Positions 1 through 39,576 of a stretch of 39,576 bases of DNA are shown here, in pieces (within the stretch, counting starts at the first letter, position 1; each line of letters opens with the position of its first letter). Source of the DNA: a virus; the IMG/VR virus record IMGVR_UViG_3300031857_000497, positions 1-39,576 of that record. One strand, 5' to 3'. Position numbers and translations under genes: made by a program. The notes beneath the pieces were generated by a model. That model searched no databases. It was not told where the DNA came from and worked only from the letters and a program-made list of their open reading frames with translations.

Positions 1-1
1 G

Positions 2-379
2 GGTGTTCCAAATCTTACACCACATTTACACTTCAGCGGTGAAGGTGAGGTGCCAGCGATATGGTCAAAATACATCTTTGCGGGAACGCCATTACTCGTT
101 AAAGACAGCATACCACAAAAGATATACAGAAACTCATTTACAACAGCCAGAAGGCCGAGAACGGTATTTGGCAGTCATCATAGGGATAGTGTATTTATCT
201 ATATCACAGACGGTATCAGAATAACGGAATTACCCAATAGATTGTTAGAGTTGGGTTGCCGTGACGCAATCAACATGGATGGCGGCGGTTCAACATTTCT
301 ATATCGTGGAAACAAATATGATTATGTTCAAACGCCAATTAAAAAAATGAGGAAATATCCAAATGTTCTTGCTTGGTAA
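2..379 (+). CDS. Phosphodiester glycosidase (NAGPA family), 5'-truncated
   Basis: The frame is already open at base 2, so this is the C-terminal ~125 residues of a gene that starts before the window; the internal GTG at 50 is not needed as a start. The family signature is plain: an RRPRTVFG segment, an ITDG strand, then LGCRDAINMDGGGST (DGGGST encoded at 278-295). This matches the C-terminal half of the NAGPA fold (N-acetylglucosamine-1-phosphodiester alpha-N-acetylglucosaminidase / DUF2233), whose members cleave sugar-phosphodiester bonds and in bacteria are linked to exopolysaccharide or wall glycopolymers. In a phage, a role in removing surface glycan is plausible but inferred. A second DGGGST domain lies at the end of the tail protein at 14855-17041. 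Only the 3' part can be judged. Confidence 0.8.
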   Translation, partial: GVPNLTPHLHFSGEGEVPAIWSKYIFAGTPLLVKDSIPQKIYRNSFTTARRPRTVFGSHHRDSVFIYITDGIRITELPNRLLELGCRDAINMDGGGSTFLYRGNKYDYVQTPIKKMRKYPNVLAW

Positions 380-423
380 CAGATATTGCTTTGATCATAT
401 AGGTAAAATTGTTTATCTTGCTA

Positions 424-455
424 GTGAACACGGAGAAAGTGTGAACACAGAGAAA
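424..455 (+). repeat. Direct repeat, 15 bp twice
   Basis: GTGAACACGGAGAAA at 424-438 is repeated as GTGAACACAGAGAAA at 441-455 (14 of 15 identical, period 17). It lies in the 297-bp gap between the glycosidase gene and the transglycosylase gene. No coding sequence is apparent here. A binding site for a regulator is possible but not shown. Confidence 0.6.
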
Positions 456-461
456 ATGCTA

Positions 462-508
462 AGATCTAGATCTAATATAGATCTAATATAATATAGATCT
501 ATAGATCT
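462..508. repeat. Cluster of five AGATCT palindromes
   Basis: AGATCT occurs at 462-467, 468-473, 479-484, 495-500 and 503-508, joined by AT-only spacers with variants of TAATATAG. Each hexamer is self-complementary and the block can fold on itself. It sits just upstream of a host-type promoter (534-564), so it may be an operator array or simply an expanded AT repeat. Confidence 0.8.
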
Positions 509-533
509 AATAGAGAATAGAATAAAAAAATGC

Positions 534-564
534 TTGCTTTATATTTATATTTTCTGTATCTTTG
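534..564 (+). promoter_or_regulatory. Bacteroidota-type vegetative promoter
   Basis: TTG at 534-536 is followed after 20 nt by TATCTTTG at 557-564, matching the Bacteroidota primary-sigma consensus TTG-N19/21-TAnnTTTG. Transcription would start near 570, about 105 nt before the transglycosylase start codon. The spacer also contains TATTTATA (542-549), the octamer discussed as a possible phage late element. Call made by eye. Confidence 0.6.
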
Positions 565-594
565 AATGATACTAAAAATTCGTTCTTTGAAAAC

Positions 595-605
595 ATGGTC
601 GGTAT
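595..605 (+). repeat. Left arm of 11-bp inverted repeat around transglycosylase gene
   Basis: ATGGTCGGTAT here is the exact reverse complement of ATACCGACCAT at 1246-1256. The arms lie on either side of the transglycosylase gene and its terminator; the promoter at 534-564 is outside the left arm. Confidence 0.6.
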
Positions 606-676
606 ATGTTTAACCATATCGTTGGCAACAACGGAATGGTTCGTCAAATATATTATCCAATAATGAGGAAAGGAAT

Positions 677-1183
677 ATGACTAACAAATGTAAACGGGTT
701 ATAGCATTATTCTTAATTGGCTTTTGTTTTCCATTGGTAGCAATGACTACCACAGTTAATAGAAGTGCTGAAATTAAATCATCAACAATGAAGAATGTGT
801 TATATTCATCTATCGTTTGGGTTGAGTCTAAAGGCAATGCAACCGCACGATCAAAGGATGGTTCACTTGGAATAGCTCAAATTTTACCGGTAATGGTGAA
901 GGAAGTGAACCGAATCTGTAAAATAAAAGGTATCAATAAAACTTTTACTTTACAAGATAGGCTAAATCCTGAAAAGTCTGAACAGATGTTTTGGATTTTT
1001 CAGAATTTCTACAATCCCAACATTAACTGGGAAACCATCACAATGAGTGATATGGAAATCATTGCACGGAAGTGGAATGGCGGTCCTAATGGACACAAAA
1101 AAGGTGCTACTAAGCACTATTGGAATAAAGTTTCAAAAATGGTCTACAAAGACCTTAAATCAAGGGGATTTATCACTGGTTAA
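677..1183 (+). CDS. Exported lytic transglycosylase, SLT-like
   Basis: This 168-residue protein has a basic N-terminus and a hydrophobic segment at about residues 8-22 (signal peptide or anchor), followed by a small SLT/goose-lysozyme-like domain. The likely catalytic glutamate is E50 in VESKGN, followed by the family segment DGSLGIAQI (61-69) and a late motif ARKWNGG (130-136) that stands where SLT enzymes have A-x-YN-x-G. Such enzymes cleave the MurNAc-GlcNAc bond of peptidoglycan. A GAGGAAAGG SD precedes the ATG. With its own host-type promoter (534-564) and terminator (1207-1243), the gene forms an independent cassette. It could be the lysis enzyme, exported by its own signal, or a moron expressed outside the late programme. 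The enzyme class is fairly certain; its stage of action is inferred. Confidence 0.8.
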   Translation: MTNKCKRVIALFLIGFCFPLVAMTTTVNRSAEIKSSTMKNVLYSSIVWVESKGNATARSKDGSLGIAQILPVMVKEVNRICKIKGINKTFTLQDRLNPEKSEQMFWIFQNFYNPNINWETITMSDMEIIARKWNGGPNGHKKGATKHYWNKVSKMVYKDLKSRGFITG

Positions 1184-1206
1184 TACCTGTTGATATACGA
1201 GAGATT

Positions 1207-1243
1207 TTGTCTCAAATATAGTAAACTTTTGAGACAATTTTTT
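1207..1243 (+). terminator. Rho-independent terminator after transglycosylase
   Basis: Perfect 10-bp stem TTGTCTCAAA (1207-1216) / TTTGAGACAA (1228-1237), 11-nt loop, then six T (1238-1243). It is 24 nt past the stop codon. Confidence 0.85.
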
Positions 1244-1245
1244 AC

Positions 1246-1256
1246 ATACCGACCAT
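1246..1256 (-). repeat. Right arm of 11-bp inverted repeat
   Basis: ATACCGACCAT, exact reverse complement of 595-605, beginning three bases after the T-tract of the terminator. Confidence 0.6.
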
Positions 1257-1275
1257 TTTTCTCTCGTAACATATC

Positions 1276-1283
1276 TATTTATC
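1276..1283 (+). promoter_or_regulatory. Candidate phage late element TATTTATC
   Basis: TATTTATC lies 38 nt before the GTG start at 1314. It is one of a set of TATTTAT(A/C) octamers at similar distances (38-48 nt) before start codons in this window. Its role is inferred. Confidence 0.35.
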
Positions 1284-1313
1284 TGAAATGAAGTTTACAA
1301 TTTGGAGAATTAG

Positions 1314-1565
1314 GTGGAAATAGTATCATCATTCGTATTAGGGTTTGTTGCAATGTGGGTTGCATTAAGATTTGGTATATTAAGACCAACTCATATTGAA
1401 AATAAACAGACAATGATTGAAATGGCAAACACATACGGTAGTAACCAAAAAATTTGTAAAGAATTGAAAGATTATTCAATGAAACAAATAAAACATGGAA
1501 ATTATGAGTTTATAGAAGTCATAGATACAATAAAAAGGCAAAATAATGACAAATCAAGAACATAA
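1314..1565 (+). CDS. Small membrane-anchored protein, unknown function
   Basis: The 83-residue product has one hydrophobic helix at about residues 4-22, then a basic and polar tail with no recognised motif. The GTG at 1314 is preferred because GGAG at 1304-1307 sits 6 nt upstream; the next ATG (1353) would cut into the membrane helix. The gene overlaps the next by 20 bp, so translation is probably coupled. A holin-like or inner-membrane accessory role is possible, but a single helix and the long tail do not decide it. Confidence 0.6.
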   Translation: MEIVSSFVLGFVAMWVALRFGILRPTHIENKQTMIEMANTYGSNQKICKELKDYSMKQIKHGNYEFIEVIDTIKRQNNDKSRT

Positions 1566-2016
1566 ATTAAAATCTATGCTTAACTACTATGAAGTAGATT
1601 TGCGTGGAAAAAAAGATGAAAAGATGTCTAAAAAAGAATTGAATAGATTTTTAGATACACTTAATCAGATTTATGATTTCTATACATTACAAGAAATAAT
1701 GAAAAAAATAAAAGATAAAAGAAAAGAAGAATTAGGGGATGAAGAAGAAAGGGATGATTTCATGCTTCCATCAAAAGATGAAGGTGAAAGTGATACATTT
1801 GAAAATGAAATGATGAAGAATCCAGAAGATTTCTTTTCTAAAAAAGATTCTCTCAATAAAGGTAAAAACTTTAATGATCCAATAGATACTGATATAAATA
1901 AATTTCTTAAATGGCTAACTATGATACTATATTCAGGTGACCATTCAGTAATAATAACAGAAGATAAAACAGGAATCAATATAAAATTGGTAAAAATAAA
2001 TAAAGGTAAAAAATAA
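1546..2016 (+). CDS. Hypothetical charged protein
   Basis: I do not recognise this 156-residue protein. It is rich in Lys, Glu and Asp, with a predicted helical first half (residues 5-60), an acidic stretch around 62-72 (ELGDEEERDD), a polar linker, and a more ordered C-terminal end with two short hydrophobic stretches (about 122-150). There is no signal peptide or membrane segment. The start lies inside the preceding gene (20-bp overlap) and the stop is 3 bp before thyX, so it belongs to the same operon. Confidence 0.65.
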   Translation: MTNQEHKLKSMLNYYEVDLRGKKDEKMSKKELNRFLDTLNQIYDFYTLQEIMKKIKDKRKEELGDEEERDDFMLPSKDEGESDTFENEMMKNPEDFFSKKDSLNKGKNFNDPIDTDINKFLKWLTMILYSGDHSVIITEDKTGINIKLVKINKGKK

Positions 2017-2019
2017 GTT

Positions 2020-2706
2020 ATGCTTTCAAGTGATTTAAGAGATGCAGTAAGATTAGTTTCGGTTACAAACCCATCAGAATTAGTTAGATTTACCAATAAG
2101 GGTAAGACTAAAAAAGTTTCACCCGAAGAGTTAATAGTTTACATCGCAAGAGTAAGTAATCCAAGTAATCAGATGAACATGGAGACTGCTCCAAAATTGA
2201 TAAACTATTTAATTAAACACAAACATTGGTCTCCATTTGAATTCGTAGATATGACAGTTGATATTGTTACGCGTAGAAGTATTGCGGCTCAAATTCTTCG
2301 TCACAAATCTTTTTCTTTCCAAGAATTTTCACAACGATATTCAACGGCAACGGAAATACAAAAAATAGAATTGAGAAGACAAGGAAAAACAAATAGACAA
2401 AGTTCGGAAGAAGTTGTTCCCGATTTTACATTAGAGCGTGACATTGAACAACATATTGCAAATTCAAAAATGTTATATGATAAATTGATTAAACAAGGAA
2501 TATCAAGAGAAACAGCTCGTGATGTTCTTCCATTATCAACAGAAACAACTATGTATATGAAAGGTTCTGTTCGTAGTTGGATTCATTATTTGGAACTTCG
2601 TTGTTCGCCTGATACACAAAAAGAACATCGTTTGATTGCAGATGGTATAAAATCAATTTTTGTTAATCAATTTCCGAACATTTCGGAAGCATTAAATTGG
2701 AAATAA
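2020..2706 (+). CDS. thyX: FAD-dependent thymidylate synthase ThyX
   Basis: ThyX makes dTMP from dUMP using methylene-tetrahydrofolate and FAD/NADPH, supplying thymidine for phage DNA synthesis. The 228-residue length is usual. The ThyX signature RHRxxSxNExSxR appears as RHKSFSFQEFSQR at residues 94-106, with Lys for the third Arg and Gln for Asn, both conservative. The C-terminal part carries the family pattern RSWIHYLELR followed by QKEHR, helping to form the substrate site. The gene is packed 3 bp after the preceding gene and shortly before a methyltransferase-like gene. Phages often carry thyX in nucleotide-metabolism clusters, but no other dNTP enzyme is visible here. Confidence 0.95.
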   Translation: MLSSDLRDAVRLVSVTNPSELVRFTNKGKTKKVSPEELIVYIARVSNPSNQMNMETAPKLINYLIKHKHWSPFEFVDMTVDIVTRRSIAAQILRHKSFSFQEFSQRYSTATEIQKIELRRQGKTNRQSSEEVVPDFTLERDIEQHIANSKMLYDKLIKQGISRETARDVLPLSTETTMYMKGSVRSWIHYLELRCSPDTQKEHRLIADGIKSIFVNQFPNISEALNWK

Positions 2707-2720
2707 TTTAGGAAAAAAAT

Positions 2721-3254
2721 ATGATAGAAGAATATCAATTAAAAAACATTCTTGCAAAAGAAATAATATATTGTGGAATAGGACAATATGAGAGTGTTTT
2801 GCACTTTGGTGCCTGTGACAAAGATTTATTTTTACTTGAAACTCTTGATGAATACGGATTGGATATTCAATATACTGCAGTTGATCCAAAAGAAGAAATT
2901 GAAACTATTTTTAGTAGATTTCAACCAATGGAACGAACTCTTCCTTGGATTTCTGTAAATGAGTCTATGCAAGAACACATTGATAATATAACAGATGAAA
3001 AATATAACTGGACAATACTAACTGGCGTTTTTGATAAACCAATTTATAGTGAAAGACAGTATCAATTTATTGATACCATTATCCGTTCATGTATGGAATT
3101 TTCTGATAATGTTATATTTACAATATCAGAACATCCAACACCTGTTTACAAATATAGTATGGTTTATTTATTTCAACATTTTACACAACTATACAATACA
3201 GTAACAGTCAAAAAGATCTATGAAGGTAGATATATTTTTTCAATAACCAAATAA
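2721..3254 (+). CDS. Degenerate class I methyltransferase-like protein
   Basis: The 177-residue protein shows a Rossmann-like order: a strand and loop HFGACDKD (28-35), where SAM-dependent methyltransferases have a glycine-rich loop, then a strand ending in an acidic residue with VDPKEE (54-59), where the SAM ribose is usually bound, then NWTILTGVFD near residue 100, resembling motif IV. The glycine loop is poor, so activity is uncertain and the substrate unknown. The start has AGGAAAAAA upstream and lies 14 bp after thyX. It could equally be an unrelated Rossmann-fold protein. Confidence 0.45.
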   Translation: MIEEYQLKNILAKEIIYCGIGQYESVLHFGACDKDLFLLETLDEYGLDIQYTAVDPKEEIETIFSRFQPMERTLPWISVNESMQEHIDNITDEKYNWTILTGVFDKPIYSERQYQFIDTIIRSCMEFSDNVIFTISEHPTPVYKYSMVYLFQHFTQLYNTVTVKKIYEGRYIFSITK

Positions 3255-3267
3255 AAAGGAGAAGGTT

Positions 3268-3558
3268 ATGTTAGAACAAATTTTAGCAGTGGTATTACAA
3301 TCCGTAGTGCCGTTTTTAATCGGCGGTGGTGGTGTTTGGTTGTATTATCGTGATAAGTTTACGGAAGTATTAACTGAACTTGAAGATAAGAAAGTTATTA
3401 TCAAGACAATTCATGATCATGCCGATCAAATTGAAAGAGAAACCGTTAAGAAATTTGTAAAGGAACCTGATGCAAAAACTGCGAAAGTTTCTAAAAAAAC
3501 AAAAGTAGAAAAAACTTTGGAAAAACCAAAGAGAAAATACAAAAAACAAGGCATTTAA
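3268..3558 (+). CDS. Small membrane protein with lysine-rich tail
   Basis: This 96-residue protein has one strongly hydrophobic helix (about 5-27) containing a four-glycine run, then a short coiled-coil-like acidic/basic segment and a very basic, Lys-rich C-terminus from about residue 66. It has an excellent SD (AAGGAGAAGG). Single-helix proteins with a charged cytoplasmic tail include some phage holins and tail-assembly anchors, but nothing specific can be assigned. Confidence 0.6.
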   Translation: MLEQILAVVLQSVVPFLIGGGGVWLYYRDKFTEVLTELEDKKVIIKTIHDHADQIERETVKKFVKEPDAKTAKVSKKTKVEKTLEKPKRKYKKQGI

Positions 3559-3571
3559 GATTGTTATATTA

Positions 3572-3579
3572 TATTTATA
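3572..3579 (+). promoter_or_regulatory. Candidate phage late element TATTTATA
   Basis: TATTTATA (reverse complement TATAAATA, the T4 late octamer) lies 48 nt before the FISUMP gene in the context ATTGTTATATTATATTTATAG, closely resembling the element before 28578. Role inferred. Confidence 0.4.
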
Positions 3580-3619
3580 GGAAGATTATCTATAAATTTG
3601 ATAAACATAGGAGAATTTA

Positions 3620-4240
3620 ATGGCTATCGTTCAAATCGGTTCACAATTTTGGACAAAAGAAAATTTAGCAGTAGAATCATTCCAAGATGGAACACCAATC
3701 ACGGAATGTTCAAGTTCAGAACAATGGGCAGAACTTGCATCAACAAACACACCAGCATGGTGTTACTATAACTTTGATCCTTCAAATGAAGAAGAATATG
3801 GTAAGTTATACAACTATTATGTTGTTTCTTCATCAAAAAGTATAGCACCATCTGGATTTAGAATGCCAAGTTTGGGAGACTACAATGAATTGGCATCTGC
3901 TTTTGGTGGAAATTCTCTCGCTGGAAAACGATTGAAAAATAATACTAATTGGAATACAATTCGTAGACAATCCGGAAACGGCGATAACCAATCCGGATTT
4001 ACAGGTAATCCGAGTGGATATATCAAAGAAAACGGTGAATTTTGGGATTTTGGTTGGAGTGCAAACTATTGGACATCAGATTCAGGATCAATAGATGCAA
4101 CATCAGTTAGATTGTATTGGTCAAATACAAATGTTGTTTCTATACCTGCAAATATGGACATGGGACTTGCTATTAGATTGATATTTGGATCAGGTTCATA
4201 TACTGGAAGTTTAGACTTTAATCCATCACAAGATTTTTAA
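3620..4240 (+). CDS. FISUMP (Fib_succ_major) domain protein
   Basis: The 206 residues follow the Fibrobacter succinogenes major paralogous domain: an opening VQIGSQFWTKENLAV (residues 4-18), a middle GKLYNYYVV, then SGFRMPSLGDYNEL, and a closing WSANYWTSD with a final IRLIF strand corresponding to the usual WSST...VRC pattern. Members are extracellular or virion proteins of poorly defined function, common in Bacteroidota and Fibrobacterota and recurrent in phages, where they may act as surface-exposed binding modules. No signal peptide is present, which fits a virion protein rather than a secreted one. It has an AGGAG SD and a candidate late element upstream. The domain call is good; adhesion is inference. 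Confidence 0.8.
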   Translation: MAIVQIGSQFWTKENLAVESFQDGTPITECSSSEQWAELASTNTPAWCYYNFDPSNEEEYGKLYNYYVVSSSKSIAPSGFRMPSLGDYNELASAFGGNSLAGKRLKNNTNWNTIRRQSGNGDNQSGFTGNPSGYIKENGEFWDFGWSANYWTSDSGSIDATSVRLYWSNTNVVSIPANMDMGLAIRLIFGSGSYTGSLDFNPSQDF

Positions 4241-4252
4241 TTTGGAGTTTAT

Positions 4253-4783
4253 ATGAAAAAGTTTTTATTGTTGGTAATTGTAAGTATATCAACGATTGTA
4301 ATTGGATGTAACGAAAATCCATTACCAACGTCAGACACAACAATTTTTGAAAAAAGAACACCAGTTCAAAAAGATACGGTTAAAAGACGTATTCCTATTG
4401 AACAAGTATTGCCATGTTTAGGATTGACAAGAGAACAAGATAGTATAATAAGATTGATTTTGAAAGAAGAAAAACAATGTAGTATTGAATGTAAAAAAGA
4501 ATTTCAAGAATCACTAATTACATTAAGACAAGAATACAATGCTAAAATGGAAAAATATCGCCGTGTTAGAAAAACAGATGAAATAAAAAAAGAAATAGAA
4601 ATACTTAATTTTGAATTTCGTCAAACACAGAGAGATTTGGAAAAAGAATATAGAGAAAAAATGGCAGTATGTGCTAAAAATCTAAATACTGACATTGAAG
4701 TTCTTTTGAGAAAAGACCAACTTACACTTTGGAACATTTGGAAGGCAACTGGTAAAGTTCCATGTGATAGAGTTAAACCATAA
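4253..4783 (+). CDS. Spy/CpxP-like lipoprotein
   Basis: An N-terminal signal ends in the lipobox VIGC with the lipidated cysteine at C19, so the mature 158-residue protein should be a membrane-anchored periplasmic lipoprotein. The mature part is almost entirely helical and charged. It contains LTREQ (58-62), the LTxxQ motif of the Spy/CpxP periplasmic chaperone family, and near the C-terminus a second related segment (RKDQLTLW). Five further cysteines occur in the mature chain. Spy-like proteins bind unfolded or envelope proteins; in a phage the protein might alter the envelope, exclude superinfecting phages or act as an outer spanin-like component. It has a GGAG SD, and a strong terminator follows within 40 nt. 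Confidence 0.65.
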   Translation: MKKFLLLVIVSISTIVIGCNENPLPTSDTTIFEKRTPVQKDTVKRRIPIEQVLPCLGLTREQDSIIRLILKEEKQCSIECKKEFQESLITLRQEYNAKMEKYRRVRKTDEIKKEIEILNFEFRQTQRDLEKEYREKMAVCAKNLNTDIEVLLRKDQLTLWNIWKATGKVPCDRVKP

Positions 4784-4819
4784 TCCATGTTCGGAATGGA
4801 AAGGGTAAACCCCTAATAG

Positions 4820-4845
4820 CCCCTACAAATTGTAGGGGTTTTTTT
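4820..4845 (+). terminator. Rho-independent terminator
   Basis: Stem CCCCTAC (4820-4826) / GTAGGGG (4832-4838), loop AAATT (which can close further), then seven T (4839-4845). It ends the transcription unit of the lipoprotein gene. Confidence 0.92.
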
Positions 4846-4861
4846 ATACAAAGGTTATGTT

Positions 4862-5545
4862 ATGAAAATTTCTGTAAATACACTCCATTGGGATAATGTA
4901 GATGACAGAATCCTACAATCCCACAAACAAGTTATGAAACACTTTGATATTCCGGTTGAATATCATAATATGAATATAGAACATGGTTTATGGATGAATG
5001 CAGTTTGCCGTAATACTGACGCTGATGTTTATGTGTTTTTTGACATTGATTGTGTTCCATTGAATCGTGAAGTATATGATGAGGCAATCAATTATGTAAC
5101 TGAAAACGATAGTTTGTTTGGAAATGCACAAGTGTCAAACCATATACATCCAAAGACTCATGTATTTGCCGCACCATCATTTTTTGCTATAACAAAATCT
5201 TGTTACGAATTACTTGGTAAACCAACATTCTATCCAACTATTCGTTCAGATGTTGCAGAAGAAATCAGTCACATTGCAGAAGAAGTGGGAAAGAGATACC
5301 GTTGTTTATATCCAACAAAATTCGATGGTGTTCCTAAAAAGGATGGAGTTTGGAGATTATCAAATTATGGATATTATGGTATAGGAACTCTTTATGAAAA
5401 TAAAACATATCATCTTTTTGAAAGTAGATGGGGAGACCATATAGAATTGTTCCAGAAAAGATGCCAACAAATTATTGCCAATCAATTTGATACAAACGGT
5501 ATGCACGATAGTTTATCGGAGTTTTACGGTCATAAAGTAAAATAA
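4862..5545 (+). CDS. Glycosyltransferase-like protein (GT-A type)
   Basis: The 227-residue protein looks like a small GT-A glycosyltransferase: an N-terminal strand/helix start, a hydrophobic strand running into FFDIDCVPL with a DxD at 61-63, which in this fold binds the metal and nucleotide-sugar, and a C-terminal part with HLFESRWGDH. Sugar donor and acceptor cannot be read from sequence; phage members modify host surface glycans, virion proteins or phage DNA bases. It begins 17 nt after a terminator T-tract with a modest AAAGG SD, so it needs read-through or an unrecognised promoter. Fold fairly likely, substrate unknown. Confidence 0.6.
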   Translation: MKISVNTLHWDNVDDRILQSHKQVMKHFDIPVEYHNMNIEHGLWMNAVCRNTDADVYVFFDIDCVPLNREVYDEAINYVTENDSLFGNAQVSNHIHPKTHVFAAPSFFAITKSCYELLGKPTFYPTIRSDVAEEISHIAEEVGKRYRCLYPTKFDGVPKKDGVWRLSNYGYYGIGTLYENKTYHLFESRWGDHIELFQKRCQQIIANQFDTNGMHDSLSEFYGHKVK

Positions 5546-5546
5546 T

Positions 5547-5577
5547 TTTGATCGTATTTGTAAATTTCGTATATTGG
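5547..5577 (+). promoter_or_regulatory. Possible Bacteroidota-type promoter before uvdE
   Basis: TTTG at 5547-5550, 19-nt gap, then TATATTGG at 5570-5577, one mismatch from TAnnTTTG. It is about 30 nt before the UvdE start codon. Weaker than the promoters at 534 and 39501. Confidence 0.3.
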
Positions 5578-5608
5578 TTTATTATTCATTAAACATTAAC
5601 GCCAACCT

Positions 5609-6514
5609 ATGAAACTCGGATATGCCTGCATCAACATGACTTTATCAAAAGATAAAATCACTACCAACCGTTCCATGATTAAAAAAACATTTCTACAAAA
5701 AGGTTTAGACTACTGTTCTGAACTTGCATATCTGAATGTTGTTGATATGGAAAAAATTATCAAATGGAATGTCCAAAACGGTATTTATTTATTCCGCACA
5801 TCTTCTAATGTATTTCCTTGGGGTTCTGAATATGACTTGGAACAACTAAAAGATATTGATAAAATCAAGATTGTTCTTAAACGAATTGGTGATTATGCAA
5901 AAGAACATGGTGTTCGTCTATCATGTCATCCTGGACCCTTCAATGTTTTATGTTCACCCAATCCAGATGTTGTCAAGAATACCATAATTGACTTAGAATT
6001 GCACGGTAAAGTGTTTGACATGATGGGACTATCACATACACCGTATAACAAAATCAATATACATTGCAATGGTGTCTATGGTGACAAAACCGCATCACTT
6101 GACCGTTGGTGTCAAAACTTTCAATTACTGTCTCATAGTGTTCGTTCAAGACTTACCATTGAGAATGATGATAAACCAAATATGTATTCGGTTAAAGACC
6201 TTATGAAAATTCACGAATGTTGTGGTATTCCCATTGTATTTGATTATCACCACCACCAATTTTGCACTGGCGATTTGACTGAACAGCAAGCACTTGAACT
6301 TGCCATATCAACATGGCCAGAAGGTATTACACCTGCAGTTCATTATTCTTCATCAAGACTTAAAGAGACTGGTAATCCAAAAGAAAAACCACAAGCTCAT
6401 GCAGACTACATATTGGAAAGAATCAACACATACGGACATGATCTTGATATTATGTTAGAATGTAAAGCAAAAGAACTGGCTCTCAAACGATACCTAACAG
6501 AATACGGAATCTAA
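5609..6514 (+). CDS. uvdE: UV-damage endonuclease UvdE
   Basis: UvdE is a metal-dependent TIM-barrel endonuclease that nicks DNA 5' of UV photoproducts and some abasic sites, starting an alternative excision repair. The 301-residue length and motif order fit: LGYACIN at the start, RLSCHPG (103-109), IHCNGVYGDK (151-160), LTIENDD (182-188) and VFDYHHHQF (210-218), which supply the His/Glu/Asp metal ligands. There is no SD before the ATG, unlike most neighbours, and a weak host-type promoter lies just upstream, so it may be expressed separately from the late genes. A phage copy would protect DNA in sunlit water; that ecology is inferred. Confidence 0.93.
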   Translation: MKLGYACINMTLSKDKITTNRSMIKKTFLQKGLDYCSELAYLNVVDMEKIIKWNVQNGIYLFRTSSNVFPWGSEYDLEQLKDIDKIKIVLKRIGDYAKEHGVRLSCHPGPFNVLCSPNPDVVKNTIIDLELHGKVFDMMGLSHTPYNKINIHCNGVYGDKTASLDRWCQNFQLLSHSVRSRLTIENDDKPNMYSVKDLMKIHECCGIPIVFDYHHHQFCTGDLTEQQALELAISTWPEGITPAVHYSSSRLKETGNPKEKPQAHADYILERINTYGHDLDIMLECKAKELALKRYLTEYGI

Positions 6515-6522
6515 CCCAAAAT

Positions 6523-6569
6523 CCCAAAAGTTCATATTTATCTGTATGTATTTATGAACAATAATTGGG
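6523..6569 (+). promoter_or_regulatory. Interrupted hairpin directly before a start codon
   Basis: CCCAA (6523-6527) and GTTCATA (6530-6536) pair with TATGAAC (6553-6559) and TTGGG (6565-6569). The hairpin ends six bases before the ATG at 6576 and contains TATTTATC (6535-6542), 41 nt before that ATG. The GGG arm is the only SD-like sequence present, so folding could hide the ribosome site. There is no T-tract, so it is not a standard terminator. Confidence 0.45.
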
Positions 6570-6575
6570 ATATAA

Positions 6576-7643
6576 ATGTCATACAAATTATTCTCTCTGA
6601 AAAATCTAATCTGGTTTTGTGCTATCGGATTAGCAGTATTTTCAGGTTACTACTCTGTTTACGGTATATCTAAATTATTTTCTGGTGGTTCTTGGTCAAT
6701 CGTGGGGATGGCCGGTATGCTAGAATTTTCTAAATTAGTGGTTATCACATTCCTACACGACCACTACAAAACTCTCAAAACTGCTTTCAAAATATATCTA
6801 ATGTCTTCCGCTGTTATTCTTATGATATTAACATCGGTTGGTGTTTATGGGTATCTTACCAATTCTTATCAAGAAACTGCAAAAGAAATATACGAAACAC
6901 AAAATAAAATTGCGTTGATTGATAAAAAGAAAGAAATCTTCCTTGAACAAAAATCACAAATAGATACTCTTGTAAAACAAAAGGGAGAGAGAATAACATC
7001 TTATGATCAATTACGATTGTCACAAGAAAATTCTCTTAATAACCAATTAACACAGAAGAAGGGCACAAAAGGTTTACAAAAAAATATCCAATCTGTTGAT
7101 AATTCTACTCAAACTCTAAATTCTGAAATCTCGGAACTAAATCAAAAATCTATTGGTTTATCTGATAGTGTTGCTAAATTAGAACAAGAAAAATTAGTTC
7201 TTGAAAATTCAACATTTACATCGGAGATAGGACCATTATTGTATTTGAGTAGATTAACCGGCGCACCTATGGACATCATTGTTAATTGGTTTATATTGAT
7301 ATTAGTTTCAGTATTTGATCCACTTGCAGTTAGTTTGGTAATTGCAGCAAATCATTTAAGACATAAGGAATTGGAAAAACAAATTCCTCCGAAAGATGAT
7401 AATTCTCCACCACAATCTAAAAAAGAAAAAGTTATTGAAGATGTTGTAGATGTTATATTACCATCCGAAGAAATAAAAATACAAGATGTTGTTGTTAAGA
7501 AAAAACAAAAATCAAAAAAAGAAAAAAAACCTTTGGAAGTTACGGAAGAAAATGTTATATTAGAACAAGATGAAATTGAAAGGGCATTCTATGAAGAAAA
7601 ACCTAAACCTGATTTTGGATATAGGAGAGGAATATCTTTGTAG
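6576..7643 (+). CDS. Multi-pass membrane protein with central coiled coil
   Basis: I do not recognise a named family. The 355 residues divide into hydrophobic helices at about 10-30, 41-59 and 71-94, a long polar coiled-coil segment at about 98-215 rich in Gln, Lys, Glu and Ser, another membrane helix at about 236-260, and a charged Lys/Glu-rich cytoplasmic-type tail. The layout resembles DUF4407-type membrane proteins (helices flanking a coiled coil), but I see no sequence signature. The ClpP-like protease gene follows after 36 bp. It could act in the host inner membrane during infection, for instance in exclusion or assembly; this is guesswork. Confidence 0.6.
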   Translation: MSYKLFSLKNLIWFCAIGLAVFSGYYSVYGISKLFSGGSWSIVGMAGMLEFSKLVVITFLHDHYKTLKTAFKIYLMSSAVILMILTSVGVYGYLTNSYQETAKEIYETQNKIALIDKKKEIFLEQKSQIDTLVKQKGERITSYDQLRLSQENSLNNQLTQKKGTKGLQKNIQSVDNSTQTLNSEISELNQKSIGLSDSVAKLEQEKLVLENSTFTSEIGPLLYLSRLTGAPMDIIVNWFILILVSVFDPLAVSLVIAANHLRHKELEKQIPPKDDNSPPQSKKEKVIEDVVDVILPSEEIKIQDVVVKKKQKSKKEKKPLEVTEENVILEQDEIERAFYEEKPKPDFGYRRGISL

Positions 7644-7679
7644 TAATGTCATTGTTGTATTTTAACCAGGAGTTCTGTT

Positions 7680-8339
7680 ATGAACGATTTTTATGATGGT
7701 GAAGAAGTTGCTGAACAAAATCAAGTAGACAATAAATCAAAAGAAAAAGAAAATGATATTCCAGTTCGTTGGAAAGAGGCAACAACTCAAATGGATTATG
7801 GAATTGATGTTGATGCATCTACTGTTTTGTTATTCGGTGAAATCATGGATGGTTCCTTGTATGACATTATTACTCGTATTCGTGCAATTCTTCATATGAG
7901 AAAAGATGAAAATAAAAATGATCCAATCAACTTGATTATCAATTCTGATGGTGGTTCTGTATATGAGGCACTTGGTATCATTGATTATATGCAAAGTCTT
8001 GATGTTAAAGTAAACACAATTTGTAGAGGTAGGGCAATGTCTGCTGCTGCTTTAATTCTTTGTGCAGGAACAGGAATGCGTCTTGCTTCTCAATACTCTA
8101 CAATTATGTTCCATGAAATTAGTTCTGATATTTACGGTAAATCATCCGATATGAAAGCTAATGTTCAACATATGGAAAAGTTAGAAGAAATACTTTTGGA
8201 AATACTTAAATCTAATTCAAACAAAGATATAGAATTTTGGAAAAATGTAACTATAAAAGATTATTACATTACACCGTCTGATGCATTAAATCTTGGAGTA
8301 ATAGATTCAATAATCCAACCAAAACATAAGAGAGGTTGA
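7680..8339 (+). CDS. ClpP-family serine protease
   Basis: This 219-residue protein is a ClpP/crotonase-fold peptidase. The triad can be read: S121 in GRAMSAAAL, H145 in MFHEIS and D194 in TIKDYYIT, with spacings of 24 and 49 residues, close to bacterial ClpP (25 and 49). The oxyanion-loop segment INSDGGSVYEAL is also typical. Bacterial ClpP forms a 14-mer served by AAA+ unfoldases; phage members may work as prohead proteases or subvert host proteolysis. No ClpX/ClpA partner or capsid gene is in the window, so either use is possible. Residues 1-40 are a charged extension. SD is CAGGAG; the next gene begins 1 bp after the stop. Confidence 0.85.
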   Translation: MNDFYDGEEVAEQNQVDNKSKEKENDIPVRWKEATTQMDYGIDVDASTVLLFGEIMDGSLYDIITRIRAILHMRKDENKNDPINLIINSDGGSVYEALGIIDYMQSLDVKVNTICRGRAMSAAALILCAGTGMRLASQYSTIMFHEISSDIYGKSSDMKANVQHMEKLEEILLEILKSNSNKDIEFWKNVTIKDYYITPSDALNLGVIDSIIQPKHKRG

Positions 8340-8340
8340 T

Positions 8341-8712
8341 ATGATATTAACCATAATTGTATTAACTATATGTTTGGGTATTTCTATTTTTGTTAATATA
8401 AATTTAACAAAAAAGTTTGAACAGTTAGATGAAATGGCACAAGAAAGTATTGATACACTTTTAGAAAACGAAAAGTTTTTAACGGAATTGCGAAACAGAA
8501 TACGGTCACAACAATCTTATTTAAGACAATTAGATAGGATTGGTTCGTTTGAGGCAGATGATGAAACTGGATATTTTTTCAAAGAAATGAAAGATATTAT
8601 GAATGATATTGCAGTTTACTTTGGTGAAAATCCAATCGAAGATGAAAAGAGAAGTATTTTAGAAAATAAAAAATCAGCAGATGTTTCATTTCAAAAGGAT
8701 TATCCGTTATGA
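8341..8712 (+). CDS. Small membrane-anchored coiled-coil protein
   Basis: The 123-residue product starts with a hydrophobic helix (about 2-22) and continues with an acidic helical region likely to form a coiled coil (about 23-65). No family is recognised. It is sandwiched between the ClpP-like gene (1-bp gap) and the sigma factor gene (4-bp ATGA overlap), so all three are probably translated together. It could be a membrane anchor or adaptor for its neighbours. Confidence 0.6.
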   Translation: MILTIIVLTICLGISIFVNINLTKKFEQLDEMAQESIDTLLENEKFLTELRNRIRSQQSYLRQLDRIGSFEADDETGYFFKEMKDIMNDIAVYFGENPIEDEKRSILENKKSADVSFQKDYPL

Positions 8713-9443
8713 AACAAAAACGTAGTCCCAAGAAACCAAATGTTTATTTTACACAAGAAACAGAAGATGCCATAGTATTGTATAATAAAATGGAAGATGA
8801 ATATGAGAGAAATTTAATATACACGAAAAAAATTCATCCGGCATTTTACAAACTTGCTGAAATTATGATACATAGATTTAAGTTCTATAACTTTGATGTA
8901 TCACATGAAGATGTTAAACATGAAGTTATTTCTTTTCTTCACGAAAAGATTACGAAGTATAAAGCTGAAAATGGTAAGGCATTTTCATATTTTTCTATTG
9001 TTGCTAAAAATTATCTAATTGCTGAGAATAACAAGAACTATTATCATTTCAAAAGAAGTCAAGATATTGGTGCAATAGATTTAGAACGTAACATTGTAAA
9101 TGAAAAAATTAGATTTGATTTGATAGAAGAACGAAAAGATTTTATAGATTTATTTGTCAATGTTGTTGAAAAACATTTACCATTGTTCTTTTCAAAACAA
9201 AGAGACATACAAGTTGCAGATACCATATTGTATTTGTTTAGAACTCGTGAAAATATAGAAAATTACAATAAAAAGGCAATATACATATTGGTTAGAGAAA
9301 GAACTGGAGTAAGTTCTCAATACATTACTAGTGTAATAAATAAGATAAAATCAATATATGTAAATTTATACAGAGAATATCAATCAGGAAAAAATATAGA
9401 AAAAATGTCTTGGTATGATATTCAACATATTATTAACAACTGA
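8709..9443 (+). CDS. 55: gp55-like late-transcription sigma factor
   Basis: The protein resembles the T4 gp55 family, which binds host RNA polymerase and recognises the short late promoter. Support: the pattern DEYERNLIYTKKIHPAFYKL (49-68), then DVSHEDVKHEVISFLHEKI (79-97) and AFSYFSIVAKNYLI (109-122), the region-2-like core with conserved aromatic residues. It is longer (244 residues) than T4 gp55 (185), with a C-terminal helical extension from about residue 170 that could be a DNA-binding module (VRERTGVSSQYITSVINK looks like a helix-turn-helix at about 197-214). It immediately precedes the tail gene block it presumably activates. T4-type late transcription also needs gp33 and gp45; neither is in this window. 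Confidence 0.8.
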   Translation: MKQKRSPKKPNVYFTQETEDAIVLYNKMEDEYERNLIYTKKIHPAFYKLAEIMIHRFKFYNFDVSHEDVKHEVISFLHEKITKYKAENGKAFSYFSIVAKNYLIAENNKNYYHFKRSQDIGAIDLERNIVNEKIRFDLIEERKDFIDLFVNVVEKHLPLFFSKQRDIQVADTILYLFRTRENIENYNKKAIYILVRERTGVSSQYITSVINKIKSIYVNLYREYQSGKNIEKMSWYDIQHIINN

Positions 9444-9454
9444 TATTTATAGTT

Positions 9455-9817
9455 ATGAAATTTGATGAAGAAATCTTTGGAAGTAAAAAATTTTCTGATT
9501 TGTTAAAAGATATTTACGATAATCAGAAGAAAAAGGATCGTCAGATAAATCTTTTGATTGCTGACTTAAAGCCCATGTTAAACAATATAAGTGATGCGGC
9601 AATACTAGTTCCTGCAATAAAAGATTTTATGGAGGTTTCGGTAAAAAATGATGAACATTTAGTGAAACTAGCAGCAGTTATACAACGGGCTATGGGTGAT
9701 AAAGGTGAAGAATCCTCCTCATTTTTGACTGATGAAGAAAAAGAAGCTCTATTAAAGGGTATACAAGAAATTCAAAACGATCAAGAGGAGAATGATAGTG
9801 AGCGGCCTACCGTTTAA
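9455..9817 (+). CDS. Hypothetical helical protein before spike gene
   Basis: Unrecognised 120-residue protein, predicted mostly helical, with a basic first third and an acidic C-terminus (SSSFLTDEEKEALLKGIQ onward). It lacks a clear SD and starts 11 bp after the sigma factor gene. TATTTATA (9444-9451) ends 3 bases before its ATG, too near to act as its promoter. It overlaps the central spike gene by 20 bp (from GTG 9798), suggesting coupling to baseplate-hub assembly. It could be a small hub or chaperone protein; not shown. Confidence 0.6.
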   Translation: MKFDEEIFGSKKFSDLLKDIYDNQKKKDRQINLLIADLKPMLNNISDAAILVPAIKDFMEVSVKNDEHLVKLAAVIQRAMGDKGEESSSFLTDEEKEALLKGIQEIQNDQEENDSERPTV

Positions 9818-11294
9818 TCCGCAAGTAACGATAATTGATGGGTTTCCTCGTGAGTGGTTTCCTGCTGAAGTATTGGATGTAGATTACGAAGGTCGTGATA
9901 AAACTGCACTATACACGGTATTATGTAGATTATTGGGTGCAATGGGACAAGGGCATAAAGATGTTATACGTGCTCGTGCATTTGATGCCAATATAAAAAA
10001 TATGCCAATTAGGGGAGAGGTTGTTATGCTTACAAAGGCACCATCCCCTTATGCCAGTGCAGGTGGTGTTTCACAAGAATACTACTATACAAATCCTGTT
10101 TCTGTTCAATCATCAATTCATCATAATGGTATTCCTGGAGTAACTTACTGGGTAGAAAGAACTTCACCTGGTAATCGTGTAAAAAGAAATGATGCAGAAG
10201 ATGGTATTCCACATTCAACTAATACAAAATTTGATACACCAACAACTATTGATCCAATTTTTGTAGAACGAAAAGACATTTATCCAATACAACCTTATTC
10301 CGGAGATATAATCCTCGAAGGTAGATGGGGGCAATCTATAAGATTTGGATCAACATTAGATGAAAGAAGAAAATATCCGCAAGTTCCAACTTGGAAAAAG
10401 GGGTTAGGTCAAATAGGTAATCCAATTTTGATAATTTCAAATGGAACAAATCCAGAATTAAAACCAAGAAACGAATTTATATTAGAAAATATAGATGAAG
10501 ATGATTCATCTATTTGGATGACATCTGGACAATATGTAAAATTTGAACCAGCATCCACATATACACCATCAATAACAGATAAAAGTATAAATCTTTTTAC
10601 TAAAAATGAATTTGGTGGAAATTCAGTTATGATTGCTTCTGATAGAATAATTTTTAATTCTCGTAAGCAAGAGCTAATTGGTTTCAGTAAAGAGGGTATT
10701 GGCTTTTCTTCTGAAAAGGGTATATCTCTTGACGGAAAACAAGTAGTTGAAATCGAATCAACACAAAAAATATCATTGGGCATAAATGCAATAGAACCGA
10801 TATTGTTGGGAAAAAGAACAATGACTTGGTTAAATGATTTATGCCAAATACTATTAAATGTTACAAGAGCAATTACACAACAAACACATCCAACTGGAAC
10901 AGGTCCTTCTGGTGTTCCAATAAACATATCTGATTTTTCAACGGCACATTCTGATTTAGTAGAGTTACAAAGTCAAATAGAAAAATTACCAAGTCAATTG
11001 GCATTCGTTAATGAAAAATCAGGTGGTCCATCAGAAAAAGAAGTTCAACAATCAAATGAAAAAATTCTACAAAGTCAATTTATTAAAGAAGGTGATAGTT
11101 CTAATTTGTTGGTAGACACAGGTGAAGGGGCTTTGGAAAACGATGATCCACTAACACTTCTTGCTGATATTGCTGATATTGAACAAGAAAAAATAAAACT
11201 AATAGATCAAATTTTAGGAGATATTGATCCAAAATTTGATTATGGAACTTCTCTTGTTGGCGGCGATGACGAAAATTCTGGAGGACCAGTGTAA
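9798..11294 (+). CDS. 5: Baseplate central spike / hub protein, gp5-like without lysozyme
   Basis: The N-terminal part holds an OB-fold-like region (IRGEVVMLTKAPSPYAS around residues 75-90) and the phrase GDIILEGRWGQSIRFGS (about 169-185), typical of gp5-type spike proteins in T4-related phages. It is followed by a repetitive beta segment (about 275-335, with NSRKQELIGFSKEGIGFSSE) that looks like a trimeric beta-helix needle, then a helical, Gln-rich tail. The muramidase domain found in T4 gp5 is not visible; wall cleavage may be left to the enzymes encoded downstream. GTG 9798 is preferred to ATG 9792 because GAGGAG (9785-9790) is 7 nt upstream of the GTG but only 1 nt from the ATG. The product is 498 residues. 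Confidence 0.7.
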   Translation: MSGLPFNPQVTIIDGFPREWFPAEVLDVDYEGRDKTALYTVLCRLLGAMGQGHKDVIRARAFDANIKNMPIRGEVVMLTKAPSPYASAGGVSQEYYYTNPVSVQSSIHHNGIPGVTYWVERTSPGNRVKRNDAEDGIPHSTNTKFDTPTTIDPIFVERKDIYPIQPYSGDIILEGRWGQSIRFGSTLDERRKYPQVPTWKKGLGQIGNPILIISNGTNPELKPRNEFILENIDEDDSSIWMTSGQYVKFEPASTYTPSITDKSINLFTKNEFGGNSVMIASDRIIFNSRKQELIGFSKEGIGFSSEKGISLDGKQVVEIESTQKISLGINAIEPILLGKRTMTWLNDLCQILLNVTRAITQQTHPTGTGPSGVPINISDFSTAHSDLVELQSQIEKLPSQLAFVNEKSGGPSEKEVQQSNEKILQSQFIKEGDSSNLLVDTGEGALENDDPLTLLADIADIEQEKIKLIDQILGDIDPKFDYGTSLVGGDDENSGGPV

Positions 11295-11296
11295 TT

Positions 11297-14200
11297 ATGG
11301 GAATATCATGGAATAAAAATTTAGTTAAATTTATACCAGGTTCTGCAACAACACCTGATAAATACGAACTTGAAGTTTTTCAAGGAGATACTATAAATCT
11401 TCTTGATTATGTTGTATTTGAACCAGGCGGAACAAAAAATGCTCTCAATACTTGGAAATTAAGTCTTGTTAATGCTGCACACTTTACTGATAACGGTCCA
11501 ACCGATCCTGGAGATTTATCACAATTTAACGATTCTTTTTATGATGATTCAGAAGTAACACAATATGCTTCAAAGTATGCTTTAGATTGGAATGCTGAAA
11601 TAAAACCAATACCATTATCAGTTCCATCAATTATCATAGATAAATTTGGAATACTGGAAACATCAAGTGCTGTATTTAGAGTTGCTAGTGAAATTGAAGT
11701 TTGGGTAAATTTTGGAAAAAAAGTACCAGGTGATTTAATTTTAGATCCACCATCGGATAAACCAACTGATGAAATCAAAAAATTAACAATTAAAATAAAA
11801 TCAAACTCATTATTGGGAGAAGGTGGATTATTAAATGGTGTGACTGGATCGATTGATTCTTTTGTTACCGATTCACTAAAATATGTAAGTAGTGCTTTAG
11901 TTGGTGTTGCTGGTTTCATCGGAGAAGGTGTTGCTTGGGGGATAAGTCAAGTTGAAGGTTTATATCCATCTGGATCTAAAGGTTATAGTGAAGAAGATGC
12001 GAGACAAAAATTAGAAGAAGAAAAAGATAGAGAGGCAAGTCTTTTTTCAACAGTAATTGGTTATCCATTTACTGCATTAGATTTCTTAACTAAGAAACAA
12101 AATGCAACTCTGATTAAATCCGGATTAAAGGCATTATCTAGTGCTGCAAAAATATATCAATTATATGCTCAAGGAAAATCTGCAATAGCAACTGGTAGAC
12201 TTCTTGCAAATTTAAGAACATTACTTGATTACGAAAAATTATCACCAGGATTACAAATAAAAGTTGCTAATTTTTTAGGAACTAGCCCAAAAACTATTAA
12301 ACGAATAATATGGGTTGTTAATAAGATAATAGAAATAGAAAAAATGGTAAGTGATGGTAACTACGATGCTTTACAGGAATATGTATTAAAAGAGGCAGAG
12401 AATGTAAAATCATTAGATGATTTACCCAAAGAATTAAGAGAATTTGCAACCGGTGAAGCATTTTCAGAATTGTCTCCAGGATCAGTTGTAACAAAAAAAT
12501 TACAAATTGTTGATAAAGACAATCTAAAACTTATAGTAGAAAATCCATCATATAGAAAAACAGAAGGTAATAATATAGTTTTGAATCAAATTATTATTAA
12601 ATCTATAAATAAAGAAGGGGATTTTATACCGATAAAGTCAATCTCTATTGGAAAAATAACATCTCCTGGATTTGTAGATGGATTTACCGCAAATGAATTA
12701 TTCTATGACTATAACACCAACAGAGATATTTGCACCATTACAATACCAAATACTTATGGATCAGAAACTGGTGCAGATCCAATATCATCTGGATTGTTTC
12801 CAAATGGTAGTATGGAACTTAAAATAAATCTAGATAACACAAAATATCAACAACAATATGAGGGAACTGACCCAATAAGGTCTGGTGTAATTCCATTTCA
12901 AATAGATTACAAATTTATTGGTAATAGTATACCAAGATTAGTTTATAGAAAATTCAATGCCGCTACAAAAATTTATGAAGAAGTTAGTGAGGAATTGCCA
13001 CATATTTTAGACAGAGGTGAAGAAGTAACTGAAACAGTTTCATATGATAATGTAATTCCTGGTTCTTGGGCGGAACAAAATTTTGGTCAAAATCCAATTA
13101 CATTAGAACAAGGTTTTGATATTGCAAAAAATGGATTGGCAGTTTACAACTTATACAAGAAGAAACAATTTTTATCTATATTTGATGCAGTAGATTTCAA
13201 AAATTTACCAGCTCCTGTTCAAACATTTATTTTTAGCACAGCTGCACTAATAGGAATAGATGAATCCGAAATAATTAGATATTATGAAGTTTTAAGTGGT
13301 GCAAAGAACTTATATGAATTATCAACAAAAGGATTTCAACATTACAATTCACTTCCACCAGAATTAAAGGCAAAAATCTCAAAACAATTAGGTGTTAGTG
13401 AGGAAGTATTGGGTGATGTAATTCCCATTGCTGGCGATATTACCGATTTAATAAGTGGAAAGAGGTTTAATGGACCTGGTGAGAAAGAAAAATTTGCTGA
13501 AGGTTTATTCGATAAAGTAGGTCAAAGTTTGCTCAATAAATGGGGACCAAATGCGGAAGTTTGGGAGAACTATAATGCATATGACAAGAAAACTGGAAAA
13601 GTAACTCCAGGCGGTGGAACCCTTGATCCAAAAATGAAACAAACTATTGCACTTTCAATGGGATTTACTAACATAAAAGCTGCACCACAACCTTACAAAA
13701 AGGATCCTGTAACTGGTAAGGACATAACACATACAGAAGTAAATGGTCTTGCTATAGTAAAATGTGGAATTGCTATAGATAAAGCATTAAAATTCAAAGA
13801 ATCACTTGCAAAAGGAATAAGTGTTAAAAATAGATTATTGCAAAAATATGAACAAGTGAAAAATTCACCGGATATACTTCAAGATGAGGCATTACTTACT
13901 GGAGTATATGATGAATTGGTAGATACTAGAGAAGACTTTGAAAAAGAAGATTTCTTCAAAGACATATATGATTCTGCAAAAGAATTGACAGAGGATCCTT
14001 ATGCTGATTTATTAGATTCAGCGGCCTCACTACCTCCTGGAGTTCCAGGTGCTGGTGATCCGAATTGGAGACAAAAATACAATGTTGAAGACAAATATGT
14101 AGTTGAAGATTCAACAGGAGCGCCTCCAAGTGGTGTAAAGGGTGTATTGCAATATGGAACATACATAATATACACTCACCCATGGATAGAAGATATTGGA

Positions 14201-14854
14201 CAAAATCCTGAAACAGGATTACCCGTATTTAAGGGAACGCCACCGTCTGGATTTATATTCAAACATTCTGATACAAATTGGGTAGTTGAAGGTGATCCAA
14301 ATGTAAGTGAATCACAAAGAAAAACTCTTGGATTGACAAAAGAATTGAAATACAGATATGCTTTTGCCAGTGGAGATTTTAATTTATTAGAACCTTTTAG
14401 GGTAACAAAATATCTTCGTGGTCTTGCAAGGATAGGTGTATACAATTCAAGCGGTAAAAGTTTCAATGAAAAATACTTTACACCTACATCCATATTGATT
14501 GAAAAAATTAAGAAAGAAAATCCAAACTACCCAACAAAACAACAAAGACCTATTTATATTGGTGATGAACTTGTACCACTTGCTGTAACAAATAAAACAA
14601 CTGTTCCAGGAGGTGCAACATTTGATAAAGATGGAAAACAGATTGCCAATGCGGATGCATTTACCAATATAGAAGAAATAAGAAAGGCTGAAACACGAAT
14701 AACACCGGTAGGTACACCACTTGGTCTTGAAGGTTCAAAGACTGATGGTGCAAATGTATCAACTACAAAAACACCATTAAAATTTGGCGAAGGTGGTATA
14801 ACATACACTCCTTTACCAGTTCCAACAATTAAAATATCATTGGAGATAGGTTAA
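11297..14854 (+). CDS. Very large tail protein with internal helical repeats, unknown
   Basis: No family is recognised for this 1185-residue protein. It begins with a beta-rich part (1-170), a glycine/alanine-rich hydrophobic stretch (about 195-225, SALVGVAGFIGEGVAWGIS) that could insert in or cross a membrane, then helical regions. A helical unit recurs: YQLYAQGK plus LSPGLQIKVANFLG (about 286-330), YNLYKKKQ plus LPAPVQTFIFSTAALIG (about 615-655), and LPPELKAKISKQLGVS (about 685-702). A beta-rich segment lies between (about 400-580) and a Pro/Gly-rich C-terminal part follows. It is placed between the spike and two enzyme genes, 2 bp after the former and with a 1-nt gap to the next gene. It may be a hub or tape-associated component; that is inference. 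Confidence 0.65.
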   Translation: MGISWNKNLVKFIPGSATTPDKYELEVFQGDTINLLDYVVFEPGGTKNALNTWKLSLVNAAHFTDNGPTDPGDLSQFNDSFYDDSEVTQYASKYALDWNAEIKPIPLSVPSIIIDKFGILETSSAVFRVASEIEVWVNFGKKVPGDLILDPPSDKPTDEIKKLTIKIKSNSLLGEGGLLNGVTGSIDSFVTDSLKYVSSALVGVAGFIGEGVAWGISQVEGLYPSGSKGYSEEDARQKLEEEKDREASLFSTVIGYPFTALDFLTKKQNATLIKSGLKALSSAAKIYQLYAQGKSAIATGRLLANLRTLLDYEKLSPGLQIKVANFLGTSPKTIKRIIWVVNKIIEIEKMVSDGNYDALQEYVLKEAENVKSLDDLPKELREFATGEAFSELSPGSVVTKKLQIVDKDNLKLIVENPSYRKTEGNNIVLNQIIIKSINKEGDFIPIKSISIGKITSPGFVDGFTANELFYDYNTNRDICTITIPNTYGSETGADPISSGLFPNGSMELKINLDNTKYQQQYEGTDPIRSGVIPFQIDYKFIGNSIPRLVYRKFNAATKIYEEVSEELPHILDRGEEVTETVSYDNVIPGSWAEQNFGQNPITLEQGFDIAKNGLAVYNLYKKKQFLSIFDAVDFKNLPAPVQTFIFSTAALIGIDESEIIRYYEVLSGAKNLYELSTKGFQHYNSLPPELKAKISKQLGVSEEVLGDVIPIAGDITDLISGKRFNGPGEKEKFAEGLFDKVGQSLLNKWGPNAEVWENYNAYDKKTGKVTPGGGTLDPKMKQTIALSMGFTNIKAAPQPYKKDPVTGKDITHTEVNGLAIVKCGIAIDKALKFKESLAKGISVKNRLLQKYEQVKNSPDILQDEALLTGVYDELVDTREDFEKEDFFKDIYDSAKELTEDPYADLLDSAASLPPGVPGAGDPNWRQKYNVEDKYVVEDSTGAPPSGVKGVLQYGTYIIYTHPWIEDIGQNPETGLPVFKGTPPSGFIFKHSDTNWVVEGDPNVSESQRKTLGLTKELKYRYAFASGDFNLLEPFRVTKYLRGLARIGVYNSSGKSFNEKYFTPTSILIEKIKKENPNYPTKQQRPIYIGDELVPLAVTNKTTVPGGATFDKDGKQIANADAFTNIEEIRKAETRITPVGTPLGLEGSKTDGANVSTTKTPLKFGEGGITYTPLPVPTIKISLEIG

Positions 14855-17041
14855 ATGGCAAAAGTTTCATTTGAATTTGATAATGAAGGGTATATCAATG
14901 TTCGTGGTGAAAAATACTCTGCACTTGAAATAGTAAATGATGCGGGAGATACTGCGTTAGATTGGATGTTAGCATCTGATAATGCAGAATTAGTTGCACT
15001 TGCAAGAACATGGGGATTGACTCCAGACAAAGATGATAAAACTGGATCAGTAGAAGAAAAACCCACAGATGATCCTGAAAACGAAGGTAATGTGGATAAT
15101 GCAGTTGATAAGTCTGATACTGGTAGTGGTGGACTGTCCAACGAAGAAATTACAAGTTTAACTGATAAACTTAACATATTGTTTGGATATAAAGTTGTTA
15201 AAGGTGTTGTTCAAAAGGATTCTAAAACTGGAAAACCAGTTATAGCAAATCAAAAGGCCGCTATTAAAATTACAGGTGGTGTTGAGCCAAAAATTCAAGC
15301 CGATGGAACCATTGACATTCCAGGTGATGTTACAATAAATTTAGTTTCAGGAGACAAATCGTTACCGTCAGTAAAAGATGGTAAATTTACTGTAAAATTT
15401 GGAACTATTGGTGGTAATTTTATATGCAGGGGTGTAAAACTTTCATCACTTGAAGGTGGTCCTAAAAAAGTCACTGGACAATTTGATATTTCAAAAAATG
15501 AATTAACTTCATTAGTTGGTTCTCCAGAAGAAGTTGGTAGTTTTTTTGCTACTGATAATAAAAAATTAACATCATTGGCCGGTGGACCAAAAATAATAAA
15601 GGGAATAACTGATACAAATAAGAGTCAAAAAGAATATATCTATGATGTATCTGGCTGTGGATTAACAACATTAGAAGGAAACGGAATAACTTCTTTTGGT
15701 CCAGGTGGGTTTAATTGCGGTGGCAATAAAATTACAAGTTTAGCCGGTTTGGGTGTTGTTACTTCAACTGGTGTAACAAGATTTGATTGTTCTAACAATC
15801 AATTAACATCATTAAATGGAATACCAAAACCAGTAAAAGATACAAAAACTGGTAAACCTGGTAGTTATTGGATAAGTAATAACATTCAAATAACAGTATT
15901 TCCTGTTAATATGGCAGATTTTGAAGTTGATGGATTTGTTGCTAGTGGGTTATCATTAACATCACTTTCTTTTGCACCAAAACAAATATACGGAGATTTT
16001 GATTGTACTAATAATAAAGGTGCAAAAAAACTTACAAATCAAAGTATCGGTTTGGATCGTTTCAAAAAAGGTGGTGGATTTGAAGAAGATGCCGGAAACC
16101 GTATTGTAAAAATAGATGGTGAATTTATTACAAGTGAAGGTGTTTGGAAAGACAAAACATATGATGTTAATACATCATTCAAGAAAGGTGAATCTGTTGG
16201 TGGTGGTGTTTTATCAACAACAAGTGGTGGTGTAATTCAATATAAATATGGAAATGGTACTATAGCACTTACTTTAATTAACAACTTTAGCATTGGATTT
16301 GGAAAAATTACTCCAGTTGTTGATTCAAAAGGAGTACAAATTCGTGGAAGTAATGAAGGAACTGGTTTCAAATATCATTTTGAGGGATTTACACCAAGAA
16401 ACCCTAACCCACAAGCAGTTAAAGGTGCTTACATGGGTCCAAAAGATTATGATGGTAAAATAAGTGGAATGGGATTTGAAGTTTGGCCAGAAAAATATAA
16501 AAATTATATCAACTGGGGAACATGGGAAGCTGCTAGCACTGGATGGGGAACTCTACAACCAACTTGTGCGTTTATTTGGAATGGCAAAAATTATGGTGCA
16601 AAAACAAAAACGTGTGGCAATATATCGGTTGCTATTAGTAGAGGACAACCATCATTAGTATATTCATCAACATATTGGGATAAATCAACTGAAAAATTAA
16701 AACCAAATGCACCTGTAGATCTTTTAATGGCAGGTGGTAGTTCTACTGTTGTTGAAAAAGGTGTAGTTCAAACTGCAAGTTTCTCAAAAGACGATAGAGG
16801 ATGGCCATTTATCGGACAGGCAACACTTAAAGATGGTAAAAAAACTTGGTTTGCGGGTGCAAGTTTAAGTGGTCATTCTGGAAATCAACTTGGGCAAGGA
16901 TTGGTTGAGTATTTTAAGTCGATTGGTGGTAACGTAATAATTGCTGCTCATGGAGATGGTGGAGGATCAACTGCATTTGTTGTAAATAGAAAAGCATACA
17001 CTTCTGGCAACAGACAAGTTTCAGTTATATTATATTGGTAA
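14855..17041 (+). CDS. Leucine-rich-repeat tail protein with C-terminal NAGPA-like glycosidase domain
   Basis: This 728-residue protein combines three parts. Residues 5-57 form a short module ending ALARTWGLTPD that recurs in the next protein. Residues ~186-395 are leucine-rich repeats of a phage type, with units such as LSSLEGGPKKVTGQFDIS, NELTSLVGSPEEVGSF and NNQLTSLNGIPKPV. The C-terminal ~200 residues look like the phosphodiester glycosidase (NAGPA) fold: a CAFIWNGKNYG strand, DLLMAGGSS, and finally HGDGGGSTAFVVNRK with DGGGST at 701-706 followed by the usual NRK...VILYW end. LRRs may bind the receptor or glycan and the NAGPA domain may cut sugar phosphodiester linkages on the cell surface. 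SD is GGAG (GGAGATAGG). Virion location is inferred from position. Confidence 0.7.
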   Translation: MAKVSFEFDNEGYINVRGEKYSALEIVNDAGDTALDWMLASDNAELVALARTWGLTPDKDDKTGSVEEKPTDDPENEGNVDNAVDKSDTGSGGLSNEEITSLTDKLNILFGYKVVKGVVQKDSKTGKPVIANQKAAIKITGGVEPKIQADGTIDIPGDVTINLVSGDKSLPSVKDGKFTVKFGTIGGNFICRGVKLSSLEGGPKKVTGQFDISKNELTSLVGSPEEVGSFFATDNKKLTSLAGGPKIIKGITDTNKSQKEYIYDVSGCGLTTLEGNGITSFGPGGFNCGGNKITSLAGLGVVTSTGVTRFDCSNNQLTSLNGIPKPVKDTKTGKPGSYWISNNIQITVFPVNMADFEVDGFVASGLSLTSLSFAPKQIYGDFDCTNNKGAKKLTNQSIGLDRFKKGGGFEEDAGNRIVKIDGEFITSEGVWKDKTYDVNTSFKKGESVGGGVLSTTSGGVIQYKYGNGTIALTLINNFSIGFGKITPVVDSKGVQIRGSNEGTGFKYHFEGFTPRNPNPQAVKGAYMGPKDYDGKISGMGFEVWPEKYKNYINWGTWEAASTGWGTLQPTCAFIWNGKNYGAKTKTCGNISVAISRGQPSLVYSSTYWDKSTEKLKPNAPVDLLMAGGSSTVVEKGVVQTASFSKDDRGWPFIGQATLKDGKKTWFAGASLSGHSGNQLGQGLVEYFKSIGGNVIIAAHGDGGGSTAFVVNRKAYTSGNRQVSVILYW

Positions 17042-17059
17042 AAATAATAGAGAAAAAAT

Positions 17060-19627
17060 ATGCCAAGAACAGTAGATGATATAGAACAAGATAGTGCTCC
17101 TGATATTAGGATTGCTAGACGTGCATTGAATAGCAATTTACAAGATAACACTAAAATTGATAGAGTTTCTGATGAAGTAAAAGACGATCAATCTAATAAA
17201 AGAACTGATGACGATGGTGGTCAAGATAAATCAAAAAATCCAGATAGTGTTTTTTATCAAGGCGGTAATAATACATCTGGCGGTAATAATACATCTGGCG
17301 GTAATAATACATCTGGTGGAGATGATGATAGTTCTGATGATGAAAACTTAGGTAATTTTGTCAGAGATTTATTCGGAGACAATAAAGAAGAAGACGAAGA
17401 AATTGAAAAACCCGATGATAGGGGACCAACAGATGAAGAACTTGATAAAGAAGAACCTGGTGGTAATGAAGAATCTGGCGGAGAAGCCAATGAAGAAAGA
17501 ACAGGACAATTTGGTTCAAATGACAATTCCGATGATGACAATACAGAAGATCCACCAAACAAAGATGAAAAAGTTAGTATAAATTATTCTCGAAGAAATC
17601 GCAGTAAAGGTGTTACGGTAACATATAAAGGTGTAACATATCAAGTAGATACAAAGGGAACTGAATCCACCACAGATGGCGGTGGTGATCAAGAATGGTT
17701 AGATGATACATTTACCATTGGATCAACTGTAATAAATCTTTCTGAATTTTCAAGTAAGTCTGATTCTGAAAAATTAGAAATTGTTAAAAAAGCGTTGGGG
17801 GAGTCTGGAACACCAACAACTCCACCATCTGGAAAAAAATATAATGTTAATGGATTGGCTTGGTTTCTAAAAAGAGATTCCAAATATGGTGCCCGTGTTA
17901 GTATAGCCGATCCAGATGACACGAAAAAAAGTATATTTTTTGACGATATTGGTAATATAACAGTAAAAGATGTAACCTACACTGCAAAAGAAGTATTTTA
18001 TGAAAACGAATCTGCAGTTGCTTGGTTAAAAAAACAAGTTGATGATACAAAATCAGAAGAATTGGCTGCACTTTATGCGGGATGGGGTTTTACACCCGAT
18101 GCACCACCAGCTGATACACCGAAAGATGAAAACCCAGCAACAAATCCTGATGATCCTGAGAAAAAATTTGAACCAAAATTAAAAGAAAATACAACACCAG
18201 AAGGTGCACCAACAAATGTAGAAAATAGTGCTGCACTTACAACTGGAAAATTAAGAGAACTTAATGGTAAAATTGTTGCTCCTGGAGCAAGTATCAATAT
18301 GTGGGCATCACATATAGATTACAAAGTGCCAAAATATCCAACATCAAATGGGTATTATGGTATTCGTGATCAAAAAGCAAAAACAGATGGATTGGGATTT
18401 GCAAAAGACGAATACAATATCGAAACAAAACTTATCGGTGCTGTAAAAGTTCATTTTAATGCCCAATGGGAAAAGTTAATATCAGGTACTCCAGTTCCTG
18501 TTGCAAAAAATTCTGAAGATCTTAATTTAATAGATTATCCAATAATAATGAATTTTACAGAAGTTGGTGTTTGGAATAAAAAAGTTCCTTATGTTGCTGA
18601 TACACAAACAGAACAGCATAGAATGTTATACAAAGGTTATAGTGGTGGAAGGTATAATATGGATAAATGGGGTATTGGATCTTTTGGTGCCGGTGAAAAC
18701 AAAGGAGGATTTGCTAATTGGGCTGAACAACCACATTGGTGTGGTATATTTACACAACATTGTATAAATCATGGTGGATATACTTTTCCAGGAGATCCGG
18801 TTGCTTTAGCTGCTGCTAATAAAATTAACGATGTATATTTTAATTCTTCACTTAAAAAATTAAAAGAAGTAGGATTAGAAGAAGCAAGTGAATGTTTTGC
18901 TAATGTACCAACTTATTTGGATTCTGCTGGTAAAAGTGTTCCAGTTAAAAAGTTTTTGGATAAAAAGGGATTTGGTGTAAAAGGTGGAAAAAGTGATTAT
19001 TTTACAGATGTATATGGTATTCTTTTAGAAAGTGCAACTTATTCAGAAACAACTGAAAATGAAGTTGTTATGGTTCCAGATGGAAATAAATTAAAACCAA
19101 AAAAGAAAACAAAAGTAAATAGAGAAAAAATACCTGTTGCAGTTAGAGAATCATTATTACCAAATCCAATAATGGTATACTTTATAGGTGGTATTCATTT
19201 TACAAAAGATGGATTAACTTCACAAGGAAAAAAATTATTAGAACATTTTTTATCACAAAGAGGATGGGAGGTTTCTATAATAAGTCGTGGTGGACACATT
19301 GAGGTTTGTCCTTATATTAACCCTGATGGCACTATTGCTCGTTTTGGAGGAAACACTGGTGCAAGTTCATTTGTTAGTAGAGACGGTGGAAAATTTGCTG
19401 CAAAAGGTAGTTCAATATGGGCTTTTAGTGGTGGTGCAAAAGCTGGAACATTTGTTGTATTTACAAAAGTTATTCCAAAGGCTGGATCTCAAAAAGTTGA
19501 GCCAACAATGAACGGACAATTCAGAAGAACGCCGATTGTTGATAGTTATTATAGAAGTATAGATAATAAAACCATATTACCAACATTAAAAAACGTTTTA
19601 TACGATCAAATCGTTGAAAAAGAATAA
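17060..19627 (+). CDS. Tail-associated CHAP-like cysteine peptidase with acidic linker
   Basis: Residues 1-180 are disordered and very acidic, including three GGNNTS units and runs of Asp/Glu. Residues ~293-347 (FFDDIGNITVKDVTYTAKEV to LYAGWGFTPD) match the N-terminal module of the preceding protein. A Pro/Asp-rich linker follows, and the C-terminal half appears enzymatic: QPHWCGIFTQHC with C561 as probable nucleophile and RGGHIEVCPY with H746 as probable partner, followed by an FGGNTG turn, the order seen in CHAP/NlpC-P60-type amidases and endopeptidases. The Cys-His distance (185 residues) is long for CHAP, implying an insertion. Probable role: cutting peptidoglycan peptides during DNA entry. 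Domain identification is moderate. Confidence 0.6.
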   Translation: MPRTVDDIEQDSAPDIRIARRALNSNLQDNTKIDRVSDEVKDDQSNKRTDDDGGQDKSKNPDSVFYQGGNNTSGGNNTSGGNNTSGGDDDSSDDENLGNFVRDLFGDNKEEDEEIEKPDDRGPTDEELDKEEPGGNEESGGEANEERTGQFGSNDNSDDDNTEDPPNKDEKVSINYSRRNRSKGVTVTYKGVTYQVDTKGTESTTDGGGDQEWLDDTFTIGSTVINLSEFSSKSDSEKLEIVKKALGESGTPTTPPSGKKYNVNGLAWFLKRDSKYGARVSIADPDDTKKSIFFDDIGNITVKDVTYTAKEVFYENESAVAWLKKQVDDTKSEELAALYAGWGFTPDAPPADTPKDENPATNPDDPEKKFEPKLKENTTPEGAPTNVENSAALTTGKLRELNGKIVAPGASINMWASHIDYKVPKYPTSNGYYGIRDQKAKTDGLGFAKDEYNIETKLIGAVKVHFNAQWEKLISGTPVPVAKNSEDLNLIDYPIIMNFTEVGVWNKKVPYVADTQTEQHRMLYKGYSGGRYNMDKWGIGSFGAGENKGGFANWAEQPHWCGIFTQHCINHGGYTFPGDPVALAAANKINDVYFNSSLKKLKEVGLEEASECFANVPTYLDSAGKSVPVKKFLDKKGFGVKGGKSDYFTDVYGILLESATYSETTENEVVMVPDGNKLKPKKKTKVNREKIPVAVRESLLPNPIMVYFIGGIHFTKDGLTSQGKKLLEHFLSQRGWEVSIISRGGHIEVCPYINPDGTIARFGGNTGASSFVSRDGGKFAAKGSSIWAFSGGAKAGTFVVFTKVIPKAGSQKVEPTMNGQFRRTPIVDSYYRSIDNKTILPTLKNVLYDQIVEKE
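17261..17314 (+). repeat. Three tandem 18-bp repeats
   Basis: GGCGGTAATAATACATCT occurs three times in tandem (17261-17278, 17279-17296, 17297-17314), apparently identical, encoding three GGNNTS units in the flexible N-terminal linker of the peptidase. Identity at DNA level suggests recent expansion or slippage. Confidence 0.95.
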
Positions 19628-19639
19628 GGAGTTTTTAGT

Positions 19640-20068
19640 ATGAACACGAAGAATTTTTTTACTAAAATAAGAGAAATAATTAGGGAAGAAATCGAATATG
19701 CTCTTGAAAAGAAAATTTCTCAAAAACAAACAAAAAAAGATGATGTTTCTACGTTAAAACATGGTTTATCTATGTATAACGAATCACAATCAACAAAAAA
19801 AGTAGTAAAACCAAAACAACAAAAAAGTGAATTTTCTTCTATACAAGAATTGTTGGCAGAAACAAAAAGAAGTCTTCAAGACAGTTATGAAATGGAAGAT
19901 GAATTTACTTTTACTGCAGATATGGCAGAAGGATTTGGGAATGAAAGAGTAGGTTCGGCTATTCCAAATGGTTACAATAAAACAGAAATACCTAACGAAG
20001 TAATGAGTGCACTTACAAGAGATTATTCTGAACTTATGAAAAAAATTGATGAAAAAAAAGGGAGATAA
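19640..20068 (+). CDS. Hypothetical tail-region protein
   Basis: Unrecognised 142-residue protein. The N-terminus (FFTKIREIIREEIEYAL) is an amphipathic helix of a kind seen at the start of many small phage proteins; the middle is Lys/Gln-rich and probably disordered, and the C-terminal third has acidic and aromatic residues ending in a helix. AAGGAG precedes the ATG, and the gp25 gene starts 3 bp after the stop, so it is in the baseplate operon. No membrane segment. Confidence 0.6.
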   Translation: MNTKNFFTKIREIIREEIEYALEKKISQKQTKKDDVSTLKHGLSMYNESQSTKKVVKPKQQKSEFSSIQELLAETKRSLQDSYEMEDEFTFTADMAEGFGNERVGSAIPNGYNKTEIPNEVMSALTRDYSELMKKIDEKKGR

Positions 20069-20071
20069 TAA

Positions 20072-20581
20072 TTGAGACCACTTTCAAGATCCGGAAATAG
20101 AATAAATTATTTTCAAAAACCTATAAATGAAGGAAACGCCACACAAGGTAACAAGTTTGTTGGTGTAACATTGCCTTTTAATAATCCAAAGGGTATTTTC
20201 TTTCAAAGTAGAACAAATGTAAAACAGTTGTTTTCAAATGTGAGAAACTTGTTATTAACAACAAGAGGTGAGAGATATATGATTCCTGATTTTGGAACAA
20301 ATCTCAAAGCTATATTGTTTGAAAATATAACAAGTGAAGATCAATTTTTAGAAAGTATAAAATCTGATATTGTAGAGGCATTAAATACATGGATGCCTTT
20401 TTTAACAATAGAAAAATTGACAGTTAATATAAATCCAGATGCATCAAATTTAGCCGAAAACGATCATGCGATACAAATAGATTTAACCTTAAAACTTAGA
20501 GAAACAACAATATATTTACCAATAAGACTATTTATATCTACAATAGGTAGAATTGAAATTGCGGCAATAGAACCGCGATGA
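20072..20581 (+). CDS. 25: Baseplate wedge protein gp25-like (GPW/gp25 family)
   Basis: The gp25 family forms the inner wedge ring that contacts the sheath and links to gp6 in contractile tails. The 169-residue protein shows the core NVRNLLLTTRGERYMIPDFG (about 54-73) followed by TNLKAILFEN, and the C-terminal beta part LTLKLRETTIYLPIRLFIS. The start codon is TTG at 20072, supported by GGAG at 20061-20064 with a 7-nt spacing; no ATG exists before the conserved core except well downstream. The gp6-like gene follows at once, the usual contractile-tail order. Confidence 0.9.
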   Translation: MRPLSRSGNRINYFQKPINEGNATQGNKFVGVTLPFNNPKGIFFQSRTNVKQLFSNVRNLLLTTRGERYMIPDFGTNLKAILFENITSEDQFLESIKSDIVEALNTWMPFLTIEKLTVNINPDASNLAENDHAIQIDLTLKLRETTIYLPIRLFISTIGRIEIAAIEPR

Positions 20582-20598
20582 AAATATAGGTGATAAAA

Positions 20599-22488
20599 AT
20601 GGCTTTAATCCAAAAAGATATTCGTTATTCAAATAGAGATTTCAATTCATTAAAAAAATCTTTGATTGATTTTTCTAAAAACTATTTTCCAGATACATAC
20701 CAAGATTTCAATGAAACATCACCTGGAATGTTATTTTTGGAAATGGCAGCTTATGTTGGGGATGTTTTGTCATTTTATACAGATGTTACATTACAAGAAT
20801 CAATGATTCTGTTTGCCAATGAACGTCAAAATATACTCAACATTGCACATTCTCTCGGTTATTCACCAAAAAATAGAGTTGCAGCAAATACAGTATTGGA
20901 TGTTTTTCAAGTTCTACCTGCAAAAAAAGTAGGTACTGAAATAGTTCCAGATTATGATTATGCAATGGCAATAGAACCTGGAATGCGTGTTTCACCAACA
21001 ACTGATGGAACAATTACATTTAGAACAATAGATTATATTGATTTTAAGTCAAGTAGTAGTTTTGATCCAACAGAAGTAACACCGTATGAAATAGATAATA
21101 CAACGGGAGAAGTTACATTTTGGCTTTTAAGAAAGCAAGCAAAAGCCATTTCCGGAACAATTAGATCTACCACATTTAGTGCAGGGGATCCAAAACCATA
21201 CGATAAATTTACAATAGAAGAAACTGATATAATAGAAATTCTTTATGCAATAGATACAGAAGGAAACAAATGGGAACACGTTCCAAATTTGGCACAAGAT
21301 ACTCTATTTGAACCAGTGTTAAACATACCAAGAAATGACAAACAATTAAGTAAATATAGATCAGAAACACCATACTTACTTAAATTGAGAAAAGTTCCTA
21401 GAAGATTTACTTCAAGACAGATGGCAAATGGAAATGTAGAAATACAGTTTGGTGCCGGAATAAGTGATGTAGATGATGAACTGTTAATTCCAAATCCAGA
21501 TTTGGTCGGAGGTTCTTTGCCTATGACAAATCCAAATCTATCAATAAACATAGATCCTTCAAACTTTTTGTATACAAAAACATATGGTCTTGCACCAAAC
21601 AATACAACATTAACATTTTTCTATACAATCGGTGGTGGAACGGAAGATAATGTTCCAAGTGAAGTATTGAACAATGTTCTGAATAGAATAGTAGTTTTAG
21701 ATCCAACCGGATTAGATCCTGTATTATATGGTCAAATTGTATCCAGTTTAGCTGTAACAAATCCAAGACCTGCAACAGGTGGTAAATTTCAAGAAGATAT
21801 ACAAGAAATTAGACAAAATGCCGTTGCTTCTTTTGCTGCACAAAATCGTGCAGTTACAAAAGAAGATTACATAATCCGTGCATATAGTTTACCGTCAAAG
21901 TATGGTTCCATTGCAAAGGCATATATTACAAAAGATACTCAATTAACGAAGGATTCTATATTCAATAGTGATAGAGTTCAAAATGATTTGGCTCTAAATT
22001 TTTATGTTCTTGGTTATGATGTAAATGGTAAACTTACAACAGTAAACAATGCTACAAAAGAAAATCTAAAAAATTATTTGAATTGGTATAGAATACTAAC
22101 AGACGCAATTAACATTCGTGATGCTTATATTATCAATATAGGTGTAAATTTTGACATAATAACTTTACCTGATCAAAATTCAAATCAAGTAGTTCTTCGT
22201 TGTATTGACCGGTTAAAACAATACTTTGATGTAAACAAATGGCAAATAAATCAACCTATTGTGATAAGCAACATATACACAGAATTAGATAGAGTTCCTG
22301 GTGTTCAAACCGTAGTAAATGTAAAAATTAGAAATTTATTTGATACGAACTTGGGTTACTCTCCTCATGCTTACAACATAGAACAAGCAACAAAAGATGG
22401 TGTTTTGTTTCCATCATTAGATCCATCTATTTTTGAAATAAAATATCCAAACAATGATATTGTTGGTAGAGCGAGGTCATTCGGATGA
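20599..22488 (+). CDS. 6: Baseplate wedge protein gp6-like
   Basis: gp6 (baseplate J-like in other phages) dimerises to form the continuous inner ring of the baseplate. The 629-residue length is close to T4 gp6 (660). Support is the N-terminal segment DIRYSNRDFNSLKKSLIDF and ETSPGMLFLEMAAYVGDVLS (about 43-62), characteristic of this family, plus RAVTKEDYIIRAYSLPSKYG in the C-terminal half, a J-protein hallmark. The ATG at 20599 is chosen over GTG 20590 because AGGTGAT (20588-20594) then serves as the SD. Its stop overlaps the next ATG (ATGA). Confidence 0.92.
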   Translation: MALIQKDIRYSNRDFNSLKKSLIDFSKNYFPDTYQDFNETSPGMLFLEMAAYVGDVLSFYTDVTLQESMILFANERQNILNIAHSLGYSPKNRVAANTVLDVFQVLPAKKVGTEIVPDYDYAMAIEPGMRVSPTTDGTITFRTIDYIDFKSSSSFDPTEVTPYEIDNTTGEVTFWLLRKQAKAISGTIRSTTFSAGDPKPYDKFTIEETDIIEILYAIDTEGNKWEHVPNLAQDTLFEPVLNIPRNDKQLSKYRSETPYLLKLRKVPRRFTSRQMANGNVEIQFGAGISDVDDELLIPNPDLVGGSLPMTNPNLSINIDPSNFLYTKTYGLAPNNTTLTFFYTIGGGTEDNVPSEVLNNVLNRIVVLDPTGLDPVLYGQIVSSLAVTNPRPATGGKFQEDIQEIRQNAVASFAAQNRAVTKEDYIIRAYSLPSKYGSIAKAYITKDTQLTKDSIFNSDRVQNDLALNFYVLGYDVNGKLTTVNNATKENLKNYLNWYRILTDAINIRDAYIINIGVNFDIITLPDQNSNQVVLRCIDRLKQYFDVNKWQINQPIVISNIYTELDRVPGVQTVVNVKIRNLFDTNLGYSPHAYNIEQATKDGVLFPSLDPSIFEIKYPNNDIVGRARSFG

Positions 22489-23660
22489 TATATTCTATTT
22501 TTGCACAGCGAGATGCTACAATTTATGAAAGACAATATACCATGAATACTGGTATAGATCCTTTGTTGGAATTGTCCCATGAAACACCTGGTTCAGGTTC
22601 TTCTATTTACAACAGTAGAATACTTGTAAAGTTTGATATGTCAGATGTTGAAAATAGAATTAACTCTGGTAAAATATCTGAAAATGCAAAATACTATTTG
22701 TCTCTTATCACTGCAGATATTAGAGAAATACCACAAGAATACATAATATATGCATATCCATTGAGTTCATCTTGGACTAATGGAACTGGTAAATTTGTAA
22801 ATTTACCATATACAACAGATGGGGTTTCTTGGCGTTATAGAACATCAAAAACAGTTGGAACAGAGTGGGATATACCTCCAAGCATTTCACAATATGAATG
22901 GGACGGTATTTCTGAAAGTTGGATAGATGCAAACATACTTTTTGGTGTAAATTTAACTGCTAATGTTACATCTTCATACTTTACACACGAAGGTGGCGGA
23001 ACATGGTGGGATTATGATGATTTAGAATGCACACAATCGTTTTCATTTCAATCAACAGATATTTATATGGATGTTACCAACATTGCCAGAAGATGGGTAA
23101 CTGGATCTGGTAGATTTGAAAATGATGGTATGTTATTAAAGTTTAGTAACGAAATTGAAAGTTCTCCCAATAATTTATTGAATAGTCTTAAATTTTTTGG
23201 AACTGATAGTAATACAATATATGTTCCACGTTTGAATGTAGTTTGGGATGATTCTGAATTTATTACAGGAAGTTTACAACCTGTTGCTGAAGATAACATG
23301 AATCTTAATGTCAAACTAAAAAAGTTTTATGCAGAAAAAGAAAGGGCAAAAATTAGAATATATGCAAATTCACGTTATCCACAAAAAAATTATACAACAA
23401 CTGCATATCAAACTGTAAATTATTATTTACCATCATCATCTTATTATGAGATTCGTGATGCTCATAGTGATGAAATAATTTTACCGTTTGATTACACTGG
23501 TTCAAAAATTAGTTGTGATGGAACAAGTAGTTATTTTAATCTTTGGATGGATTCTTTTCAACCAGAAAGATTTTATAGAGTTGTAATTAAAGTAGAACGT
23601 GAAGATGGGGATAATGTTCAAATTTTTGACAATAATCATTACTTCAAGGTTGTGCGATGA
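22485..23660 (+). CDS. Baseplate/tail protein, beta-rich, unknown
   Basis: The 391-residue product is rich in aromatic, Ser and Thr residues with alternating beta-type pattern and no membrane segment. Its start (FAQRDATIYERQ...IDPLLELSHE) and the NSRILVKFDMSDV segment resemble the DNRLR-type beta modules of surface proteins, where a strand such as SRILVKFD begins a jelly-roll-like fold; residues 60-270 probably form such a domain. It overlaps the gp6 gene by 4 bp and the next by 4 bp, so it is part of wedge assembly, perhaps occupying the place of T4 gp7/gp8 partners. No direct homology to those could be seen. Confidence 0.6.
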   Translation: MIYSIFAQRDATIYERQYTMNTGIDPLLELSHETPGSGSSIYNSRILVKFDMSDVENRINSGKISENAKYYLSLITADIREIPQEYIIYAYPLSSSWTNGTGKFVNLPYTTDGVSWRYRTSKTVGTEWDIPPSISQYEWDGISESWIDANILFGVNLTANVTSSYFTHEGGGTWWDYDDLECTQSFSFQSTDIYMDVTNIARRWVTGSGRFENDGMLLKFSNEIESSPNNLLNSLKFFGTDSNTIYVPRLNVVWDDSEFITGSLQPVAEDNMNLNVKLKKFYAEKERAKIRIYANSRYPQKNYTTTAYQTVNYYLPSSSYYEIRDAHSDEIILPFDYTGSKISCDGTSSYFNLWMDSFQPERFYRVVIKVEREDGDNVQIFDNNHYFKVVR

Positions 23661-24442
23661 GTAATTTACAAAGAGATTCTGCAACAAACAGAATAATAAG
23701 TTATATCGATGAACGATCTGTTCAAAACAAAGGAAATATAGAAATACCGGTAGTTGATCAAAGATTTTTAGCTGAAAGTTTTGATTTTGTTATTAAATCA
23801 AATTTTACTTCTTTACCTGACGCTGTAAATGCTGAACAAAATTTGTTTAATCAATTAAAAAACATAGAAAATGGAATTTTTGCTGGAGTTCCATTGGGTA
23901 ATCTTTCTGCTACTGATATTCAAAATGTTCAAGATATTGCTAAAAATGAATTACTTCAAAATTTACAAAACATTGTAGAAAGCAATCCTAACAGTATTGC
24001 TAATTTAGAAAGAAGAATTGCTGAATTGGAATCAATAGTAGATAGTCAAAGAGAACAATTAGTAGATTGGCAAAATGCATCAGAAAGATGGCAAGAAACT
24101 GTTAGTCTTTGGGCACGTGAAAATGAAAACCAATCTGTTCGTGCTGATGCATTTGAAAGATTGAGTAACCAACTTTCTGCACAAAATGAACAAATCATTA
24201 CAGAACTCAAAACTGAAATGGATTTACAAAACATAATTGCATCTGGATCAATATCTTCTATTGCACAAAGAGCTGATAAGATGATGAATACATTATTGAC
24301 AGAAGTTGATACTATACGAACAGTCGGTGGTATGTTTACAGATCCAGCAACAGGATATGTAGGAAAATTATCGGAAAAAATCAATGTTGATTTTTTGAAT
24401 GAATCACCACCGGAAGAAAATAATGGCGACGAAGGTGGTTAA
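23657..24442 (+). CDS. Coiled-coil baseplate-associated protein, unknown
   Basis: A 261-residue helical protein. Residues ~25-110 are mixed; residues ~110-215 form an extended coiled coil (NLERRIAELESIVDSQREQL and following), and the C-terminus is flexible and acidic. Lack of membrane helices and tight coupling (ATGA overlap with the preceding gene, 21 bp to the next) suggest a trimeric or dimeric structural connector in the wedge or a fibre-attachment protein. Not recognised as a T4 protein. Confidence 0.6.
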   Translation: MSNLQRDSATNRIISYIDERSVQNKGNIEIPVVDQRFLAESFDFVIKSNFTSLPDAVNAEQNLFNQLKNIENGIFAGVPLGNLSATDIQNVQDIAKNELLQNLQNIVESNPNSIANLERRIAELESIVDSQREQLVDWQNASERWQETVSLWARENENQSVRADAFERLSNQLSAQNEQIITELKTEMDLQNIIASGSISSIAQRADKMMNTLLTEVDTIRTVGGMFTDPATGYVGKLSEKINVDFLNESPPEENNGDEGG

Positions 24443-24463
24443 TAAATAAGGTGATTTAATTTT

Positions 24464-27400
24464 ATGCCAAGTTTTTTATACAAAAATTTACTTGATATAG
24501 TAAGAACAAATCGTCCTATTAGAGGCGATAGGTATGACTATTCAAATTTTGCTAATAGCATTATTGTTCCAAAATTTTCTACATTAAATAATCCAGAAGA
24601 TCCTTCTTCACCGGGAACAAATGTAGAACTTCACATATTTTTGCCTAATTTCTCTTATGTAGATACATTACATAATGCAAATTATGAAATAGATCCTCGT
24701 ATAACAGAATCCGGTGATCCATTACGATATGTGGTATTACCTATACACAATCATATAAAACAATTAAATTTAGTTCCAGGACCATATAAGTTTGTTTACA
24801 ACTTTTTTAGAGATTTAATTGGCTCTGCTCAAAGTGAAAATAGATTATTTGTTTCTGATATATCACAAGATAGACGAGAATTAAGATTAACTTTAACAAA
24901 TCCAAATGATATAGAATCTTTGGAAAATTTAAGTAGTTTTGTTCTTGAATATATGAGGGGATCAAAATATAAATTACCAATAGTTCTAAATTTTGGTGAG
25001 AATAATTTAGTTGATGTAATAAATGTTACATCCGATGGAAACCCTACATATTTTTATGTTCGTATTGCAGAACCTTTAGATACTGATGTTGATTTGTATT
25101 ATCAATGTTGGCTTTCAAGTCAAATAATGAAGCCGTATATTGATTCAGTTCAAGTGGAAAAAGAGTTTGAAGCATTATCACCAAAATTTATTAAAGGTCC
25201 AAATTACGAAGTTGAATATGAAAATTTTGTTTCTGCAACAACAGAATATAAAAATTGGAATGATATTTTATCAAGTAATTTACAAACATCACAACAAATA
25301 CTTGATAAATACTTAACATCTTCTGGATCAAAAGTAGAATTAAATTACGATTTTACAGATTTTTCAAATTTTGTATTCTATTCCTCGGCAGAAGAAAGAG
25401 TTGAAAATTTTTACTATAAAATTCGTTTAATTCAACATTACAATAATCAACTTGCTGATTTAGAATCATATACTGGTTCATTAGATTTGAACAAAACAAA
25501 AGTAAAAATGTTAAGAGAATCTGTTGTTTCTGGATTTGATGAATTTGAAAAGTGGTTATATTACGAAACAACTGCAAGTTTAAGATATACAAGCGAACTT
25601 ACTGCATCAATACAACCATTTCCAAAATATGAAGTAACTGGAAGCACTTATCATATATTAACAAGACAGGGCAAATTTAATTTATATTCATCTTCAAGTA
25701 TTCAAGTTGAAGAATGGTATAACAATGTTTTAGATGTAGCAACTGATTTTGATATGATAAATGATTCTGCATTGGTTAAATCACTACCAGAACATATATT
25801 TGATAATCCAGATAATGACCAAATACTTACATTTGTAAACATGATTGGTCAGCACTTTGACATTTTATATTTTTATACTGACCACATATTAAAAAAGAAT
25901 TTAAGAGAAGAACACCCGAAAGACGGATTATCACAAGACCTTATTTACGAAGCAACTAGAAATTTAGGTTGGACACTTTCAAGTGGAACACGGACAAAAG
26001 ATTTATGGGAATACGCATTGGGTGTTAGTGGAAGTGGTGAACCACTATGGGCAGGAAGAAATACAGTAGGCAAAGAACATTCAAAAAGTGAAGAAGAAAG
26101 AACAAAGGAAGTTTGGCGTAGGGTATTGAATAATTTGCCTTACATTTACAAATCAAAGGGAACTGCTAGAGGTGTTAAGGCACTATTATCTGCTTATGGT
26201 ATTCCACAGACACTATTAACTATTAGAGAATTTGGTGGACCAGATAATGCAGACTTGGGTGTTGTTCCTAGATCAGAATGGGAAAAACACACATATTATT
26301 TGAATTTGGTTGGTAGTTTACAACAACCACCTACATCTAGTTATGTCAGATTGCCTTGGGAAAGGATTAACAATGAAAATAATCAATGGCAATATCCAGA
26401 TACATTAACTTTTAGATGGAAAATGAATCCATCACAGTTGTATCGTTATGAAAATAACGAATTACAAACCGTTTTGCAAAAAGAAACTAGTGGTAGTAGA
26501 TTAGATTGGTATGTTACTGTTCATAGAACTGGATCTGCAGAAAAGGGTGATTTGACTTTTTATTTGGGTGATGGGACAAATTACAAATCTGCATCTATAA
26601 AAGACGAATATCTATATGACGATGTTCCATTAAACATAATGATTCGTAGAAATGAATCAACTGATATACTTTCTTCTGATAACAGATATGATTTTATATT
26701 AAAAACTTCAAAATATGGAAAGATAGTAGTTGAGAGAAGTGCAAGTATTTCAATAACAGGTTCAAGTGAATCTAATTACAATCGTAGTTGGTCATCTGAT
26801 GGGTATTTATACATAGGTTCTGGATCAAATCCACAAACTAACAAAATGTTATCTGGATCTATTTTTGAATTGAGATATTGGGCAAAACCTTTAATTGAAT
26901 CTTCTTTCAATAATCATGTAATGGGTGCCCGTGCATATAATGGTAATACTGCAACATCATCATTTTATGATTTACAGGCACAATGGAAATTCTGGCAACC
27001 TTTTAATGCTGAATCAACTTCTAGCATAAAAAGTATGCATCCCGATCAAACAAAATCTAATTTTTTCACTTCACCAAAGAATGCTTACTTTAATGGATTC
27101 AGTAGAGATTTATTTGAATCAACTGTTGAAGTTTACAATATGGAAGTTGCAACTGTTGCAAATAATACACCATTCTCAGAAAAAATTAGAATAGACTCTG
27201 CATCACTTCAAGGTTCTTTAACAAAAGATAGATCATCAACTGTAACTGCATTTGATAATTTTTCAATAGATTCAAATAAGTTAATGGTTGCATTTTCACC
27301 ACAACACATAATAAATGAAGACATATATGAATCAATAGGTAATGCTGTAATAGATGATTATTTCGGTGAATATGAAAATACTAAACGAGACGAATATCCA

Positions 27401-28498
27401 AGATTAAAACAATTTGCAAGAGAGTATTGGAAAAAATATACAACTAGAAATGATTTTAGTTCGTATTTGAGATTGGTTTCTATATTTGATTTTAGTTTGT
27501 TTGATCAAATACGCCAAACACTTCCTGTTCGTGCAAACGAAATACTTGGGTTGGTTATAGAACCAAATATACTTGAAAGATCAAAAGTAAAAACATCAAA
27601 AGATTTTGGTGGTTTAGGTCCGGATAGATACGTCAGAGATACATCTGAAATATCTGCGTCAGCTGTTATCATCGGTGATGTAAGTAATTCAAAATCAACA
27701 ACTGTTTTTGTTGGTTTCGATGAAGATATACCAAGTGAATTTACAAACATTTCTGGTGAATTTGATATAGAGGAAACATTTGAGGCGGAAACACAAAACC
27801 TAGAAGATGATGTTGATGTTAATGCGAATTTAATACTTGATGCATCATTTACAACAGGAAGTATTTCATCAAGACAAAGAGAAATAATTGCAGAATCTTA
27901 TGATCAAAGAGGAACCATAAACAAAGAACCTGCTAGATTTATAGATAATACTATAAACAATGTTACTGGACTTATTAAAGTTATAGGAAAAAATTCTTTG
28001 ATTGGTAAGAATAATACGATACTTGATGTGTTTGGTAGTTTGGATTTAGGATTTTCAAATACATTTGATCGAACAAATGTAATACATGGAAGCACAACAG
28101 GATTGGGAACTGGATGGTATACTGTAAATAATTCCTTTAATAAAAGAACTTCTTTATTTCAAATGATTAGTTCATCCCGCGATGAAAATTTTTACAAAAC
28201 ATTTAAGTTTTACTATACATCATCTTTGAATCCAGAAGGAACAAATTGGAGTTCTTTTGAGTATTTACCGGCAGGACAAATGAATCAAGGTAACTATACA
28301 ACTTCTGTTCGTAATGCACGATTTGATGGATGTAAATTACCAGACAACGATGTTACAAACAAAATATCTTTTCCAATGTATACGCCAAACTATACATATT
28401 TGGATGCAAATGAAGATCCAAGTGCTTTAATTATTTTGGTTTTGCCTTTTGAAGTTTTACCAGAATGGTTACAAAGAATACGATCACAAAGAAGATAA
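24464..28498 (+). CDS. Large baseplate wedge / tail protein with LamG-like region (gp7 position)
   Basis: The 1344-residue protein occupies the place of the large wedge protein gp7 in T4-like gene order. The best landmark is NLPYIYKSKGTARGVKALLS (about 556-575), a segment typical of large tail/baseplate proteins in T4-related and environmental phages and reminiscent of P2 gpI-type proteins. Residues ~645-845 have the beta-sandwich pattern of a LamG/concanavalin-like lectin (LTFRWKMNPSQLY, DGYLYIGSGSN, LSGSIFELRYWAKPL). The rest is aromatic-rich and lacks known motifs. Start ATG has AAGGTGATTT upstream. The proposed role is outer wedge scaffold that also touches the cell surface; the gp7 equivalence is by position only. 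Confidence 0.65.
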   Translation: MPSFLYKNLLDIVRTNRPIRGDRYDYSNFANSIIVPKFSTLNNPEDPSSPGTNVELHIFLPNFSYVDTLHNANYEIDPRITESGDPLRYVVLPIHNHIKQLNLVPGPYKFVYNFFRDLIGSAQSENRLFVSDISQDRRELRLTLTNPNDIESLENLSSFVLEYMRGSKYKLPIVLNFGENNLVDVINVTSDGNPTYFYVRIAEPLDTDVDLYYQCWLSSQIMKPYIDSVQVEKEFEALSPKFIKGPNYEVEYENFVSATTEYKNWNDILSSNLQTSQQILDKYLTSSGSKVELNYDFTDFSNFVFYSSAEERVENFYYKIRLIQHYNNQLADLESYTGSLDLNKTKVKMLRESVVSGFDEFEKWLYYETTASLRYTSELTASIQPFPKYEVTGSTYHILTRQGKFNLYSSSSIQVEEWYNNVLDVATDFDMINDSALVKSLPEHIFDNPDNDQILTFVNMIGQHFDILYFYTDHILKKNLREEHPKDGLSQDLIYEATRNLGWTLSSGTRTKDLWEYALGVSGSGEPLWAGRNTVGKEHSKSEEERTKEVWRRVLNNLPYIYKSKGTARGVKALLSAYGIPQTLLTIREFGGPDNADLGVVPRSEWEKHTYYLNLVGSLQQPPTSSYVRLPWERINNENNQWQYPDTLTFRWKMNPSQLYRYENNELQTVLQKETSGSRLDWYVTVHRTGSAEKGDLTFYLGDGTNYKSASIKDEYLYDDVPLNIMIRRNESTDILSSDNRYDFILKTSKYGKIVVERSASISITGSSESNYNRSWSSDGYLYIGSGSNPQTNKMLSGSIFELRYWAKPLIESSFNNHVMGARAYNGNTATSSFYDLQAQWKFWQPFNAESTSSIKSMHPDQTKSNFFTSPKNAYFNGFSRDLFESTVEVYNMEVATVANNTPFSEKIRIDSASLQGSLTKDRSSTVTAFDNFSIDSNKLMVAFSPQHIINEDIYESIGNAVIDDYFGEYENTKRDEYPRLKQFAREYWKKYTTRNDFSSYLRLVSIFDFSLFDQIRQTLPVRANEILGLVIEPNILERSKVKTSKDFGGLGPDRYVRDTSEISASAVIIGDVSNSKSTTVFVGFDEDIPSEFTNISGEFDIEETFEAETQNLEDDVDVNANLILDASFTTGSISSRQREIIAESYDQRGTINKEPARFIDNTINNVTGLIKVIGKNSLIGKNNTILDVFGSLDLGFSNTFDRTNVIHGSTTGLGTGWYTVNNSFNKRTSLFQMISSSRDENFYKTFKFYYTSSLNPEGTNWSSFEYLPAGQMNQGNYTTSVRNARFDGCKLPDNDVTNKISFPMYTPNYTYLDANEDPSALIILVLPFEVLPEWLQRIRSQRR

Positions 28499-28532
28499 TC
28501 TAAAATAATTTGATATTTTTGAATAATTGTTA

Positions 28533-28540
28533 TATTTATA
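28533..28540 (+). promoter_or_regulatory. Candidate phage late element TATTTATA
   Basis: TATTTATA, 45 nt before the ATG at 28578, in the context AATTGTTATATTTATAGAAG, nearly the same as the element at 3572. The 79-bp gap is one of the few real intergenic gaps in the tail block, so a promoter is plausible. Role inferred. Confidence 0.4.
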
Positions 28541-28577
28541 GAAGTATACGAATAATTTTCTAACAAGGAGTTTTACA

Positions 28578-29273
28578 ATGGGTTACTTAAACAACAATGT
28601 AGTTACAGTAGACGCAATCCTCACAAAAAAAGGTAGAGAACTTTTAGCAAAGGGAGCATCATCTTTTAACATTACACAATTTGCTCTTGCTGATGATGAG
28701 ATTGATTATGATTTATGGAATCAAAGTCATCCTTTGGGTGATGATAAAATGGGTATAGTTATTGAGAATTTGCCTATCACAGAAGCTGTTCCTGATGAAA
28801 CACAATCGATGAAATACAAATTGATTACATTGAGTGAAGGAACCAAATCAATACCTTACATTGAAGCTACACCAAGTTCATTAACATTGACTTATAGTGG
28901 TGGTGCATTAGATTTGACACCTGATGATATAGAAACTAACCCAAATCTTAAATTCTTGGTTAAACAATGGAATGAAACAGGCGGCGGCGGATCAGCGCTT
29001 AAAACTGGTGCAGGTGGGTATACATTTACAATTTTAGATACAACATACTTCACAGTATTGGCTGTAAATGAAGGCGTACAACAACTTCCTATGTCAGGCA
29101 AATCAGTCACATGGAATACTACTGCTGATAATGTTCCAGTATTGGATTTTGTAATTGGTATAAATGGTGATTGGCAACGTGAAACTCTTGATGGAAAATC
29201 CACAAAAATGATTGTTACAAATACAAGATATGGTTCAAGAATTGTAGTTCCTATTTCATTTAGTAATGTTTAA
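28578..29273 (+). CDS. Conserved virion structural protein
   Basis: The N-terminus TVDAILTKKGRELLAKG followed by FNITQFALADDEIDYDLW (about 33-50) is a recurring start of structural proteins in T4-like environmental phages; its function is not established. The C-terminal two thirds is beta-rich with a Gly-rich turn (TGGGGSALKTGAGGYTF), compatible with a virion surface or fibre-adaptor domain. It has an excellent AAGGAG SD and begins a new block after a 79-bp gap, preceding the paralogous fibre-domain genes. 231 residues, no membrane segment. Confidence 0.6.
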   Translation: MGYLNNNVVTVDAILTKKGRELLAKGASSFNITQFALADDEIDYDLWNQSHPLGDDKMGIVIENLPITEAVPDETQSMKYKLITLSEGTKSIPYIEATPSSLTLTYSGGALDLTPDDIETNPNLKFLVKQWNETGGGGSALKTGAGGYTFTILDTTYFTVLAVNEGVQQLPMSGKSVTWNTTADNVPVLDFVIGINGDWQRETLDGKSTKMIVTNTRYGSRIVVPISFSNV

Positions 29274-29279
29274 TTTATA
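29272..29279 (+). promoter_or_regulatory. Weak candidate late element AATTTATA
   Basis: AATTTATA, one base from the TATTTATA set, 41 nt before the ATG at 29313, preceded by TAATGTTT. Included only because of the conserved spacing. Confidence 0.2.
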
Positions 29280-29312
29280 GTATAAAATTATTTAAGTTAT
29301 AGAGGTTTAATT

Positions 29313-30431
29313 ATGGCCGTAGAAGAACCAAAATTTGCACAGATTTACAAGTTTTTCCCTCCAAATCAGGCAAAACCAACAACTACTGGAACTGCAAGAG
29401 GATTGTGGAATACTGGAACAGCAGAACTACTTACATTTTTTACAAGTTCTACTCAAACAGATACTTCCAAAAATTATTATTATGAAATTTGGGGATCAGC
29501 TTCACTATCATGTGACGAAGAAAGAATGTTTTCTGTTGCATATGGACATATTAGTGGTTCTGGATCTTTGAACGAAGGTGGTGAGGCAGATGATACACCG
29601 TCTCGTGCAATTTATTCGCAATACAAATTGACTTGTCTTGATGGAAATGAAGGTGGGTTTTATCTTTCTGGATCTGAAGAACCTCTAGAAGATTTTTATG
29701 TGATAAATATAAACAGAGATAAATTTGGTGATAAACTCGATCCTGGTAATTTTGAAATAAGTTTTGCTGAATTAAGTGGAAGTGGAAAGGCAAACAACGT
29801 TCATACTGGAAGTAATGTTTTAGTTTCTGGATCAACACCGAGAATTATTACTCTAATAGATGATTCAGGTGATGGTTTGGACCAACTTGAAAGTCTTTCT
29901 CAAACTTCTTATGAAAGAAACCTTGTTAGTGGAAGTTTGCAGAATGGAATTTATTCAAATTCTAGTAGACATTATTATGGAAAAGTTTATCCAAGTCAGG
30001 GTATCATTTTAATTTCCGCAAAGGCATTAAATCATTCGGCATCATTCAATACAGTTACAGGTAGTAATACAAATGGTGATAACTCATATAAAGTGTTTAC
30101 ATCTATATCTGGTGCTGCTTCAATTTATGATGAAGGATTTACCGCTCGTGCAATATCTGTAAAACATTGTTCTTATTATTATTGTAGAGTCACAAACAGT
30201 GATTTTAACTATACAAGTAATCCAACATATGTTTATCAAGCTGGAAATGATAAAGGTTTAATAAAAAATAACAGATTCCATGATAATCCAGTAGTATACA
30301 TAACTTCTATTGGTTTGTATGGACCAGATATAAATGGAAATATGAGTTTGCTTGCGATTGCTAAAATGAGTAAACCAATTAAGAAAACTTATACAAATGA
30401 ATTATCCGTTACTATAAAATTGGAGTATTGA
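29313..30431 (+). CDS. Tail fibre-domain paralogue 1
   Basis: First of five proteins sharing a C-terminal beta-rich domain. Across 372 residues it shows the family order: an early YYEIWGSASL strand, VAYGHISGSGS, PSRAIYSQYKL, DFYVININRDKFGDKLDPGN, HTGSNVLVSGS, ITLIDDSG, LVSGSLQNGIY, KVYPSQGIILIS, SASFNTVTGS-NGDN, FTSISGAAS, YCRVTNSDFNYTSNPTYVY and finally YITSIGLYG with LLAIAKMSKPIKK. Nearly the whole protein is this unit. Function is unknown; place and beta-rich composition suggest a distal tail, fibre or decoration protein. The SD-like AGAGG is weakly spaced. Confidence 0.65.
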   Translation: MAVEEPKFAQIYKFFPPNQAKPTTTGTARGLWNTGTAELLTFFTSSTQTDTSKNYYYEIWGSASLSCDEERMFSVAYGHISGSGSLNEGGEADDTPSRAIYSQYKLTCLDGNEGGFYLSGSEEPLEDFYVININRDKFGDKLDPGNFEISFAELSGSGKANNVHTGSNVLVSGSTPRIITLIDDSGDGLDQLESLSQTSYERNLVSGSLQNGIYSNSSRHYYGKVYPSQGIILISAKALNHSASFNTVTGSNTNGDNSYKVFTSISGAASIYDEGFTARAISVKHCSYYYCRVTNSDFNYTSNPTYVYQAGNDKGLIKNNRFHDNPVVYITSIGLYGPDINGNMSLLAIAKMSKPIKKTYTNELSVTIKLEY

Positions 30432-30436
30432 TTGTT

Positions 30437-31528
30437 ATGGCTGTTACACCTTTTGTATTAAAACGTTTTTCTAATGATGCTGTTGGTAGAAATCGTAGAG
30501 AATTGATTACTGCTCCATTGTGGACAGGAAACAACACAGACCTGTATACTGTATTTACATCATCTGATCAGTCCGATGCAACAAAAAGATACTTTTATGA
30601 GGTATACAACAGCCAATCCAATTTTCCAAATGCTGAAGTTCAATTTAGTGTTGCATTTGGTCATGCAAGGGGTAGTGGTTCATCTACTGGATCATATGGT
30701 GCTCAAGATTATGATTATCCAACACAGGCAATATATTCACAATATAAACAAATGTTGCTTCCACCTGGAATAAATCAATTTACATTTACAAATGGAACCG
30801 TTTCTGAAATATCAGAATACATATATGTTCTTAATGTAAATAGATCTAGATATAAAGATAGAATGGACACTAATACATGGGAACTTTCACTATCTCAATT
30901 AAAACCAGATGGAACAGTTGATAATACAAAAGATGTAATTACATTGATTGATGATTCCGGCACAACAACAACTGAACTATCGGTTCAAGGTGGCAGAATA
31001 TACAATGTTGTTAGTGGATCACTTACAACAGGAAAAGTAACATCAGATTCTACTCCTTGGGGTTTATATTATCCTGACCATGGCATGATTATCTTAAATG
31101 GTAAGGCAGCCGATGCATCTGCATCATTCATTACATCTGCAAGTAGAGTTCCACTTCCAAGTGAAAATTACACAGGAAGTTTATTCGGTGACAACAATGC
31201 CATCAGATTGTTCACTTCTATAAGTGGTGCGATGTCAATAAATAGTGCATCTTTTTCTTTCAAGGGACGAACCAGTGAGGTTGTTGCTTCAACTTATTAT
31301 TTTGTAAGAGTTTATTCAGATGAATACAATTATACTAATAATCCAAGTTTTTTCAATCAAAATAATGTGTTGAAATATGAAAGTATGATTATGGATCCAA
31401 AAGTCTATATCACAAGTATTGGTTTGTATGATGATGCAAACAATTTAGTTGCTGTTGCTAAGTTAAGTAAACCAATACAAAAATCGTTTGACCGAGAAGT
31501 AGTTATTAAAGTAAAACTTGATTATTAA
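30437..31528 (+). CDS. Tail fibre-domain paralogue 2
   Basis: A 363-residue relative of the preceding protein: RYFYEVYNSQSNF, VAFGHARGSGSS, PTQAIYSQYKQM, YVLNVNRSRYKDRMD, LIDDSGTTTTEL, NVVSGSLTTG, YPDHGMIILNGKA, SASFITS, FTSISGAMS, YFVRVYSDEYNYTNNPSFF, YITSIGLYDD and LVAVAKLSKPIQK. The TTG at 30428 would overlap the preceding stop, but GGAG at 30422-30425 would then be only 2 nt away, so ATG 30437 is preferred. Divergence from paralogue 1 suggests separate partners or positions in the tail rather than redundancy. Confidence 0.65.
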   Translation: MAVTPFVLKRFSNDAVGRNRRELITAPLWTGNNTDLYTVFTSSDQSDATKRYFYEVYNSQSNFPNAEVQFSVAFGHARGSGSSTGSYGAQDYDYPTQAIYSQYKQMLLPPGINQFTFTNGTVSEISEYIYVLNVNRSRYKDRMDTNTWELSLSQLKPDGTVDNTKDVITLIDDSGTTTTELSVQGGRIYNVVSGSLTTGKVTSDSTPWGLYYPDHGMIILNGKAADASASFITSASRVPLPSENYTGSLFGDNNAIRLFTSISGAMSINSASFSFKGRTSEVVASTYYFVRVYSDEYNYTNNPSFFNQNNVLKYESMIMDPKVYITSIGLYDDANNLVAVAKLSKPIQKSFDREVVIKVKLDY

Positions 31529-31539
31529 GGAAAATACGC

Positions 31540-34500
31540 ATGGATGTTCTATTAAATGACACCCTTAGATCTCTTCTAAACAATGCTATAAATGGTATAC
31601 GGAATAATGATCTAAATTCAATTATTGCAGCAATAGATTATCTGGATACTTTAATTGCAAATGCAAATTTTGCTATGGGTAATCCGTATTTATCCCAAAA
31701 TGATTCAATGGCGGTGACTAACACTAGATTGAGAGAAATTTATCTTCAATATCGTTTGTTGTTGGATGTATACCGAGTCTATCTTCAACAGACAGGAGGA
31801 AATGTAGTATACACTACTTGGTTAGCAACAAGGAACAGTTCTTCTCCGTTTAACAATGAAACACCTGCAAATTATGTAAATAGACAACAACCTATTTGGT
31901 ATGTTGCAATGGACACAAATGGAGACGGAGTTCTTGATGAAGTTGTACCAGAAATTGATGGATCAAATAGAACTAAAAATTGGGCAGATTCTACTACAAT
32001 GAGCGCCGGTTTATACAGAATGTTGAGAGACACCGTAGAACCAAGTGGCGGAGGATTGTCTGGAAGAACTGTTAGAAAGAAAAAAGGAAAACTTGGGGGA
32101 TCTAAAGTTGGTGAAAAAATTAGTGAAATGGGAAGTATTGACTTTGTTGATGGAACATATTTTGATCCAATTGGCGTAGATGCTCCTGGATCGGATTTTG
32201 TAAGTGGTGGTGGTATTGTATATGAAGGTGAGGGTATGCGTGATCCAAGAACTGGTGAACTTATACCAACCGGAGGCACAAATTTTGGAGGCGGAAGACC
32301 AACCGAAGATTTAATACGTAGACAAAGATTGGCAGAAGAATATCGTAGAACTCGTGGACAAGTATTGACAACAGGTGGTGTTGGACAATTAAATTTATCG
32401 GGTGCTCAAATTGGAACCACAAGTGCAAGACTCGGTGTTGGTGGCAATATACCAATCGTTCCTTTGGGTTTTAATTTTGGAACACCATTATCCAATGCCA
32501 TAAATGTTTCTCCTATGATGGCTCCGATGGGTGCAGCCGGTGCAGCTGGTGCACCACTTTACTCAACATCGGCAACACCATCATTATTTTCATCCGCTCC
32601 CGGACTAATGCAATCTACTTTGGGTTTAACTGCCGGTGTACCACCAGCTTTGACTGCTGCTAATACGCCAGGTTCTGCCGCGGCTCTTGTAAATTTGGGA
32701 TCATGTGTTCCACTTTATAGTTTCAAAATAAGACAAAAAAATTCTAGTAATAATCCAAGAAGGTTTTATGGATTTAATATAAAACCTACACCATTACTTG
32801 ACATATCAATGGTTTCTGCCTGTCCTGGTGGAACTGCAACAACATTATTTACTGTAACAATTGATCCAAACATTTATTACAATTTTGCTGAAAACTCTCG
32901 TGGTGATATTCAAATAGTAAACGGGCAAAATTCTACTCAAAATTCTGTTGGTAAGATAAAATACAATTACTATTATGATTTCGTAAGTATTTTACAAAAA
33001 ATATATGAAAAAGTAACTGAAATAGAAGTTCTTCCCGGTGAAATAGTTTATGATAATATAACGGAACAATTATTAAATGGCATTCTTCCATTTGTATCTG
33101 GAAATACTGGTATTTTATCAAACTTTCCAAGATTACCAAAAGAAGAAACCTTTTTCAAATCTGGACCTATATTAACTGGTTTTGCAACAACATTGCCAAA
33201 AATAGTTCAAGATTACGATTATGCTGGTATAAATTGGTATCAGGATACAGCTGAACGTTTTGCGTCTGGAATGAACATAGTAGAAAACTTTTTCTATATG
33301 GCAAGAACTGAATATGGTGCAATATCATATCAAGATGTTGTAACCAACACAACATTAGCTGGAAGATACCCAACAAATGATAGACTTAATAATACTATAA
33401 CATCATTGATTGATTCAAAAATTACCGGAGAGGTAGAAAATCTTTCAACAGGAACGGGAACAGGAACCGGCACAGGAACTGGAACAATAGATAATGGATT
33501 TGGTGTAATAGATCAAAATGGTGACACACTCATAACATCTGATAAATTCAGAGGACAATATGATGATAGGTTTTATGGTAGATTAACTTGGAATTTTAAC
33601 ATTGCATCGTCAGTAGATTGTACATCTCCTTATTATAGATCCAGTGCATCTGTTCAAGGGCAGATGTGGAATATAGTATTAGATGATCAATTTGGTACAT
33701 CTGATTATGAATATCCATCTGCTTTAACAAGTCAAAATTTATTGAACTTGAATAGTATAAATCCAACAACAGGTGAAGTAACTGGACCAATAGTAGATAT
33801 TTTAAGATCAAATATAGATGTTAAAACTTTACAAACAAATTATGGTCTTATTCCGTCATTGTCAGTTCGAGGAACTACTTTTGAAACAATCCCTAACAAT
33901 CCATGTTTAGAGGGTATTCCTTCTACATATAATTGGGGTGTAAAACGAATTAAAAAAGTTCCATTCAAAATTTTCTGTCAGCAACCTGGATTAGGTAGGG
34001 TAGAAATAAATTATAGAACAAAGGGTAGTGATATTTGGAATTGGGTTGTTTCAGAATTGAAAAAATCTTCTGGATTTGGAGCAAGACAAAATCCAAATGG
34101 AGAATTGCTTACAACAAAAGATGGATATTTCTATTCAGAGGCAACCGAAACTGTGCTAATTACCGGTAGATTTCCGGGTGAACCTGGCACATCATGGAAA
34201 CAATATGATTCGATTCAGTTAAATAGATCTAATCAAAATTGTCTTCCTGTGGAAACTGTTGAATCATCATGGAGAGTTGATTTAGATAATCCTTGTGGTT
34301 GTGATGAAGTTGAGGTATTAACCCATTATCTAACTTATCCAGAAATATCATTCAAAAATCCTTTGGATGATAACCCAACTGTTTATGCATCACAGAAAAT
34401 TTTGAACCCAAGATTTTTAGCTCCTGAACCAGGATCAAAGGCCGCTTCATACGGTTTAACGGTAGGTCAGAGTTTAACAGATAATAGACGCCAAAAACCA

Positions 34501-35634
34501 GATTGTTTTGAAGGAACTGGAATTGGAAGATTACATCATCCTTTCTTATACGGAACTGACATACTTCCTGGTATGCGTAAAAAATCTATAAAGGGTTTGT
34601 TTAATTTATCACAATCACTTGACTGTTATCATACATCTTCTACAAAAACTGTTACACAAAAAGAATACTACTATGAAGTAACTGATTGTGACGATTGTGG
34701 TAGAACTGCTTACTTTGCAGTTGCATACGGTAATTACAAAGGTTCTGGTTCAATATCAAGTGGTTATGAAAAAGATGATAGTCCAAGTAAAGCTATTTAC
34801 TCACAATACAGACTATTGACACTTGATCCACATGAGAAGAATTTTACATTCTACGATGGTGGAGAATTAAAAACTCCTGACGATATTTATGTGATAAACT
34901 ATTATCGAAATGGTTTAAGTGACAAACTTGATATTGGAAATTTTGAAATAAACATTGCAGAATTGAGTGGTAGTGGTATAGAAAATAATGTTCATACTGG
35001 CAGTAATGTTAAAGTATCTGGATCAAATCCAAATATATTATCATTGATTGATAACTCTGCAATTTTTGAAAATGAAGATACTTGTGCAAATGATGATCCA
35101 AATTATTATTATGACATTGTTAGTGGTTCACTTTCTAATGGAATACATTCCAGTGGAGAAGGAACTATACAAACAAACGAAGATTTAACAACTTACGGTA
35201 AAGTATATCCAAATTTGGGCGTTATAGTTTTAGATGGACATAAATTGAATGTTTCTGCATCATTCAATAGTGTTAGTGGAAGTGGTATCAATGGTGATAA
35301 TTCATTCAAACTATTTACAGCAATAAGTGGTGCCGCAGCTGTTGGAAAACCAATGCGTGCTAGAAATGTAAAATTCAAAACAACAAATCATTATTTTGTT
35401 AGAATACCATCAGGTGAGGCAAACTACAGCACCAATCCAACTTATGTTTATGATTCAGGTGAAAATAAAGGAAAAATAAAAAATGCGTGCTTTATTGATA
35501 ACCCAATGACTTACATAACAACCGTTGGTTTGTATAATAGTAAACGAGATTTGATTGCAGTTGCTAAATTGAGCAGACCAATAAAGAAAACAAAAGAAAA
35601 TGATGTTTTAATAAAAATAAGATTGAATTGGTAA
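31540..35634 (+). CDS. Large multidomain tail protein ending in fibre-domain paralogue 3
   Basis: In order along 1364 residues: a helical N-terminus (1-110); a calcium-loop-like DTNGDGVLDEV (about 125-135, similar to EF-hand/dockerin or thrombospondin loops); a Gly-rich, low-complexity part (about 180-320, with MGAAGAAGAPLY near 330); a central beta-rich part with a (GT)6 linker around residue 640; a segment with several cysteines (e.g. NPCGCDEVE near 920); and from about residue 1012 a full fibre-domain copy (YYYEVTDCDDCGR through YITTVGLYNSKRDLIAVAKL). This last part is very like the protein at 29313. Probably a trimeric fibre or baseplate-to-fibre protein; receptor binding is not shown. 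A short SD-like AAGGAAAA precedes the ATG. Confidence 0.65.
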   Translation: MDVLLNDTLRSLLNNAINGIRNNDLNSIIAAIDYLDTLIANANFAMGNPYLSQNDSMAVTNTRLREIYLQYRLLLDVYRVYLQQTGGNVVYTTWLATRNSSSPFNNETPANYVNRQQPIWYVAMDTNGDGVLDEVVPEIDGSNRTKNWADSTTMSAGLYRMLRDTVEPSGGGLSGRTVRKKKGKLGGSKVGEKISEMGSIDFVDGTYFDPIGVDAPGSDFVSGGGIVYEGEGMRDPRTGELIPTGGTNFGGGRPTEDLIRRQRLAEEYRRTRGQVLTTGGVGQLNLSGAQIGTTSARLGVGGNIPIVPLGFNFGTPLSNAINVSPMMAPMGAAGAAGAPLYSTSATPSLFSSAPGLMQSTLGLTAGVPPALTAANTPGSAAALVNLGSCVPLYSFKIRQKNSSNNPRRFYGFNIKPTPLLDISMVSACPGGTATTLFTVTIDPNIYYNFAENSRGDIQIVNGQNSTQNSVGKIKYNYYYDFVSILQKIYEKVTEIEVLPGEIVYDNITEQLLNGILPFVSGNTGILSNFPRLPKEETFFKSGPILTGFATTLPKIVQDYDYAGINWYQDTAERFASGMNIVENFFYMARTEYGAISYQDVVTNTTLAGRYPTNDRLNNTITSLIDSKITGEVENLSTGTGTGTGTGTGTIDNGFGVIDQNGDTLITSDKFRGQYDDRFYGRLTWNFNIASSVDCTSPYYRSSASVQGQMWNIVLDDQFGTSDYEYPSALTSQNLLNLNSINPTTGEVTGPIVDILRSNIDVKTLQTNYGLIPSLSVRGTTFETIPNNPCLEGIPSTYNWGVKRIKKVPFKIFCQQPGLGRVEINYRTKGSDIWNWVVSELKKSSGFGARQNPNGELLTTKDGYFYSEATETVLITGRFPGEPGTSWKQYDSIQLNRSNQNCLPVETVESSWRVDLDNPCGCDEVEVLTHYLTYPEISFKNPLDDNPTVYASQKILNPRFLAPEPGSKAASYGLTVGQSLTDNRRQKPDCFEGTGIGRLHHPFLYGTDILPGMRKKSIKGLFNLSQSLDCYHTSSTKTVTQKEYYYEVTDCDDCGRTAYFAVAYGNYKGSGSISSGYEKDDSPSKAIYSQYRLLTLDPHEKNFTFYDGGELKTPDDIYVINYYRNGLSDKLDIGNFEINIAELSGSGIENNVHTGSNVKVSGSNPNILSLIDNSAIFENEDTCANDDPNYYYDIVSGSLSNGIHSSGEGTIQTNEDLTTYGKVYPNLGVIVLDGHKLNVSASFNSVSGSGINGDNSFKLFTAISGAAAVGKPMRARNVKFKTTNHYFVRIPSGEANYSTNPTYVYDSGENKGKIKNACFIDNPMTYITTVGLYNSKRDLIAVAKLSRPIKKTKENDVLIKIRLNW
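33451..33486 (+). repeat. Six hexanucleotide GGNACN repeats encoding a Gly-Thr linker
   Basis: GGAACG, GGAACA, GGAACC, GGCACA, GGAACT, GGAACA follow in tandem and encode (GT)6 in the 1364-residue tail protein. Such simple repeats can expand or contract, changing linker length. Confidence 0.9.
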
Positions 35635-35635
35635 T

Positions 35636-36076
35636 ATGATAACTGAGTCCGAAATAATAACAACTTTATCTGGATCATTTTTAGGAGACTACCCATCCGT
35701 TTTACCAGATATGGATGCTAGAACTATTGCTTTGAATCTTTTTAGAAAAATTTTTAATATAGATATAAACGGATCAGTAGATTCAATTTTATTCTATGAG
35801 GCAATAAATACAAATCCAAATGCATTATCTTCTATACATTTGACAAGATTGGATAAGGCAATTTCAAATTTGGAAGATTTAGTAGATACATTACCGCGAA
35901 CCGTTCAAAAATTACCTTTCATAATAGATGCTGAAAATTTAGAAAAATCTCCTATCGGTGTTACTATTACTGATGAAGTAAGGGCAGCTCTTATTCAAGA
36001 AAGAAATAGATTGGGTGAGATATTTAGAACTTTGGCAAACGTTCCAACTGTTTTATCAACAACTTTAATAAATTGA
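35636..36076 (+). CDS. Hypothetical small helical tail-region protein
   Basis: Unrecognised 146-residue protein, largely helical (e.g. HLTRLDKAISNLEDLVDTLP at about 68-87 and DEVRAALIQERNRLGEIFRT near 117-136). It is packed 1 bp after one paralogue-bearing gene and 1 bp before the next, so it is likely an assembly partner or connector of the fibre proteins. No SD is obvious in the tight junction, so translation is probably coupled. Confidence 0.6.
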   Translation: MITESEIITTLSGSFLGDYPSVLPDMDARTIALNLFRKIFNIDINGSVDSILFYEAINTNPNALSSIHLTRLDKAISNLEDLVDTLPRTVQKLPFIIDAENLEKSPIGVTITDEVRAALIQERNRLGEIFRTLANVPTVLSTTLIN

Positions 36077-36077
36077 T

Positions 36078-37358
36078 ATGAATGTATTAAGCTTTCAAAT
36101 AAACAAGTATCTTCTTGAAATGATACGTTCATATGTTAAGTTTCAAGTTGATAATGGTTTTCCACCAAAAGATTCATATAGAGCGGTGATAAACAACGAT
36201 GTTGTTACATTTTTATTAGAATCACCTCAATCTGCACCTGCTCCTCCAGAAGTTCCTTTGTTTACTCTAAAATCAAGAGTATTCAAAAAATTTAGATCAC
36301 CAAGAGATTATTCAATAGTTCAACAAAAATATAGAAAATATGGTTTATTCAAATTTAGAGGAGAAAGAGTAAATACATTTTACACATCTTCTACATTTGG
36401 TGATTCAAGATATTTTTTAAGGATGATGTCTTCTCCTGAAAATGAACAGAATTGTGAGACTCTTTGTGATATAACATACGGTCATATAAATGGATCTGGA
36501 TCTGGTTATTATGCCGATGAATTTACAAAAGTTTATCCATCAAAAATAATTTTCAAAAATTATTTGATGGAGTATTTTCATACAACAGAGGGAAAAATTC
36601 CATTTAAGAATGGAAAAAATGGTGATTATTTTTATGCTATAAATTTCAATAGAAATCTTTTTCCAGAGATGATAGATCCTGGAAATATACAAATAACTCT
36701 TGCACCACTTTCATCTAGTGTGAATCAGTTATACAATACTGGAAGTAATTTTTATCCTCATCCAACATCGGATAAAATATACACATTGATTGATGATTCA
36801 GAAGATTTGGCAGATGCAAATACGTTAAGAAAGGAATTACGAGAGTATTATTATTTGATGTCTGGATCATTAAATGATGGTATTTATGGTAATAAAGAAG
36901 ATGATGCTTGGGGTATATTTTTTCCGAGAAAGGGCATAATTGTATTAGATGGTGTAGTTTTAGATCAATCTTGTTCATTGAATACAGTTACCGGTTCTTT
37001 TGACGGTGACAATATAAGAAAATTTTTCATGTCAATTAGTGCATCATGTAACACAACAACAAATAGACCTATAACGGGATCTTGGTATGCTAGAGCTTCC
37101 GAAGAAGTAAAAACACAAACATACTTTTGTAGATTGCGTGAATATGAATTTAATTACAGCAACAATTATACATATTTATCTGGTAGTTATGGTGAATTTA
37201 GACATAAACAATTTATGGACAGTCCTATCTCATATATCACATCTGTTGGTTTGTATAACGATGATCGTGAATTGATTGCAGTTGGTAAATTACCAAAACC
37301 ATTATTGAAAAAACCAAATGAAGAACACGTTATTCAAGTAAAATTAAGGTTAAACTGA
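36078..37358 (+). CDS. Tail fibre-domain paralogue 4
   Basis: 426 residues with an N-terminal unique part (1-110, helical start LSFQINKYLLEMIRSYVKF) followed by a complete copy of the shared domain: ITYGHINGSGSGY, PSKIIFKNYLMEY, YFYAINFNRNLFPEMIDPGN, NTGSNFYPH, YTLIDDSEDL, LMSGSLNDGIYG, FFPRKGIIVLDGVVLD, LNTVTGSFDGDN, FFMSISAS, YFCRLREYEFNYSNNYTYL, SYITSVGLYNDDRELIAVGKL. It starts 1 bp after the preceding gene and ends 1 bp before paralogue 5. The unique N-terminus probably sets where this copy docks. Confidence 0.65.
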   Translation: MNVLSFQINKYLLEMIRSYVKFQVDNGFPPKDSYRAVINNDVVTFLLESPQSAPAPPEVPLFTLKSRVFKKFRSPRDYSIVQQKYRKYGLFKFRGERVNTFYTSSTFGDSRYFLRMMSSPENEQNCETLCDITYGHINGSGSGYYADEFTKVYPSKIIFKNYLMEYFHTTEGKIPFKNGKNGDYFYAINFNRNLFPEMIDPGNIQITLAPLSSSVNQLYNTGSNFYPHPTSDKIYTLIDDSEDLADANTLRKELREYYYLMSGSLNDGIYGNKEDDAWGIFFPRKGIIVLDGVVLDQSCSLNTVTGSFDGDNIRKFFMSISASCNTTTNRPITGSWYARASEEVKTQTYFCRLREYEFNYSNNYTYLSGSYGEFRHKQFMDSPISYITSVGLYNDDRELIAVGKLPKPLLKKPNEEHVIQVKLRLN

Positions 37359-37359
37359 T

Positions 37360-39099
37360 ATGTCATTTCAAGGTCAAAATAGTAATTTAACTTTTACACA
37401 TAAGCGGTTAAAAGCTGGCGATTTTACAATACGCCCATTTGAAGTTAATAAATTATGGAAAATATCATCTATTCATCCGGAAGTAGAACATTATCAAAAA
37501 TTTGGAATACAAGTATATCGTGCGTTCTATCCTGAAAATCACAAGTATTTTGGTAACGTTGCAAATATATCGTCTTCCTTATATGAAAGAATTTTTACAA
37601 CACAGAGTTTAGATCCAAAAATTTTATGGTATTATTTGGATCATAATTACTATACAGAATATGACAACATAAAACAACCAACTTTTTTAACGGATGATAG
37701 TCAGATAACATATATTGCAGAATCCGCTTCTTTGTTTGTAATTCCAGTTGGTGTATTCGGCGAGGGTATCAAAAAGAAATCGGTTAGTTTAGTAAATTAC
37801 AATTCAAATCCTTCTTACGAATACACATTAGTGGACGATGGATTTGGTAATTTAAGAGACACATCTTTTGATGAAACAAAAATAGTAAATGTTGATAATT
37901 GTATGATGTATGTTGGATTTAACGAAAAATATCGTGAATACAATATGCCAAATAATAAATTGGATTTTGTATTAGATATGGCACCACATCGTAATACAAT
38001 AAATGTTTACAATAAAAAAAATATAACATATACTCCTGGTATATCAGTATCGGGATCAAATACCCCAACCGGAGTTGCTGCTCATATTAGCGGTTCTTAT
38101 TTTAGAGTTAATCCAAAATTAGATTTTAATTTTAATAAAAATGATAATTTTGCTTTTAGTTTTTGGATGAAAAAAGACAGTAATCAACTTGATGGGATAA
38201 ACGGTAGAAATTATCTTTTCAACAAAAATTTAGTAAAAAAAGTATACAATGTAAATGAAACAACATTGCAACATACTTACGAGGAAGTTGAAAAAGAATC
38301 AAGTCAATATCCATTTGATATATCATATAACAATCACCTATCAACCAACAATGGAAGATTATCATTTAGACAGGGTTCTATAACTAAAATGATTGAAGTA
38401 ACATCTAGCGTTTTATCAAGTGACACTTGGTATCATGTCTTGTGTCAAAAATCAGGAAGTAAATATCAGATATGGTTAGACGGACAACTTGATGGTGAAG
38501 TTATTGATAATATGAATGATAATGTTGGTAATGAAAACTTATTTTTTATAGGTGGTAGCACAAACACATCAAGTCTTTTTTATGGAAGTTTAGATGAAAT
38601 CAGAGTGTATAATTCTGCAATTTCTGATGAACAAATTCCATATTTGGCAGATAATTCTCTAGAAACTGGTTATGCATATCAAACATCTCGTGTTGGTAAT
38701 GTCTTTTACAATACTGGATTTGTTGTCATTTCTGATCCAAGACCAAAGTATGCTAATGCATTTTTGGGTTCAAGTGGAAATTTTGATTACGATGGAATAA
38801 CTAATGGGTTTAGAGGACAATTTCGTTCAACTACTACTTTTTATGAATACGAAATTATTTGTAAAATAAGAAGAAAAGAATTTAATTTTACACAAAATCC
38901 ATCGATTCGTGTAGATGAGGCATCTACACGATCAAATGAAATTGAAAATTATGTAACATCTTCATATTTTAATCCATACATAACATCTATTGGTTTATAT
39001 GATGATAGTGATAATTTGCTTGTCATTGCTAAATTAGCAAATCCAATAGAAAAAAGAGACGATGTTGATATGAATGTCATCGTAAGGTTTGATATGTAA
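37360..39099 (+). CDS. Tail protein with LamG-like lectin and partial fibre domain (paralogue 5)
   Basis: The 579-residue protein keeps the N-terminal part of the paralogue plan, then carries a LamG/concanavalin-like module at about 262-430 (FAFSFWMKKDSN, DTWYHVLCQKSGSKYQIWLD, ENLFFIGGSTN, GSLDEIRVYNSAISDEQI). It ends in the shared unit's closing part: GNVFYNTGFVVISDP, EYEIICKIRRKEFNFTQNPS, PYITSIGLYDDSDNLLVIAKL. The middle of the family domain thus appears replaced by a lectin module, so this copy is a good receptor-binding candidate. Its stop overlaps the endonuclease start by 1 nt. Confidence 0.7.
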   Translation: MSFQGQNSNLTFTHKRLKAGDFTIRPFEVNKLWKISSIHPEVEHYQKFGIQVYRAFYPENHKYFGNVANISSSLYERIFTTQSLDPKILWYYLDHNYYTEYDNIKQPTFLTDDSQITYIAESASLFVIPVGVFGEGIKKKSVSLVNYNSNPSYEYTLVDDGFGNLRDTSFDETKIVNVDNCMMYVGFNEKYREYNMPNNKLDFVLDMAPHRNTINVYNKKNITYTPGISVSGSNTPTGVAAHISGSYFRVNPKLDFNFNKNDNFAFSFWMKKDSNQLDGINGRNYLFNKNLVKKVYNVNETTLQHTYEEVEKESSQYPFDISYNNHLSTNNGRLSFRQGSITKMIEVTSSVLSSDTWYHVLCQKSGSKYQIWLDGQLDGEVIDNMNDNVGNENLFFIGGSTNTSSLFYGSLDEIRVYNSAISDEQIPYLADNSLETGYAYQTSRVGNVFYNTGFVVISDPRPKYANAFLGSSGNFDYDGITNGFRGQFRSTTTFYEYEIICKIRRKEFNFTQNPSIRVDEASTRSNEIENYVTSSYFNPYITSIGLYDDSDNLLVIAKLANPIEKRDDVDMNVIVRFDM

Positions 39100-39506
39100 T
39101 GCGTAGAAATCAAGTTGCAATTAAACATGGTTTTCGTAGTGGGTTGGAAGATAATGTAAATGATTTGTTGAAAGAAAGTAAAAAATCATTTAGTTATGAA
39201 ACTGAAAAAATATCCTACATACAACCAGAAACTAAACACAATTATACACCAGATTTTGTTCTAACAAAAATATCTGGTCAAAAGATGTATGTTGAAACAA
39301 AGGGTAGATGGGTAAAGACAGACCGATTGAAATTTGACCTTATATTTGATCAATATCCTGAAATAGATATTCGTTTTGTATTCCAAAATCCTAATGCAAA
39401 GTTATACAAGGGAAGTAAAACAACTTATGCTCAATACTGTGATAAGAAGGGTTGGCTATGGGCAAAAAAAGAAATACCGGAAGATTGGTTAAAAGAATGC
39501 TTGTAA
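39099..39506 (+). CDS. T7-type endonuclease I (Holliday-junction resolvase)
   Basis: The 135 residues align well with T7 endonuclease I: FRSGLEDNVNDLL at the start, YTPDFVL, then MYVETKGRW, DIRFVFQNPNAKLYKGS, TYAQYCDKKGW and IPEDWLKE at the end. The PD-(D/E)XK metal site can be read as E17, D52, E66 and K68, corresponding to E20, D55, E65 and K67 in T7. The enzyme resolves branched DNA before packaging and trims recombination intermediates. T4 uses the unrelated endonuclease VII, so a T7-type enzyme in a T4-like tail block is mosaic. It overlaps the preceding gene by 1 nt, putting it under late control, which suits resolution during packaging. Confidence 0.93.
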   Translation: MRRNQVAIKHGFRSGLEDNVNDLLKESKKSFSYETEKISYIQPETKHNYTPDFVLTKISGQKMYVETKGRWVKTDRLKFDLIFDQYPEIDIRFVFQNPNAKLYKGSKTTYAQYCDKKGWLWAKKEIPEDWLKECL

Positions 39507-39531
39507 TTGTCACAAATTTTTACTATATTTG
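39501..39531 (+). promoter_or_regulatory. Bacteroidota-type promoter before the next gene
   Basis: TTG at 39501-39503, 20 nt, then TATATTTG at 39524-39531: full match to TTG-N19/21-TAnnTTTG. Transcription would begin near 39538 and read into the ATG at 39563. The first base triplets overlap the end of the endonuclease gene. Confidence 0.6.
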
Positions 39532-39537
39532 TGACAA
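39507..39537. promoter_or_regulatory. Perfect 10-bp inverted repeat over the promoter (operator or terminator)
   Basis: TTGTCACAAA (39507-39516) and TTTGTGACAA (39528-39537) are exact inverted copies separated by 11 nt. The right arm overlaps the -7 box of the promoter, as an operator would. No T-tract follows, so a terminator is less likely, although the stem and loop sizes are the same as in the terminator at 1207-1243. Confidence 0.55.
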
Positions 39538-39562
39538 GTATTATTTTACATAAAGTGTGTTT

Positions 39563-39576
39563 ATGATTAACTACGA
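39563..39576 (+). CDS. Start of a further gene, cut by window end
   Basis: ATG ATT AAC TAC at the very end, about 25 nt after the predicted start point of the promoter at 39501-39531. Only four codons (M-I-N-Y) are visible and there is no SD, so this is a position-based call with no functional content. Confidence 0.35.

Follow-up and report, generated by a model that had tools for sequence, protein, structure and literature searches.

A shared, undescribed module in two adjacent candidate tail enzymes of an uncultured freshwater myovirus

Two adjacent genes in this genome fragment encode proteins that look like cell wall-degrading enzymes, and the question raised by the locus is whether they carry a common domain and, if so, whether it docks exchangeable enzymes to the phage tail. 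The stretch analysed (the window, to which all coordinates below refer) covers 39.6 kb of the genome of an uncultured freshwater myovirus, and it was compared with related IMG/VR contigs and phages (identified by L-numbers, e.g., L003 and L028); L095 is the Microcystis phage Mel-JY01. Three genes, here termed U, A and B, lie between a spike-like gene and genes for gp25- and gp6-like baseplate proteins, with a gene for a 142-aa protein between B and the gp25-like gene. The open reading frames of A (14855-17041, 728 aa) and B (17060-19627, 855 aa) were found at the coordinates given by the initial annotation. The features of the locus are as follows.

9792-11294, plus strand: spike or hub candidate of 500 aa, upstream of the cassette and conserved in all relatives
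11297-14854, plus strand: U, cassette protein of 1185 aa
14303-14776, plus strand: U residues 1003-1160, counterpart of the N-terminal part of A in L011, L012, L030 and L035
14798-14851, plus strand: C-terminal end of U, ITYTPLPVPTIKISLEIG, speculatively the first two strands of the module, severed by the gene border
14855-15028, plus strand: second half of the shared module at the N-terminus of A (BLASTP, profile-profile comparison, HMM)
15302-16177, plus strand: leucine-rich repeat (LRR) region of A, the conserved arm (LRR_4, E = 0.002; Foldseek matches are LRR proteins)
16181-17038, plus strand: exchangeable C-terminal enzyme domain of A, NAGPA-like, with DGGGST (PF09992, E = 0.004, below cut-off)
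17570-17806, plus strand: second small module of B (NRSKG..YKGVxYxID), unrelated to the shared module by profile
17846-18100, plus strand: full shared module of B (BLASTP, profile-profile comparison, model)
18116-18253, plus strand: Pro/Lys/Glu linker of B, kept in every B homolog, an alternative docking candidate
18725-19369, plus strand: Cys/His peptidase-like region of B (C561, H746 and N765 invariant; TIGR02594 weak)
20072-20581, plus strand: gp25-like baseplate wedge protein (PF04965, E = 7e-10)
20590-22488, plus strand: gp6-like baseplate wedge protein (phrog_219, E = 4e-23; the ATG at 20599 may be the start)

A and B are thus encoded in a conserved baseplate cluster, with homologs of gp25 and gp6 downstream, in agreement with the tail setting proposed initially, and both are predicted to be located in the virion. 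Among relatives, the gp6- and gp25-like proteins are 68-98% identical, as opposed to about 40% for A and B, and identity of the spike candidate is 69-97% within the clade and 59% to Mel-JY01. U, A and B may therefore form a fast-changing enzyme cassette beside the conserved spike-like and gp25/gp6 genes. The initial annotation had also expected a spike without the lysozyme domain of T4 gp5, and this was borne out in that no lysozyme domain was detected in the 500-aa candidate, for which searches of Pfam and PHROG returned no match. Elsewhere in the window, a 123-aa reading frame (8341-8712) adjoining the head maturation protease gene (7680-8339) shows a weak match to Rz-like spanins (phrog_89, E = 0.004).

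The two proteins do share a module. Residues 3-58 of A and 289-347 of B are homologous, although only about 30-40% identical over 55 residues. Compared in full by BLASTP, the proteins align over A 3-118 and B 289-410 (38.1 bits, E = 1e-6, compositionally adjusted), with the runner-up match at just 25 bits. Profile-profile comparison of A-type with B-type modules gave a probability of 97.1% (E = 7.2e-11, 87 columns). An HMM built from the A-type copies of five other contigs, with the B rows and the window row left out, recovered the B proteins of the window (E = 1e-6), L028 (3e-9) and L009 (1e-8) among 575 reading frames, and its remaining matches were all A or B proteins, none of them unrelated. 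The similarity of the family is therefore significant at the profile level and independent of the query pair. The low identity of the window pair is what might suggest a resemblance by chance or composition, but this explanation is scarcely credible and is ruled out by the three comparisons, the last of which is free of both B and window sequences. The copies in A and B share one ancestor, probably through duplication and recombination between the adjacent genes. The Pro/Asp-rich linkers that follow them, and that had been described together with the module as common to both proteins, are by contrast not detectably related (hhalign probability 0.1%).

The stretch of about 55 residues originally reported is real and shared, but represents only the second half of a module that, in B and in the A proteins of L010-L012 and L035, measures about 90-105 residues in full. 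The A genes of the window, L003 and L028 start within the module and encode it only from roughly the third strand onward. In A of L010-L012, L030 and L035 the module stands behind 70-230 residues, and hence is not N-terminal in most relatives. In the AF2 model of the B copy (residues 266-341, pLDDT 62-78), two helices come after five strands, and the AlphaFold model of the A copy is weak (pLDDT 33-51). The predicted order of elements is the same in both, at low confidence for A, whose first strands in the window are borrowed from U. These models suggest a small, beta-rich accessory domain, and the module invariably adjoins a flexible linker that connects it to the LRR or the enzyme.

No description of such a module was found in the resources searched, as the initial annotation had supposed. 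It is absent from Pfam, has no solved homolog or credible match in the PDB, and has as its best PHROG match a 70-residue unknown family (E = 0.03). Across 50,697 phage records, the HMM search that had been suggested yielded nothing credible, and in the related contigs only A and B were found; in whole contigs of up to 77 kb there is at most one copy in A and one in B, and none elsewhere. Matches of the module profile to NHL repeats (TRIM2/3, E = 0.0085-0.03) were taken as chance, reflecting a hairpin motif (FD..G.I.V). With Foldseek, the model of B had no significant match and that of A matched only LRR proteins, and B as a protein had no match in annotated phage records or bacterial genome contigs.

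The position of the module at the start of A draws attention to the gene border. A follows U directly in the window, L003 and L028, its ATG coming right after the TAA of U and in frame with it, and a GGAG, likely a ribosome-binding site, stands ahead of the ATG. Stop-codon reassignment or read-through at the TAA was considered and is unneeded, given the ordinary stops in the genes and the GGAG. A pre-module stretch of 150 residues closes U in the window (11297-14855) but opens A in L011, L012, L030 and L035 (L011:422, L012:5290, L030:5709), which means that the U/A border has shifted. The module might then be a split domain in the window lineage, whose parts lie at the end of U and the start of A and reassemble, clamping A to U, and whose parts are fused in one chain elsewhere. 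The in-frame TAA and ATG and the shifting pre-module stretch agree with this, as does the AF2 model, where the U tail forms two strands, ordered as in B. Their pLDDT is only 33-42, however, dN/dS of the tail is about 0.95 over 27 codons, and 94 of 500 shuffled tails equal its score with the module HMM, which thus gives no support to the U tail as the missing half of the A module. On balance a split domain is very unlikely. A wider proposal, that the module is a coupling domain locking the A and B arms to one tail receptor, with a movable border by which A is either fused or split-clamped to U, is itself unlikely; if true, it would describe a swap-tolerant connector for baseplate enzymes. As a separate observation, the last 27 codons of U (14771-14851) show a dS of 0.25 against L028, versus 0.9-1.05 in the flanking parts of U, a value that rests on few sites and that is perhaps caused by the ribosome-binding site of A. 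In L009, a short separate reading frame upstream of B (L009:939-1145) resembles the N-terminus of B (15 bits), which is missing from the B of that contig, pointing to another shifted gene border.

Enzymes are exchanged in A, where the LRR region is 59-96% identical between relatives and the C-terminal enzyme domain 24-58%. Between the window and its sister contig L003, identity is 98% in the module and 94% in the LRR, but 35% in the enzyme, and between L010 and L011 the corresponding values are 98, 96 and 32%. L003 and L010, on the other hand, have an enzyme type in common (58%) though their LRRs are only 60% identical. The joint of exchange is therefore sharp and lies behind the LRR, not at the module, which stays with the LRR. 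In L012, a GH24 phage lysozyme replaces the NAGPA-like domain on the same module-LRR arm (PF00959, E = 4.7e-8; 33.9 bits, above the Pfam cut-off of 22.3). Compared by eye with the Glu-Asp-Thr catalytic triad of T4 lysozyme, its stretch EGKEKYVYDD...PTIGIG has E and D nine apart and a T preceded by an insertion; a PDB sequence search with this domain returned no match. A may accordingly be described as a putative tail arm, comprising module, linker and LRR, that would bear an interchangeable C-terminal enzyme.

The NAGPA and CHAP-like labels given initially to A and B are plausible, but their scores fall under the curated cut-offs. The C-terminus of window A reaches 17.8 bits with PF09992, against a gathering cut-off of 25, and NAGPA structures lead its PDB profile matches (E = 0.08, aligned at DGGGS). 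Like NAGPA, it has the DGGGS motif, the R that follows and the strand pattern; the motif is kept in the window, L028, L003 and L010 and changed in L030, L035, L061, L011 and L009, with DGSAS or DPGGS in some relatives, unlike NAGPA. A literature search, limited to the papers available, for NAGPA in baseplates or for shared docking domains found none.

B contains a WCG motif and, later, GGHIE and GGNTG, and like the CHAP/TIGR02594 amidases it has an invariant Cys, His and Asn (10 homologs), of which C561 and H746 would be the catalytic residues. The B enzyme is probably a Cys/His amidase, judging by these motifs, and B may represent a second arm with a Cys/His-peptidase-like enzyme. It differs from the CHAP/TIGR02594 amidases in a Cys-His gap of about 185 residues and in its marginal profile scores (TIGR02594 in 4 of 10 members, best E = 0.002, 13.7 bits against an NCBIfam cut-off of 70.6), and neither PDB searches nor the AF2 model confirmed a Cys/His amidase in the enzyme region. 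The disordered N-terminal part of B includes a GGNNTS tandem repeat (about 17255-17315), the length of which differs between relatives. A peptide at the N-terminus of B common to Mel-like endolysins was considered and dropped, the match being weak.

The slot between the spike-like and gp25-like genes is occupied differently in other phages. The cultured phage Mel-JY01, whose gp6 is 70% identical, has no U-A-B but a 343-aa GH19-type endolysin (annotated as a putative chitinase; phrog_181, E = 1e-32; PDB endolysins, E = 4e-13), contig L112 encodes a related endolysin, and the protein that fills the slot of Flavobacterium phage immuto and of marine relatives has no recognizable enzyme domain. The GH19-type endolysins indicate that the slot itself bears interchangeable wall enzymes independently of the module. 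The initial proposal of interchangeable enzymes is hence upheld by the NAGPA-like subtypes, the GH24 of L012 and the GH19 type of Mel-JY01, but the joint had been placed at the wrong domain.

In B, the module is not constant. It is present in all eight A proteins compared over their N-terminal part, and in B of the window, L003, L028, L030, L061, L009, L010 and L011. One B lineage has lost it, with B of L012, L035 and L036 keeping linker and enzyme, and the Mel-JY01 endolysin in the same slot is also without it. The module is thus not carried by every enzyme of the slot and is no obligatory dock. The second small module of B follows the opposite pattern, being lost in L010 and L011 and kept in L012 and L035; its predicted strand-helix order is similar, but no kinship with the shared module was detectable in sequence (hhalign probability 0.3-4%). 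Compared with the window B, module and enzyme domain are 66 and 41% identical in L061, 62 and 72% in L028, and 16 and 49% in L009. A module tree that unites the A copies in one group is rejected (p-AU 0.005, or 0.037 without two long rows, both subject to long-branch caveats). These unequal identities and unsorted trees suggest recombination at the level of the module.

A small, beta-rich, enzyme-attached unit that is optional in B and recombines could also be a substrate-binding accessory domain, comparable to SH3b or LysM on endolysins, which leads both enzymes to the same wall or surface polymer and plays no part in docking. Against this, the module stays constant in A while the enzyme changes family, and it has no endolysin or wall protein match in Pfam, phage records or PDB searches; we consider such a role somewhat unlikely.

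Alternatively, the 45-residue linker of B may be the attachment element and the module a mere passenger or spacer. Among the more divergent B proteins, linker identity is 61-79% and enzyme identity 41-49% (L028, 72%), and the linker is retained even in the B proteins that have no module. With an HMM of the linker, the best reading frame other than B was the Mel-JY01 endolysin of the same locus (13.9 bits, next 6.6; equalled by 0 of 2000 shuffles), at aa 94-123 (L095:13424-14452). This match, however, is a Pro/Lys-rich stretch of 30 residues that was spotted by eye before testing, the related endolysin of L112 scores weakly (1.5 bits, 25 of 2000 shuffles), and A has no linker related to that of B. 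Attachment through the linker is for these reasons a doubtful explanation as well.

The reading that we prefer, tentatively and at a little under even chances, is that U, A and B form an enzyme cassette with two enzyme arms, in which the shared module is an adaptor, constant in A and optional in B. The module would have spread between the neighbouring A and B genes by duplication and recombination, and as an adaptor it would most likely pack the arms against each other or against U as the tail is assembled. Phages whose hosts vary their cell envelopes have to renew the tail enzymes while leaving the baseplate intact, and this cluster shows one route, in which the baseplate is conserved, the module-LRR arm is fixed, enzyme families are swapped at a defined joint, and a neighbouring second enzyme bears a homologous, undescribed domain. 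If module or linker is a connector, it would predict in testable form which enzymes can be fitted to contractile tails, and supply an HMM for finding such cassettes in unannotated viral genomes.

As in phage T4, where the lysozyme sits inside the spike protein gp5 (PMC3004832), a wall-degrading enzyme appears to be encoded within the baseplate gene cluster. Unlike in T4, no lysozyme domain was detected in the spike candidate and each enzyme is part of a protein of its own, with the GH24 domain of L012 placed on the LRR arm; by analogy, the enzymes of A and B may serve in place of the gp5 lysozyme. The exchange in A resembles that in the modular receptor-binding proteins and depolymerases reported from Klebsiella phages (PMC8262889), and in tailspikes with a fixed anchor and an exchanged C-terminal enzyme (PMC10408124), in that a constant N-terminal part is combined with a C-terminal enzyme swapped between relatives. 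The cassette belongs neither to the Klebsiella phage type nor to the T4 gp5 family: its constant part is a new module with an LRR in a baseplate cluster, the swapped enzymes are NAGPA-like and GH24 rather than beta-helix depolymerases, and an adjacent second enzyme protein bears a homologous module.
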